From positions 1 through 49,511 of the forward strand of contig JARRJC010000012.1 in assembly GCA_037379885.1 (NCBI GenBank): 49,511 nucleotides of DNA, in the 5' to 3' direction. Under the pieces are notes generated by a model, which searched no databases, was not told the DNA's origin, and saw only the letters and a list, made by a program, of their open reading frames with translations. Position numbers and translations under genes: made by a program. This stretch comes from Limibacillus sp. (GTDB taxonomy: Bacteria; Pseudomonadota; Alphaproteobacteria; Kiloniellales; CECT-8803). Below are positions 1-49,511 of the stretch, in pieces (positions within the stretch are counted from its first letter, which is position 1; each line of letters starts with the position of its first letter).

Positions 1-888
1 AAGCTGCTCTGGATGCACGAGCACGCCATGCTGCCGGGCCGCAGCTACGTGGTGAAGATCGGCCGCCGCAGCGTCAACGGCACCGTGACCGAGATCAAGC
101 ACCTGGTGGATGTGAACAGCGGCGCGCACCTCGCGGGCAAGCAGGTGCCGCTGAATGGCATCGCCGTGGTCAATGTCTCCTTCGACCGCGAGGTGGTCTT
201 CGAGCCCTACGAGCGGAACCCGGACCTCGGCGCCTGCATCTTCATCGACCGCCTGACCAACGAGACGGTCGGCGCGGGCATGATCGACTTCGCGCTGCGC
301 CGCGCCTCCAACATCCATTGGCAGGCTCTGGCGGTCGACAAGCAGACCCGCGCGAGCCTCAAGCACCAGAAGGCCCGCTGTCTCTGGTTCACCGGCCTTT
401 CCGGTTCGGGCAAGTCGACCATCGCGAACCTGGTGGAGCGCCGGCTGCTCTCCATGGGACGCCACACCTATCTGCTGGACGGCGACAACGTGCGCCACGG
501 CCTGAACCGCGATCTGGGCTTTACCGAGGCCGATCGCGTGGAGAACATCCGCCGCGTGGGCGAGGTCTCCCGCCTGATGGTCGACGCGGGCCTGATCGTT
601 CTGGTCTCCTTTATCTCGCCCTATCGCTCGGAGCGGCAGTTGGCGCGCTCGCTCTTCGGGGAGGACGAGTTCTTCGAGGTCTTCGTGGACACGCCGCTCG
701 CGGTCTGCGAACAGCGCGACCCCAAGGGCCTCTACGCCAAGGCGCGCCGCGGAGAGATCGCCAACTTCACCGGCATCGACTCCGAGTACGAGCGCCCGGA
801 GAACGCCGAAATCATCCTCGACACGGTGGACAAGAGCGCGGAGGCCTGTGCCGAGGCGCTCGTCGATCAACTCCTGAAGTCCTGGTAA
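1..888 (+). CDS. cysNC: Sulfate adenylyltransferase subunit 1 / adenylylsulfate kinase (CysNC), 3' part
   Basis: The reading frame is open from the first base, so the gene begins upstream of the window. The first ~105 visible residues look like the C-terminal beta-barrel of the CysN GTPase subunit of ATP sulfurylase. The rest is an APS kinase (CysC) domain with the P-loop GLSGSGKST at about visible residues 132-140, followed by [11 protein letters not shown] and the [10 protein letters not shown] segment typical of CysC. The fused enzyme makes APS from sulfate and ATP and phosphorylates it to PAPS in the cytoplasm, feeding sulfate assimilation or sulfation. The partner subunit CysD would be expected just upstream, outside the window. 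The stop is TAA at 886-888 and no intrinsic terminator follows directly. Family assignment is firm; fusion to a complete CysN is inferred from the visible part. Confidence 0.93.
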
Positions 889-1251
889 ACAAAGCCCTGG
901 CAGGGGGAGTTTTGACAGCTTTCGGTGGGTTAGCCCGGGGCGGTCACCCTTCTCCCTTGCCAAAATCGGGGTCCGGACGGCACACTTGGAAATGCCGTAA
1001 CGCGGTTGCCTTGGGGGTGACAGCGCCGCTGCCTGAGGCAGGTCGGTGCCAATAATGGGGCGATAATGGGACTGAGACCCACGCTCTTCAGCGCCATGGA
1101 CCGGCAGCCGCGCTGGCGCCGTCAGGCGCTGTGCGAATCGGTTCCGGGTTACCTTCCCAGCGGGCAGGCGGCCGACCTGGTCGCCGGCGCCGGCAAGGAC
1201 GCGCGCAAGAAGGAAAGCCGCAGCGCTTCCTGATACCCGAAGCGGGCCGGG
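889..1251. other. Intergenic region with little recognisable content
   Basis: This stretch separates cysNC from the convergent ferredoxin reductase gene. It has no tRNA and no clear terminator. It holds a 13-bp dyad CTGCCTGAGGCAG at 1029-1041 and one short open frame (1066-1233), listed separately. A 6-bp stem CGCTTC/GAAGCG (1224-1229 with 1239-1244) lies at the convergent junction but lacks a T-tract. Confidence 0.5.
1066..1233 (+). CDS. Possible small hypothetical protein (55 aa)
   Basis: An ATG at 1066 opens a 55-codon frame ending in TGA at 1231, beginning MGLRPTLFSAMDRQ and ending in a Lys/Arg/Ser-rich tail. A GGGG run precedes the start by a few bases, but the ribosome-binding site is not convincing. 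The composition (Arg-rich, one Cys, one possible amphipathic stretch) names no family. It fills the only sizeable gap between cysNC and the convergent reductase gene, which is the main reason to list it. No function is proposed and it may be spurious. Confidence 0.3.
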   Translation: MGLRPTLFSAMDRQPRWRRQALCESVPGYLPSGQAADLVAGAGKDARKKESRSAS

Positions 1252-2493
1252 TCAGTTGTTCACCAGGGATTTGAGAGCGAAATCGGGATCGGCGGCCTGA
1301 TCCGGGCTGGGCGAGAGGTCCGCCGTCAGCAGCTTGCGCCCGGCGATGTGATCGGCGGGCCGATTGATGGAATCGATGGCCAGCAGCCGCTCGCCCTTGA
1401 AGTAGAAGACCGAGAACTTGGCCTCTTCCGGGCTGCCGCGCAGCACCCGGCGGTCGTGACCGCCCGACAGCCCCACCATCTGCATCTTCAGATCGAACTG
1501 GTTGGTCCAGAACCAGGGGACGCTCTCGTAGGGTGTTTCTCCGCCGGTCAGGTTGGCCGCCGCCGCGCGCGCCTGATCGGCGGCGTTCTGCACCGACTCA
1601 AGGCGGATCATGCCCCCGTCGCCACCCCCCGCCCAGGCGTTGGGATGCAGCGCGCAGTCGCCGGCGGCGAAGATGTCGGGATCGGCGGTGCGCGCGCAGC
1701 GGTCCACGGCGATGCCGTTCGGACAGTCCAGGCCGGCCTCGGCGGCAAGCTCGCCGTTCGGCAGCACGCCCACCCCGATCACCAGCAGGTCCGCCTCGAT
1801 CCGGCCGTCCGAGGTCACGACCCCCGCGACACGGCCCTTTGCGTCCAGCTCGATCCTGTCCAGCGCGCAGGCGAGCTTCACGGCGACGCCGCGCGCCCGG
1901 TGCTGCTTTGCGTAAAAATCCGACACCTCGGGCCCGACAGCGCGGCCCATCAGGCGCTCCGCCGCCTCCAGCACCGTCACCTGCTTGCCGAGAGAGGCGA
2001 GGGCCGCGGCGATCTCCAGCCCGATGAAGCCGCCGCCGACCACGGCGACGCTGCCGGCGCTTTCCGCCGCCGCCGCCAGCGCCTGGGAGTCCGCCAGACT
2101 GCGCAGATAGAAAACGCCCTCGGCCTCCGCGCCCGGCAGGGAGAGACGGCGCACCCGCGCGCCCGTGGTCAGCGCCAGCTTGGCGTAGTCGAGACGCGTG
2201 CCGTCCTCAAGCGAAAGGCGCTTCGCCGCGCGGTCGATCGCGCGGGCCCGGCTGCCGAGCCGGAGGTCGATGCCGTGGCCTTCGTAGAAAGCCTCCGCGC
2301 GCAGCGGGAGCGATTCCTCGGGCATCTTGCCGAGCAGGAACTCCTTGGAGAGCGGCGGGCGCTGGTAGGGGAGGGCCTCTTCCTCGCCGATCAGGGTGAT
2401 GGGCTCCTGCCAGCCCGCCTCGCGCGCCGAGACCGCGAGTTGCACGCCCGCATGACAGGCGCCGACGATGACCAGTCCGGGTTTGGCGGCCAT
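1252..2493 (-). CDS. NAD(P)H:ferredoxin reductase, FAD-dependent (putidaredoxin/rhodocoxin reductase type)
   Basis: A 413-residue two-dinucleotide-fold flavoprotein. The N-terminus carries an FAD-binding glycine motif written as VIVGACHAG, with Cys and His inside the usual GxGxxG. A segment PYQRPPLSKEFL is characteristic of oxygenase-coupled reductases. A second fold VAVVGGGFIGLEIA binds NAD(P)H, and the FAD ATG-like motif is DIFAAGDCA. The enzyme passes electrons from NAD(P)H to a [2Fe-2S] ferredoxin, and that ferredoxin gene lies just upstream on the same strand with a 12-bp gap, so the two are probably one transcript. Such pairs normally serve a cytochrome P450 or a ring hydroxylase. No oxygenase gene is in the window, so the terminal acceptor is unknown. 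Confidence 0.88.
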   Translation of the reverse strand: MAAKPGLVIVGACHAGVQLAVSAREAGWQEPITLIGEEEALPYQRPPLSKEFLLGKMPEESLPLRAEAFYEGHGIDLRLGSRARAIDRAAKRLSLEDGTRLDYAKLALTTGARVRRLSLPGAEAEGVFYLRSLADSQALAAAAESAGSVAVVGGGFIGLEIAAALASLGKQVTVLEAAERLMGRAVGPEVSDFYAKQHRARGVAVKLACALDRIELDAKGRVAGVVTSDGRIEADLLVIGVGVLPNGELAAEAGLDCPNGIAVDRCARTADPDIFAAGDCALHPNAWAGGGDGGMIRLESVQNAADQARAAAANLTGGETPYESVPWFWTNQFDLKMQMVGLSGGHDRRVLRGSPEEAKFSVFYFKGERLLAIDSINRPADHIAGRKLLTADLSPSPDQAADPDFALKSLVNN

Positions 2494-2505
2494 CGTTCCG
2501 CTGCC

Positions 2506-2829
2506 TTAGACCTGGCGCTCTGGCAGGCGCACCACCAGGCCGTCGAGGGCGTCGGTGACGGGGATCTGACAGGAAAGCCGGGAGTTCGGCTTCGCTTCCG
2601 CCGCCGTCTCTTCGAGCATCTCCTGCTCCAGCTCGTCGGGCGGGGTCAGCTTATCGAGGAAGGCCTCCTCGACGTAGACATGACAGGTGGCGCACATGCA
2701 GCAGCCGCCGCACTCGGCTTCGATGCCGTCCACGCTGTTCTGCGTGGCGGCCATCATGAGGCTGGTGCCGGCGGAGACATCAACCGTCTCCTCCTGCCCG
2801 TCGTCGTGAATGAAGGTCACCTTCGGCAT
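2506..2829 (-). CDS. [2Fe-2S] ferredoxin (adrenodoxin/putidaredoxin type)
   Basis: A 107-residue ferredoxin starting MPKVTFIHDDGQ. The start at 2829 is chosen over an in-frame Met 12 codons upstream because GGAGAG lies just before it and homologues begin at this position. The cluster ligands are visible as C40-x5-C46-x2-C49 and a distant C87 in RLSCQIP, the vertebrate-type/adrenodoxin spacing. An acidic face (DELEQEMLEET) typical of partner docking follows residue 64. It shuttles electrons from the downstream FAD reductase to an oxygenase or to Fe-S assembly. IscFdx-type ferredoxins look similar, but the adjacent putidaredoxin-reductase-like gene favours an oxygenase role. Confidence 0.9.
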   Translation of the reverse strand: MPKVTFIHDDGQEETVDVSAGTSLMMAATQNSVDGIEAECGGCCMCATCHVYVEEAFLDKLTPPDELEQEMLEETAAEAKPNSRLSCQIPVTDALDGLVVRLPERQV

Positions 2830-3011
2830 GCTCTCTCCGCTTCGTTGCTCGCCGTTTCCTGACAAAAGCCGCTTTCTCTTAGCCGGGCCATGACGCCATG
2901 GTCAAGCGCCCCGGGCCGCGTCGCCATGCGACAGAAAATTGCTTGTGGAAGCCCCCCGGCGAAACCCTTGAGGCCTTTGAGGTTTTTTTGATTCCGCCCT
3001 GCATTTTTTTC

Positions 3012-3040
3012 TTGTCACCCAGACCCATCAGGAATATATC
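3012..3040 (+). promoter_or_regulatory. Candidate sigma70 promoter for the polyamine operon
   Basis: TTGTCA (3012-3017) and TATATC (3035-3040) are separated by 17 bases, five and four matches to the -35 and -10 consensus. It points at the decarboxylase gene and would give a 5' leader of roughly 310 bases. No experimental support; called by pattern. Confidence 0.5.
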
Positions 3041-3220
3041 GCGGCTTCCGTCGCTCGCACGTGCCCGTGGTTGGGAATTGGAGGCGAAGGAGTTGACCGG
3101 CAACCGGCCGGCGCTTCGTCCCCCAGCTTAAAGCAACGACGTAAGACGGCTTTTTTGGTCTCTGCCGGCGAGTCCAACCGCCGGGGTCACTGAAGAGGCT
3201 CTTACTTGTTTGCCATAGGC

Positions 3221-3352
3221 ATGCGGGAGATGAGGTCCCAATCCTTTTCCCGTAAGACCGTAGATCTATAGCCCCGGCTCTCCCTGGCAGCCGCGGGACG
3301 GACTTCGGCCATGTGACGCAAACATTCCCTTTGTCGCTCTGGTGAAGAGGAG
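3221..3352 (+). ncRNA. Structured mRNA leader of ornithine decarboxylase, candidate speF-type motif
   Basis: Three hairpins can be drawn by eye. Stem 1 is CGGGAGA (3224-3230) with TTTCCCG (3246-3252), 7 bp including one G-T. Stem 2 is CGGCT (3275-3279) with AGCCG (3289-3293), extended by CCC/GGG across one bulged base. Stem 3 is CTCT (3337-3340) with AGAG (3346-3349), which covers part of the AGAGGAG ribosome-binding site. A short frame at 3221-3271 encodes MREMRSQSFSRKTVDL and overlaps stem 1. A conserved RNA motif named speF is known upstream of ornithine decarboxylase genes in Alphaproteobacteria. Assignment to that family rests on position and architecture, not on a covariance-model search. 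Confidence 0.55.
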
Positions 3353-3361
3353 TGTTGTGAC

Positions 3362-4492
3362 ATGACGGATCGTATCCGTGACTTTCTGAAGGGCCTGCCG
3401 CACGAAGAGCCGGTCCTGGTTGTTGACCTCGATGTGGTGCGCCGCAACTACGAGGGCTTTTCCGCTGCCCTGCCGGACAGCCGCATCTTCTATGCCGTCA
3501 AGGCCAACCCGGCCCCGGAGGTTCTCTCCCTCCTGGCCGAGCTCGGCTCCTCCTTCGACACCGCTTCGGTGCAGGAGATCGAGATGGCGCTGGCCGCGGG
3601 TGCCACCCCCGACCGCGTCTCCTTCGGCAACACCATCAAGCGCGAGAGCGACATCGCCAAGGCCTACCGCCTGGGCGTCGACCTCTATGCCTTCGACAGC
3701 CTGGCCGAGCTTCAGAAGCTCGCCCGTCAGGCCCCCGGCGCGCGTGTCTTCTGCCGCATCCTCTGCGACGGCGAGGGCGCCGAGTGGCCCCTGTCGCGCA
3801 AGTTCGGCTGCGAGCCCGCCATGGCCGAGGAGCTGCTGGTCGAAGCCGGGCGCCTGGGCCTGGTGCCGCACGGCATCTCCTTCCACGTCGGTTCCCAGCA
3901 GGGCAACACCGGCGCCTGGGACCTGGCGCTCTCCACCGTCGGCGGCCTGTTCCGCCGTCTGGAGGCGCGCGGCGTCACCCTGAAGATGGTCAACCTGGGC
4001 GGCGGCTTCCCGGCCCGCTACCTGAAGGCCGTTCCGCTGGCCCAGCAGTACGGCCAGTCGATCCGCGAGGCGCTGTCCCGCCACTTCGGCAACCGCCTGC
4101 CCGAGACCATCATCGAGCCGGGCCGCGGCATGGTGGGCGACGCCGGCGTGATCCGCACCGAAGTGCTGCTGATCAGCCGCAAGAGCGAGCAGGACCCGCA
4201 CCGCTGGGTCTATCTCGACATCGGCAAGTTCGGCGGCCTGGCCGAGACCATGGACGAGGCGATCCGCTATCCGATCCGCTCCGCGCGCGACGGGGAGCCG
4301 AGCGAGCCCGTGATCCTGGCCGGTCCGACCTGCGATTCCGCCGACGTGATGTACGAGAAGCTGCCCTACGACCTGCCGCTTTCGCTGGAGATCGGGGACG
4401 AGCTCTTCATCGAGGCGACGGGCGCCTACACCACCACCTACGCTTCGGTGGCCTTCAACGGCTTCGCGCCGCTGCGCAGCTACTGCATCTGA
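3362..4492 (+). CDS. Ornithine decarboxylase, PLP-dependent fold III (alanine racemase-like barrel)
   Basis: A 376-residue enzyme of the eukaryote-like ODC family, decarboxylating ornithine (some members also lysine) to putrescine in the cytoplasm. The PLP lysine is K47 in FYAVKANP. H175 in SFHVGSQ stacks on the cofactor, and the phosphate is held by GGGFP and EPGRG (E252-G256). The catalytic cysteine of the partner subunit is C324 in GPTCDSAD, so the enzyme should be a homodimer with shared active sites. The AGAGGAG ribosome-binding site is partly sequestered in a hairpin of a long leader, suggesting polyamine-responsive control. It is the first gene of an operon with a GNAT (12 bp downstream) and homospermidine synthase, which uses its product. 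Ornithine/lysine specificity cannot be settled from sequence. Confidence 0.93.
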   Translation: MTDRIRDFLKGLPHEEPVLVVDLDVVRRNYEGFSAALPDSRIFYAVKANPAPEVLSLLAELGSSFDTASVQEIEMALAAGATPDRVSFGNTIKRESDIAKAYRLGVDLYAFDSLAELQKLARQAPGARVFCRILCDGEGAEWPLSRKFGCEPAMAEELLVEAGRLGLVPHGISFHVGSQQGNTGAWDLALSTVGGLFRRLEARGVTLKMVNLGGGFPARYLKAVPLAQQYGQSIREALSRHFGNRLPETIIEPGRGMVGDAGVIRTEVLLISRKSEQDPHRWVYLDIGKFGGLAETMDEAIRYPIRSARDGEPSEPVILAGPTCDSADVMYEKLPYDLPLSLEIGDELFIEATGAYTTTYASVAFNGFAPLRSYCI

Positions 4493-4504
4493 TCGGGGGT
4501 CGCC

Positions 4505-5032
4505 ATGATCGTCATCGACGAGCGGGGGCCGCAAGAGGCCGCCGCCGCCGAGGCCCTGCGTATGCGGGTCTTCGGCGGCAGCCACCTGCGCAAGACCTCC
4601 CAGCGGCTTCGTGAGGGCCGGGCGCCCGCCGAGGGCCTGGAGCTGGTCGCGCGCGAGGACGGCGCCCTGGTGGGCTCCGTGGTGCTCTGGGAGATCGCCC
4701 TGGGCGCGGAGCGGCGTCCCGGCCTCCTCCTGGGGCCGCTGGCCGTTCACCCCGACCTGCAGGGCCTTGGCGTCGGCGCGCAGCTGATGCGCATCAGCCT
4801 CGCCCGGGCCGCCGAGCGCGGCCACGGCGCCGTGGTGCTGGTGGGCGATGCGCCCTACTACGGGCGTTTCGGCTTCCAGGCGGGGCTGACCGGGGAGCTC
4901 GTGCTGCCCGGCCCCTTCGAGCGTCACCGCTTCCTGGGCCTTGAGCTTCGGGACGGATGGCTTCAGGGTGCTGCCGGATTGGTGACGCCCGCCGGACGCA
5001 AACTCGCCACCTGGGGCCGGGCCGCCGCCTGA
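4505..5032 (+). CDS. GNAT family N-acetyltransferase
   Basis: A 175-residue protein with one GCN5-related acetyltransferase domain. The acetyl-CoA pyrophosphate loop reads QGLGVG (residues 86-91), preceded by the strand LLLGPLAVHP and followed by a helix rich in Arg and Ala. The C-terminal motif YYGRFGF is the usual GNAT motif B region. The gene sits between ornithine decarboxylase and homospermidine synthase on the same strand, 12 bp after the former and 56 bp before the latter. A polyamine or related amine is therefore a reasonable acceptor, but this is inference from context, and small GNATs of this type also acetylate proteins or amino acids. Confidence 0.8.
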   Translation: MIVIDERGPQEAAAAEALRMRVFGGSHLRKTSQRLREGRAPAEGLELVAREDGALVGSVVLWEIALGAERRPGLLLGPLAVHPDLQGLGVGAQLMRISLARAAERGHGAVVLVGDAPYYGRFGFQAGLTGELVLPGPFERHRFLGLELRDGWLQGAAGLVTPAGRKLATWGRAAA

Positions 5033-5088
5033 CGCCCCCACGCAACGACTGTTCCGTACGCTACGAGAGACAAGGGAGTTTTGAGACA

Positions 5089-6516
5089 ATGACCGAGTGG
5101 ACCAAGCACGTGGCCTTCGACGGCCCGGTGGTGATGATCGGCTTCGGCTCGATCGGCAAGGGCAGCCTGCCCCTGATCCTGCGCCATATCGACCTCTCGC
5201 CCGACCAGATCACGGTCGTGGCTCCGGAAGCCGAGGGCCGGGCGGTCGCCGAGGAGATGGGCGTCGCCTACATCCAGAAGGCGATCACGCCGGAGAACAT
5301 GGTGGAGACCCTGGACCCGCTCCTGGGCGGGGGTCGCGGTTTCATCGTGAACCTGTCGGTCGAGGTCTCCTCGGTCGACCTGCTGCGCTATGCGGCGGCC
5401 AAGGGCGCGCTTTACATCGACACCTGCATCGAGCCCTGGCCCGGCGGCTACACCGACGCCTCGAAGTCGCTCGCTGAGCGGTCCAACTACGCGCTGCGCG
5501 AAGGCATGCTGGCGGCCCGCGACGAGCTCGGCTCCGACTCCCCGACGGCGGTGGTCACCCACGGCGCGAACCCCGGCATGGTCAGCCACTTCGTCAAGCA
5601 GGCGCTCATCAACCTCGCCGCCGACAAGGGCCTGGCGGTCGAGCCGCCCAAGACCCAGGAGGGCTGGGGCATGCTGGCGCGCGACCTGGGCGTGAAGGGC
5701 GTCCACATCGCCGAGCGCGACACCCAGGTGACCGCGGGCGGCAAGCCCAAGGACGTGTTCTACAACACCTGGTCGATCGACGGCTTCATCTCGGAGGGCC
5801 TGCAGCCGGCCGAGCTGGGCTGGGGCACCTTCGAGGGCGAGCTTCCCTTCGACGGCGCGGAGCATGAGACCGGCTGCGGGGCCGCCATCTACCTGAAGCG
5901 GCCTGGGGCGGCGACGCGGGTGCGCACCTGGACGCCCAAGGCGGGTTCCATCATCGGGTTCCTGATCACCCATTCCGAGGCGATCTCGATCTCCGACTAC
6001 TTCACGCTGCGCGACGAGAGCGGCAAGGCGGTCTACCGTCCGACCTGCCACTACGCCTATCACCCCTCCGACGCCGCCGTGCTGTCGGTCTACGAGATGG
6101 AAGGCAATGCGCTAACCCCGCAGCCGACCTTCCACCTGATGAACGATGACATCGTGGAGGGCATCGACGAGTTGGGCGTGCTGCTCTACGGCCACGACCG
6201 CAACGCCTACTGGTACGGCTCTCAGCTCTCCATCGAGGAGGCCCGCAAGCTGGCGCCCTATCAGAACGCCACCGGCCTTCAGGTCACCTCGGCGGTGCTG
6301 GGCGGCATGGTCTGGGCGATCGAGAATCCCAAGCGCGGCGTGGTCGAGCCCGACGAGATGGACTTCGACCGCTGCCTCGAAGTGCAGATGCCCTACCTCG
6401 GTCCCGTGGTGGGCGAATATAGCGACTGGACTCCCATCGACGGTCGCGGGGAACTCTTCCCCGAAGACATCGACCGCGCGGAGCCCTGGCGCTTCAAGAA
6501 CGTGGTGGTCCGCTGA
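5089..6516 (+). CDS. hss: Homospermidine synthase
   Basis: A 475-residue enzyme that makes sym-homospermidine from two putrescines, or putrescine plus spermidine, using NAD as a cycling hydride acceptor. The NAD-binding loop is GFGSIGKG at residues 18-25. Segments such as [24 protein letters not shown] and [15 protein letters not shown] match the saccharopine-dehydrogenase-like fold of bacterial HSS. The start at 5089 is supported by AAGGGAG ten bases upstream and by the NAD motif at the expected distance; an in-frame extension upstream lies inside the GNAT gene. Its substrate is made by the first gene of the operon. Homospermidine is the typical major triamine of many alphaproteobacteria. 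The operon ends in a strong intrinsic terminator 34 bp later. Confidence 0.95.
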
Positions 6517-6550
6517 CCGGGGGGAACGCGCGCCACGTTCTAATCGAAGG

Positions 6551-6591
6551 AAACCCGGCCGGAGGCTTGCAATTGTCTCCGGCCGGGTTTT
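6551..6591 (+). terminator. Strong intrinsic terminator after homospermidine synthase
   Basis: AAACCCGGCCGGAG (6551-6564) pairs perfectly with CTCCGGCCGGGTTT (6577-6590) across a 12-base loop, a 14-bp stem. The A/T ends of the stem supply the T-run (TTTT). Closes the polyamine operon. Confidence 0.92.
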
Positions 6592-6641
6592 CACTTCCGG
6601 CCCTGACCAGCATTCGCACTCAGGGGAAAGCGAGAGACAAG

Positions 6642-8300
6642 ATGGCCGAAGAGGTCGATTTCATCATCGTGGGCGCGGGCTCCGCCGGTTGCGCCATGGC
6701 CTACCGTCTTTCCGAGGACCCCAAGAACCGGGTGCTGCTGCTGGAGTTCGGCGGCACGGACATGGGCCCCTTCATCCAGATGCCCGCCGCGCTTTCCTAT
6801 CCCATGAACATGAAGACCTACGACTGGGGTTACTGGTCGGAGCCGGAGCCGCACCTGGGCGGGCGCAAGCTGGCCTGTCCGCGCGGCAAGGTGATCGGCG
6901 GCTCCTCCTCCATCAACGGCATGGTCTACGTGCGCGGCCACGCCTGCGACTACGACACCTGGGAAGAGATGGGCGCCAAGGGCTGGGGCTACCGCCACGT
7001 GCTGCCCTACTTCAAGCGCCTGGAGTCCTCCCACGGCGGGCAGGAGGGATGGCGCGGCACGGACGGCCCGCTGCACGTCACCCGCGGCTCGCGCAAGAAT
7101 CCGCTGTTCCACGCCTTCGTGGAAGCCGGCCGGGAGGCGGGCTACCCCGTCACCCAGGACTACAACGGCGAGCAGCAGGAAGGCTTCGGGCCGATGGAGA
7201 TGACGGTCTGGCAGGGGCGGCGTTGGTCGGCGGCCAACGCCTATCTGAAGACCGCACTGAAGCGCCCCAACCTGGAACTGCGCGCGCGCTGCCTGGTGCA
7301 CCGCGTTCTGTTCAAGGACAGGCGCGCGGTCGGCGTGGAGTTTGAGCGCGGCGGCAAGGTGGAGCAGGTCAAGGCGCGCCGCGCGGTGATCATCGCCGCC
7401 TCCTCCATCAACTCGCCGAAGATCCTGATGCTCTCGGGCATCGGGCCGGCCGGACAGCTGCGCGACAAGGGGATCGAGGTGCTGGCCGACCGCCCCGGCG
7501 TGGGCGAGAACCTGCAGGACCACCTGGAACTCTATCTCCAGATGGAGTGCAAGCAGCCGATCACGCTCTACAAGCACCTGAACCTTTTCTCGAAGGCCTG
7601 GATCGGCGCGCAGTGGCTCTTCTTCAAGAAGGGTCACGGCACCACCAACCACTTCGAGTCCGCCGCCTTCGCCCGCTCCAAAGCGGGGGTCAAGTACCCC
7701 GACATCCAGTACCACTTCCTGCCGGTGGCGATCCGCTACGACGGCAAGGCAGCGGCCAAGGCGCATGGTTTCCAGGCCCATGTCGGCCCGATGCGCTCGG
7801 CCTCTCGCGGCTGGGTGCGGCTGCGCTCCTGCGATCCGAAGGAGCGGCCCGAGATCCAGTTCAACTATATGTCGAAGCAGCAGGACTGGGAGGACTTCAG
7901 GACCTGCATCCGCATGACGCGGGAGATCTTCGGCCAGCCCGCCATGGAGCCCTTCGCCGGGCGCGAGATACAGCCGGGCGCCGAGGCCGAGAGCGACGAG
8001 CAACTCGACCACTTCATCCGCGAGGAGGTGGAGAGCGCCTACCACCCCTGCGGCACCTGCCGCATGGGCGCGGCGGACGACCCCGAAGCCGTGGTCGACG
8101 AGCAGTGCCGCGTGATCGGCGTGCAAGGGCTCTACGTTGCCGACAGCTCGATCTTCCCGCAGATCACCAACGGCAACCTCAACGGGCCTTCGATCCTGGT
8201 GGGGGAGAAGGCGAGCGACCACATCCTGGGCCGCGAGCCGCTGGCCCCCTCCAATCAGAAGCCCTGGATCAATCCCGATTGGCAGACCAGCCAGCGCTAG
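6642..8300 (+). CDS. GMC family FAD-dependent oxidoreductase (choline dehydrogenase-like)
   Basis: A 552-residue glucose-methanol-choline family protein. The FAD motif GAGSAG lies at residues 11-16. The first GMC signature is near [18 protein letters not shown], and the C-terminal region carries [10 protein letters not shown] with the catalytic His at 468 and NGNLNG with the second catalytic Asn/His position near 510-514. It oxidises an alcohol to an aldehyde or acid, passing electrons to O2 or a quinone. The overall pattern ([35 protein letters not shown]) resembles the BetA/alcohol dehydrogenase branch. No betB or betI neighbour is present, so choline is not favoured over other alcohols. 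The start at 6642 follows GAGAGACAAG. It lies just after the upstream terminator, so it should have its own promoter. Confidence 0.88.
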
Positions 8301-8389
8301 TCTCCCGCGCCCTCAAAAGGGGTTTTGCCGCACTGCACCATTCCATGGTCTAATCCCCGTAAAGCCCCAGCCCCGAACCGGAGAGAGCC

Positions 8390-11293
8390 ATGGCCCAGGC
8401 GGCCGAAGCCAAGAGCAGGGACGCAGAGACACTGGCGTTGCGCGACAGCCTGTTTCAACGGCTGAGGGAGCTGCGCGAGGGCCTTAAGGACGCGCCCAAC
8501 GCCAACCCAGTGGCGCAGAGCGCCTTTGAGATTTCCCGGCGTCTGGAACAGCGCGAGCTGAGCCTCGGCCAGCTCGCCGCGACCGCCCGGCTGCTGGCCG
8601 ACGACGCCTTTCTCGACCGGGCCCGGCGGCTCGACGACTATCTGGGGTTCTCGCCCGATCAGGACCTGGATGCGCGCATGGCGGATCAGGTGCGCGCGCT
8701 CTGCCGCGACGAGGCGGGGGCGCCGCTGCCCTTCGATGAGTTCCAGGCCTTTTGGCGGCGCGCGGCCTTCGGCATCGTCTTCACCGCCCATCCCACCTTC
8801 GGGCTTTCGCGCGGTCTGCATGGCGTCATCACCGACCTCGCGGGCGGTGGGGAGGAGGCGCAGCACGCCGCCCTCTCACGGCTGGCGGAGCTGGAGCACG
8901 AGCCGGAGCCGGAGATCACCCTGCCGCTGGAGCATGCCTGGGCGCAGGAGGCGCTGGCCAACGCGACGCGCGCCTACGACCGCCTGACCGCGATCCTGAT
9001 CGAAGAGGCGCGCGAGCGTTACCCGGAGGACTGGACGCGCTTCGACCCGCTGCCCTTCTCGCTCGCCTCCTGGGTCGGCTACGACCTGGACGGGCGCACG
9101 GATATCCGCTGGTGGGACTCCTTCCTGTTCCGGCTGACGGAAAAGGAGGGGCAGCTTGAGCGGCTGCGCCAGGGGCTTGCCGCGCTGCGTCAGGCGCAGC
9201 GCTTCGAGAAGGACGCCGACGCCGCGCTTCAGGCGCTGGAGGAACGCCTGGGCCGGGCGCTGGCCCGCTGCACGCGCGACCGCCAGGCCTTCGCCAAGGT
9301 GCCCCATGACAGGGAATCGGGCATGGCCGCGCTCGCCGAGGCGGCCAACCTCCTGACCGAAGAGGGCGCGGACCGGCTGGTCGATCCGGGCGAGATATCC
9401 GCAAAGCTGACGAGCGTGATCGAGGGGCTCGCCGACGCGGACGCCGCCGCCGCCCTGATGCGTCTGCGCGCCCAGGTGACGGCCCTGGGTCTGGGCAGCG
9501 CCCATATCCATTTCAGGATCAACGCGACGCAGGTCCACAACTCCCTCCGCGCCATGCTGGGGGAGGATGCGCTGGGCGACCTCTCCTCCCGCGTCGCGCT
9601 CTCGCGCCTGGAAAAGCGGGTCGCGCAGACCAAGCCGCAGAGCATCAACTTCGGCACGCTGGAACTGGAAACCGCGACGGCGATCCGCCAGGTGGCGCTG
9701 ATCGCCCAGCTCATCAAGCATGTGGACTCGGCGACGCCGCTGCGCTTCCTGGTGGCCGAGTGCGAATCGCCCGCGACCATCCTGGGGCTGATCCTGCTGG
9801 CCCGCCTTTTCGGGGTGGAGGAGCGCATCGACGTCTCGCCCCTGTTCGAGACGCCCGCCGCGCTGGAGCGGGGCGCGGGCCTGATCGAAGCGCTGCTGGA
9901 AAGCCCCGCCTACCGCGAGACCCTGGCCCGGCGCGGGCGGCTCTGTATCCAGACCGGCTTTTCCGACGCCGGGCGCTTCATCGGTCAGGTCGGCGCCACG
10001 CTCGCCATCGAACGCCTCCACATGAAGCTGGCGCGTCTGCTGGAGGAGGCGGAGCTCGACGAGGTGGAGCTGGTGATCTTCAACACCCACGGCGAGTCCA
10101 TGGGGCGCGGGGCCCATCCGGAATCCCTGCGCGACCGGCAGCTCTACATCCTCTCGCCCGCCGCGCGCGCCGCCTTCGCCGAGCAGGAGCGGCCGTTGAA
10201 GCACGAGTTCTCCTTCCAGGGCGGGGACGGGTTCCTCTTCTTCGGCAACGAGACGCTGGCGAGCGCGGTCCTCGCCGGGCTGCTTGAGGTCGAGTTGGAC
10301 GCGCCGCAGGCCGGGGCGGACCAGCTCTACGACGACACGGACCTCAGCCTCGACTTCTTCCTGCGGGTCAAATCCTATCAGGAGGAGCTATTCCACAGGC
10401 CCGAGTACCGGGAGGCGCTGGGCGCCTTCGGCACCAACCTGCTGTTTCCCACCGGATCGCGGAAGTCGCGCCGCCAGCACGACACGGCGAGCCCGGCGGA
10501 CCGGGGCGACCCGGCGCAGATGCGCGCGATCCCGAACAACGCGATCCTCCAGCAACTGGGCTTCGTCGCCAACATCGTCTCGGGCTTTTCCCGCGCCGCC
10601 GGTCTGGACCTGGAACGGCTGGTCGAGATGAAGCAGAAGTCCGACCGCTTCGCGCGCATCCTGCGTCTGGTCGCCGCCGCCAAGAAGCGCTCCTCTCTCC
10701 AGGTGCTCTCGGCCTACGCCGACCTCTTCGACAGCGGCTACTGGACCTCGCGCGCCTACTGCGGGGGCGAGGCCGGGCTGGGCGGTTCCTTCCGCGATCT
10801 GGCGGAGATCCTCACCGGCGACAGCCGCGCCCAGTCCGTGGGGCGGCTGGTCAATGGTCTCAGGCTCGATTCCATCGACCTGCACCGCCTGCTGGAGGAG
10901 GCGGGGCTGGAGAAGGGCAAGCGCCCCTCCGACCTGCGGCTGCGGCTCGACCTGCTGCATGCGATCCGCATCGCGCTGATCATGCACATCTACCTGCTGG
11001 CGGTTCGCCTGCCGCGCTTTTCGACGCGCAACGACCTGTCGCGCGAACAGGTGCTGGGCATGATCGTCTCGCTGGAGGTGCCGCCGGCGGTCAGCGCCCT
11101 GCGCGAAACCTTCCCCAAGCATCACCCGGCGGACACGGCGGCGCGCTTCGACGAAGCGGCCAGCTACGACCCGCTGGACCTGTCCGACTACGAGCGGCTG
11201 CACAGCGACTACCTGCAACCCATGGAGCGCGCCTACGCCGAGGTGCGGCGCATCTCCGTCGCCATCGCCCACTGTTACGGGGCGCATGGCTAA
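8390..11293 (+). CDS. Phosphoenolpyruvate carboxylase family protein with altered catalytic motifs
   Basis: A 967-residue protein, longer than typical bacterial PEPC (~880-930). The family is shown by VFTAHPTFG (His at residue 134), the MRAIPNNA segment matching the LRAIPW region, and a GFSDAGRF segment (523-530) at the place of GYSDSxKDAG. A conventional enzyme fixes bicarbonate onto PEP to give oxaloacetate. Several hallmark residues differ: the usual Lys of the GYSDS loop is Arg 529; the FHGRGG loop reads FNTHGESMGRG (564-574), replacing the catalytic His and first Arg by Asn and His; and the conserved C-terminal NTG is missing, the protein ending in AHG. The start follows GGAGAGA. It may be a divergent PEPC, or a family member with another or no activity. 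A tandem repeat overlaps its stop. Confidence 0.8.
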   Translation: MAQAAEAKSRDAETLALRDSLFQRLRELREGLKDAPNANPVAQSAFEISRRLEQRELSLGQLAATARLLADDAFLDRARRLDDYLGFSPDQDLDARMADQVRALCRDEAGAPLPFDEFQAFWRRAAFGIVFTAHPTFGLSRGLHGVITDLAGGGEEAQHAALSRLAELEHEPEPEITLPLEHAWAQEALANATRAYDRLTAILIEEARERYPEDWTRFDPLPFSLASWVGYDLDGRTDIRWWDSFLFRLTEKEGQLERLRQGLAALRQAQRFEKDADAALQALEERLGRALARCTRDRQAFAKVPHDRESGMAALAEAANLLTEEGADRLVDPGEISAKLTSVIEGLADADAAAALMRLRAQVTALGLGSAHIHFRINATQVHNSLRAMLGEDALGDLSSRVALSRLEKRVAQTKPQSINFGTLELETATAIRQVALIAQLIKHVDSATPLRFLVAECESPATILGLILLARLFGVEERIDVSPLFETPAALERGAGLIEALLESPAYRETLARRGRLCIQTGFSDAGRFIGQVGATLAIERLHMKLARLLEEAELDEVELVIFNTHGESMGRGAHPESLRDRQLYILSPAARAAFAEQERPLKHEFSFQGGDGFLFFGNETLASAVLAGLLEVELDAPQAGADQLYDDTDLSLDFFLRVKSYQEELFHRPEYREALGAFGTNLLFPTGSRKSRRQHDTASPADRGDPAQMRAIPNNAILQQLGFVANIVSGFSRAAGLDLERLVEMKQKSDRFARILRLVAAAKKRSSLQVLSAYADLFDSGYWTSRAYCGGEAGLGGSFRDLAEILTGDSRAQSVGRLVNGLRLDSIDLHRLLEEAGLEKGKRPSDLRLRLDLLHAIRIALIMHIYLLAVRLPRFSTRNDLSREQVLGMIVSLEVPPAVSALRETFPKHHPADTAARFDEAASYDPLDLSDYERLHSDYLQPMERAYAEVRRISVAIAHCYGAHG

Positions 11294-11309
11294 TGGGGCG
11301 CATGGCTAA
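11279..11309. repeat. 15-bp tandem duplication at the stop codon of the PEPC-like gene
   Basis: GGGGCGCATGGCTAA occurs at 11279-11293 and again at 11295-11309, one base apart. The first copy contains the true stop TAA. The second copy repeats the last four codons and the stop outside the gene, in a shifted frame (period 16). Confidence 0.9.
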
Positions 11310-11359
11310 GGGTCCGATTCTCCTGGAACGCCGCCGCTCTTGCGCTTAAATCTGCTTGC

Positions 11360-12199
11360 ATGATCGAAGACCTGACCGACGAACAGCTGGAACGCTACGC
11401 CCGCCACCTCGTGCTGCCGGAGATCGGCGAAGAGGGGCAGGAGGCGCTGCTGGCCGCCAAGGTGCTGGTGATCGGCGCTGGCGGGCTGGGCTCGCCGCTG
11501 CTGCTCTATCTGGCCGCCGCCGGGGTCGGCACCCTGGGCGTGGTGGACGACGACAGCGTCGACCTCTCCAACCTGCAACGCCAGGTGCTGCACAATACGG
11601 AGGCGGTTGGAGTCCACAAGGTGGACTCCGCGCTGGCCCGCCTGAAGCAGATAAACCCGGAGGTCGAGACCCGCGCCCACAAGGGCCGCCTGACGGCCGA
11701 CAACGTGATGGAGGTGCTGGGCGACTACGATCTGGTCTGCGACGGGTCGGACAACTTCGCCACGCGCTACCTGGTCAACGACGCCTGCTATCTGGCGGGC
11801 AAGACGCTGGTCTCGGCGGCCATCATGCGCTTCGACGGACAGCTCTCCACCTTCAAGGCGCACACGCGTGACGACGGGGAGGAGGCCCACCCCTGCTACC
11901 GCTGCCTCTTCGGGGAGCAGCCGCCGCGCGATCCCAAGCAGTCCTGCGCGGACGTCGGCGTGCTGGCGAGCCTGCCCGGCGTCATGGGCAGCCTGCAGGC
12001 GACGGAAGTTATCAAGGAGATCACCGGCGCGGGCGAGAGCCTCTCGGGCCGCCTGCTGCTCTACGATGCCCTCTCCACCAGCTTCCGGGTCATCAAGGCC
12101 AAGCCCGACCCGGCCTGCCCCCTCTGCGGCAGCCAGCCGACCATCAAGGAAATCGAAGCGGAAAACTACCGGCCGGAGGAAGCGGTCTGCGCGAGCTGA
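11360..12199 (+). CDS. moeB: Molybdopterin-synthase adenylyltransferase / ThiF-family E1-like enzyme
   Basis: A 279-residue E1-like enzyme that adenylates the C-terminal Gly-Gly of a ubiquitin-like sulfur carrier (MoaD or ThiS) in cofactor biosynthesis. The nucleotide-binding loop is GAGGLG (39-44), with the DDDSVDLSNLQRQVLH segment typical of MoeB/ThiF. Zinc ligands C179-x2-C182 and C253-x2-C256 are present, and C196 lies in the crossover-loop region. There is no rhodanese domain, so it is of the short MoeB type. No Shine-Dalgarno sequence is visible; a TTAAAT box (11346-11351) 8 bases before the ATG suggests a leaderless transcript. No moaD or thiS lies nearby, so the choice between molybdopterin and thiamine pathways is open. 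Confidence 0.88.
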   Translation: MIEDLTDEQLERYARHLVLPEIGEEGQEALLAAKVLVIGAGGLGSPLLLYLAAAGVGTLGVVDDDSVDLSNLQRQVLHNTEAVGVHKVDSALARLKQINPEVETRAHKGRLTADNVMEVLGDYDLVCDGSDNFATRYLVNDACYLAGKTLVSAAIMRFDGQLSTFKAHTRDDGEEAHPCYRCLFGEQPPRDPKQSCADVGVLASLPGVMGSLQATEVIKEITGAGESLSGRLLLYDALSTSFRVIKAKPDPACPLCGSQPTIKEIEAENYRPEEAVCAS

Positions 12200-12206
12200 C
12201 GGGCTT

Positions 12207-12236
12207 TTAGAACATCGCCTCTTAGAACATCGCCTC
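12207..12236. repeat. Exact 15-bp tandem duplication covering the stop of the hydroxyacid dehydrogenase gene
   Basis: TTAGAACATCGCCTC is present at 12207-12221 and 12222-12236. Read on the minus strand, the gene's last codons GAG GCG ATG TTC TAA are followed at once by an identical in-frame copy, giving two stops 15 bases apart. Confidence 0.95.
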
Positions 12237-13211
12237 CAGAACCCGGTCGGGCGGGGTGTGGCCGTCGACGAAGGTCTTGATGTTGATGATGACCTTCTCG
12301 CCCATGGCGTTGCGGCCCTCAATGGTGGCCGAGCCCATGTGCGGCAGCAGCACCACGTTCGAGAGCTTCAGGAGCTTCGGGTTGACCGCGGGCTCGTGCT
12401 CGAACACGTCGAGCCCGGCCCCGGCGATCTCGCCGCGCTCCAGCATGCGGGTCAGCGCGTTCTCGTCCACCACTTCGCCGCGCGAGGTGTTGACGATGTA
12501 GGTCGAGGACTGCAGCAGCTTCAGCCGCCGCGCCGAGAGCAGGTGGTAGGTGGCCGGCGTGTGCGGGCAGTTGATCGAGATGATGTCCATGCGCGCCAGC
12601 ATCTGATCCAGGCTTTCCCAGTAGGTCGCCTCCAACTCCTCCTCCAGGTCCTGATGTACCCGGCGGCGGTTGTGGTAGTGGATCGAAAGGCCGAAGCCCT
12701 TGGCGCGGCGCGCGACGGCCGAGCCGATGCGGCCCATGCCGATGATGCCCAGGCGCTTGCCGGTGATGCGGTGGCCCAGCATGTGGGTCGGGCTCCAGCC
12801 GCGCCACTCGCCCTCGCGCAGCAGGCGCTCGCCCTCGGTCAGGCGGCGCGGCACGGCGAGGATCAGGGCCATGGTCATGTCCGCCGTGTCCTCGGTCAGG
12901 ACGCCCGGCGTGTTGGTGACGGTGATGCCGCGCTGGCGCGCGGTCTTCAGGTCGATGTGATCGACGCCGGTGCCGAAGGAGGCGATCAGGCGAAGCTGCG
13001 GACCGGCCTGGGACAGGATCGCCGCGTCGATGCGGTCGGTCACGGTCGGCACCAGCACCTCGGCGCTCTTCACCGCCTCGACCAGTTCGGCCTGGCTCAT
13101 GGGTTCGTCGTTCAGATTGAGCCGCGCGTCGAAGAGCTCCATCATCCGCGTCTCGATGACGTCGGGAAGACGGCGGGTGACGACCACCAGCGGCTTCTTG
13201 GAATTGGGCAT
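12222..13211 (-). CDS. D-isomer specific 2-hydroxyacid dehydrogenase (glyoxylate/hydroxypyruvate reductase type)
   Basis: A 329-residue NAD(P)H-dependent enzyme interconverting a 2-oxo acid and the D-2-hydroxy acid. The cofactor loop is GMGRIG (158-163). The catalytic triad is R244 in NTSRGEVVDE, E273 in DVFEHEP and H291 in LLPHMGSAT. The long loop NRRRVHQDLEEELEATY after the cofactor domain, with basic residues following the strand that normally ends in Asp, points to NADPH use. Similarity to GyaR-type D-glycerate dehydrogenases suggests glyoxylate or hydroxypyruvate as substrate, but this is a family-level guess. It is convergent with moeB and divergent from the SH3-domain gene. The end of the gene is duplicated. 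Confidence 0.87.
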   Translation of the reverse strand: MPNSKKPLVVVTRRLPDVIETRMMELFDARLNLNDEPMSQAELVEAVKSAEVLVPTVTDRIDAAILSQAGPQLRLIASFGTGVDHIDLKTARQRGITVTNTPGVLTEDTADMTMALILAVPRRLTEGERLLREGEWRGWSPTHMLGHRITGKRLGIIGMGRIGSAVARRAKGFGLSIHYHNRRRVHQDLEEELEATYWESLDQMLARMDIISINCPHTPATYHLLSARRLKLLQSSTYIVNTSRGEVVDENALTRMLERGEIAGAGLDVFEHEPAVNPKLLKLSNVVLLPHMGSATIEGRNAMGEKVIINIKTFVDGHTPPDRVLEAMF

Positions 13212-13489
13212 GACCTGGCGCTCTCCCTTGTGCCGGCCCCTTGAGCCGGCGTTGCCGCGCCCCGGCGCCCCGGCGGGCCCCGTCTCGCGCGTGGAACTTT
13301 CGTGCAGCAGGCATTACCAAGTCCGGCAAGGTTTTGTCCAGCGGAAGCGGAGGCCTGAGCCGCAAGCTTTGACCCTGCGGGCAAGTCTGGTAAGAGCGGA
13401 GGGAGACCGGGGCGAACATCGCGCCGAGTCGCCGCGCGCTGCTTTTCCAGGGTGTGCGCGCGCTGGAAGGGGAGAGAAGGACCGGCCTC

Positions 13490-14056
13490 ATGACCGCCTT
13501 GAGAGGCTTCACGCTCTTAGCGCTCGCCGCCGCCCTCCTTATCGGGGGCGCCGGCCCCCTTGGCGCGCAGCAGGAGGGGCAGCCGCAGGCCCAGCCGGAA
13601 GTCCTGCCCGAAAACCGCAGCGTGGAGCGGCCCGGGCGCACGGGGCTGCCGCTGCCGCGTTTCGTCTCGCTCGCTTCGGGGGAAATCAATCTTCGCGCCG
13701 GGCCGGGACGCCAATACCCCATCGAAGTGGTCTACCGCCGCCAGAGCATGCCGGTCGAGGTGATCGACGAGTTCGAGAACTGGCGGCGCATCCGCGACTG
13801 GGAGGGGACCGTCGGTTGGGTGCATGGCTCGCTTCTGAGCGGGCGGCGCACGCTGAGGGTGCTGGGCGAGGAGCTGGTGGCCCTGCGCCGCGCCCCGCGC
13901 GAGGACGCGCCGCTGGTCGCCCAGGTGGAGCCCGGCGTGATCGGCGAGCTGGAGCGCTGCGACGGCGGCTGGTGCCAGGCGACCCTGGGCGGCTTCGAGG
14001 GTTGGCTGCGCCGTCAGGACTTCTACGGCACCCTGCCCAAGGAAAGTCTCAACTAG
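13490..14056 (+). CDS. Secreted SH3-domain protein
   Basis: A 188-residue exported protein. The start at 13490 is preferred over a GTG twelve codons upstream because it follows AGAAGGA and opens directly into a signal peptide (MTALRGFTLLALAAALLIG...GAQQ). After a Pro/Gln-rich linker comes an SH3b-like domain with the signature INLRAGPGRQYPIEVVY, the tryptophan segment ENWRRIRDWEGTVGWVHGSLL, and a second half-domain ending EGWLRRQDFYGTLP. Such proteins (COG3807-like) probably bind envelope components such as peptidoglycan. It lies 53 bp upstream of another exported protein, the SGNH esterase, and may be cotranscribed with it. Confidence 0.82.
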   Translation: MTALRGFTLLALAAALLIGGAGPLGAQQEGQPQAQPEVLPENRSVERPGRTGLPLPRFVSLASGEINLRAGPGRQYPIEVVYRRQSMPVEVIDEFENWRRIRDWEGTVGWVHGSLLSGRRTLRVLGEELVALRRAPREDAPLVAQVEPGVIGELERCDGGWCQATLGGFEGWLRRQDFYGTLPKESLN

Positions 14057-14109
14057 GCGCCGCCTTTGGCCTTGATCCGGCCAAGGTCAGCGCCGATATC
14101 CTTTTCGAC

Positions 14110-14763
14110 ATGAGACGTCTCAGAAACACGACTTTCGCCGCGGTCTTCGCCGCGCTGCTCGCCGGGCTTCCGCCCTTCGCGGCCCTGGCCGAACCGGTCA
14201 GGATCATGGCCTATGGCGATTCGCTGGTGCACGGCTACGGCCTGCCGCCGGGCGATGCCTTTCCCGCGCAGCTTGAAAGCGCGCTGCGGGAGGAGGGCTA
14301 CGAGGTCACGGTGATCAACGCCGGAAACTCCGGGGAGACCTCCAAGGGCGGGCGCGAGCGCCTTGCCTGGACCCTCGCCGATGCGCCCGACATCCTGGTC
14401 CTGGTGCTGGGCGCCAACGACATGCTGCGCGGGCTCGACCCGGTCAAGACGGAGGAGAACCTGGCCGCGATCCTGGAGGAGCTTCAGCGCCGCGACATCC
14501 GCGTGCTGCTGGCCGGCATGAAGGCCCAGCGGGGCCTGGGGCAGAACTACGTCACGGTCTTCGATGCGCTCTATCCCGACCTGGCGGAGCGCTACGGGGT
14601 CGCCTTCTATCCCTTCTTCCTGGAAGGTGTGGCGGCCGATCCCGCCCTCAACCAGTCCGACGGACTGCATCCCAACGCCGAGGGGGTCGGCAAGATCGTG
14701 CGGCAGATGCTGCCCGCGCTGATCCCGCTCATCGAACAGGAGCGCCAAGCCGCGGCGGGCTGA
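14110..14763 (+). CDS. Exported SGNH/GDSL esterase (arylesterase / TesA-like lysophospholipase)
   Basis: A 217-residue periplasmic hydrolase with a signal peptide (MRRLRNTTFAAVFAALLAG...ALA). The GDSL nucleophile is S38 in GDSLVHGYGLP, block II is GNSGETSKGG, block III GANDMLRG with the oxyanion Asn, and block V SDGLHPN supplies the Asp and His. This matches E. coli TesA (thioesterase I / protease I / lysophospholipase L1) and related arylesterases. It hydrolyses acyl esters or thioesters. The reading frame is open far upstream across the preceding genes, but the signal peptide fixes the start at 14110. No strong ribosome-binding site is seen. Confidence 0.88.
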   Translation: MRRLRNTTFAAVFAALLAGLPPFAALAEPVRIMAYGDSLVHGYGLPPGDAFPAQLESALREEGYEVTVINAGNSGETSKGGRERLAWTLADAPDILVLVLGANDMLRGLDPVKTEENLAAILEELQRRDIRVLLAGMKAQRGLGQNYVTVFDALYPDLAERYGVAFYPFFLEGVAADPALNQSDGLHPNAEGVGKIVRQMLPALIPLIEQERQAAAG

Positions 14764-14831
14764 GCCCGACGCGGGCGCTGCCGCCAACCCGAACGCCAAT
14801 CCGATCCGAAGAACAAGGGGAAGACAGAACC

Positions 14832-15872
14832 ATGGATTATCGACCGCTGGGCCGATCCGGCATCGACGTGAGCGCCGTTTGCCTTGGCTCCATGACCTGG
14901 GGCGAGCAGAACAGCGAGGCCGAGGGCCACGGTCAGATGGACCTGGCCTTCGACCACGGGGTGAACTTCATCGACGTGGCGGAGATGTATTCGACGCCTG
15001 TCAAGGCCGAGACCTATGGCCGGTCGGAGGAGGTGATCGGCTCCTGGATGGCCGCGCGCGGCAACCGCGACAAGGTGGTGCTGGCCACCAAGATCGTCGG
15101 CCCCTCGGACGGTTTCCCCTGGATCCGGAACGGCGAGACGCGCTTCACCAGGCGCCACATCGTCGAGGCCCTGGAAGCGAGCCTGAAGCGGCTCCGGACC
15201 GACTATGTCGATCTCTATCAGCTTCACTGGCCGGACCGTTCGACCAACACCTTCGGCAAGCTCGGCTTCACGCCGAACCCCGATGAGTCCATGACGCCGA
15301 TCGAGGAGACGCTGGCCGCCCTGGAAGAGGTCGTGGCCTCCGGCAAGGTGCGCACGGTGGGCCTCTCCAACGAGACGCCCTGGGGCACCATGAAGTTCCT
15401 CTCCCTCGCCGAGGCGGGGAAGGGGCCGCGCATGGTCTCGGTCCAGAATCCCTACAGCCTCCTGAACCGCTCCTACGAGGCGGGCATGGCGGAGGTCTCG
15501 ATCCGCGAGGACTGCGGCCTGCTGGCCTATGCGCCGCTGGCCGCCGGCGCGCTGTCGGGCAAGTACCTGGGCGGCGCGCGGCCGGAAGGCGCGCGCATGA
15601 CCCTCTACCCCCAGAACACCCGCTACATGAAGCCTGAGGGCGAGGCGGCGGTGGCGGCCTACGCCAAGGTTGCGGAGAAGCACGGAATCGGGCTGGTGGA
15701 GATGTCCCATGCCTGGGTGGTGAGCCGCCCCTTCGTCACCTCCTCCATCGTCGGCGCCACCTCCAACGAGCAGTTGATGCAGGCCCTGAAGGCCGCCGAG
15801 GTCACGCTGCCGCCCGAGGTGATCGAGGACCTGGAGGAGGTTCACAAGAGCCACACCTACCCCTGTCCTTGA
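14832..15872 (+). CDS. tas: Aldo/keto reductase, Tas family
   Basis: A 346-residue NADP(H)-dependent aldo/keto reductase of the E. coli Tas type. LGSMTWGEQNSEAEGHGQMD near the start and DVAEMYSTPV with the catalytic Asp and Tyr are hallmarks of the Tas branch. The lysine is in VVLATKIVGPS and the histidine in YQLHWPDRSTNTFGKLG. The C-terminal SIVGATSNEQL binds the cofactor phosphate. Physiological substrates of Tas proteins are poorly known. An AAGGGGAAG ribosome-binding site precedes the start, and the gene stands alone on the plus strand between the esterase and the phosphodiesterase gene. Confidence 0.9.
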   Translation: MDYRPLGRSGIDVSAVCLGSMTWGEQNSEAEGHGQMDLAFDHGVNFIDVAEMYSTPVKAETYGRSEEVIGSWMAARGNRDKVVLATKIVGPSDGFPWIRNGETRFTRRHIVEALEASLKRLRTDYVDLYQLHWPDRSTNTFGKLGFTPNPDESMTPIEETLAALEEVVASGKVRTVGLSNETPWGTMKFLSLAEAGKGPRMVSVQNPYSLLNRSYEAGMAEVSIREDCGLLAYAPLAAGALSGKYLGGARPEGARMTLYPQNTRYMKPEGEAAVAAYAKVAEKHGIGLVEMSHAWVVSRPFVTSSIVGATSNEQLMQALKAAEVTLPPEVIEDLEEVHKSHTYPCP

Positions 15873-15956
15873 GCCCCGGAGAGGGGTGACAAGTCTTTCA
15901 CGGCGCGATGCGAAATGGCATGATTCCGGAACGACTCGGATAAGGGAGGAATCGCC

Positions 15957-16508
15957 ATGCGGCTTTTCGTTGCTGTCCCGGTGCCAGAGCATATCGGAGA
16001 CGAGTTGGCGGACCTCTGTTCAGGCATTCCCGGCGCCCGCTGGGTCCCGCCGGAGAACTTCCACATCACCCTGAGGTTCCTGGGCGAACTCGACGGCGCG
16101 CAGGCCGATGACGTGCACGAGGCGCTCTCGGGCATCTCGGCTCCCTCCTTCGAGCTGAGCCTCGCCACGGTGGGGCGTTTCGGGGACGCCAAGAAGGCCC
16201 GCTCGATCTGGGCCGGGGTCGATCCCAACCCCTCGCTCACCCATCTGCGCGACAAGGTGGAGTCCGCCGCCGTGCGCGCCGGTCTGCCGCCCGAGCCGCG
16301 CCGCTTCAAGCCGCATGTCACCCTGGCGCGCTTCAAGAACGGCAGCGGCATGGCGCCGGAAATTCACGACTTCATCACGCGCCATGCGCTCTACCGCTCC
16401 GAACCCTTTTCAGTGCGGGAGTTCACGCTCTTTCAGTCCTTCCTGGGCGGGGAGGGGGCGATCTACCGTCCCGAAGCGGACTACGAACTCTTCCGCCGCG
16501 CGGCCTGA
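15957..16508 (+). CDS. thpR: RNA 2',3'-cyclic phosphodiesterase (LigT/ThpR, 2H family)
   Basis: A 183-residue 2H phosphoesterase beginning MRLFVAVPVPEHI. The two signature tetrapeptides are HITL (H36, T38) and HVTL (H120, T122), the catalytic histidines on symmetric lobes. Family members hydrolyse 2',3'-cyclic phosphates at RNA ends to 2'-phosphates and can ligate tRNA halves in vitro; the biological substrate is unclear. AAGGGAGGAA lies just ahead of the ATG. It is convergent with the fructosamine kinase gene, with stops only a few bases apart. Confidence 0.92.
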   Translation: MRLFVAVPVPEHIGDELADLCSGIPGARWVPPENFHITLRFLGELDGAQADDVHEALSGISAPSFELSLATVGRFGDAKKARSIWAGVDPNPSLTHLRDKVESAAVRAGLPPEPRRFKPHVTLARFKNGSGMAPEIHDFITRHALYRSEPFSVREFTLFQSFLGGEGAIYRPEADYELFRRAA

Positions 16509-16510
16509 CC

Positions 16511-17365
16511 TCAGACCAGCCGCCTTGCGATCCGGCCCGCCGACGCGCCATAGCCGCCGCCGAAGAGGGCTGCGTGCACCAAAAGCGGATAGGTCAGGTA
16601 GAGTTCCCGCCTGACTTCGAAGAAGCCCGGCCGGATCGGCCGCAGTTCCCCGTAGCTTTCGAAGAAGGCCTCGCCGAACGGCCCGAAGAGCGTGCCGAAG
16701 GCCAATTCGATCTCAGGATCGCCGTAGTAGACCGCGGGGTCGATGAAGGCCGCGACCTTTCCGGCGTCGAACAGGATGTTCCCCGACCAGGCGTCGCCGT
16801 GCAGCAGGGCGGGTGCTTCCGGCTCCTCCAGAAAATCTTCAAGACGCCCGGCCAGGCGCTCCAGCGCGGCCCGGTCGTCCCGCGCGAGACCGCCGCGCTC
16901 TCCCGCCAGACGGATCGTCGGCAGCAGGCGCTGCTCGCGGAAGAAGTCGATCCAGCTTTCGGTCCAGGGGTTGGGCTGGTGCAGGGCGCCGATCAGCGTG
17001 TCGCGCTCCAGCCCGAAGGCCGGGGCGGTAACGCCGTGGAGCCGCGCCAGATGGTGCGCGGCGTCGCGCTCGCCCGCCTCGCCGCCCTGCCCGTCGTGCG
17101 GCACGAAGGTCATGACCAGCAGGTCGTCTTCGGCCAGGAGCAGTTCGGGCAGCGGCAGGGCGCTCTCGCGGGCGAGATAGGCCAGCATGTAGCCTTCGAT
17201 TGAGAGGCCGCCGCCGGGCGCGGTCTTCGAGACGACCTCCCGCCCGTCCGACAGGGTCAGGCGGCGCGCGTCCGCGATGCAGCCGCCGGCCAGCGGGCGC
17301 TGTTCGAGGATCCGCGCGCCGAGCGCTGCCTCCAAACGGTCCCTATGAGAAAAGGCTCCGGACAT
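16511..17365 (-). CDS. Fructosamine kinase family protein
   Basis: A 284-residue protein with an aminoglycoside-phosphotransferase-like kinase fold. The catalytic loop is LLHGDAWSGNILFD and the metal-binding segment AFIDPAVYYGDPEIELAFG, in the exact form of the FN3K/YniA family. The C-terminal RRELYLTYPLLVHAALFGGGYG is also typical. Such kinases phosphorylate fructosamines or ribulosamines on proteins or metabolites so that the sugar adduct falls off (protein deglycation). The N-terminal ATP-binding lysine is in EVVSKTAPGG. It is followed on the same strand, 22 bp upstream in gene order, by a low-Mr phosphatase; such pairs are frequent in proteobacteria, suggesting coupled repair, though this is inference. 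Confidence 0.9.
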   Translation of the reverse strand: MSGAFSHRDRLEAALGARILEQRPLAGGCIADARRLTLSDGREVVSKTAPGGGLSIEGYMLAYLARESALPLPELLLAEDDLLVMTFVPHDGQGGEAGERDAAHHLARLHGVTAPAFGLERDTLIGALHQPNPWTESWIDFFREQRLLPTIRLAGERGGLARDDRAALERLAGRLEDFLEEPEAPALLHGDAWSGNILFDAGKVAAFIDPAVYYGDPEIELAFGTLFGPFGEAFFESYGELRPIRPGFFEVRRELYLTYPLLVHAALFGGGYGASAGRIARRLV

Positions 17366-17387
17366 TCCAGAGCCACTATGCCCCGTT

Positions 17388-17906
17388 TCAGGCCTGTTCG
17401 CGACCCGCCGGGCGGTCCTGCTGCAAGCGGTCTTCCAGATGATCCAGAAGGGCGAGGCAGGCGACCTCCAACTGGTCCAGCATCGCCTCGAAGCCCCGCT
17501 CGTTGCCGTAGTAGGGGTCGGCGACCTGACCGGTGCCGCTGCCGGGCGTGAAGGCCATCATCATGTGGACCTGGGCGCGCGAGTCCGCGGGCTGGTAGTG
17601 CCGAAGCTGCTCAAGATGCCCGCCGTCCATCGCCAGGATGTAGTCGAACTCCTGGAAATCCGCCAGTTCCAGCTTGCGGGCCCGGAGCGTGGAGAGGTCG
17701 TAGCCGCGCCGTCCTGCGGCCTGTACGGCGCGCTCGTCGGGCGGTTCGCCCACGTGATACCCATAGGTGCCGCAGGAATCGACATGCAGCAGCCGGTCCA
17801 GGCCGCGCTTCTTGGCCATGGCGCGGAATATCCCCTCCGCGCTGGGCGAGCGGCAGATGTTGCCCGTGCAAACGAACAACACGCCAAAGGCTTTCGGGTC
17901 GGTCAT
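17388..17906 (-). CDS. Low molecular weight protein-tyrosine phosphatase family protein
   Basis: A 172-residue LMW-PTP. The phosphate-binding loop CTGNICRSPS contains the nucleophile C13 and R19, and the general acid is in DPYYGNE near the C-terminal third. In this family the enzyme either dephosphorylates phosphotyrosine proteins or acts on small phosphates; distant arsenate reductases share the loop but lack the DPYYG motif. It is in line with the downstream fructosamine kinase gene (22 bp gap), so it might remove phosphate from products of that kinase, which is speculative. There is no polysaccharide (wzc-like) operon nearby. Confidence 0.9.
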   Translation of the reverse strand: MTDPKAFGVLFVCTGNICRSPSAEGIFRAMAKKRGLDRLLHVDSCGTYGYHVGEPPDERAVQAAGRRGYDLSTLRARKLELADFQEFDYILAMDGGHLEQLRHYQPADSRAQVHMMMAFTPGSGTGQVADPYYGNERGFEAMLDQLEVACLALLDHLEDRLQQDRPAGREQA

Positions 17907-18024
17907 GCGCCTTCTTATCCTCTCTGACTCGCCCCCCTCGGAGCATCGCCTGGGTCAAGCCTGCGCGCGCAGAACTTTCAAGAACCTTACCGCAAACCGC
18001 CCGGCGCCGCCGGATTAATGCTTT

Positions 18025-19326
18025 TTAATATTGGCGCCGGGGGCGCGGTTCGCTGGCTTTTCCCTCGCGAATGCGGCGGCAGGAGCCGTCGATCTCCGCC
18101 CGGTTCGCCTCAGCCGGGTTCTGCTCGAACAGCTCTTCCAGGCGCAGTCGCTCCGTCTCCGGCACCAGCCGTCCTTCGGCCTCCAGCGCCTTGTAGCGGG
18201 CCCAGACGGCGCGCTTCTTCTTCACCTGATGGGGCTGCCAGAGGTCGAGGTCGCGCGGCCCGTGATCGGAAAGGCTGGCGAGCGCGCCCGCCTCCAAAGC
18301 CGCCGCCACCAGGGCCGCCCCCCGCGCCGAGCGCATCAGGACGGCGTTGGAGCCGGGGTCGGCCTCGTGGTTCTCCGCCTGCTCACGCGTCGGCGCGCCG
18401 CCGGGCCAGACGTCGCTGGCGGCGATGTCGGCGGCCTCCCCGATGCCGTCGGCGCAGATCTTGCAGCGCCAGGGCAGGCTCCACTTGCTGTCGTCCTCGC
18501 CCCAGAAATCCAGATAGCTGCGTTCCACCACCTTGCCGTCCCTGTCCTCCATGCGGGTCGGACCGGGACAGCCGTAGCCGCGGTAGCGGATCGATTTCAG
18601 GTTCTCGAATTCGATCCCGGACTCCTCGACCCGCTCGGCCATGGCGGGGGTCTGCATGAAGCCGCCGCAGACCGGGGCCATCATCATCCGGCAGAGTTCG
18701 TCCACCCGCGGGTCCTCGCGCGCCAGATTGCGCAGGCCGGTCACGTCGCAGGGCGTGCCGACGAAGGCGAAGGGCTCCCCCCGGCTCAGGATTTCCTCCA
18801 TGCCGATCAGGGTCGCGGTCGGGCCATAGCGCGAGCCGGCCCCGGCCAGCACCTCGTCGCGGGTCCGGCTGATCTGCTGCTCGCCGAAGCTGGGCCGCTT
18901 CTTCGAGGGGCGGGCCTGCACCACGAAGGCGACGCGCCCGCTTTCCAGCAGGAAGATCGCCAGCGCCGTCAGCACGCCGCCCGTGGCCGCCTTGAAGCGC
19001 ACCTCCGGGTCGGCGGCGTAGAGCTGCGGCACCGTCCCGCTGAGCGCGCCCCAAACCGGATCAAGGATGCCGTCCGGGCTGCGCAGCGCTTCGGGCAGTC
19101 CCTCCAGATGCGTGCCGGGGCAGAGGCGGTAGATGCGGTCGACCTGCTCGTGGGTCAGGGCCGCGCCCGCCAGGGGCCTGAGGCTGCCCTCCGGCGTTGC
19201 GACGATCTCCAGGGCTTCCGGCGGCGCCAGCGATGCGCAGAGCCCGCAGCCGATGCAAAGACCCTCCTCGCAGATGCGGTAGAGGCGATCCGAAGGAGAG
19301 GGGCCGGCAGGAGTGGAATCGGTCAT
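18025..19326 (-). CDS. Coenzyme F420 hydrogenase/dehydrogenase beta subunit family iron-sulfur flavoprotein (FrhB-like)
   Basis: A 433-residue protein. The N-terminus has a ferredoxin-like cluster site GLCIGCGLC. The FrhB N- and C-terminal domains follow: AATGGVLTALAIFLLESG, AFVGTPCDVTGLRN, RYRGYGCPGPTRM and LPWRCKICADGIGEAADIAASD, with several additional Cys likely binding [4Fe-4S] clusters. Relatives include archaeal F420-reducing subunits, plant 7-hydroxymethyl chlorophyll a reductase and bacterial proteins of unknown substrate. There are no hydrogenase subunit or F420 synthesis genes in the window, so a role as a ferredoxin-driven flavin reductase is more likely than F420 chemistry. It is divergent from the sirtuin gene across 133 bp. 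Confidence 0.82.
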   Translation of the reverse strand: MTDSTPAGPSPSDRLYRICEEGLCIGCGLCASLAPPEALEIVATPEGSLRPLAGAALTHEQVDRIYRLCPGTHLEGLPEALRSPDGILDPVWGALSGTVPQLYAADPEVRFKAATGGVLTALAIFLLESGRVAFVVQARPSKKRPSFGEQQISRTRDEVLAGAGSRYGPTATLIGMEEILSRGEPFAFVGTPCDVTGLRNLAREDPRVDELCRMMMAPVCGGFMQTPAMAERVEESGIEFENLKSIRYRGYGCPGPTRMEDRDGKVVERSYLDFWGEDDSKWSLPWRCKICADGIGEAADIAASDVWPGGAPTREQAENHEADPGSNAVLMRSARGAALVAAALEAGALASLSDHGPRDLDLWQPHQVKKKRAVWARYKALEAEGRLVPETERLRLEELFEQNPAEANRAEIDGSCRRIREGKASEPRPRRQY

Positions 19327-19459
19327 GGGCGGGGCAGGTCCTTTGGCTCGCCGGAGGCGTTGGGGTCGCCGGGGGCGTGGAAAAGCCTAGTGGAGCGTTC
19401 CCATGGGGTAAAGCGGGCCCACGCTTGCTCCTGCGCACGGCGGCGCTAGACTTCCGGGC

Positions 19460-20176
19460 ATGATCGACCCCAAGGGCTCCATCGTGGTTCTGACCGGCGC
19501 GGGAATCTCCGCGGAATCCGGGCTTGCGACCTTTCGCGACAAGGACGGCATCTGGTCCAAGGTCTCCATCGAGGAGGTCGCGACCCCGGAAGCCTTCCTG
19601 CGCGATCCCGCCAAGGTTCATGGCTTCTACAACGAACGGCGGCGCGGCCTGCTGGATGAGGCGGTGGAGCCGAACGCCGGACACCTGGCCCTGGCCGAAC
19701 TGGAGCGGCGCTGGCCGGGACAGTTCCTGCTGGTCACCCAGAACATCGACGACCTGCACGAGCGGGCCGGGTCGCAGAAGCTGATCCACCTTCACGGCGA
19801 ACTGCTGAAGGCGCGCTGTCTGGCCTGCGGGGGCGTCAGCCCCTGGCGCGAGGAGATGAGCCTTCAGAGCCTCTGCCCCTCCTGCGGCAAGGAGGGGCGC
19901 TTGCGCGTCAACGTGGTCTGGTTCGGCGAGATGCCTTTCGAGATGGAGCGCATCTACGACGCGCTCGCCTCTTGCGACCTCTTCCTTTCGGTCGGGACTT
20001 CCGGGAACGTCTATCCCGCCGCCGGGTTCGTGGAAGCGGCGGCGGAGGGCGGGGCGCGCACGCTGGAGCTGAACCTGGAGCCCAGCCTCGGCCACTCGCT
20101 CTTCGACGAGGCCCGCCAGGGCCCTGCCAGCGTCCTGCTTCCCGCCTTCCTCGAAGAACTGCTCGGGCAAGCCTGA
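19460..20176 (+). CDS. cobB: NAD-dependent protein deacylase (sirtuin, class III CobB)
   Basis: A 238-residue sirtuin removing acyl groups from lysines with NAD. The NAD site reads GAGISAESG (13-21), then TQNIDDLHERAG, the catalytic H112 in HLHG, and GTSGNVYPAAGF. A zinc ribbon is formed by C120-x2-C123 and C139-x2-C142. Y57 and R60 form the Tyr-x-x-Arg pair that in class III sirtuins (SIRT5, CobB) recognises succinyl/malonyl lysine, so desuccinylase activity is likely. No ribosome-binding site is seen; a TAGACT box ending 7 bases before the ATG suggests a leaderless transcript. Confidence 0.93.
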   Translation: MIDPKGSIVVLTGAGISAESGLATFRDKDGIWSKVSIEEVATPEAFLRDPAKVHGFYNERRRGLLDEAVEPNAGHLALAELERRWPGQFLLVTQNIDDLHERAGSQKLIHLHGELLKARCLACGGVSPWREEMSLQSLCPSCGKEGRLRVNVVWFGEMPFEMERIYDALASCDLFLSVGTSGNVYPAAGFVEAAAEGGARTLELNLEPSLGHSLFDEARQGPASVLLPAFLEELLGQA

Positions 20177-20295
20177 CGACGCGCCCTGTTGGGACCCTGC
20201 CGCCAATAGACTTGCCCGGAACCCGAAAAGGTCGGAAAAGGATTTCTGGCCGGCAGCCGCCGGGCCTCAAGAAATATTTGGGAGCGCCGACAGCC

Positions 20296-22314
20296 ATGGC
20301 CCTGCTGCTGGGGATCGACACGGGGGGAACCTACACCGACGCCGTGGTCTTCGACGACGAGGCGGAAAGCGTCGTCGCCTCGGCCAAGTCGCTGACCACC
20401 AAGGACCAGCTCTCGCTCTGCGTCTCCCGCGCCGCCGAAGCGGCGCTGGCGCAGATCGACGAGGCCTCGCGCGCCGGCATCGAACTGGTCTCGCTCTCCA
20501 CCACCCTCGCAACCAACGCCATCGTCGAGCACCACGGCTTTCCGGTCGCCCTGGTGATGATCGGCCAGACCCCGAAGATGCTGGAGCGCGGCGGCCTGAA
20601 GGAGGCCCTGGGCGGCGACCCCGTCTGTTTCATCTCCGGGGGTCACCAGCACGACGGGTCCCGGCAGGCGCCGCTGGATGAAGCCGCCCTGCGCGAAGAG
20701 ATCGCGCGCCTCAAGGGCCGCGTCGCGGCCTTCGCGGTCTGCGGCTATTTCGCGGTGCGCAACCCGGAGCACGAGAAGCGGGTGCGCGACATCCTGCGCG
20801 AGGAGACCGGCCTGCCGGTCTCCTGCGGCCATGAACTCTCCGGCGGGCTGGATGCGCCGCGCCGCGCGCTCACCGCGCTCTTGAATGCCCGTCTCGTGCC
20901 GCTGATCGCGCAGTTGATCGAGGCTGTCCAGGCCATGCTGGGCGAACGCGGCATCCAGGCGCCCCTGATGGTGGTCAAGGGCGACGGCTCCCTGATTGCG
21001 GCGGAGACCGCGCTGATGAAGCCGGTTGAGACGATCCTCTCAGGTCCGGCCGCCTCGGTCGTGGGCGCGCGCTTCCTGTCGGGCGAGAGCGACATCGTGG
21101 TCTCCGACATCGGCGGCACGACGACGGACATCGCGGTCCTGAACGACGGCGAGCCCCTGCTCGATCCGGAGGGCGCGCGGGTCGGCGGATACCGCACCAT
21201 GGTCGAGGCCGTCTCGGTCCACACCCTGGGTTTGGGCGGCGACAGCGAGGTGCGTCTGGCCGAAGGCGAGGGGCTGGTCGTGGGGCCGCGCCGCGCCCTG
21301 CCGCTCAGCCTTCTGGCGCAGGAGTATCCCAAGACCCTCGTCAAGCTGAGGGAGCAGTTGGAGCGGGGTTTCCCGAACGAGCGGGACGGGCGCTTCGCGC
21401 TGCGTCTGCGCAGTCTGCCCAAGGGTGGCGAACAGGGGCTCTCGCGTCTGGAGACCAGCATCTGGCAGGCCTTGGCGGCCGGTCCCGTCGCGCTGGGCGA
21501 TCTGATGGGCGGCGCCTACGCGGAACGCTCCCTGAAGCAGCTGCAGGACAAGGGTCTGGTGATCGTTTCCGCCTTCACGCCCTCGGACGCGGCGCATGTT
21601 CTGGGCTTGCAGGCGACTTGGCAGGCGGAGGCGGCGGCGCTGGGCGCGGCCCTCTGGGCGCGCAGCGAGACGGTCTTCGGCAAGCGGGTCGCCGCCAGCC
21701 CCGAGGCCTTCGCCGAGGCCGTGATAGAGCGCGTCGTGTTGCAATCGGGCGAAGCCTTGGCGGAGGCCGTGATGCTGGAAGAGGCGCGCGCGGGCTACGG
21801 CGCTGCGCCCGGTCCGGGGGCCAAGAGCCTGCTGCGCCGGGCGCTGGGCCTGCAGAGCGCGCCCATGCTGGGCGTCGCCTTGCAGCTCAAGCGCCCGCTG
21901 GTCGGCATCGGCGCGCCCGCTGCGATCTACTATCCCGATATCGCCCGCAGGATGGGCACGCGCCATCTGGTGCCGCGTCATGCCGAGGTCTGCAACGCCG
22001 TGGGGGCGGTCGCGGGCGGCGTCTCCCAGCGCGCTCAGGTCACCATCACCTCGCCGCAGGAGGGCATCTTCCGCCTGCACGGCCCCAGCGCGCCCCAGGA
22101 CATGGAATCCCTTGAGGCCGCCTTCAAAGCAGCGGAGACGCAAGCCGCGGCGGCGGCCCGCTCACTCGCGGAGGCCGCAGGCGCGGAAGAGATCCGCGTC
22201 GAGTTCAGCCGCGAACAGAAGTCCGCGCCCGTGGCGGGCGGGCGGGAGGTCTTCCTGGAAGGCAAGGTGACGGCGCGCGCTTACGGCCGCCCAAGGCTCG
22301 CGCGGTCCGCCTGA
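20296..22314 (+). CDS. Hydantoinase/oxoprolinase family protein (HyuA-like)
   Basis: A 672-residue protein with the sugar-kinase/actin-like fold of HyuA and 5-oxoprolinase. The N-terminus LLLGIDTGGTYTDAVVFDDE is the ATP-binding phosphate 1 motif, and the second half has VVSDIGGTTTDIAVLNDG, the phosphate 2 motif, preceded by ILSGPAASVVGARFL. Homologues open hydantoin or 5-oxoproline rings using ATP, usually with a HyuB subunit, which is absent here. It is therefore a stand-alone HyuA-type protein. The last 34 bases overlap the convergent amidotransferase gene. The nearby GS-like amidoligase and amidotransferase hint at gamma-glutamyl or cyclic-amide chemistry, which is inference. An upstream open extension runs inside the sirtuin gene and is discounted. 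Confidence 0.85.
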   Translation: MALLLGIDTGGTYTDAVVFDDEAESVVASAKSLTTKDQLSLCVSRAAEAALAQIDEASRAGIELVSLSTTLATNAIVEHHGFPVALVMIGQTPKMLERGGLKEALGGDPVCFISGGHQHDGSRQAPLDEAALREEIARLKGRVAAFAVCGYFAVRNPEHEKRVRDILREETGLPVSCGHELSGGLDAPRRALTALLNARLVPLIAQLIEAVQAMLGERGIQAPLMVVKGDGSLIAAETALMKPVETILSGPAASVVGARFLSGESDIVVSDIGGTTTDIAVLNDGEPLLDPEGARVGGYRTMVEAVSVHTLGLGGDSEVRLAEGEGLVVGPRRALPLSLLAQEYPKTLVKLREQLERGFPNERDGRFALRLRSLPKGGEQGLSRLETSIWQALAAGPVALGDLMGGAYAERSLKQLQDKGLVIVSAFTPSDAAHVLGLQATWQAEAAALGAALWARSETVFGKRVAASPEAFAEAVIERVVLQSGEALAEAVMLEEARAGYGAAPGPGAKSLLRRALGLQSAPMLGVALQLKRPLVGIGAPAAIYYPDIARRMGTRHLVPRHAEVCNAVGAVAGGVSQRAQVTITSPQEGIFRLHGPSAPQDMESLEAAFKAAETQAAAAARSLAEAAGAEEIRVEFSREQKSAPVAGGREVFLEGKVTARAYGRPRLARSA

Positions 22315-23015
22315 CCTTTGCCGCCGGTCCGGCCCCGCTCCAGCGCCTGCTCGCGGGCATGGCGGATCAGGCGGCGGAAAAGCCGCTGCTGGCCCCGGTC
22401 GAAGATCAGGAATTCCGGGTGCCACTGCACCCCGAACAGGAAGTCGCTGCCCGAGGACTCCAAGGCCTGAACGATCCCGAGGTGATCGCGCGCCACCACC
22501 TTGAGGCCCCGGCCTATCCGGTCCACCGATTGATGATGCAGCGCGTTCACGCGGGCGCGGGTGCGCTCCAGCATGGCCGCGAGACGGCTGTCCGGTTCGA
22601 TGGTGACGGTCATGAGCGGCAGCGGCGTCTTGCGCCGCCCCACCCCGTCGTAGACCTTCGAGATGTCGCGGTGCAGGTTGCCGCCCAGCGAGACGTTGAT
22701 CATCTGCGCGCCCCGGCAGATGCCCAGCACCGGAAGCCCCAGCGTGCGCGCTTCGCCCAGCAGGTAGAGCTCCAGCGCATCGCGCTCCGGATCGATCGAA
22801 ACGGCCGGGTCGATCTCGCCGCTGTAGAGCATCGGGCCGATGTCGTCGCCGCCACCGACGATCAGTCCGTCCAGGTCCTTCGGGTCGAAGGGCTTGCCCG
22901 CGACCAGACGGCAGGCGCGCCCGCCGTGCCGCCAGACGGAGAAGCGGTTGAACCACCACATGAAGCGCCCGCCCCGGCGCGAGGCGGTGACGCCGATCAA
23001 GGGGCGGCGGCTCAT
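22281..23015 (-). CDS. Class I glutamine amidotransferase, gamma-glutamyl-GABA hydrolase (PuuD)-like
   Basis: A 244-residue class I GATase-fold protein (peptidase C26). The nucleophile is in GICRGAQMINVSLGG, the oxyanion region is GLIVGGGDDIGP, and the His-Glu pair is in FGVQWHPEFL. PuuD-type enzymes hydrolyse gamma-glutamyl amide bonds. The gene follows, 25 bp away on the same strand, a glutamine-synthetase-fold amidoligase, an association described for predicted amide-forming and amide-breaking systems in the work on the amidoligase superfamily. Here it probably removes, or supplies ammonia for, the bond made by its neighbour. An Arg/Gly-rich tail runs into the convergent HyuA-like gene. 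Confidence 0.87.
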   Translation of the reverse strand: MSRRPLIGVTASRRGGRFMWWFNRFSVWRHGGRACRLVAGKPFDPKDLDGLIVGGGDDIGPMLYSGEIDPAVSIDPERDALELYLLGEARTLGLPVLGICRGAQMINVSLGGNLHRDISKVYDGVGRRKTPLPLMTVTIEPDSRLAAMLERTRARVNALHHQSVDRIGRGLKVVARDHLGIVQALESSGSDFLFGVQWHPEFLIFDRGQQRLFRRLIRHAREQALERGRTGGKGQADRASLGRP

Positions 23016-23040
23016 GGCCTGTCTCCCGCGCGGCCTCTCA

Positions 23041-24033
23041 TCATAGGGACCTCAGGATGCGCCGGGTGCGCTCCGCCCAGCCGAGCGGCACCAGATGGCT
23101 GCGGTACTCCAGATAGGCGTTCTGCAGGCGGCTCAGGATCGACTCGTCGGCGGCGACCCGCTCGACCACCAGCCAGCGGTCCCACTCCTCAGCCAGGCTC
23201 CAGGAGGGATCGTCGACGCGCGAGTCCGGCAGGCGGTAGTGAAAGGTCGGGCGCGGGTTGATCTTGGCCTTGGGCAGTTGCGCGCGCACCCGCTCCTTGT
23301 CCAGGTGGGCGAAGAGCGGCAGCAGGTCGAACTCCTTGTAGCGGGTCGGGTTGGCTTCGATGTAGTCGTCGATCAGCCGCCCGAGGTCCGGTTTGTAGCC
23401 GGGGTCCACCACCTTCTCCACGTAGCGCGCCGGGAAGGGGTCGATGAAGGTCGCCAGACGCCGCTTGATGTTGACTCCGATCTCCTCGCGCAGCCAGTCG
23501 CTCGTCAGCAGGTAGGCGCGGATCTGACGCAGGATGTCATCGGTTTCCAGGCTGGCCAGCTCGACATTGAGCTGAAGGCCGAAAGCCGCCAGCAGGCTGG
23601 AGGAGGTGCCGATCGCGCCCTTCTCGCGCAGGCGGACGATGAGCTCCTCGATCGCGCCCAACTCGTTGTAGGCGATGGGCGGACAGGCGATCTCGCAGGG
23701 GACCAGCAGCCCCGCGACGTCGCCCGCGGCCTTGGTGAGCTCGCGGTCGAGGTCGTTGAGCATGCGCTGCACCTCGTCGTCGTCGGGTTTGTCGTCCCTG
23801 ACTTCGCGATGCAGCAGCCGAAGGTCCAGCTCGACCAGGAAGTCTCCGTGATCGCTTCCCTTGACCGCGATGCGGTGCAGGCCGTCGGGGTGCTGCTGCC
23901 CGCCGAAGAGCGACTGCACGAGGTCGGCGGACTGCTGTACGTCCAGCTTGGCGTACTCGATCTCCACGCCGACGCGGCGCAGGGCGCCCTCTGCCGTGCG
24001 CGGGCGCGGCGGATCTGAAAAACGATGCGTCAT
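23041..24033 (-). CDS. Amidoligase family protein (glutamine-synthetase-like COOH-NH2 ligase)
   Basis: A 330-residue protein recognised as the putative amidoligase family (PF12224 type). Supporting segments are RRVGVEIEYAKL (the first metal-binding Glu pair of the GS fold, residues 20-30), SDHGDFLVELDL, VPCEIACPPI, RYKEFDLLPLFAHLD, and INPRPTFHYRLPDSRVDD near the C-terminus. Family members are predicted to form an amide bond between a carboxylate and an amine using ATP. The product and substrates are not known. It is the first gene of a two-gene operon with the class I amidotransferase downstream (25 bp gap). The assignment comes from motif recognition rather than a search. Confidence 0.82.
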   Translation of the reverse strand: MTHRFSDPPRPRTAEGALRRVGVEIEYAKLDVQQSADLVQSLFGGQQHPDGLHRIAVKGSDHGDFLVELDLRLLHREVRDDKPDDDEVQRMLNDLDRELTKAAGDVAGLLVPCEIACPPIAYNELGAIEELIVRLREKGAIGTSSSLLAAFGLQLNVELASLETDDILRQIRAYLLTSDWLREEIGVNIKRRLATFIDPFPARYVEKVVDPGYKPDLGRLIDDYIEANPTRYKEFDLLPLFAHLDKERVRAQLPKAKINPRPTFHYRLPDSRVDDPSWSLAEEWDRWLVVERVAADESILSRLQNAYLEYRSHLVPLGWAERTRRILRSL

Positions 24034-24076
24034 GATGAGGAAGGATATGGGGGCGGCGCCCGGCGCGCCAAGGGTT

Positions 24077-24712
24077 TCACTTCTTGTCGTCGCTCATGGA
24101 CTGCAGTTGCTTCTGCAGCGCGTCGACCTGCTCGCGCAGTTCCTGAAGCCGCTGTTCCTTGGCGTTGTCGCCCGCCTTGCCCTCGGCCGGCTTCTGGCCG
24201 TCTTCCTCGCCTTCGGGGAAGGGGGAGAACATCTTCATGGCGCTTTCGAACATCGCCAGGTTCTGCTTGCCCACTTCCTCCAGATTGCCGAAGGGGAACA
24301 TGCCGCCCAGGGTGTCCTGCATGGACTGGCGCATCTTCTCCTGGTTCTTGGCGAGCACGCCCATGGTCTGTTCCAGATAGCGCGGAACCACCCACTGCAT
24401 GTTGTCGCCGTAGAAGGAAATGAGCTGCCGCAGGAAGTTGATAGGCAGAAGGTTGGTGCCCTTGGACTCCTCCTCGACGATGATCTGGGTCAGCACGCTG
24501 CGCGTGATGTCGTCCCCGGACTTGGCGTCGTAGACCACGAAGTCCACGTCGTCCTTCACCATCTGACAGAGGTGGTCGAGCGTCACGTAACTGCTGGTCG
24601 CGGTGTTGTAGAGACGCCGGTTGGCATACTTCTTGATGACCACGACGTCCTTGCCCGCCGCCTTGTCCTCCGCACCGGCGGCCTTCTTCCCGGCCCCCTT
24701 GTTCTTATCCAT
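24077..24712 (-). CDS. phaR: Polyhydroxyalkanoate synthesis repressor PhaR
   Basis: A 211-residue DNA- and polymer-binding regulator. The N-terminal PHB/PHA accumulation DNA-binding domain is unmistakable: IKKYANRRLYNTATSSYVTL (residues ~26-45), then MVKDDVDFVVYDAKSGDDITRSVLTQII. Two PHB_acc segments follow (LLPINFLRQLISFYGDNMQ and the MGVLAKNQEKMRQSMQ helix), and the C-terminus is a coiled coil rich in Gln and Lys. PhaR represses phasin and biosynthesis genes and is released when it binds nascent PHA granules. The gene is divergent from the PHA operon, and an imperfect palindrome overlaps its own promoter, indicating autoregulation. Confidence 0.95.
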   Translation of the reverse strand: MDKNKGAGKKAAGAEDKAAGKDVVVIKKYANRRLYNTATSSYVTLDHLCQMVKDDVDFVVYDAKSGDDITRSVLTQIIVEEESKGTNLLPINFLRQLISFYGDNMQWVVPRYLEQTMGVLAKNQEKMRQSMQDTLGGMFPFGNLEEVGKQNLAMFESAMKMFSPFPEGEEDGQKPAEGKAGDNAKEQRLQELREQVDALQKQLQSMSDDKK

Positions 24713-24756
24713 ATGTCTACCGCCCTAACTCTGCTTTATGTGGCGTTGCAGCAGGG

Positions 24757-24786
24757 ATTGTGCTGTGCAGCGCAAAGCCCTGTCAA
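24757..24786 (-). promoter_or_regulatory. phaR promoter with overlapping PhaR-type operator
   Basis: On the minus strand TTGACA (24781-24786) and CACAAT (24757-24762) are 18 bases apart, a plausible sigma70 promoter for phaR. The interval contains the imperfect dyad TTGTGCTG-TG-CAGCGCAA (24758-24775, one mismatch), similar to the GC-rich CTGC/GCAG-type sites known for PhaR. The same GGGATTGTGC...GCAGCG...AGCCCTG pattern recurs near the phaA promoter. Confidence 0.6.
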
Positions 24787-24910
24787 TGTTTCAGAACTTT
24801 CTTGATCTGAGGATTCCCAATCCTTGGCCTGACAGAGCTTGGCCGCCTATACTGCCGCCGCCCGCGCCGGGCCGTGGCGTTTGGCGCGGCGCGGAAAGGA
24901 AGGCTCTCTC

Positions 24911-25513
24911 GTGAGCAGTAGCGAAAAGAAAGGCGCGGCAGGTTCCGGTGCTGAACCCGGCGATCCGGGTCAGGAAGCCCGCGATCTCGCGCAGCGCTTT
25001 CTCGACCTTTGGCAGGAGCAGGCCGCGGGCATGGCGCGCGACCCGGAGATGCTGGCCATCCTGCGGCTCATGACCGGCGCCGGCGGCGCCCCGATGGGCG
25101 CCCCGGGCTACGCTCAGCAGGCCGCCCCCGCCCCCTGGCAGTTGTGGCAGCAGATGCTGAGCGGCATGATGATGGGTGCGACGACGCAGCCCCATCCCTT
25201 TTCCGGGATGACAGGAACCGCGGGAGGCGGCTTTGAGCCGACAGGACCAGCAGCAGGAAGCCAAGCACCAGCGGGAGGGAAACCGGCCGCTGCCTGCGCC
25301 CGGGGTGCGAACGGGACCGCGTCCCCTGCCGATGCACCTGACGACGGCGCTGATGCTGTGGAACAGCTCCTTGGCCGCCTGGCCGTTTTGGAAGAACGGC
25401 TCGCTGCCCTCGAAGAGCGGGGCGCAAAACCCCGACGCAAGTCCGGAACAGGCGCGCGCGGAAGCCGAAAGGGCGGCCCAGCTCCGCGAAGCCCTGCAAA
25501 GAATCGATCCTGA
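24911..25513 (+). CDS. Small PHA-synthase-associated protein (PhaE/phasin-like), overlapping the synthase gene
   Basis: A 200-residue frame from GTG at 24911, which follows GGAAAGGAAGG by seven bases. The first ~100 residues look like a helical PHA-associated protein (EARDLAQRFLDLWQEQAAG, then LQLW/MLSGMMM-type segments rich in Met, Gln and Trp). A Pro/Gly/Ala-rich linker follows, then a heptad-like coil (VEQLLGRLAVLEERLAALEE) and a basic tail. Position directly before the synthase suggests a PhaE- or phasin-like accessory subunit, but similarity is weak and the name is a guess. Its last ~280 bases are also used by the synthase gene in another frame, where third-position G/C favours the synthase. 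The real C-terminus may be shorter if a frameshift exists. Confidence 0.6.
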   Translation: MSSSEKKGAAGSGAEPGDPGQEARDLAQRFLDLWQEQAAGMARDPEMLAILRLMTGAGGAPMGAPGYAQQAAPAPWQLWQQMLSGMMMGATTQPHPFSGMTGTAGGGFEPTGPAAGSQAPAGGKPAAACARGANGTASPADAPDDGADAVEQLLGRLAVLEERLAALEERGAKPRRKSGTGARGSRKGGPAPRSPAKNRS

Positions 25514-26558
25514 GGCCTTTCAGAAGGCCCTTCAGGCGCAGGTGAACGAGCGGCTGGACGGCCTTCTAGACGGCATCGAGGCCTATCGCCATCACCCCTA
25601 CAGCCGCGACCTGCCCGAAATGCCGGTTCTCTGGCAGGAGGGGTCGACCCGCCTTCTGGACTATGCCCCGGACGCGCCGGAAGACGCACCGGTGGTCTTC
25701 GTCGTGCCCTCCCTCGTCAACCGCTACTACGTGCTGGACCTTCAGGCCGACCGCAGCCTGCTGCGCTGGCTGGCCGGGGAGGGCTTCAAGCCGCTGGTGA
25801 TCGACTGGGACGCGCCGGGCGAGGCGGAGCGGGGCTTCACCCTGACCGACTACGTGGCCGGGCGGCTGGAGGCGGCGCTCGACGCCGCGCTCGCCGCCAC
25901 CAAGGCCCCCATGATCCTCACCGGGTACTGCATGGGCGGGCTGCTGGCCCTGGCCCTGGCCCAACGGCGTCAGCGCGATCTGGCGGGGCTGGTCCTGATG
26001 GCCACGCCCTGGAACTTCCATGCCGAGCAGGAGGAGGTCTCGCGCTTCGCCGGAATGCAGGCGGGTTTCCTGCAACCCCTGTTGCAGGGGCTGGGCTTCA
26101 TGCCGACCGACATGGTGCAGAGCTACTTCGCGCTGCTGGACCCGCTCTCGGTGCTGAAGAAGTTCATGGCCTTCGGGCGGATGGAGGCGTCGGGCAGCAA
26201 GGCCGGGCGCTTCGTGGCGCTGGAGGACTGGCTCAACGACGGCGTGCCGCTGAGCGCCCCGGTCGCGCTGGAATGCCTCATGGGCTGGTATGGCGCCAAC
26301 GAGACGCATCTGGGCCTCTGGCGCATCGCGGGCCATCCCGTGGACCCCGCGGAGGTCACGCTGCCGACCCTGGCGCTGGTGCCGGGGCAGGACCGGATCG
26401 TGCCGCCCGCCTCGGCCCTTGCGCTCACCGGGGCGCTTCCCACATGTGAGGTGATGACGCCCGCTTTGGGTCACATCGGCATGGTCGTGGCCGGTGGGGC
26501 GCGCGATCAACTCTGGCGTCCGCTCGCCGATTGGCTCTGGAAACGCTCCGCGCCCTAA
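25233..26558 (+). CDS. phaC: Short PhaC-type polyhydroxyalkanoate synthase (alpha/beta hydrolase fold)
   Basis: A 441-residue frame starting at a TTG preceded by GGGAGG; G+C-rich third positions in this frame begin at about that point, and GPRPLPMHLTTALMLW (Met at 25332) is a family-like N-terminus, so an ATG at 25332 is the alternative start. The catalytic Cys is in GYCMGG (~C233) instead of the Ser of ordinary hydrolases, with Asp in GQDRIVPP (~387) and His in GHIGM (~414), the PHA synthase triad. It joins hydroxyacyl-CoA units into polyester at the granule. At this size it resembles class III/IV or PhaC-like proteins rather than the ~600-residue class I enzyme. phaA and phaB lie downstream. 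Confidence 0.8.
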   Translation: MSRQDQQQEAKHQREGNRPLPAPGVRTGPRPLPMHLTTALMLWNSSLAAWPFWKNGSLPSKSGAQNPDASPEQARAEAERAAQLREALQRIDPEAFQKALQAQVNERLDGLLDGIEAYRHHPYSRDLPEMPVLWQEGSTRLLDYAPDAPEDAPVVFVVPSLVNRYYVLDLQADRSLLRWLAGEGFKPLVIDWDAPGEAERGFTLTDYVAGRLEAALDAALAATKAPMILTGYCMGGLLALALAQRRQRDLAGLVLMATPWNFHAEQEEVSRFAGMQAGFLQPLLQGLGFMPTDMVQSYFALLDPLSVLKKFMAFGRMEASGSKAGRFVALEDWLNDGVPLSAPVALECLMGWYGANETHLGLWRIAGHPVDPAEVTLPTLALVPGQDRIVPPASALALTGALPTCEVMTPALGHIGMVVAGGARDQLWRPLADWLWKRSAP

Positions 26559-26564
26559 GGCTTC

Positions 26565-26624
26565 TTGCGAAGAAGACCCGCGCCGCGCTATACCAAGCGG
26601 GATTGTGCAACGCAGCGAGCCCTG
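26565..26624 (+). promoter_or_regulatory. Candidate phaA promoter with PhaR-type operator just downstream
   Basis: TTGCGA (26565-26570) and TATACC (26589-26594) are 18 bases apart. Immediately after, 26599-26624 carries the same pattern as the phaR promoter (GGGATTGTGC, then GCAGCG and AGCCCTG). A TGCAGCAGG element is also shared (24748 and 26630 regions). A repressor bound here would block transcription of phaA. Confidence 0.55.
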
Positions 26625-26755
26625 AGCGGTGCAGCAGGTCCCAAGAGGACGCCTCATAGCTCTCCGTTTTCCGGGCCGATTCAACGCCGCAACCTTCGGA
26701 CGCACGATGCCGAAGGACCGGCTTCCTGGAACCAAAGAGGGAGGTTTTCCCAATC

Positions 26756-27928
26756 ATGTCCGATATCGTAATCGCCGGTGCCTGCCGCACCCCTGTCGGC
26801 GCCTTCGGAGGCGGTCTCTCCTCCGTGCCCGCCTCTGCCCTTGGCACCGCCGCCATCAAGGAAGTCCTGAACCGCGCCGGCGTCGAAGCCGGTGAGGTCG
26901 ACGAGGTGGTCCTGGGTCAAATCCTGACCGCCGGCGCCGGGCAGAACCCGGCCCGCCAGGCCGCCGTTCACGCCGGCATCCCGGTCGAGAAGACGGCCTA
27001 CCAGATCAACCAGCTCTGCGGGTCCGGCCTGCGCACCGTCGCGCTCGGCTCCCAGGCGATTCAGTGCGGCGACGCCAAGATCGTGGTGGCCGGCGGACAG
27101 GAGTCCATGAGCCAGGCCCCGCACGTCGCGCACCTGCGCAACGGCCAGAAGATGGGCGACCTCAAGTTCATCGACTCCATGATCCGCGACGGCCTGTGGG
27201 ACGCCTTCAACGGCTACCACATGGGCAACACCGCCGAGAACGTGGCGCGCCAGTGGCAGTTGACCCGCGACGAGCAGGACGACTTCGCGCTGAAGTCCCA
27301 GAACAAGGCGGAAGAGGCCCAGAAGGCCGGTAAGTTCGCCGACGAGATCGTTCCGGTCACCATCTCCACCCGCAAGGGCGACATCGTGGTCGACACCGAC
27401 GAGCATCCCAAGCACGGCACCACGCTGGAGAGCCTGACAAAGCTGCGTCCGGCCTTCGACAAGGAAGGCACCGTGACGGCGGGCAACGCCTCGGGCATCA
27501 ACGACGGCGCGGCCGCCGTGGTCCTGATGGACGGCGCCGAAGCCTCCAAGCGCGGCGTCACGCCGCTCGCGCGGATCGTGTCCTGGGCGACCTGCGGGGT
27601 CGATCCCTCGATCATGGGCACCGGCCCGATCCCGGCTTCGCGCGCGGCGCTGGAGAAGGCCGGCTGGACCGTCGACGACCTCGACCTGATCGAGGCCAAC
27701 GAGGCCTTCGCCGCCCAGGCCCTGGCCGTCAACAAGGACATGGGCTGGGACACCTCCAAGGTGAACGTCAACGGCGGCGCCATCGCCCTTGGCCACCCGG
27801 TCGGCGCCTCCGGCGCGCGCGTCCTGGTCACCCTGCTGCACGAAATGCAGCGCCGCGACGCCAAGAAGGGCCTCGCCACGCTCTGCATCGGCGGAGGCAT
27901 GGGCATCGCCATGTGCCTGGAGCGCTAA
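26756..27928 (+). CDS. phaA: Acetyl-CoA acetyltransferase (beta-ketothiolase)
   Basis: A 390-residue biosynthetic thiolase condensing two acetyl-CoA to acetoacetyl-CoA, the first step of polyhydroxybutyrate synthesis. The nucleophile is C88 in [10 protein letters not shown], the His is in [10 protein letters not shown] near residue 347, and the second Cys is in CIGGGMG near 377. The start [19 protein letters not shown] follows AGAGGGAGG. The length is exactly typical. It has its own promoter region and is closed by an intrinsic terminator, so phaB is likely transcribed separately or by read-through. Confidence 0.96.
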
Positions 27929-27954
27929 GCTCAGGCGCCAATAAAGACGAAGCG

Positions 27955-27988
27955 AAGGGCCGCCCCGCCGGGCGGCCCTTTTCTTTTG
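27955..27988 (+). terminator. Intrinsic terminator after phaA
   Basis: AAGGGCCGCCC (27955-27965) pairs with GGGCGGCCCTT (27970-27980) around a CGCC tetraloop, an 11-bp perfect stem, followed by TTTTCTTTT-type sequence. Confidence 0.92.
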
Positions 27989-28168
27989 TCCCCTGCTCGC
28001 CTGCGCCGCCCGCCATGCCGCAGCGCGGGACGAGGGCCTTGGTTTGAAACTTGGCTCATGTTCTTATCAGGGTCACTTGGAGAGGCGCGCGGGGAGAGCC
28101 GTTGCGTCCATGAGCTATAAGCGGTCCCAGCACGAGGACCCGTGAAAGCAGAGCAGGGAGGTAACAGC

Positions 28169-28894
28169 ATGGCACGAGTAGCTTTGGTCACCGGTGGCAC
28201 GCGCGGCATCGGCGAGGCGATTTCGGTGGGGCTCAAGAACGCGGGCTATACGGTCGCGGCCACCTACGGCGGCAACGACGAGGCCGCCAACAAGTTCAAG
28301 GAAGCGACCGGCATTTCGGTCTACAAGTGGGACGTCGCCGATTTCGAGGCCTGCAAGGAAGGCATCGCCAAGGTCGAGGCCGACCTGGGGCCGATCGACA
28401 TCCTGGTCAACAACGCGGGCATCACCCGCGACACCACCCTGCACCGCATGAAGCCCGAACAGTGGTCGGCGGTGATCTCCACCAACCTGGACTCGCTCTT
28501 CAACATGACCCGCAACGTGATTGAGGGCATGCGCGAACGCGGCTTCGGGCGGATCATCTCGATCTCCTCGATCAACGGGCAGAAGGGCCAGTTCGGTCAG
28601 GCCAACTACGCCGCCGCCAAGGCGGGCGTGATCGGCTTCACCAAGACCGTGGCGCAGGAGAACGCCGCCAAGGGCATCACCGCCAACGTGGTGGCGCCGG
28701 GCTACATCGGCACCGAGATGGTGCGCGCCGTGCCCGAGGAGGTGCTGAACAGCAAGATCCTGCCCCTCATCCCCGTGGGTCGCCTCGGCGAGCCGGAGGA
28801 GATCGCGAGCTGCGTCACCTTCCTGGCGGGCGACGACGCGGGCTTCATCACCGGCTCCACGCTGAGCGCCAACGGCGGCCAGTACATGTCCTAA
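28169..28894 (+). CDS. phaB: Acetoacetyl-CoA reductase
   Basis: A 241-residue short-chain dehydrogenase reducing acetoacetyl-CoA to (R)-3-hydroxybutyryl-CoA with NADPH. The start at 28169 has an ideal GGGAGGT seven bases upstream; an in-frame GTG at 28142 is less likely. The cofactor loop is TGGTRGIG, the NNAG motif is LVNNAGITRD, and the catalytic Ser-Tyr-Lys are in ISSINGQKGQFGQANYAAAKAG. The segment GFGRIISISSINGQKGQ and the ending GGQYMS are diagnostic for PhaB over FabG. It supplies monomers to the PHA synthase upstream in the locus. Confidence 0.95.
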   Translation: MARVALVTGGTRGIGEAISVGLKNAGYTVAATYGGNDEAANKFKEATGISVYKWDVADFEACKEGIAKVEADLGPIDILVNNAGITRDTTLHRMKPEQWSAVISTNLDSLFNMTRNVIEGMRERGFGRIISISSINGQKGQFGQANYAAAKAGVIGFTKTVAQENAAKGITANVVAPGYIGTEMVRAVPEEVLNSKILPLIPVGRLGEPEEIASCVTFLAGDDAGFITGSTLSANGGQYMS

Positions 28895-28924
28895 GCGCGA
28901 AAGCGAAAGCCTGGAATTAGATAC

Positions 28925-28949
28925 GGGGCCGTCCGGTTTGGGCGGCCCC
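28925..28949 (+). terminator. GC-rich hairpin after phaB, without T-tract
   Basis: GGGGCCGTCC (28925-28934) pairs with GGGCGGCCCC (28940-28949), a 10-bp stem with one G-T and a 5-base loop. No U-run follows, so it may be a weak or factor-assisted terminator or an mRNA-stabilising stem between phaB and the next gene. Confidence 0.5.
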
Positions 28950-28983
28950 AACTCCGTGAACTCTACGCTCTAGGAGTCAAAGC

Positions 28984-29391
28984 ATGGCGACCCTGCCCCT
29001 GATCGAATACGAAACGGCGAGCGCGGAAGTGCGCGCGGTCTATGAGGAGATCATGGAACTGCGCGGCACCGACTGGGTGAACAACTTCTGGAAGGCGCTG
29101 GCCAACGACCCCGCGACCCTGAAGCGGACCTGGGAGTCGGTGAAGCAGGTGATGGCGCCGGGCGCGCTCGACCCGCTGACCAAGGAGATGATCTATGTCG
29201 CCGTCTCCACCGCGCATGGCTGTAGCTACTGCATCAACAGCCACACCGCCGCCGCCCGGGCCAAGGGCATGACCGACCAGATGCTGGCCGAGCTCATGGC
29301 CGTGGTCGGCATGGCCTCGGAGACCAACAAGCTGGTGACCGGGCTCCAGGTCGAGCTGGACGAGGCCTTCAAGGACGGCGCGCGCAAGTAG
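28984..29391 (+). CDS. Carboxymuconolactone decarboxylase / AhpD-like family protein
   Basis: A 135-residue all-helical protein of the AhpD-like superfamily. The redox motif HGCSYCINSH (Cys-x2-Cys-x3-His) is intact, so it should have peroxidase or disulfide-exchange activity rather than lactone decarboxylation. The leading segment LPLIEYETASAEVRAVYEEIM is typical of single-domain members. AGGAG lies eight bases before the ATG. It follows phaB on the same strand after a hairpin; whether it belongs to the PHA operon is uncertain. Confidence 0.85.
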   Translation: MATLPLIEYETASAEVRAVYEEIMELRGTDWVNNFWKALANDPATLKRTWESVKQVMAPGALDPLTKEMIYVAVSTAHGCSYCINSHTAAARAKGMTDQMLAELMAVVGMASETNKLVTGLQVELDEAFKDGARK

Positions 29392-29489
29392 CCGAAGGCG
29401 GCTTGCGGCTCTGGGCGGCGCTCTGGGCTGCCGCTCGGGGCCTTCTGGCCGCTTGCCCCGGCGGTCCGGCGCGGCTAGAAGGCATCGCT

Positions 29490-30401
29490 ATGAGCACGAC
29501 GCCTCCCTTGCCGCTGCCCGACCGTTCGGTCAGGGCCACCTTGATCGGTTTCCTGGCCGTGTTGCTCTGGGCGCTGCTGGCGCTCTTCACGGCGGGCGCG
29601 GAGAGCGTTCCGCCCTTCCAGCTCTTGAGCCTTTCCTTCGGCATCGCGTTCCTGGCGAGCCTCGCCTTCCTGCTGCGCCGGGGCCTCAAGGGGCTTTCGG
29701 TCTTGCGGCAGCCGCCGCTCGCCTGGGCGCTCGGTGTCGGCGGGCTCTTCGGCTATCACTTCTTCTACTTCGTCGCGCTGAAGAACGCGCCGCCGGTCGA
29801 GGCCGGCCTCATCGCCTATCTCTGGCCACTGCTGATCGTAGTTTTCTCGGCGCTGCTTCCGGGCGAGCGGCTGCGCTGGTTCCACCTGGCGGGCGCGCTC
29901 CTGGGCCTGGCGGGCGCGGGCCTGCTGGTGACCGACGGGGGCCGCGTCTCCTTTCAGGCGCAGTACCTGCCGGGTTATCTGGCGGCCATTGCCTGCGCGC
30001 TCACCTGGTCCAGCTATTCCGTCACGAACCGGCGCTTCGGCGGGGTGCCGACCGAAGTGGTCTCGGGCTTTTGCCTGCTGGTCGCGATCCTGGGCGGCTT
30101 CTGCCACCTGCTGTTCGAGAAGACCGTGGCGCCGGACCTCGGGGAGTGGCTGGCGATCCTCGGGCTGGGTCTGGGGCCCGTGGGCGTGGCCTTCTTCTTC
30201 TGGGACTACGGCACCAAGCACGGGCGGATCGCGGTGCTGGGCGCGTCTTCCTACATGGCGCCGCTGCTTTCCACCCTGGTCCTGATTCTGGCCGGTTTCG
30301 CCGAGCCGAGCTGGGTGGTGGGGCTCGCCGCCTTCCTGGTTTTCGGGGGCGCGGTTCTGGCGTCCAAGGACTTTCTCCTACGCCTCCTGAGGGGCGCATG
30401 A
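29490..30401 (+). CDS. DMT-superfamily exporter, EamA type, YddG-like
   Basis: A 303-residue integral membrane protein with about ten hydrophobic segments in two EamA repeats. The start at 29490 follows AGAAGG; an earlier in-frame ATG lies in Arg/Ala-rich sequence and is less likely. RATLIGFLAVLLWALLALF, EAGLIAYLWPLLIVVFSALL and SYSVTNRRFGG followed by FFFWDYGTKHGRIAVLG resemble the aromatic amino acid exporter YddG branch. It probably exports amino acids or other small metabolites across the inner membrane. Its stop overlaps the next gene's start (ATGA), so the two are translationally coupled. Confidence 0.87.
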   Translation: MSTTPPLPLPDRSVRATLIGFLAVLLWALLALFTAGAESVPPFQLLSLSFGIAFLASLAFLLRRGLKGLSVLRQPPLAWALGVGGLFGYHFFYFVALKNAPPVEAGLIAYLWPLLIVVFSALLPGERLRWFHLAGALLGLAGAGLLVTDGGRVSFQAQYLPGYLAAIACALTWSSYSVTNRRFGGVPTEVVSGFCLLVAILGGFCHLLFEKTVAPDLGEWLAILGLGLGPVGVAFFFWDYGTKHGRIAVLGASSYMAPLLSTLVLILAGFAEPSWVVGLAAFLVFGGAVLASKDFLLRLLRGA

Positions 30402-31060
30402 ACCGGCCGCCTCTCCTGATCTTCGATTGCGACGGCGTGCTGATCGACAGCGAGGCGATCGCCTGCCGCGTGGTGGCCGAGGAGTTGGCGGACTGGGGCC
30501 TCAGTTATGACGCGGGCGCGGTCGCCGATCGCTTCGCGGGCTACACCGACGCCGCCATCGCCAAGGTCGTGACGGCCGAAACGGGCGTCGCGCTGCCGGG
30601 CGACTTTCCCCGGCGGGTTCAGGCCAGGGCACTTATCGCCTTCGAGACCGAGTTGCAGCCGTTGGAGGGCATGGCGGCCCTGCTGCAAGCCGACCGGGGC
30701 GCGCGCTGCGTCGCCTCCAACGCCGCGCAGGAGAGGCTGGAGCGGGCCCTGGAGATCGTCGGGCTCTCCCGCTTCTTCGAGGCTGGCGCCTGCTTCAGCG
30801 CGGAGCAGGTGGCGCGCGCCAAGCCCGCGCCCGACCTGCACCTTCACGCAGCCGCGCGCATGGGCTTTCAGCCGGGCGAGGCGCTGGTGATCGAGGACAG
30901 CGTGACCGGCGTGCAGGCCGCCGCCGCCGCCGGGATCGCGGTCGTGGGCCTGCTGGCGGCAAGCCACATCCCGGACGGGCAGGAGGCCGCGCTGCGCGAG
31001 GCCGGGGCGCGCGACGTCTTCGCGTCGGCTGGAGAACTGTCGGAGTGGCTTCGCGCCTGA
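30398..31060 (+). CDS. HAD-superfamily phosphatase (beta-phosphoglucomutase/phosphoglycolate phosphatase-like)
   Basis: A 220-residue HAD subfamily IA hydrolase. Motif I is FDCDGVLIDSE (nucleophile Asp8-10 region), motif II is CVASNAAQER, the motif III lysine is in ARAKPAPDLHLHAA, and motif IV is LVIEDSVTGVQAA. An N-terminal helical cap is present. E. coli YieH (6-phosphogluconate phosphatase) has a similar layout; the actual sugar phosphate is unknown. It overlaps the exporter gene by four bases. Its stop codon region shows a short duplication. Confidence 0.88.
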   Translation: MNRPPLLIFDCDGVLIDSEAIACRVVAEELADWGLSYDAGAVADRFAGYTDAAIAKVVTAETGVALPGDFPRRVQARALIAFETELQPLEGMAALLQADRGARCVASNAAQERLERALEIVGLSRFFEAGACFSAEQVARAKPAPDLHLHAAARMGFQPGEALVIEDSVTGVQAAAAAGIAVVGLLAASHIPDGQEAALREAGARDVFASAGELSEWLRA

Positions 31061-31080
31061 CCCTGCTAAGCCTGACTCTG
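31055..31080. repeat. 11-bp near-duplicate at the stop of the HAD gene
   Basis: GCCTGACCCTG (31055-31065) and GCCTGACTCTG (31070-31080) differ at one base and are 15 bases apart. The first contains the stop TGA, and the second repeats a TGA in the same frame. Confidence 0.7.
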
Positions 31081-31087
31081 GCGCAGC

Positions 31088-31219
31088 TCAGGCGAAGACG
31101 CCCAGCACCGCCAGCAAGGCCACCACGGCCAAGCCGAGCGAGATGGCCAGCACGTAGCGCATGCGTTTGGTTTCCACGCCCTGGCGGGCGTCGGTCTTGT
31201 TCAACTTCTTATCTGACAA
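31088..31219 (-). CDS. Small single-pass membrane protein (43 aa)
   Basis: A 43-residue frame from TTG at 31219, with AGGAGG nine bases upstream on the minus strand. The first ~19 residues are polar and basic (SDKKLNKTDARQGVETKRM), and the rest is one transmembrane helix (VLAISLGLAVVALLAVLGVF) ending in Ala. The composition and the strong ribosome-binding site make it credible as a gene, and short ARQG...MRYVLAIS proteins are common as hypotheticals in related bacteria (from memory). The likely topology is N-terminus in the cytoplasm. No function is proposed. It is convergent with the HAD gene and downstream of the GST gene on the same strand, about 80 bp away. Confidence 0.65.
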   Translation of the reverse strand: MSDKKLNKTDARQGVETKRMRYVLAISLGLAVVALLAVLGVFA

Positions 31220-31300
31220 GGTTTTTGGCCTCCTGGCCCGTTCCGGTGATGGGAGCTCACCCTTAAGACCTTGGGGCGGAGATAGCGTCTTGCCAGGGGG

Positions 31301-31915
31301 TCAGGCGGGCGGCGGCGCGGTTTCCTTCATGGAGGGGCGCTCGCAGAAGCCGTCGTACCAGGCCGCCACCTTGGGGTGCGCGCCGCGCCAGTCGGAGATG
31401 ATGTTGCGGTACTCGGCGTGTCCCAGGAAGCAGGCGACGGCGATCTGGCCGATGGTGAGCCCGCCCTCGGTCAAGCTGCCGGCGTCACTCTCCAGGCGGC
31501 TCAGACCTTGCGCGATCTTCTGGCGCTGCCTGTCGATCCAGGCGGCGTAGCGGAACTCCTCAGGCCGGCGGCCTTCCATGACGATGGCGAGGGCTGCGTC
31601 CATCATGCCGTCGCCCAGCGCCTGCAGGACGAGGGCCGCCAGGCGCGGCTCGCCGGAGGCGGGGAAGACCCGCGCATGATCGTGCAGGCTGTCGAGATAC
31701 TCGCAGATCACCGGGGAATCGAAGATCTGCCGCCCGTCCTCCAGCACCAGCGTCGGCACCTTGCCCAGGGGGTTGTCGCCCTGAAGCGGGCCCGCGAGGT
31801 CGTTGGTGTCCGCCGGAATGGTCTCGATCCGGTCCCGCTGCCCGGTCTCGATGGCCGTCACCATCACCTTGCGGACGTAAGGGGAGGCCGCTGAGTAGTA
31901 GAGCTTCATCGTCAT
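31301..31915 (-). CDS. Glutathione S-transferase family protein
   Basis: A 204-residue GST with an N-terminal thioredoxin-like domain: MKLYYSAASPYVRKVMVTA, cis-Pro in NPLGKVPTLVLEDG, and the glutathione gamma-glutamyl contact DSPVICEYLDSL. The C-terminal domain is helical. Two in-frame ATGs (31915 and 31909) are possible; AAGG lies about 11 bases before the first. It is 48 bp downstream of gloB on the same strand, so both use glutathione and may be cotranscribed. The electrophile substrate is unknown. A second Cys at position 10-12 as in beta-class enzymes is absent; Ser is at that place. Confidence 0.9.
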   Translation of the reverse strand: MTMKLYYSAASPYVRKVMVTAIETGQRDRIETIPADTNDLAGPLQGDNPLGKVPTLVLEDGRQIFDSPVICEYLDSLHDHARVFPASGEPRLAALVLQALGDGMMDAALAIVMEGRRPEEFRYAAWIDRQRQKIAQGLSRLESDAGSLTEGGLTIGQIAVACFLGHAEYRNIISDWRGAHPKVAAWYDGFCERPSMKETAPPPA

Positions 31916-31963
31916 TTTAATTGTTACCTTATAACATTGCGCAACTGGCGCTGTTCGAGGCCG

Positions 31964-32734
31964 TCAGAAGTTGTCCTTGCGGCCGCGCACCTCGGCGAAG
32001 ACCCGCTCGGGCGCTTCCCCGCTGAGGGAAAGAGCATCGGCGAGGTCGGGCGCGTCGGCGCGCAGGAAGGGGTTGGTGGCCTTCTCCTCCCCCAGGTTGG
32101 AGGGCACGGTCGGCTGGTCCTGCGCGCGCAGCGAGTCGATCGTGGCGGCGCGGCTGCGCAGCGCCTGATTATCGGGATCGACCGTCAGCGCGAAGCGGGC
32201 GTTGGCCTGGGTGTACTCATGGGCGCAGTAGACCAGCGTGTCGTCGGGCAGGGCGCGCAGCTTGGAGAGGGAATGCCACATCTGCTCCGGCGTCCCCTCG
32301 AAGAGCCGCCCGCAGCCCAGCGCGAAGAGCGTGTCGCCGCAGAACAGGACGCCGCTCTCCTCGAACCAGTAGGCGATGTGTCCGCGGGTGTGTCCGGGCA
32401 CGAAGAAGACCTGGGCCTCGGCCTCGCCGAGCTGGTAGCGGTCGCCTTCATCCAGTTCTACCTCGATGCCGGGGATGCGGGCGCGGTCCGGCTTGGGGCC
32501 GACGATGGTGCAGCCCGTGGCCTCCTTGATCTCCAGATTGCCGCCGACATGGTCGGCGTGGTGGTGGGTGTTGAGGATATGGGTGATGGTCCAGCCCAGC
32601 CGTTCAGCCTCCGCCAGCACCGGGCCGGAGACGGCCGGGTCGATCACGGCGGTGGCCCCGCTCACCGGGCAATGCGCCAGATAAACGTAGTTGTCGTTCA
32701 GAACGGGGATCTGCTGGACTTCCAGTTTCGACAT
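31964..32734 (-). CDS. gloB: Hydroxyacylglutathione hydrolase (glyoxalase II)
   Basis: A 256-residue metallo-beta-lactamase-fold enzyme hydrolysing S-lactoylglutathione to lactate and glutathione in methylglyoxal detoxification. The dinuclear metal site is in THHHADH (56-62), with further ligands in VPGHTRGH, LFCGDTLFALGCGRLFEG (Asp) and YCAHEYTQANARFA (His). These segments are diagnostic for GloB. It is divergent from the methyltransferase gene across ~60 bp and upstream of the GST gene on the same strand. Confidence 0.96.
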   Translation of the reverse strand: MSKLEVQQIPVLNDNYVYLAHCPVSGATAVIDPAVSGPVLAEAERLGWTITHILNTHHHADHVGGNLEIKEATGCTIVGPKPDRARIPGIEVELDEGDRYQLGEAEAQVFFVPGHTRGHIAYWFEESGVLFCGDTLFALGCGRLFEGTPEQMWHSLSKLRALPDDTLVYCAHEYTQANARFALTVDPDNQALRSRAATIDSLRAQDQPTVPSNLGEEKATNPFLRADAPDLADALSLSGEAPERVFAEVRGRKDNF

Positions 32735-32796
32735 CTTGCTTCGGCTCCTCGCATTTCTTGCTTGCGGCGCGGTCGTTGCCGACCATCATAAAGACC

Positions 32797-33540
32797 ATGT
32801 GGGCCGATGTCGTCGATTTGCGAGACTTCTATGAGACCGAGATGGGGCAGATCGCCGAGGCGATGGTGCGCCGCTCGATCCGTGGGCTTTGGCCCGACCT
32901 CTCAAAATGCCGGGTCGCCGGGCTCGGCTACGCGGTGCCCTATCTGGAGCAGTTCCGCGAGGAGTCGCCCCAGGTCATGGCCCTGATGCCCGCGCAGCAG
33001 GGCGTGCTGCACTGGCCCGCCGAGGGTCCTGGCGCGGTGGCCCTGGTGGAGGAGACCGCCCTGCCGCTGCCCGACTCCAGCATCGACCGGCTGCTGCTGG
33101 TGCACGGGCTGGAGAGCAGCGAGGCGCTGCGCGCCTTGATGGAGGAGATCTGGCGCGTGCTGGCCGGCGACGGGCGTCTGCTGGTGGTGACGCCGAACCG
33201 CCGGGGGCTCTGGTCGCGCAGCGACAGCTCGCCCTTTGGCTGGGGTCAGCCCTACGGCCTGCAACAGCTGAACCGCCTGCTGCGCGGCTATGGCTTCGTG
33301 CCCACGGCGTCCGACCGCGCGCTCTATCTGCCGCCGATCAGGAGCCGCACGCTGATGAAGAGCGCGGAGGCCTGGGAGCGCTTGGGCGCGCGCTGGTTCA
33401 CCCGCTTTTCCGGCGTGGTGCTGGCCGAGGCCCGCAAGCAAGTCTGGGCCGCCTCCACCGTCCGCCCGGCGCGCAGCCGCCGCCCGGTCGTGGTCCCCAT
33501 CCCCAATGCCGCCCCTATCCGGCGGCAGGCGTTGCGCTGA
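32797..33540 (+). CDS. Class I SAM-dependent methyltransferase
   Basis: A 247-residue protein with a Methyltransf_11-like Rossmann fold. Motif I is degenerate (VAGLGYAVPYLEQF); the later strands are clear in ALPLPDSSIDRLLLVHGLESSEALRALMEEIWRVLAGDGRLLVVTPNRRGLW. The C-terminus is rich in Arg and Pro. The start at 32797 is inferred from homologue-like MWADVVDLRDFYET; an earlier in-frame ATG lies in the gloB upstream region. Methyltransferases of this kind next to gloB are common in alphaproteobacteria, but the substrate is unknown. It is followed after 4 bp by a HAD nucleotidase gene. Confidence 0.8.
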   Translation: MWADVVDLRDFYETEMGQIAEAMVRRSIRGLWPDLSKCRVAGLGYAVPYLEQFREESPQVMALMPAQQGVLHWPAEGPGAVALVEETALPLPDSSIDRLLLVHGLESSEALRALMEEIWRVLAGDGRLLVVTPNRRGLWSRSDSSPFGWGQPYGLQQLNRLLRGYGFVPTASDRALYLPPIRSRTLMKSAEAWERLGARWFTRFSGVVLAEARKQVWAASTVRPARSRRPVVVPIPNAAPIRRQALR

Positions 33541-33544
33541 CGTC

Positions 33545-34198
33545 ATGCTGACCGAGCGCATCGACACCTGGATCTTCGATCTGGACAACACGCTTTATCC
33601 GGCGGCCGATTTCTTTCCGCAGATCACGTCGCGCATTCGCAGCTATACAGCCGAGTTTCTGGGTCTGGGGCCGGAGGAGGCGCACCGTGTCCAGAAGGAC
33701 TATCTCCGCCGCTACGGCACCACCATGAACGGTTTGATGGTGGAGCATGGCCTGGACCCGGAGCCCTACCTGGAGTTCGTGCACGACGTGGATTTCTCAC
33801 GCCTGGGCGAGGACCGGGAGCTGGACGGCCTGCTCGAAAGCCTGCCGGGCCGCAAGCTGATCTACACCAACGGATCGCAGGGGCATGCCGAGAAGGTGCT
33901 GGCGCGCCTCGGCGTCACCCGGCACTTCGAGGCGACCTTCGACATCACCGCGGCCAACTACCGGCCCAAGCCCGCGCCCGAGGCCTACGACGCGCTCTGT
34001 CAGCGCCACGCCATCGCGCCCGCCCGAGCGCTCTTCGTCGAGGACACGGTGCGTAACCTGACCCCGGCGGCCAGCCTGGGCATGACCACCGTGTGGCTGC
34101 GCCACGACGATCCGGACACCCACATCAATCTCGATGAAAGCGCGGTCCACCACACCATCACCGACCTCAAGGATTGGCTGCGCGAACTCCTGGTCTAG
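33545..34198 (+). CDS. Pyrimidine 5'-nucleotidase-type HAD hydrolase
   Basis: A 217-residue HAD-IA enzyme of the Sdt1/pyrimidine 5'-nucleotidase group. Motif I is WIFDLDNTLYPAADFFPQI, motif II is KLIYTNGSQGHAEKVL, the motif III lysine is in NYRPKPAPEAYD, and motif IV is ALFVEDTVRNLTPAASLGM. It likely removes phosphate from UMP, CMP or related nucleotides. The start at 33545 is four bases after the methyltransferase stop; an in-frame ATG inside the upstream gene is less likely. The stop region is part of a triple 14-bp repeat. Confidence 0.88.
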   Translation: MLTERIDTWIFDLDNTLYPAADFFPQITSRIRSYTAEFLGLGPEEAHRVQKDYLRRYGTTMNGLMVEHGLDPEPYLEFVHDVDFSRLGEDRELDGLLESLPGRKLIYTNGSQGHAEKVLARLGVTRHFEATFDITAANYRPKPAPEAYDALCQRHAIAPARALFVEDTVRNLTPAASLGMTTVWLRHDDPDTHINLDESAVHHTITDLKDWLRELLV

Positions 34199-34228
34199 AG
34201 CTTCTGGCCTAGAGTTCCTGGCCTAGAG
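34187..34228. repeat. Triple 14-bp tandem repeat across two convergent gene ends
   Basis: CTCCTGGTCTAGAG (34187-34200), CTTCTGGCCTAGAG (34201-34214) and TTCCTGGCCTAGAG (34215-34228) follow one another. The TAG stop of the upstream nucleotidase is in the first unit, and the minus-strand stop of the next gene is in the third. Confidence 0.88.
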
Positions 34229-34624
34229 ATAAAAGGCCAGCTTCATGGCGGTCTGCACCGCGATCGCGCCGAACCAGAAGCCGCTGTCGAGCAAAAGCAG
34301 CGCCAGCGGGCGGCCCTGGAAGCGGTAGTTCATGGCCAGGGGCAGGACGATCAGACAGATCCAGTTGAAGCAGAGCAGCGGGATCAGGCCGCCCGGTCCA
34401 AAGCCGAAATGACTGTCCACGAGGGAGAAGAGCCACTCTATGTGAAGCGAGACGCCGAGCTGAGCGGCGAAGGCGAGGACATAGCTGAGGGGTTGCGCGC
34501 TGCGCGTTTGGGCAAGCGCCCCGTTCTCGAGCTGCGCCAGCCAGGGCCGCTTCAACGCGCCGAAGTAGAGCGCGCCGAACAGCATGCTGGCGAGGGGCGA
34601 AAGGAAGAAGCTGACAAAGCTCAT
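34223..34624 (-). CDS. DUF1761-like small membrane protein
   Basis: A 133-residue membrane protein with four predicted helices: MSFVSFFLSPLASMLFGALYFG, PLSYVLAFAAQLGVSLHIEWLF, GLIPLLCFNWICLIVLPLAM and LALLLLDSGFWFGAIAVQTA. The FGALYFGALKRPWLAQL start and four-helix size match the DUF1761 family, whose function is unknown. The start at 34624 is chosen because GGAG lies nine bases upstream and the first hydrophobic segment begins there; an in-frame ATG 28 codons earlier gives an implausible polar extension. It is convergent with the nucleotidase gene. Confidence 0.65.
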   Translation of the reverse strand: MSFVSFFLSPLASMLFGALYFGALKRPWLAQLENGALAQTRSAQPLSYVLAFAAQLGVSLHIEWLFSLVDSHFGFGPGGLIPLLCFNWICLIVLPLAMNYRFQGRPLALLLLDSGFWFGAIAVQTAMKLAFYL

Positions 34625-34739
34625 GACGGTATGCTCCAGGTGGCAGGGCGGTGACGGGTGCGCGGATGGTCTCGGGCGCATTATCGCTGGCGATTCTCTC
34701 GCCTCCAAGCCGTGGTTTTCTTGGGGCTTTGCAGCTAGG

Positions 34740-34753
34740 CTGTCAATTGACAG
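34740..34753. promoter_or_regulatory. Perfect 14-bp palindrome upstream of dapD
   Basis: CTGTCAATTGACAG is a perfect dyad in the divergent region between the DUF1761-like gene and dapD, and it includes a TTGACA -35-like hexamer. No good -10 was found at the right distance. It could be an operator or only a chance dyad. Confidence 0.35.
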
Positions 34754-34839
34754 TTCGACACGCCTGACGCATCTTCCGCAGCGACTTTGAGGGGGCGGTT
34801 TTCCAGCCCCTTCCTTCAGGCTAGCCAGGGAAGATCAGC

Positions 34840-35700
34840 ATGCAGACCGAGGATTTGAAGTCCATCATCGACGAGGCCTGGGAGAACCGGGCGGAGATCA
34901 CGACCGAGACGGACGGCGTGGTGCGCAAGGCCGTGGACCTGGCGCTGACGGGTCTGGATGCGGGCAGCTACCGCGTGGCCGAAAAGCGCGGCGTGGGCGA
35001 CTGGGAGGTCAACCAGTGGCTCAAGAAGGCCGTGCTGCTCTCCTTCCGCCTGACGCCGACCCACAGCTTCATCGGCGGGCCCGAGGACGAGGCCAGCGGC
35101 AAGGCCGCCTGGTTCGACAAGGTGCCCTCCAAGTTCGCCGGCTGGACCGACGAGCACTTCACCAAGGCCGGTTTCCGCGCCGTGCCGCCCGCGACCGTGC
35201 GCCGGGGCGTCTTCATCGGCAAGGGCGTGGTGCTGATGCCCTCCTTCTGCAACATCGGCGCCTATGTTGACGAGGGCACCATGGTCGACACCTGGGCCAC
35301 CGTCGGGTCCTGCGCGCAGATCGGCAAGAACGTGCATCTCTCCGGCGGCGTCGGCATCGGCGGCGTGCTGGAGCCCCTGCAGGCCGGCCCCGTCATCATC
35401 GAGGACAACTGCTTCATCGGTGCGCGCTCCGAGGTGGTCGAGGGCGTCGTGGTGGAAGAGGGCGCGGTGCTCTCGATGGGCGTCTACATCGGCGCCTCCA
35501 CCAAGATCGTGGACCGCAACACGGGCGAGACCTTCATGGGCCGCGTCCCGGCCTATTCCGTGGTGGTGCCGGGCAGCCTGCCGGGCAAGCCGCTGCCCGA
35601 CGGTTCGCCGGGCCCCAGCCTCTACTGCGCGGTGATCATCAAGCGCGTCGACGAGAAAACCCGCGCCAAGGTGTCGATCAACGAGCTGCTGCGGGGCTGA
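34840..35700 (+). CDS. dapD: 2,3,4,5-tetrahydropyridine-2,6-dicarboxylate N-succinyltransferase
   Basis: A 286-residue left-handed beta-helix acyltransferase that succinylates tetrahydrodipicolinate in diaminopimelate and lysine synthesis. The N-terminal domain [20 protein letters not shown] and the segment [15 protein letters not shown] are DapD hallmarks, followed by hexapeptide repeats ([20 protein letters not shown] onward) and [11 protein letters not shown]. The length matches the family. AGGGAAG precedes the start. dapE follows one base after its stop, so the two act in one operon. Confidence 0.97.
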
Positions 35701-35701
35701 G

Positions 35702-36850
35702 ATGGCCTTTGACACGCTTGAGCTTGCCCAGGCGCTGATCCGCTGTCCCTCGGTCACGCCGGCCGAGGGCGGGGCGCTGGACCTGCTTCAAGCCCGTCTG
35801 GAAGCGCTGGGCTTCACCTGTCACCGCCTGCCGTTCCAGGAGGCAGGGACGGAGCGGGTCGATAACCTCTACGCCCGCATCGGAACGGCGGCGCCGGTCT
35901 TCTGCTATGCGGGCCACACCGACGTGGTGCCGGTCGGCGATGCGGCGGCCTGGAGCGTCGATCCCTTCGCCGCGGAGGTGGTGGACGACGAGCTGATCGG
36001 CCGGGGCGCGGTCGACATGAAGGGCTCGATCGCCGCCTTCGCGGCCGCGGTCTCTCGCTTTCTGGAAAAGAGGGGCCCGGACTTCGGCGGCTCCATCGCC
36101 TTTCTCATCACCGGCGACGAGGAGGCCGACGCCGTCAACGGCACCGTCAAGATGCTGGAGTGGCTGGCCGGGCGCGGCGAGGCCCTGGACCACTGTCTGG
36201 TGGGCGAGCCGACCAGCGATCAGCGCCTCGGCGACATGGTGAAGATCGGGCGGCGCGGCTCCATGAACGCGCGCCTGACCGTGAAGGGCGTTCAGGGCCA
36301 CACGGCCTATCCCCAACTCGCAGACAACCCGGCCCACGCGCTGGTCGGCATTCTGGCGGCCCTGACGCAGGAGCCGCTGGACGAGGGCAGCGATCATTTC
36401 CCGCCCTCCAGCCTTCAGGTCACCTCCATCGACATCGGCAATCCGGCGACCAACGTCATTCCCGCCGAGGCCAGGGCGCGGATCAACATCCGCTTCAACG
36501 ACCATCACAGCTCGGACGATATCAGGGATTGGATCGAGCAGCGGGTGAAGGCCGCGGGCAAGCGCTACGATCTGGAGTTCTCGGTTTCCGGCGAGTCCTT
36601 CCTGACGCCGCCGGGGCCTCTATCGGAGCTGATTTCCGGCGCGATCGAGGCCGAACTGGGCAAGGCGCCGGAGCTTGGCACCACCGGCGGCACCTCGGAC
36701 GCCCGCTTCATCAAGGACGCCTGCCCGGTCGCGGAATTCGGCTTGCGCAACGCCACCGCCCACAAGGTGGACGAAAAGACGCCCCTGGCGGAACTGCGCT
36801 CCCTCACCAATATCTACCTCAGGATATTGGAGGGATATTTCTCGACATGA
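35702..36850 (+). CDS. dapE: Succinyl-diaminopimelate desuccinylase
   Basis: A 382-residue M20-family zinc hydrolase that releases succinate from N-succinyl-LL-diaminopimelate. Metal ligands are in CYAGHTDVVPVGD and GRGAVDMKGSIAAF, the catalytic Glu pair is in TGDEEADAVNG, and later ligands are in LVGEPTS and the C-terminal FGLRNATAHKVDE. The lid domain carries GSMNARLTVKGVQGHTAYP. It is directly downstream of dapD and overlaps the next gene by ATGA. Confidence 0.97.
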   Translation: MAFDTLELAQALIRCPSVTPAEGGALDLLQARLEALGFTCHRLPFQEAGTERVDNLYARIGTAAPVFCYAGHTDVVPVGDAAAWSVDPFAAEVVDDELIGRGAVDMKGSIAAFAAAVSRFLEKRGPDFGGSIAFLITGDEEADAVNGTVKMLEWLAGRGEALDHCLVGEPTSDQRLGDMVKIGRRGSMNARLTVKGVQGHTAYPQLADNPAHALVGILAALTQEPLDEGSDHFPPSSLQVTSIDIGNPATNVIPAEARARINIRFNDHHSSDDIRDWIEQRVKAAGKRYDLEFSVSGESFLTPPGPLSELISGAIEAELGKAPELGTTGGTSDARFIKDACPVAEFGLRNATAHKVDEKTPLAELRSLTNIYLRILEGYFST

Positions 36851-37431
36851 GCCTGCCGAGCAAAGCAGAGCTGGAAGGCTCTTTGAAGGGCGCTTTCCAG
36901 CTCCTGCTGCAAAAGCCGGAAGGCATGGAACTGCTGGACGTCAGCGAGCGGGGCTATTGGCGCTCCTTCTACGCGGCGCTCTACGGTCTGCCGCTGCTGA
37001 TGCTGGCGGCCTTCATCGTGTCGCCGGGGCCGGAGACACAGGAGGCGGCGGCAGAGGGCGGCAATCTGCTGTTCAACCTGATCGGCTTTCTGCTGTTCTA
37101 TGTGATCAATTGGCTCTACTGGCCGCTGGCGGCGATCTACGTGACGCGCAACCTGGGCCGATTCGACCGCTACGCGGGCTACATCGTCGCCTACAACTGG
37201 GCTCAGCTCTTTGCGCTCTTGGCCCAGGTTACGGCTTTCATGATCGGCGCGATGATCTTCGGCGACGCGGAGGCGCTTCTGTTCCCGGCGGGTCTGCTGG
37301 CGCTGGCCATCAACTGGAGCGTCGCGCGCCATGCGCTGGGTATCGCCGCCCTGCCCGCGGTCGTGCTCACGGCCCTGGATTTCTTCATCGGCGCGGGATT
37401 GAACATGTTCCCGGCGCTCATCACCGGCTAG
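36847..37431 (+). CDS. Hypothetical integral membrane protein
   Basis: A 194-residue protein overlapping the dapE stop by four bases. After a polar N-terminal part (SLPSKAELEGSLKGAFQLLLQKPEGMELLDVSERGYWRSF without the full stretch quoted), five to six hydrophobic segments follow, including ALYGLPLLMLAAFIV, LIGFLLFYVINWLYWPLAAIY, LFALLAQVTAFMIGAMIFG and VVLTALDFFIGAGLNMF. I do not recognise a functional family; it has the general look of Yip1-like membrane proteins. Translational coupling to dapE suggests shared regulation. argC follows ~110 bp downstream. Confidence 0.75.
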   Translation: MSLPSKAELEGSLKGAFQLLLQKPEGMELLDVSERGYWRSFYAALYGLPLLMLAAFIVSPGPETQEAAAEGGNLLFNLIGFLLFYVINWLYWPLAAIYVTRNLGRFDRYAGYIVAYNWAQLFALLAQVTAFMIGAMIFGDAEALLFPAGLLALAINWSVARHALGIAALPAVVLTALDFFIGAGLNMFPALITG

Positions 37432-37540
37432 CCGGGCCCGGCCTTGAAGCCGGACGCCCGATGCGAAATGATGACCGCGCTTTTCCGCGTGCGGGCGGTT
37501 TCGCGCCGGAGAGGCCGGACAGGATAAAAAGGCGAAGACC

Positions 37541-38491
37541 ATGAAACGGCAGGTATTCATCGATGGAGAGGCCGGGACCACCGGCTTGCAGATCCTTTCG
37601 CGGCTGAAGGCCCGGGACGATATCGAACTGCTTTCGATCGACCCGGAAAAGCGCAAGGATCAGGCCGAACGCAAGCGTCTCTTGAACCTCGCCGAAGTCG
37701 CGATCCTCTGCCTGCCGGACGAGGCGGCGCGGGAGTCCGTCTCCCTGATCGATAACCCCGATACCGTGGTGATCGACGCCAGCACCGCGCACCGCGTCGC
37801 CGAGGGCTGGGTCTATGGCTTTCCCGAGATGGCCGAGGGCTATGCGGAGCGGATCAAGGACTCCAAGCGCATCGCCAATGTCGGCTGCTACGCCGTGGGG
37901 TCGGTCTCGATCCTGCGCCCGCTGACCGAGCGGGGCCTGCTGCCCACGCAGTTTCCGGCCAGCATCCATGCCGTTTCCGGCTATTCGGGCGGTGGGCGGC
38001 AGCTGATGGAAAGCTACGAGGACAAGCAGAACCCGAACTACACCGAAGCGCCCTATTGGCTCTACGGCCTCAACCTCGCGCACAAGCACCTGCCGGAGAT
38101 CATGCTTTACGGCGGTCTCTCCCATCCGCCGGTCTTCTCGCCCTCGGTCGGGCGCTTCGCCCAGGGGATGCTGGTCTCCCTGCCGCTCCAGCTCTGGTCC
38201 CTGCCCAAGGGCGTGACGCCGGAGGACATCCACGCGATCTACAGCGAGCACTACGAGGACAAGCGCTTCGTGACGGTGGCGCCTTTGGAGGAGAGCGGGG
38301 CGCGCCAGCGCCTGCACCCGGAGGACCTGAACGGCACCAACAATCTGCGCATCCACGTCTTCGGCAACGAAGGAGCGCAGCAGGCCATGGTGGTGGCCCA
38401 GCTCGACAACCTGGGCAAGGGCGCTTCGGGCTCGGCGATCCAGAACCTCAATCTCGTCCTGGGCTGCGCCGAGGACCAGGGGCTCACCTGA
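37541..38491 (+). CDS. argC: N-acetyl-gamma-glutamyl-phosphate reductase (short, type 2)
   Basis: A 316-residue enzyme reducing N-acetylglutamyl phosphate to the semialdehyde, the third step of arginine synthesis. The N-terminus FIDGEAGTTGLQIL binds NADP. The catalytic Cys is in IANVGCYAVGSVSILRPL, and ASIHAVSGYSGGGRQLM and the C-terminal GNEGAQQAMVVAQLDNLGKGASG are family motifs. The short form without the long insertion is the AGPR type 2 found in many alphaproteobacteria. argB is about 4 kb away on the other strand. AAGGCGAAG precedes the ATG. The stop is within a decaying 14-bp repeat array. Confidence 0.95.
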   Translation: MKRQVFIDGEAGTTGLQILSRLKARDDIELLSIDPEKRKDQAERKRLLNLAEVAILCLPDEAARESVSLIDNPDTVVIDASTAHRVAEGWVYGFPEMAEGYAERIKDSKRIANVGCYAVGSVSILRPLTERGLLPTQFPASIHAVSGYSGGGRQLMESYEDKQNPNYTEAPYWLYGLNLAHKHLPEIMLYGGLSHPPVFSPSVGRFAQGMLVSLPLQLWSLPKGVTPEDIHAIYSEHYEDKRFVTVAPLEESGARQRLHPEDLNGTNNLRIHVFGNEGAQQAMVVAQLDNLGKGASGSAIQNLNLVLGCAEDQGLT

Positions 38492-38537
38492 TCCTCTTCA
38501 CCTGATCCTTTTCACCCGATTCTTTTCAGTCGTAGGT
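38482..38537. repeat. Decaying 14-bp tandem array between argC and truA stops
   Basis: Four units of period 14: GCTCACCTGATCCT (38482), CTTCACCTGATCCT (38496), TTTCACCCGATTCT (38510) and TTTCAGTCGTAGGT (38524). The argC stop TGA is in the first unit and the minus-strand truA stop overlaps the last. The units drift progressively. Confidence 0.8.
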
Positions 38538-39269
38538 GACCCGCGTCAGGTAGAGACCCTCGGGCGGGGCGGTCGCGCCCGCCGCCTTTCTGTCCTTTGC
38601 CTCCAGCACGGCCTGAATTCTTTCAGGTCTCCAGGTCCCCTTGCCGACCAGCGAGAGGGTGCCGACGATGTTGCGCACCTGGTGATGCAGGAAGGAGCGG
38701 GCCTCGGCGATCACCTCGATCTCGTCGCCCCGGCGCGAGACCTCCAGCCGGTCGAGCGTCTTCACCGGCGAGCTCGCCTGGCATTCGGCGGCGCGGAAGG
38801 AACTGAAGTCGTGGTGTCCCACGAGATGCTCCGCGGCCTGGTTCATGGCCTCTGCGTCCAGCGCGATGGGCACCCACCAGACCCTGCCCTGGTCCAGGGC
38901 GGGCTCCGCCCGGCGGTTCAGGATCCGATAGAGATAGGCGCGCCCCGTCGCGGAGAAACGCGCGTGGAAGTCTTCCCCCACGGCCTCGACCGACAGGACC
39001 GCCACCGGCTGGCCCTTCAGGTGATGATTGAGCGCGCCTTGCAGCGCGTCCGGCGTGATCTCCTTTTCCAGGTCGAAGTGGGCGACCTGGGCCAGGGCGT
39101 GGACCCCTGAATCGGTCCGCCCCGCACCCTGCACGAAGGGCGTCTCGCCGGAGAAACCCTCGATGGCCTCCTCCAGCGCCTGCTGCACCGAAGGGCCGTT
39201 CGGCTGGCGCTGCCACCCGACGAAGGGACCTCCGTCGTACTCAACGGTGATCTTGAAGCGCTGGGTCAT
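38526..39269 (-). CDS. truA: tRNA pseudouridine(38-40) synthase
   Basis: A 247-residue enzyme making pseudouridine in the anticodon arm of tRNAs. The start [20 protein letters not shown] is diagnostic; the catalytic Asp is in [14 protein letters not shown] (~residue 52), and [17 protein letters not shown]-type sequence appears as [20 protein letters not shown]. Its ATG overlaps the stop of fmt by four bases. A longer open frame extends upstream inside fmt and is not used. It is the last gene of the def-fmt-truA operon. Confidence 0.97.
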
Positions 39270-40189
39270 GCCAGGCTGTCGCCCGGACCCAGCTTGAAGC
39301 CGCGCAGGAAGGCCTCGGCCTCCACCGCCGCCTTGCCCGCCCGCTGCACCTTGGTGAGGCGCAGGGCGCCGTTCCCGCAGGCGACGGTCAGTTGCCGGTC
39401 CAGAATGTCGCCGGGCCTGCCCGACCCCTCGGCCCTTTCGCTGGCGAGCACGCGGATGCGCTCGCCCTTGGCCTCGAACCAGGCGCCGGGCCAGGGGGTG
39501 AAGGCGCGCACCAGCCGCTCCAGGCGCGCGGCGTCCTCGCTCCAGTCCAGCTTCGCCTCTTCCCGGGTCAGCTTGGCCGCGTAGGTGACGCCCTTCTCCG
39601 GCTGCGGCTTGGCCTTGAGGCCGCCGTCCGCCACCGCCGCCAGCGTCTCGACGATCAGCGGGCCGCCCATCAGGGCCAGGCGGTCGTGCAGGCTCTCTCC
39701 GGTATCCTTCTCGGTGATGGCGGTGGCGGCGGTCGCCAGGATGCCCCCGGTGTCGAGCCCTTCGTCCATCTGCATGACGGTGACGCCGCTGCGCTGGTCG
39801 CCCTCCAGGATCGCGCGCTGGATCGGCGCGGCCCCGCGCCAGCGCGGCAGCAGGGAGGCGTGGACGTTGAGGCACCCCAGACGCGGTGTCTCCAACACCG
39901 CCTTGGGCAGGATCAGCCCGTAGGCCGCGACCACGGCGGCGTCCAGGTCCAGCGCCTTGAAGGCCGCTTGCGCCGCCTCATCCTTCAGACTTTCAGGGCA
40001 GCGCACCTCCAAGCCCATCTCCTCCGCGTGGCGCTGCACGGGCGAGGGGCGGAGCTTTTTGCCACGGCCCGCGGGGCGCGGCGGCTGGGAATAGACCGCG
40101 CGCAGATCATGGCCCGCGAGCAGCAGGCTGTGGAGGCTGGGCACGGCGAACTCCGGCGTGCCCATGAAGGCGAGTTTCAAGGGCTTCAT
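39266..40189 (-). CDS. fmt: Methionyl-tRNA formyltransferase
   Basis: A 307-residue enzyme that formylates initiator Met-tRNA with 10-formyl-THF. [16 protein letters not shown] starts the Rossmann domain; the catalytic region is [20 protein letters not shown] with the conserved Asn and His, and the folate site is [14 protein letters not shown]. The C-terminal OB-fold domain carries [10 protein letters not shown]. It lies between def and truA, 62 bp downstream of def on the same strand. Confidence 0.97.
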
Positions 40190-40251
40190 GGCGGCAAAGA
40201 GACTACTTCAAAGTCTCGGCGCTGGGGAAGGTAAAGGGGGTGGTGGACGGC

Positions 40252-40782
40252 TCAGACCGTGGCGGCTTCGGTCTCGCCGCTTTTCTTCGCCTTCAGAAGC
40301 TTGCGCAGGATCATGTTGCGCTTGAGCGCGGAGATGTGATCGACGAAGAGGATACCCTCCAGGTGGTCGATCTCGTGCTGGATGCAGGTGGCCAGCAGGC
40401 CGTCTGCCTCCAGCTCGCGGATCTCGTTCTCCTCGTCCAGGTAGCGCACGCGGATCTCCGCCGGGCGCACCACGTCGGCATAGTGCTCGGGCAGGGAGAG
40501 GCAGCCCTCCTGGTAGCTGTTGTCGTGATCGGAGACCCAGACCAGCTCCGGATTGGCGAGCTTCAGGGGCTGCGGCTCCTCGTCCTCGCCCGCCACGTCC
40601 ACGACGATCACGCGCTTCAAGACGCCCACTTGGGGCGCGGCCAAGCCGATGCCGGGGGCCACGTACATGGTCTCCAGCATGTCGTCCATCAACTGGCGGA
40701 TTTCGTCGTCAACCTTCTCGACCGGCTTGGAGATCTTCTTCAAGCGGGGATCGGGCGCGGTCAGGATCGGCAGCTTCGCCAT
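40252..40782 (-). CDS. def: Peptide deformylase
   Basis: A 176-residue metalloenzyme removing N-formyl groups from nascent proteins. The three motifs are all present: GIGLAAPQVG, EGCLSLPEH (metal Cys) and QHEIDHLEGILF (HExxH). The N-terminus AKLPILTAPDPRLKKISKPVE is typical. Upstream of fmt on the same strand, the usual order. AGAGAGCC-like sequence precedes the ATG. Divergent from rmuC. Confidence 0.97.
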   Translation of the reverse strand: MAKLPILTAPDPRLKKISKPVEKVDDEIRQLMDDMLETMYVAPGIGLAAPQVGVLKRVIVVDVAGEDEEPQPLKLANPELVWVSDHDNSYQEGCLSLPEHYADVVRPAEIRVRYLDEENEIRELEADGLLATCIQHEIDHLEGILFVDHISALKRNMILRKLLKAKKSGETEAATV

Positions 40783-40898
40783 GGGCTCTCTAGTGCTCTC
40801 TTACTCGCGGTGATGTTCTTGTGCTGGACCTTTAGGTATTGCGGGGAAGGGCGAGCGTCAAGCACCCGCGACTCGGGCGCGGCTGTTAGTTTCTAGGC

Positions 40899-42026
40899 AT
40901 GGAACTGCCGCTCGACATTGACCAAACCACGCTGCTGGTGATTCTGGCCGCGGTTTTCGCCGGAATTCTGGCCGGTTGGATCATCGCGTCCGGGCGCGGG
41001 CGGCGGGCCGAGGCGGCCCAGCAGGCCCAGGCGGCGGAGATGGCCGGGCGGCTGGCGCAGCTCGCGGAGAGCCTGACCTCCAGCCAGCATCAGATCTCCG
41101 AGCGCCTGCAGGGGCAGGAGCGGACCATCGGCCAGCTGGTGGAACAGCGTCTCACCAGCTTCGGCGAGCGGGTCGGCCAGCGCCTCAATGAACAGGCGGT
41201 CCGCCAGAACGAGACCCTGACCAAGCTGGGCGAGCGCCTGGCGGTGATCGACAACGCCCAACAGAACATCACCAAGCTGTCGCAGGAGGTGGTCTCGCTG
41301 CAGGACATCCTCTCCAACAAGCAGGCGCGCGGGGCCTTCGGAGAGGTGCAGCTGCACGATCTGGTCTCGGCGACCCTGCCGCCCTCGGTCTACTCCTTCC
41401 AGACGACGCTCTCCACCGGGGTGCGGGTGGACTGCCTGTTGAAGCTGCCGAACCCGCCGGGGTCCATCGGCATCGACGCCAAGTTCCCGCTGGAGAGCTA
41501 CGAGCAGCTGAGGGCCGCCCGCGACGAGAGCGAGCGCCTCGCCGCCCGCCGCGCCTTCAAGACCGCGCTGGACAAGCACGTCTCGGACATCGCGGCCAAG
41601 TACATCATTCCCGGCGAGACGGCGGAATCGGCGCTGCTTTTCCTGCCCTCCGAAGCGGTCTACGCCGAGCTGCACGCCAACTTCCGCGATGTGGTGGAGG
41701 CCTCCTACCGCCAGCGGGTCTGGATCGTCTCGCCCACCACCATGATGGCGACGCTCAACACCGTGCGGGCCGTCCTGAAGGACGTGAAGATGCGCGAGCA
41801 GGCCCATGTGCTCCAGCGCGAGATCGGGCTTCTCATGAAGGACGTGGCGCGCCTGGGCGACCGGGTCGATAAGCTGGACCGCCACTTCTCTCAGGCGACC
41901 GACGACATCCGGCAGATCAAGATTTCCTCGGACAAGATCGCCGGACGCGGCGACAAGATCAGCGAGCTGGACATGGAGGAGGAGGGCGGCGCGCCCGCCA
42001 TCACGCCGCCGACCGGCAGGGTGTAA
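40899..42026 (+). CDS. rmuC: DNA recombination protein RmuC homologue
   Basis: A 375-residue protein with an N-terminal membrane anchor (LLVILAAVFAGILAGWIIA), a long Gln/Glu-rich coiled coil, and the RmuC nuclease-like domain: NKQARGAFGEVQLHDLV, VDCLLKLPNPPGSIGIDAKFPLE and AALLFLPSEAVYAELHANF-like sequence, ending in SPTTMMATLNTVRAVLKDVK. RmuC limits inversions at short inverted repeats. No ribosome-binding site is visible; TTAGTT seven bases before the ATG suggests a leaderless start. Its stop region has a 12-bp duplication. Confidence 0.93.
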   Translation: MELPLDIDQTTLLVILAAVFAGILAGWIIASGRGRRAEAAQQAQAAEMAGRLAQLAESLTSSQHQISERLQGQERTIGQLVEQRLTSFGERVGQRLNEQAVRQNETLTKLGERLAVIDNAQQNITKLSQEVVSLQDILSNKQARGAFGEVQLHDLVSATLPPSVYSFQTTLSTGVRVDCLLKLPNPPGSIGIDAKFPLESYEQLRAARDESERLAARRAFKTALDKHVSDIAAKYIIPGETAESALLFLPSEAVYAELHANFRDVVEASYRQRVWIVSPTTMMATLNTVRAVLKDVKMREQAHVLQREIGLLMKDVARLGDRVDKLDRHFSQATDDIRQIKISSDKIAGRGDKISELDMEEEGGAPAITPPTGRV

Positions 42027-42040
42027 GGCAGGGCGTAAGG
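42017..42040. repeat. 12-bp tandem duplication at the rmuC stop
   Basis: CAGGGTGTAAGG (42017-42028) is followed by CAGGGCGTAAGG (42029-42040). One base differs. The TAA stop (42024-42026) is repeated in frame at 42036-42038. Confidence 0.88.
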
Positions 42041-42047
42041 CGCGGCT

Positions 42048-42956
42048 CTAGCGTTCCTTCACCAGCGTGCCGATGCCGCGGTCGGTGAAGATCTCCAGCA
42101 ACATGGCGTGGGGCACGCGGCCGTCCAGGATCACGGCGGCGTCGACGCCGTTCTGAACGGCGCTGACGCAGGTCTCCAGCTTGGGGATCATGCCGCCGGA
42201 AATGGTGCCGTCCTGTTGCAGCGCCTTCACCTGCTCGACCGTCAGGTCGGGGATCAGGTTGTTTTCCTTGTCCAGCACCCCGACGACGTCGGTCAGCAGA
42301 AGCAAGCGCGAAGCGCCCATGGCCGAGGCGATGGCCCCGGCGACGGTATCGGCGTTGATGTTGTAGGTCTCTCCGTTGGCGCCCATGCCGATCGGCGCGA
42401 TCACCGGGATGATCCCGGCCTGCTCCAGATCGGTGAGGATGCGCGGGTTCACCTTGGTCGGCTCGCCCACGAAGCCCAGGTCGAGGATCTTCTCGATGTT
42501 GGAGTTCTCGTCGCGCTTGGTGCGGCGCAGCTTGGTCGCCTGGATCAGGTTCCCGTCCTTGCCGGAAAGCCCGACGGCGGTGCCGCCGGCCTCGGAGATG
42601 GCCTGCACGATGGATTTGTTGATGGAGCCGGACAGCACCATCTCGACGATCTCCACCGTCTTCTGGTCGGTGACCCGCAGGCCGTCGACGAAGTCGGACT
42701 TCACCTCCAGCCGCTCCAGCATCTTGCCGATCTGCGGGCCGCCGCCGTGCACCACGATGGGATTGATGCCGACCTGCTTCATCAGGACGATGTCGCGCGC
42801 GAAGATGCGCGCGAGCTGGTCGTCGCCCATGGCGTGCCCGCCGTACTTGACGACGCAGGAGCGCCCGGCGTAGCGGCGCATGAAGGGCAGGGCCTCGGTG
42901 ATGGTCTCCGCCGTGCGCAGCCAGTGCTTGGTCTCGCTGATGGATTTCTGCGTCAT
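42048..42956 (-). CDS. argB: Acetylglutamate kinase
   Basis: A 302-residue amino-acid kinase that phosphorylates N-acetylglutamate, the second step of arginine synthesis. [59 protein letters not shown] and [10 protein letters not shown] are family motifs. The N-terminal helix ([22 protein letters not shown]) is that of arginine-inhibited, hexameric enzymes, so feedback inhibition is likely. The start at 42956 is chosen over an in-frame ATG nine codons upstream by homology. It is last in the rpmH-to-argB gene run. Confidence 0.96.
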
Positions 42957-43001
42957 GGGCTCCTGGCCTCCCGCTCCCCTCATTCTAAGTCTTCTTCGCT
43001 T

Positions 43002-43688
43002 CTAGAGCCGCTCCGGCTCTTCGGGCGGCGCGCCTTCGGACAGGCTCGCGAGCTGCGCGCGCAGCTCCTCGATCCCCCAGCCCTTCAAGGCGGATGTCAT
43101 TACCATATCCGGATAGGCCGCGACATGGCGAGCCACCTCTGCGCTGCTTTTGGCGAGCAGCGCCTGCTGCTCCTCCAGGGTGATCTTGTCGGCCTTGGTG
43201 AAGATCAGCTGATAGGAGACGGCGGCCTTGTCCAACTCCTTCATGACCTCCCGGTCGCTGTCCTTCAGGCCATGCCGTGCGTCGATCAGAAGGCAGACGC
43301 GGCGCAGGGACGGGCGGCCCTTCAGGAAGGCGCGCGTCAGGCGGGTCCAGGCGGAAACGCTCTTCTTGTCGGCGCGCGCGTAGCCGTAGCCGGGCAGGTC
43401 GACCAGCCGCAGGCGCCCGCCCAGATCGAAGAAGATGAGCTGCTGGGTGCGCCCCGGCGTGTTGGAGGTGCGCGCCAGCGTCTGGCGCCCGGTCAGCGCG
43501 TTGACCAGGGAGGACTTGCCGACGTTGGAGCGGCCCGCAAAGGCGATCTCCGGCAGGTCGCTCTCGGGCAGCTGGTCGAGCCCGGCGGCGGCGATCATGA
43601 ACTGACAGTCTTGCGCAAAGAGCCAGCGGCCATGGGCGCGCTGGGCTTCGCCCGGCGCGGTTCCGACCTTGGCGGGATCGGGGTCCAT
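43002..43688 (-). CDS. engB: Ribosome biogenesis GTP-binding protein YihA/YsxC
   Basis: A 228-residue small GTPase required for 50S subunit assembly. G1 is GRSNVGKSSLVNAL, G2/G3 are NTPGRTQQLIFF and LVDLPGYGYARA, G4 is FTKADKI, and G5 is MTSALKGWGIEEL. AFAGRSNVGKSSL immediately after LPESDLPEIA is typical. It lies 25 bp downstream of yidC and upstream of argB on the same strand, as in many alphaproteobacteria. Confidence 0.96.
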   Translation of the reverse strand: MDPDPAKVGTAPGEAQRAHGRWLFAQDCQFMIAAAGLDQLPESDLPEIAFAGRSNVGKSSLVNALTGRQTLARTSNTPGRTQQLIFFDLGGRLRLVDLPGYGYARADKKSVSAWTRLTRAFLKGRPSLRRVCLLIDARHGLKDSDREVMKELDKAAVSYQLIFTKADKITLEEQQALLAKSSAEVARHVAAYPDMVMTSALKGWGIEELRAQLASLSEGAPPEEPERL

Positions 43689-43712
43689 GACCTCAGCTCC
43701 CCCTTTCGCGAG

Positions 43713-45491
43713 CTAGCTCGTGCGCTTCTTCGGATTGCGCCCGATCGGGACGCCCTGGCGCTTCATGATCACGGCCTGCTGCAGGATCGAAAGCGTGTTG
43801 TTCCAGGTCCAGTAGATCACCAGACCGGCGGGGAAGCCCGCCAGGATGAAGGTGAAGAAGATCGGCATGAGCTGGAAGATCATGGCCTGGGTCTTGTCCG
43901 GCGGCGCCGGGTTCAAGAACTGCTGGAACCACATGGTGCAGCCCATGATCAACGGCCAGACGCCGATCGAGAGGATCGCCAGCGGTCCCAGGTCCGGAAC
44001 CGTGTAGGGCAGGAGGCCGAAGAGGTTCAGGACCGAAGTGGGATCCTTGGCCGAGAGGTCCTGGATCCAGCCGAAGAAGGGCGCATGGCGCATCTCGATG
44101 GTGACGAAGAGCACCTTGTAGAGCGAGAAGAAGACCGGAATCTGAACCAGGATCGGCAGACAGCCGGAAAGCGGGTTCACCTTCTCCTTCTTGTAGAGCT
44201 CCATCATGCCCTGATTGAGCTTCTGCTTGTCGTCGCCATAGCGCTCGCGCAGCTCCTGCATTTCAGGGGCGAGCTTGCGCATCTTGGCCATGGATTTATA
44301 GGACTTGTTGGCGAGCGGGAAGAAGATCAGCTTGATGATGACCGTCAGCGCCAGGATCGAAATGCCGAAGTTCCCGAAGATGCCGTGGAACCAGTGCAGC
44401 GCGTAGAAGATCGGCTTGGTCAGGAAGTAGAACCAGCCCCAGTCCACCGCCAGCTCGAAGCGGTCCACGCCCTGATCCTGATAGTCGTCCAGCAGGGTCG
44501 TGACCTTGGCGCCCGCGAAGATGCGGTTGGTGACCTCCGCGCTGGCGCCGGCGGGGATCTCCTGCACCGGCTCCAGATAGTCGGCCTGATAGCGGGCCTC
44601 CGCGCCCTCGCCGCCCGAATGGACGAAGCGCGAGGAATAGGTGACCGACTGATCCGGCACCAGGGCGACCAGCCAGTACTTGTCGGTGATGCCCAGCCAG
44701 CCGCCGGTGGAGGTCTGTTCGATCCGCCCCTCTTCGACCAGGTCGTCGTAGTCGACCTCCTTCAAGGTGCTGTCGAAGACCCCCAGAAGACCTTCATGCA
44801 GGATGTAGAAGCCGGAAATCTCCGGCGTTCCGCGCCGCGAAACCAGGCCGTAGGGCGCCAGCGACACCGTCTGGCCGCTGTCGTTGGTGACGCGCTGGGT
44901 GACGGAGAACATGTAGTCTTCGTCCAGCGCGTAGCGCCGCTCGAAGGTCAGGCCCTGGCCGTTGTCCCAGGTCAGCGTGACGGGATTGTCGGGCGTGAGT
45001 GGGCCGCCCTCGGCCTGCCACAGCGTGTCGTTGTTCGGCAGCGTGATCGCGCTGTCCGCGCTCGACCAGCCGATGTCGGCGAAGTAACCCTGGCCGCCGC
45101 CCGCGGGATGCAGCAGGCGGATCGGCGGGCTGTTCTCGTCCAGTTCCTGGCGGTAGTTGCTGAGGATCAGGTCGTCGATGCGCCCGCCGGTCAGGCGGAT
45201 CGAGCCGACCAGCTTGTCGCTGCGGATTTCCAGGCGCGGGTCGGCGGCGAGGATCTCTTCCTGGCTCTGGCCGGTCACCTCTGCGCCTTCGCTACCGGGC
45301 GCGGGCGCGACCCCGCCCGGTGAAGTCTCACCGCCGGGCTGCGGGGTCGGCACGCTGGACTCTTGGCTCGCGGCGCGCTGTTGGGCCAGCTGCTGGGCCT
45401 CCTGCTGGCGCGGCAGTTCATAGAAGAACTGGAAACCGAAGATGATGGCCACCGACAAGGCGATGGCGATGATCATGTTCTTCTGGTCCAT
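43713..45491 (-). CDS. yidC: Membrane protein insertase YidC
   Basis: A 592-residue insertase of the inner membrane. The first helix is MIIAIALSVAIIFGFQFFY, followed by a Gln/Pro-rich linker and a large periplasmic domain with beta-sandwich strands (TGGRIDDLILSNYRQELDENSP). The C-terminal part has the five conserved helices (WFHGIFGNFGISILALTVIIKLIFFPLA, GCLPILVQIPVFFSLYKVLF and so on) and ends in a basic tail. It inserts proteins with or without SecYEG. It overlaps yidD by one base and sits in the rpmH-rnpA-yidD-yidC order. Confidence 0.97.
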   Translation of the reverse strand: MDQKNMIIAIALSVAIIFGFQFFYELPRQQEAQQLAQQRAASQESSVPTPQPGGETSPGGVAPAPGSEGAEVTGQSQEEILAADPRLEIRSDKLVGSIRLTGGRIDDLILSNYRQELDENSPPIRLLHPAGGGQGYFADIGWSSADSAITLPNNDTLWQAEGGPLTPDNPVTLTWDNGQGLTFERRYALDEDYMFSVTQRVTNDSGQTVSLAPYGLVSRRGTPEISGFYILHEGLLGVFDSTLKEVDYDDLVEEGRIEQTSTGGWLGITDKYWLVALVPDQSVTYSSRFVHSGGEGAEARYQADYLEPVQEIPAGASAEVTNRIFAGAKVTTLLDDYQDQGVDRFELAVDWGWFYFLTKPIFYALHWFHGIFGNFGISILALTVIIKLIFFPLANKSYKSMAKMRKLAPEMQELRERYGDDKQKLNQGMMELYKKEKVNPLSGCLPILVQIPVFFSLYKVLFVTIEMRHAPFFGWIQDLSAKDPTSVLNLFGLLPYTVPDLGPLAILSIGVWPLIMGCTMWFQQFLNPAPPDKTQAMIFQLMPIFFTFILAGFPAGLVIYWTWNNTLSILQQAVIMKRQGVPIGRNPKKRTS

Positions 45492-45802
45492 CAGGCTTCG
45501 GCTCCTCGAGGCTTGTCAGTTTCTTGGTGCTTGCAGTTATGGTGTTCCGCGGGCTTGTCCGCCAGGGGCAGAGGCACCGGGTCGTAGCCGGACCCGCCCC
45601 AGGGATTGCAGCGCGCAATGCGCCGCGCCGCCAGCCAGCCGCCCTTGATCGCACCGTGACGCTGCACGGCTTCCAGTCCGTATTCCGAACAGCTGGGGGC
45701 AAAGCGGCAGCGCTGGCCCATGATGGAGGCCAGCGAATAGCGGTAGACCAGGATCAGGCCCATCAGAAGGCGGGCGGGCAGGGCGCGCAGAAAGCCGATC
45801 AT
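45491..45802 (-). CDS. yidD: Membrane protein insertion efficiency factor YidD
   Basis: A 103-residue protein with the diagnostic motif LVYRYSLASIMGQRCRFAPSCSEYGLEAVQRHG, quoted here only by its key elements: the RCRF-Cys-Ser-Tyr core and the GGWLAARRIARCNPWGGSGYDPVP end. It helps YidC-dependent insertion and lies between rnpA (ATGA overlap) and yidC (1-bp overlap). Confidence 0.95.
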   Translation of the reverse strand: MIGFLRALPARLLMGLILVYRYSLASIMGQRCRFAPSCSEYGLEAVQRHGAIKGGWLAARRIARCNPWGGSGYDPVPLPLADKPAEHHNCKHQETDKPRGAEA

Positions 45803-46215
45803 TTCACCCCGGCTCCCGCTTGGCCGCGCTCGCGCTCGGCCAGACGTTCCACGGCGCTGCGCAGGTCGGCCACCAGGGCGGGATAGGCGCGGCCCAGGGT
45901 CGCCTTGCGCCCGATCAGCACGTAGTCCGTGCCGGGCTGGCCGCTGGCGGGCAGAACCTCGGCGGCCGCGGCGCGCAGGCGGCGGCGCGCGCGGTTACGG
46001 TCCACCGCCGGGCCGACCTTGCGGCTGGTGGTGAAACCTACGCGGATCTGCTCTTGGGATGGCACGTCTCGACCCCCTTGGCGCGGCGTTTCCTGCGGTT
46101 CGGGATTGCGCCTTCGGGCCTGAAGAATCAAGCCCGGCGTGACCCATTTACGGCCCGAGGCCGCCACGCGCAGGAATTCGGACCGCTTCTTGAGCCGCCC
46201 GAGGGGCCCCGGCAT
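45799..46215 (-). CDS. rnpA: Ribonuclease P protein component
   Basis: A 138-residue basic protein, the protein subunit of RNase P that aids removal of tRNA 5' leaders. RLKKRSEFLRVAASGRKW and the signature RVGFTTSRKVGPAVDRNRARRRLR are present. An insertion of Arg/Pro/Gln-rich residues (~34-56) between the two lengthens it slightly compared with the ~120-residue norm. Its ATG is only five bases after the rpmH stop, so the two are translated from one message. Confidence 0.96.
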   Translation of the reverse strand: MPGPLGRLKKRSEFLRVAASGRKWVTPGLILQARRRNPEPQETPRQGGRDVPSQEQIRVGFTTSRKVGPAVDRNRARRRLRAAAAEVLPASGQPGTDYVLIGRKATLGRAYPALVADLRSAVERLAERERGQAGAGVK

Positions 46216-46220
46216 CTCTT

Positions 46221-46355
46221 TTAGGCGGACAGGCGCTTGCGACCCCGTGCACGGCGCGCGGCGAGAACCTTGCGGCCACCAACAGTGGCCTTACGCGCGC
46301 GGAAGCCATGACGGCGCTTGCGGACCAGCACGCTCGGCTGATAGGTGCGCTTCAC
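46221..46355 (-). CDS. rpmH: 50S ribosomal protein L34
   Basis: A 44-residue gene from GTG at 46355 to TAA at 46221. The protein begins [20 protein letters not shown] and ends GRKRLSA, which is unmistakable for L34. The GTG start is fixed because the family always begins with MKRT(Y/F)QPS. Its promoter (TTGACA-N17-TATACA) is ~80 bp upstream. It heads the rpmH-rnpA-yidD-yidC-engB-argB run. Confidence 0.97.
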
Positions 46356-46437
46356 TTGTCGTCTCCGTCTTCGTCTAAATAAAGCGAGCGGCGGCCAAGG
46401 GTTCGCCGGGCCGCCTCTCTACGTGTTTGAAGGGGGC

Positions 46438-46466
46438 TGTATAAGCACGCCAAGCGCCTCTGTCAA
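46438..46466 (-). promoter_or_regulatory. Strong sigma70 promoter for rpmH
   Basis: On the minus strand TTGACA (46461-46466) and TATACA (46438-46443) are separated by exactly 17 bases, nearly perfect consensus. It drives the ribosomal protein L34 / RNase P / YidC run. The divergent region to the VTT gene (46356-46627) contains no recognisable DnaA boxes or other genes. Confidence 0.85.
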
Positions 46467-46627
46467 CGACGCCAGGAGGCTTTTGCAAAGGGAATTTGTC
46501 GCAGGGCGCCGGCGCTTCACGGTCACCGGGGGCTCACTGTAAGGTGAATGGGGTGTTATCGCCCGCGATGTTACATAGCCTGGGGCTCGCAAGACCGGGC
46601 TTTGCAACAGGTGGGGAGATTGAAAGG

Positions 46628-47410
46628 ATGACGGTCATGCGCGATCCCGTCGAGGAGACCAAGAGCAAGGCGGGAGAGACCGAACTGCCGCCTGCTCCCA
46701 AGCGTCGCCTGAGCGTCAAGCGTTTGATTCCGGTGGGAATTCTGCTGACCGGGCTGGTTGCTTTCTTCGCTTTGGACCTCGACCGCTTCCTGTCCTACCA
46801 AACGCTGGTGGACAACCGCGACTGGTTGCAGATGCAGGTCGCGGAGAACCGCGCGCTTACCTATCTCGCCTTCATGGCGATCTATGCGGTGGTGATCGCC
46901 TTTTCGATTCCCGGCGGCACCATCATGACCCTGGCCGGCGGTTTTCTGTTCGGCACCTGGATCGGCGGATCGCTCACTGTCCTGGCGGCGACTCTTGGCT
47001 CAACGGCGGTCTTCCTGGCGGCACGCAGCGCGCTGGGCGGGGCGCTGAGGGCGCGGGCCGGCGGCTATCTCGACCGCATGGAAAAGGGCTTCCAGGAAAA
47101 CGCGCTCAGCTACCTGCTGGTGCTGCGTCTGGTTCCGATCTTCCCCTTCTGGCTGGTCAACATCGTCCCGGCCCTGCTGGGCGTGCCCTTGAGGACCTAT
47201 GTCCTGGGCACGCTGGCGGGCATCATTCCCGGCACCTTCGTCTACGCGTCCGTCGGCGCCGGGCTGGGCAGCCTGCTGGACCGGGGCGAGACGCCGGATT
47301 TCGGCATCATCTTCGACCCGCAGGTCCTGCTCCCGCTTCTGGCGCTGTCGGCGCTGGCGCTGCTGCCGGTCGCCTATCGTCGTTTCAAGAACCGCAACGC
47401 CAAGGCGTGA
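46628..47410 (+). CDS. TVP38/TMEM64 (VTT domain, DedA-like) membrane protein
   Basis: A 260-residue inner-membrane protein with a cytoplasmic basic N-terminus, a first helix (IPVGILLTGLVAFFAL), and a VTT/SNARE-associated domain: AFSIPGGTIMTLAGGFLFG, TLGSTAVFLAARSALGG, the conserved LRLVPIFPFWLVNIVPALLGV and GTLAGIIPGTFVYASVGAGLG. Members are linked to lipid scrambling and undecaprenyl or metal transport; the role here is unknown. The start at 46628 has GGGGAG nine bases upstream; ATG 46637 is an alternative. The next gene, a mercuric-reductase-like flavoprotein, forms a recurrent pair with this family in bacteria. Confidence 0.88.
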   Translation: MTVMRDPVEETKSKAGETELPPAPKRRLSVKRLIPVGILLTGLVAFFALDLDRFLSYQTLVDNRDWLQMQVAENRALTYLAFMAIYAVVIAFSIPGGTIMTLAGGFLFGTWIGGSLTVLAATLGSTAVFLAARSALGGALRARAGGYLDRMEKGFQENALSYLLVLRLVPIFPFWLVNIVPALLGVPLRTYVLGTLAGIIPGTFVYASVGAGLGSLLDRGETPDFGIIFDPQVLLPLLALSALALLPVAYRRFKNRNAKA

Positions 47411-47431
47411 CGGTTATCCTGATAGTATGAA

Positions 47432-47451
47432 GGCCCGGCGCTGACCGGGCC
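47432..47451 (+). other. Intercistronic hairpin between VTT and flavoprotein genes
   Basis: GGCCCGG (47432-47438) pairs with CCGGGCC (47445-47451) around a 6-base loop, without a T-tract. It may stabilise the upstream message or act as a weak terminator. Confidence 0.45.
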
Positions 47452-47476
47452 GACCAGACAAAAAGAGGGTTGCGGC

Positions 47477-48904
47477 ATGGCCGACAGGATTGACTGCGAT
47501 ATCTGCGTGATCGGCGGCGGCTCCGCCGGTCTCACGGTGGCCGCCGGCGGCTCGCAGCTCGGCGCCAAGGTGGTGCTGATCGAAGGCGGGGAGATGGGCG
47601 GCGACTGCCTCAATGTCGGCTGCGTTCCCTCCAAGGCGCTGATCGCCGCGGCCAAAGCGGCTCACGCAGGCTCAGCAGCGGCTCCCTTCGGCGTCACCTA
47701 CGATCCGCCCAAGGTGGATTTTCCGGCCGTCATGGATCACGTGAAGGACGTGATAGCCAGCATCGCCCCGGTCGATTCCCAGGAACGCTTCGAGGGGCTG
47801 GGCGTCACGGTCCTGCGCGACTGGGCCCGCTTCAAGGACGAGAAGACCGTGATCGCCGGGGACAAGGAGATCACGGCCAAGCGCTTCGTGGTGGCGACCG
47901 GCTCGCGGCCCATGGTGCCGCCTGTGCCGGGCTTGGACGGCGTGTCCTTCCTGACCAACGAGACCCTTTTCGATCTGCGCGAGCAGCCCGACCACCTGAT
48001 CGTCATGGGCGGCGGTCCGATCGGCTGCGAGCTGGCCCAGTCCTTCGCCCGTCTGGGCAGCAAGGTGACGCTGCTGGAGATGGCCAGCATCCTGCCCAAG
48101 GACGACCCGGAATGCGTGGCCGTGGTGCGCGCGCACCTGGAAGCGGACGGCGTGGAGATTCACGAAGGCGCGAAGGTGGTCGCCGTGGAGAAGAGCGGCG
48201 CTGGGATAACGGTTTCCGTCGAGGCGGGAGAGACGAGCGAGACGATCACCGGCAGCCACCTGCTGGTCGCCGCCGGCCGCAAGGTGACGACCGATGGCCT
48301 CGATCTTGAGAAGGCGGGCGTGAAGTACGACCGGCGCGGCGTCACGGTGGACGAGCGGCAGCGTTCGACCTCCAACAGGCGGGTCTATGCGCTGGGCGAT
48401 GTCGGGGGCAACCCGCAGTTCACCCACATGGCGGGCTACGGCGGCGCGCTTTTCATCCGCGACTTCCTGTTCCGGCTGCCGGGCCGCGTCAGCCTTTCCG
48501 CCTTCCCCTGGGTCACCTACAGCGATCCGGAGCTGGCCCATGTCGGGATGACCGAGGCCGTGGCGCGCGACAAGGGGGAGCGCTTCGAGGTGCTGCGCTG
48601 GTCCTTCGCCGAGAACGACCGGGCCCAGGCCGAGCGCAAGACGGACGGCCTTCTGAAGGCGATCGTCACCCCCAAGGGCAAGATCCTGGGATGCTCCATC
48701 GCGGGACCCGGCGCGGGCGAATTGATCCAACCCTGGATCCTGGCGATTCACGGCGGCCAGAAGATCGGCAAGCTGGCCACGATGATCGCGCCCTATCCGA
48801 CCTTCGGCGAGGTCAGCAAGCGCGGCGCCGGTTCCTTCTATACGCCCAAGCTCTTCTCCGGGCGCACCAAGACACTGGTGCGCTGGCTTCTGAAACTCGG
48901 GTGA
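47477..48904 (+). CDS. Mercuric reductase-like FAD/NAD(P) pyridine nucleotide-disulfide oxidoreductase
   Basis: A 475-residue class I flavoprotein. FAD motif GGGSAG, redox-active C44-x4-C49 in GGDCLNVGCVPSKAL, NAD(P) loop GGGPIG, and the second FAD motif YALGDVGGN. It resembles dihydrolipoyl dehydrogenase and MerA, but the usual His-Pro of the C-terminal active site is replaced by Tyr-Pro in APYPTFGEV, and the paired C-terminal Cys of mercuric reductase and the N-terminal metal-binding domain are absent. So it is not expected to be a true Lpd, glutathione reductase or MerA. It lies 66 bp after the TVP38/VTT gene, with which it is probably functionally linked. Confidence 0.85.
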   Translation: MADRIDCDICVIGGGSAGLTVAAGGSQLGAKVVLIEGGEMGGDCLNVGCVPSKALIAAAKAAHAGSAAAPFGVTYDPPKVDFPAVMDHVKDVIASIAPVDSQERFEGLGVTVLRDWARFKDEKTVIAGDKEITAKRFVVATGSRPMVPPVPGLDGVSFLTNETLFDLREQPDHLIVMGGGPIGCELAQSFARLGSKVTLLEMASILPKDDPECVAVVRAHLEADGVEIHEGAKVVAVEKSGAGITVSVEAGETSETITGSHLLVAAGRKVTTDGLDLEKAGVKYDRRGVTVDERQRSTSNRRVYALGDVGGNPQFTHMAGYGGALFIRDFLFRLPGRVSLSAFPWVTYSDPELAHVGMTEAVARDKGERFEVLRWSFAENDRAQAERKTDGLLKAIVTPKGKILGCSIAGPGAGELIQPWILAIHGGQKIGKLATMIAPYPTFGEVSKRGAGSFYTPKLFSGRTKTLVRWLLKLG

Positions 48905-49057
48905 TCCGCTCACGCTTTTGCGAGCATTGGTCACGCTAAGTTGTTTCAGAAACCGGGAACGTGAGTGGCTCCAACCTCAGAAAACAGCCAGTTTCTAGAC
49001 AGGCATCAAGGAGCCTCCGGCGGTTCGGAGGGTCCCCTGAACGAGGAGGTTCATTTC

Positions 49058-49333
49058 ATGTTCAAGAAAACTGCTGTCGCTCTTTCCGTCGTCACTCTCG
49101 CCACCGGCGCTGCGGCTCTGCCGGAGGCCCAGGCCCGTGACTACACCTCGGTGCAGGTCGCGTCCTGCGCGGCCAACCCCTGCAACCCCTGCGCCGCGGC
49201 GGCGTGCAATCCCTGCAACCCCTGCGCGGCCGCCAGCTGCAACCCCTGCAATCCCTGCAGCCCCTGCGCTGTGAAGAAGAACCCCTGCGGCGGCTGCAAC
49301 CCCTGCAACCCCTGCGCGGCGACCAACAACTGA
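49058..49333 (+). CDS. Secreted Cys-rich CNPC-repeat protein
   Basis: A 91-residue protein with GAGGAGGT seven bases ahead of its ATG. Residues 1-27 form a Sec signal peptide ([26 protein letters not shown]). The mature part has 14 Cys in about 60 residues, nine of them in the tripeptide NPC and one in SPC, arranged as NPCNPC blocks separated by Ala/Ser spacers, and ends in TNN. The density and the CxxC geometry point to metal binding, such as copper or zinc, or to a disulfide-rich envelope protein. I recognise no named family. It follows the flavoprotein gene by ~150 bp and is closed by strong hairpins, so it may be abundantly expressed. Confidence 0.85.
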
Positions 49334-49345
49334 CCGCTCTCCCCG

Positions 49346-49390
49346 GACGCGCCGGGTGTAGGGGCCTTTAAGCCCCTTTGCCCGGGCGTC
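49346..49390 (+). terminator. Compound hairpin after the CNPC gene
   Basis: GACGC-g-CCGGG (49346-49356) pairs with CCCGGGCGTC (49381-49390) with one bulge, enclosing an inner hairpin GGGGC (49361-49365) / GCCCC (49372-49376) followed by TTT. Confidence 0.6.
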
Positions 49391-49400
49391 TCTCTCGAAG

Positions 49401-49443
49401 AAGCGCCGGCCGAAAGCGATCATCTTTCGACCGGCGCTTTTTT
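49401..49443 (+). terminator. Intrinsic terminator before the last gene
   Basis: AAGCGCCGG-c-CGAAAG (49401-49416) pairs with CTTTCG-a-CCGGCGCTT (from 49424), a stem of about 15 bp, followed by a TTTTTT run to 49443. Confidence 0.92.
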
Positions 49444-49470
49444 GCGCCCTGCGTGGTATAAATCGGCCTC

Positions 49471-49511
49471 ATGAAGGAAAAGCGCTTAAGCTTGCCGCCT
49501 CTGGCGAAGGG
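49471..49511 (+). CDS. Start of a gene cut by the window end
   Basis: ATG at 49471 opens a frame MKEKRLSLPPLAKG that is still open at the last base. TATAAA (49457-49462) eight bases before the ATG and the lack of a ribosome-binding site suggest a leaderless transcript. Too little is visible to name the product. Confidence 0.4.
   Translation, partial: MKEKRLSLPPLAK

Follow-up and report, generated by a model that had tools for sequence, protein, structure and literature searches.

A distinct lineage of predicted phosphoenolpyruvate carboxylases with a rewired active-site loop in Limibacillus sp. and other Alphaproteobacteria

A gene on contig JARRJC010000012.1 of Limibacillus sp. was assigned by sequence comparison to a distinct, large lineage of phosphoenolpyruvate carboxylases (PEPCs) that is separate from the canonical enzyme. 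The members of this mainly alphaproteobacterial lineage are probably active PEPCs (probability about 0.85), which would form oxaloacetate from phosphoenolpyruvate (PEP) and bicarbonate and refill the TCA cycle. No description of the lineage was found in the open-access literature, subscription journals lying mostly outside the coverage of that search.

Gene and predicted protein

The stretch of DNA analysed, referred to as the window, comprises 49,511 nucleotides. The gene lies on the + strand, like the choline dehydrogenase gene about 90 bp before it and the MoeB/ThiF-type gene that follows. Its position and length in the initial annotation (8390-11293, 967 aa) agree with the list of open reading frames. 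E. coli Ppc served as numbering reference, and the window residues were mapped to it by alignment. The features are given below, with counts over the 172 aligned sequences (rows) of the divergent family.

8380..8387, + strand: likely ribosome-binding site GGAGAGAG, read in the sequence just 5' of the open reading frame 8390-11293
8390..11293, + strand: divergent PEP carboxylase gene, ATG start, 967 aa, stop codon included (open reading frame list, Pfam PEPcase, full-length relatives)
8783..8800, + strand: TAHPTF, residues 132-137, in VFTAHPTF (residues 130-137 of the 967-aa protein); catalytic His H134 corresponds to E. coli H138, H in 172/172
9515..9517, + strand: R376, corresponding to E. 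coli R396, R in 172/172
9839..9853, + strand: PLFET, residues 484-488; metal ligand E487 corresponds to E. coli E506, E in 172/172
9956..9976, + strand: GFSDAGR, residues 523-529; metal ligand D526 corresponds to D543, R529 stands at canonical K546; D and R in 172/172
10079..10111, + strand: rewired loop FNTHGESMGRG, residues 564-574; N565 for H579, T566 for G580, H567 for R581, E569 for G583; R573, corresponding to R587, is kept
10454..10462, + strand: GSR, residues 689-691; R691 corresponds to R699, R in 172/172
10523..10534, + strand: RAIP, residues 712-715; R712 corresponds to R713, R in 172/172
11279..11290, + strand: C-terminus GAHG replacing NTG, read in the translation; the ranges matched between model and 1jqn end at residue 965 and at E. 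coli residue 881

Family membership and fold

Pfam assigned residues 204-577 to PEPcase (PF00311) with 72.9 bits against a curated cut-off of 22.4, and no further family was found in the 967-aa protein at an E-value of 0.001. The NCBI equivalog model for canonical PEPC (NF000584) gave 75.2 bits, far below its cut-off of 815. All 12 solved structures that matched the sequence at E-values up to 1 were PEPCs.

An AlphaFold model of the protein (pLDDT 86.7, pTM 0.88) was compared with E. coli PEPC, a check proposed in the initial annotation. The structural match to 1jqn gave a Z of 28.0 and an rmsd of 4.4 over 775 residues at 14% identity, and PEPC structures aligned with the model end to end. The top structural match was the maize enzyme 6mgi (Z 29.3), E. 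coli 1fiy reached a Z of 21.6, and Foldseek also ranked PEPCs first. Pyruvate kinase is a neighbour in fold only: its best match (Z 15.5 over 249 residues) covered the barrel part, with no match over the other two thirds of the model. The window protein is thus modelled with the whole PEPC fold, and its Pfam score, its fold and the seven residues described below place it in the bacterial/plant-type PEPC superfamily (PF00311). An archaeal-type PEPC, for which the same reaction is presumed, was rejected, as the subunits of that type have 55-60 kDa according to passages of PMC8100219, in contrast to the 967 aa of the window protein.

Conserved and replaced residues

The 172 family rows consisted of the window protein, 87 relatives (L003-L010 and L013-L092 without L060, whose frame is split), 20 of the 75 Sphingomonadales copies, 60 of the 68 class-wide matches and four plasmid copies. 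The class matches of G348, G429, G497 and G559 stayed outside these rows; three others and the window's genome were represented through other loci. The 45 canonical rows were E. coli, L011, L012, 30 of the 31 copies from the order of Erythrobacter sp. NAP1 and 12 of the 39 from the class. Reading frames were chosen by profile. Over the last ~120 residues the sequence alignment is unreliable.

H138, R396, E506, D543, R587, R699 and R713 were identical in all 172 family rows and all 45 canonical rows. Lys546, His579 and Arg581 are usually counted in the catalytic machinery of PEPC as well, and it is at these positions in the GYSDSxK and FHGRGG loops that the divergent family departs from the canonical pattern. 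In the 45 canonical rows K546 and all six FHGRGG positions were unchanged. Every family row had R at 546, in place of K, and T at the G580 column. The H579 column was occupied by N (102), D (68), S (1) and H (1), the R581 column by H (167) and G (5), and the G583 column by E (170) and D (2). Since the replacements are fixed in the same way across the 172 rows, those of the window protein are not lesions. The functional roles given to individual E. coli residues are general background, in part taken from passages of PMC11832675.

Much of this had been read correctly from the single sequence in the initial annotation: the TAHPT motif is kept, the Arg it reported for Lys at R529 aligns with K546, and the Asn and His it noted in FNTHGESMGRG align with H579 (N565) and R581 (H567), a pattern that goes beyond chance across the 172 rows. 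The NTG motif is absent, as stated there, and the C-terminus reads GAHG. The active-site role ascribed to NTG needs correction: passages of PMC3615186 assign its asparagine (N881) to the allosteric inhibitor site, and the loss of NTG therefore speaks about regulation and less about catalysis. The structural match to 1jqn ends with N881 opposite A965, and this end point is the only basis for pairing the two. K773, R832 and R587 also belong to the inhibitor site. The K773 column, within the unreliable C-terminal alignment, held L (88), R (20), F (19) and V (18) among the 172 rows, and R in the window protein. R832 was conserved in the window protein (R860) and in 169 of the 172 rows, as far as the weak alignment of this region can be followed.

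Two copies stood apart. L215 (G491), a deep relative with 294 bits, has the loop FHTHGEKDARG with His retained at 579 and possibly represents a further sub-lineage. In a Novosphingobium metagenome (L060:3439-6243) the gene copy is split into two open reading frames, by an assembly error or because the gene is broken.

Phylogeny and relatives

A tblastn search at E-values up to 0.001 revealed a relative encoded in 431 stretches of public genomes, the best 80 of which were kept. In a tree of 90 rows, 66 divergent and 24 canonical sequences were positioned on opposite sides of one long branch with a support of 100; the initial annotation had proposed such a phylogeny as a check. The tree was rooted at midpoint and the program warned of long branches; therefore, only the split between divergent and canonical sequences is claimed.

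Four plasmid records carry a divergent PEPC, one of them in Burkholderia. The protein is annotated as PEPC in two plasmid records and as hypothetical protein in another. The divergent copy of genome G459 was almost identical in the tree to a plasmid copy of Methylobacterium bullatum (L146). Extracts of Roseobacter denitrificans show PEPC activity according to passages of PMC2749216, an activity that may come from either type of PEPC.

Distribution among genomes

The genome of the window (99.12% complete) was searched for a second, canonical ppc, as the initial annotation had suggested, and no PF00311 protein was found besides the divergent PEPC. A full-length pyruvate carboxylase was also not found among the candidates scored in this genome. 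An ATP-type PEP carboxykinase is present, which could also supply oxaloacetate; the carboxykinase search covered 38 genomes of the window's order and the ATP type only.

Among these 38 genomes, the window's own included, nine contained the divergent PEPC, seven a canonical-like PEPC, none both and 22 neither. Full-length pyruvate carboxylase was found in 20 of the 38, including five of the nine genomes with a divergent PEPC, and the two enzymes therefore do not exclude each other in this order. In the order of Erythrobacter sp. NAP1, 75 of 147 genomes had the divergent and 31 the canonical enzyme, none had both, and 41 had neither. Here, full-length pyruvate carboxylase was found in none of the 75, one of the 31 and nine of the 41 genomes, respectively, so that 32 of the 147 had none of the three enzymes. 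Together with the 22 of 38 genomes lacking a PF00311 protein, this indicates that the step is not indispensable. In the genomes of the named relatives (n = 45, covering 45 of 80 named loci), canonical PEPC was missing from 44, full-length pyruvate carboxylase from 42 and both from 41. Pyruvate carboxylase candidates were scored up to a number of 4 per genome in the Erythrobacter order, 12 in the named relatives and 14 in the window's order.

A sample of 387 alphaproteobacterial genomes contained 68 with the divergent PEPC, one copy being found in each, 39 with the canonical PEPC and a single one with both (G459, loci L210 and L262); at most two candidates were scored per genome in the class-wide searches, and copy numbers and absences apply within those. 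By chance, 15.8 shared genomes would be expected among the 147 (observed 0) and 6.9 among the 387 (observed 1); these figures ignore relatedness, so that formal probabilities come out too small, and the two samples, class and Sphingomonadales, overlap in some of their genomes and are not independent. Eight families (f18, f21, f48, f56, f65, f87, f93 and f98) hold both PEPC types, in seven of them never within one genome. Divergent and canonical PEPC thus alternate between genomes. Around the canonical-like copy of G459 no clear serine-cycle cluster was found; two of the seven neighbouring open reading frames scanned had a match (class-V aminotransferase, SfsA).

Gene context

The fetched flank contained one or more of the genes zwf, edd, glk and eda in 61 of the 80 named loci, and 51 of the 80 had three or four of these genes on the strand of the PEPC gene, typically in the order zwf-edd-glk-(eda)-PEPC. 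Four further genomes of the Erythrobacter order, which belong to a distant subclade, have the pathway genes next to PEPC in other arrangements: PEPC-zwf-pgl-edd-eda (L246, L247), PEPC-glk-zwf-pgl-edd-eda (L244) and a divergently transcribed one (L240). These differences show that the link to the Entner-Doudoroff pathway is more than one inherited gene order. In many sphingomonads the divergent PEPC would act directly behind this pathway.

The link was seen only in the Erythrobacter order: it was absent from 20 of 20 class-wide loci and from the surroundings of the window's gene. A set of 56 loci was drawn from the class-wide, order-wide and plasmid copies and from the named loci outside Sphingomonadales; four of them had zwf, edd and eda together, and two had single genes. 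The one family that recurred in 12 of these loci was an ABC-transporter ATPase, a ubiquitous type of protein. Other contexts of the divergent gene included succinate-CoA ligase genes in Phyllobacterium, enolase in Sphingobium and a glyoxylate/hydroxypyruvate-reductase-like gene on the Burkholderia plasmid. When 13 open reading frames of the window were compared with those of loci L003-L092, only a reductase was matched, and only in locus L086; the surroundings of the window's gene are therefore uninformative.

In two genomes of the Erythrobacter order a canonical PEPC follows zwf-edd-glk (L260 in G172 and L261 in G161; two of 30 canonical loci of this order, viewed with 1.5 kb flank). The slot is occupied by the divergent enzyme in relatives of the same order such as L033, from Erythrobacter sp. 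NAP1, and L049.

Proposed reaction

Canonical PEPC, represented by E. coli Ppc (1jqn), and the divergent family share the whole fold and the seven invariant residues, and they appear to replace one another, both across genomes and at one position in an operon. They differ in the pocket residues (R, N/D and H at K546, H579 and R581, an acidic residue at G583), in the GAHG-like end in place of NTG, in the low structural-match identity and in lineage. A PEP-binding enzyme that catalyses another reaction, such as a bicarbonate-dependent PEP phosphatase or the carboxylase of another enol phosphate, would fit the replacement of the K, H and R that every canonical row has at three positions, and also the pyruvate carboxylase found alongside in five of nine genomes of the window's order. 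We nevertheless consider this unlikely: R587 and H138 are invariant in the family, the divergent PEPC alternates with the canonical one, and a different reaction would leave the swap in the same operon slot of two genomes unexplained. The suggestion in the initial annotation that the protein is perhaps not a standard PEPC was thus justified as far as "standard" is concerned, given the separate lineage and 75 bits against 815, and the seven catalytic positions, the complete fold, the alternation and the shared slot weigh against the doubt that it is any kind of PEPC. Its remark that the protein looks functional is consistent with the strong conservation of the separate lineage in alignment and tree.

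The PEPC reaction comprises the formation of carboxyphosphate and the subsequent carboxylation of the enolate (passages of PMC8100219). The divergent enzymes would follow the usual stepwise chemistry, with transfer of the phosphate to bicarbonate followed by carboxylation of the enolate, in a bicarbonate/phosphate pocket that appears to be rebuilt on one side. The exchange of Lys546 for Arg conserves the charge, and that of Arg581 for His may preserve some of it; His579 is replaced by Asn or Asp, and position 583 has gained an acidic residue. In E. coli PEPC, the H579N exchange reportedly leaves the enzyme active with a raised Km for PEP. Evidence against activity comes from Dictyostelium, where, as passages of PMC11832675 describe, PEPC mutated at the homologues of H138, H579 and R587 failed to rescue a knock-out.

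The altered loop would also suit a catalytically dead PEPC that serves as regulator or PEP sensor. Such a role is very improbable, since no family row departs from the canonical residue at the metal ligands, at the catalytic His or at four of the arginines, and 44 of 45 carrier genomes contain no canonical PEPC to regulate. A decaying gene copy, to which the missing canonical residues might point, is hardly credible in view of the open frame, the identical replacements fixed across the 172 rows and the occurrence of the family pattern also in genomes of 1.3-2.0 Mb.

If the divergent enzymes are active PEPCs, a natural family that dispenses with Lys546, His579 and Arg581 would reveal which elements of the mechanism catalysis cannot do without. 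The family would then also account for the step from PEP to oxaloacetate in many sphingomonads, 41 of 45 genomes lacking both canonical PEPC and full-length pyruvate carboxylase by standard models.

Regulation

Some positions of the inhibitor site appear to differ from those of the canonical enzyme, and altered inhibition by aspartate and malate is therefore possible for the divergent PEPC, with less support than there is for the chemistry. A more specific proposal is that a further main PEPC lineage, common in Alphaproteobacteria, combines the rebuilt pocket (Arg 546, Asn/Asp 579, His 581, acidic 583) with weak aspartate/malate inhibition and is swapped with canonical PEPC inside Entner-Doudoroff operons. 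We would give this combination about even odds, given that the window protein has Arg and not a hydrophobic residue at K773. Divergent PEPCs may accordingly be of interest for metabolic engineering as enzymes with other feedback control.

Ppc1, the serine-cycle type PEPC of methylotrophs, is known for lacking regulation by TCA intermediates. The Ppc1 of Methylosinus trichosporium OB3b lacks the K and N of the inhibitor site and has L and A instead (passages of PMC3615186), and the K773 column of the divergent family is likewise mostly L (88/172); the reaction is presumed to be the same. That the divergent family is of this type is nonetheless next to impossible, as Ppc1 is described in the same passages as keeping the PEP-binding residues, with 33% identity to the canonical Ppc2, and L012, located beside three serine-cycle-like genes, keeps FHGRGG and groups with canonical PEPC. 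The identity was rejected on the replaced loop and on a divergent clade that excludes L011 and L012, Methylosinus Ppc1 itself being compared by description.

Other genes in the window

A PHROGs search gave no result. Both FrhB/FdhB domains (coenzyme F420 hydrogenase beta subunit) are present in the protein encoded at 18025-19326 (- strand). Nearby are genes for a fructosamine-kinase-like protein (16511-17365) and for a low-molecular-weight phosphatase (17388-17906).
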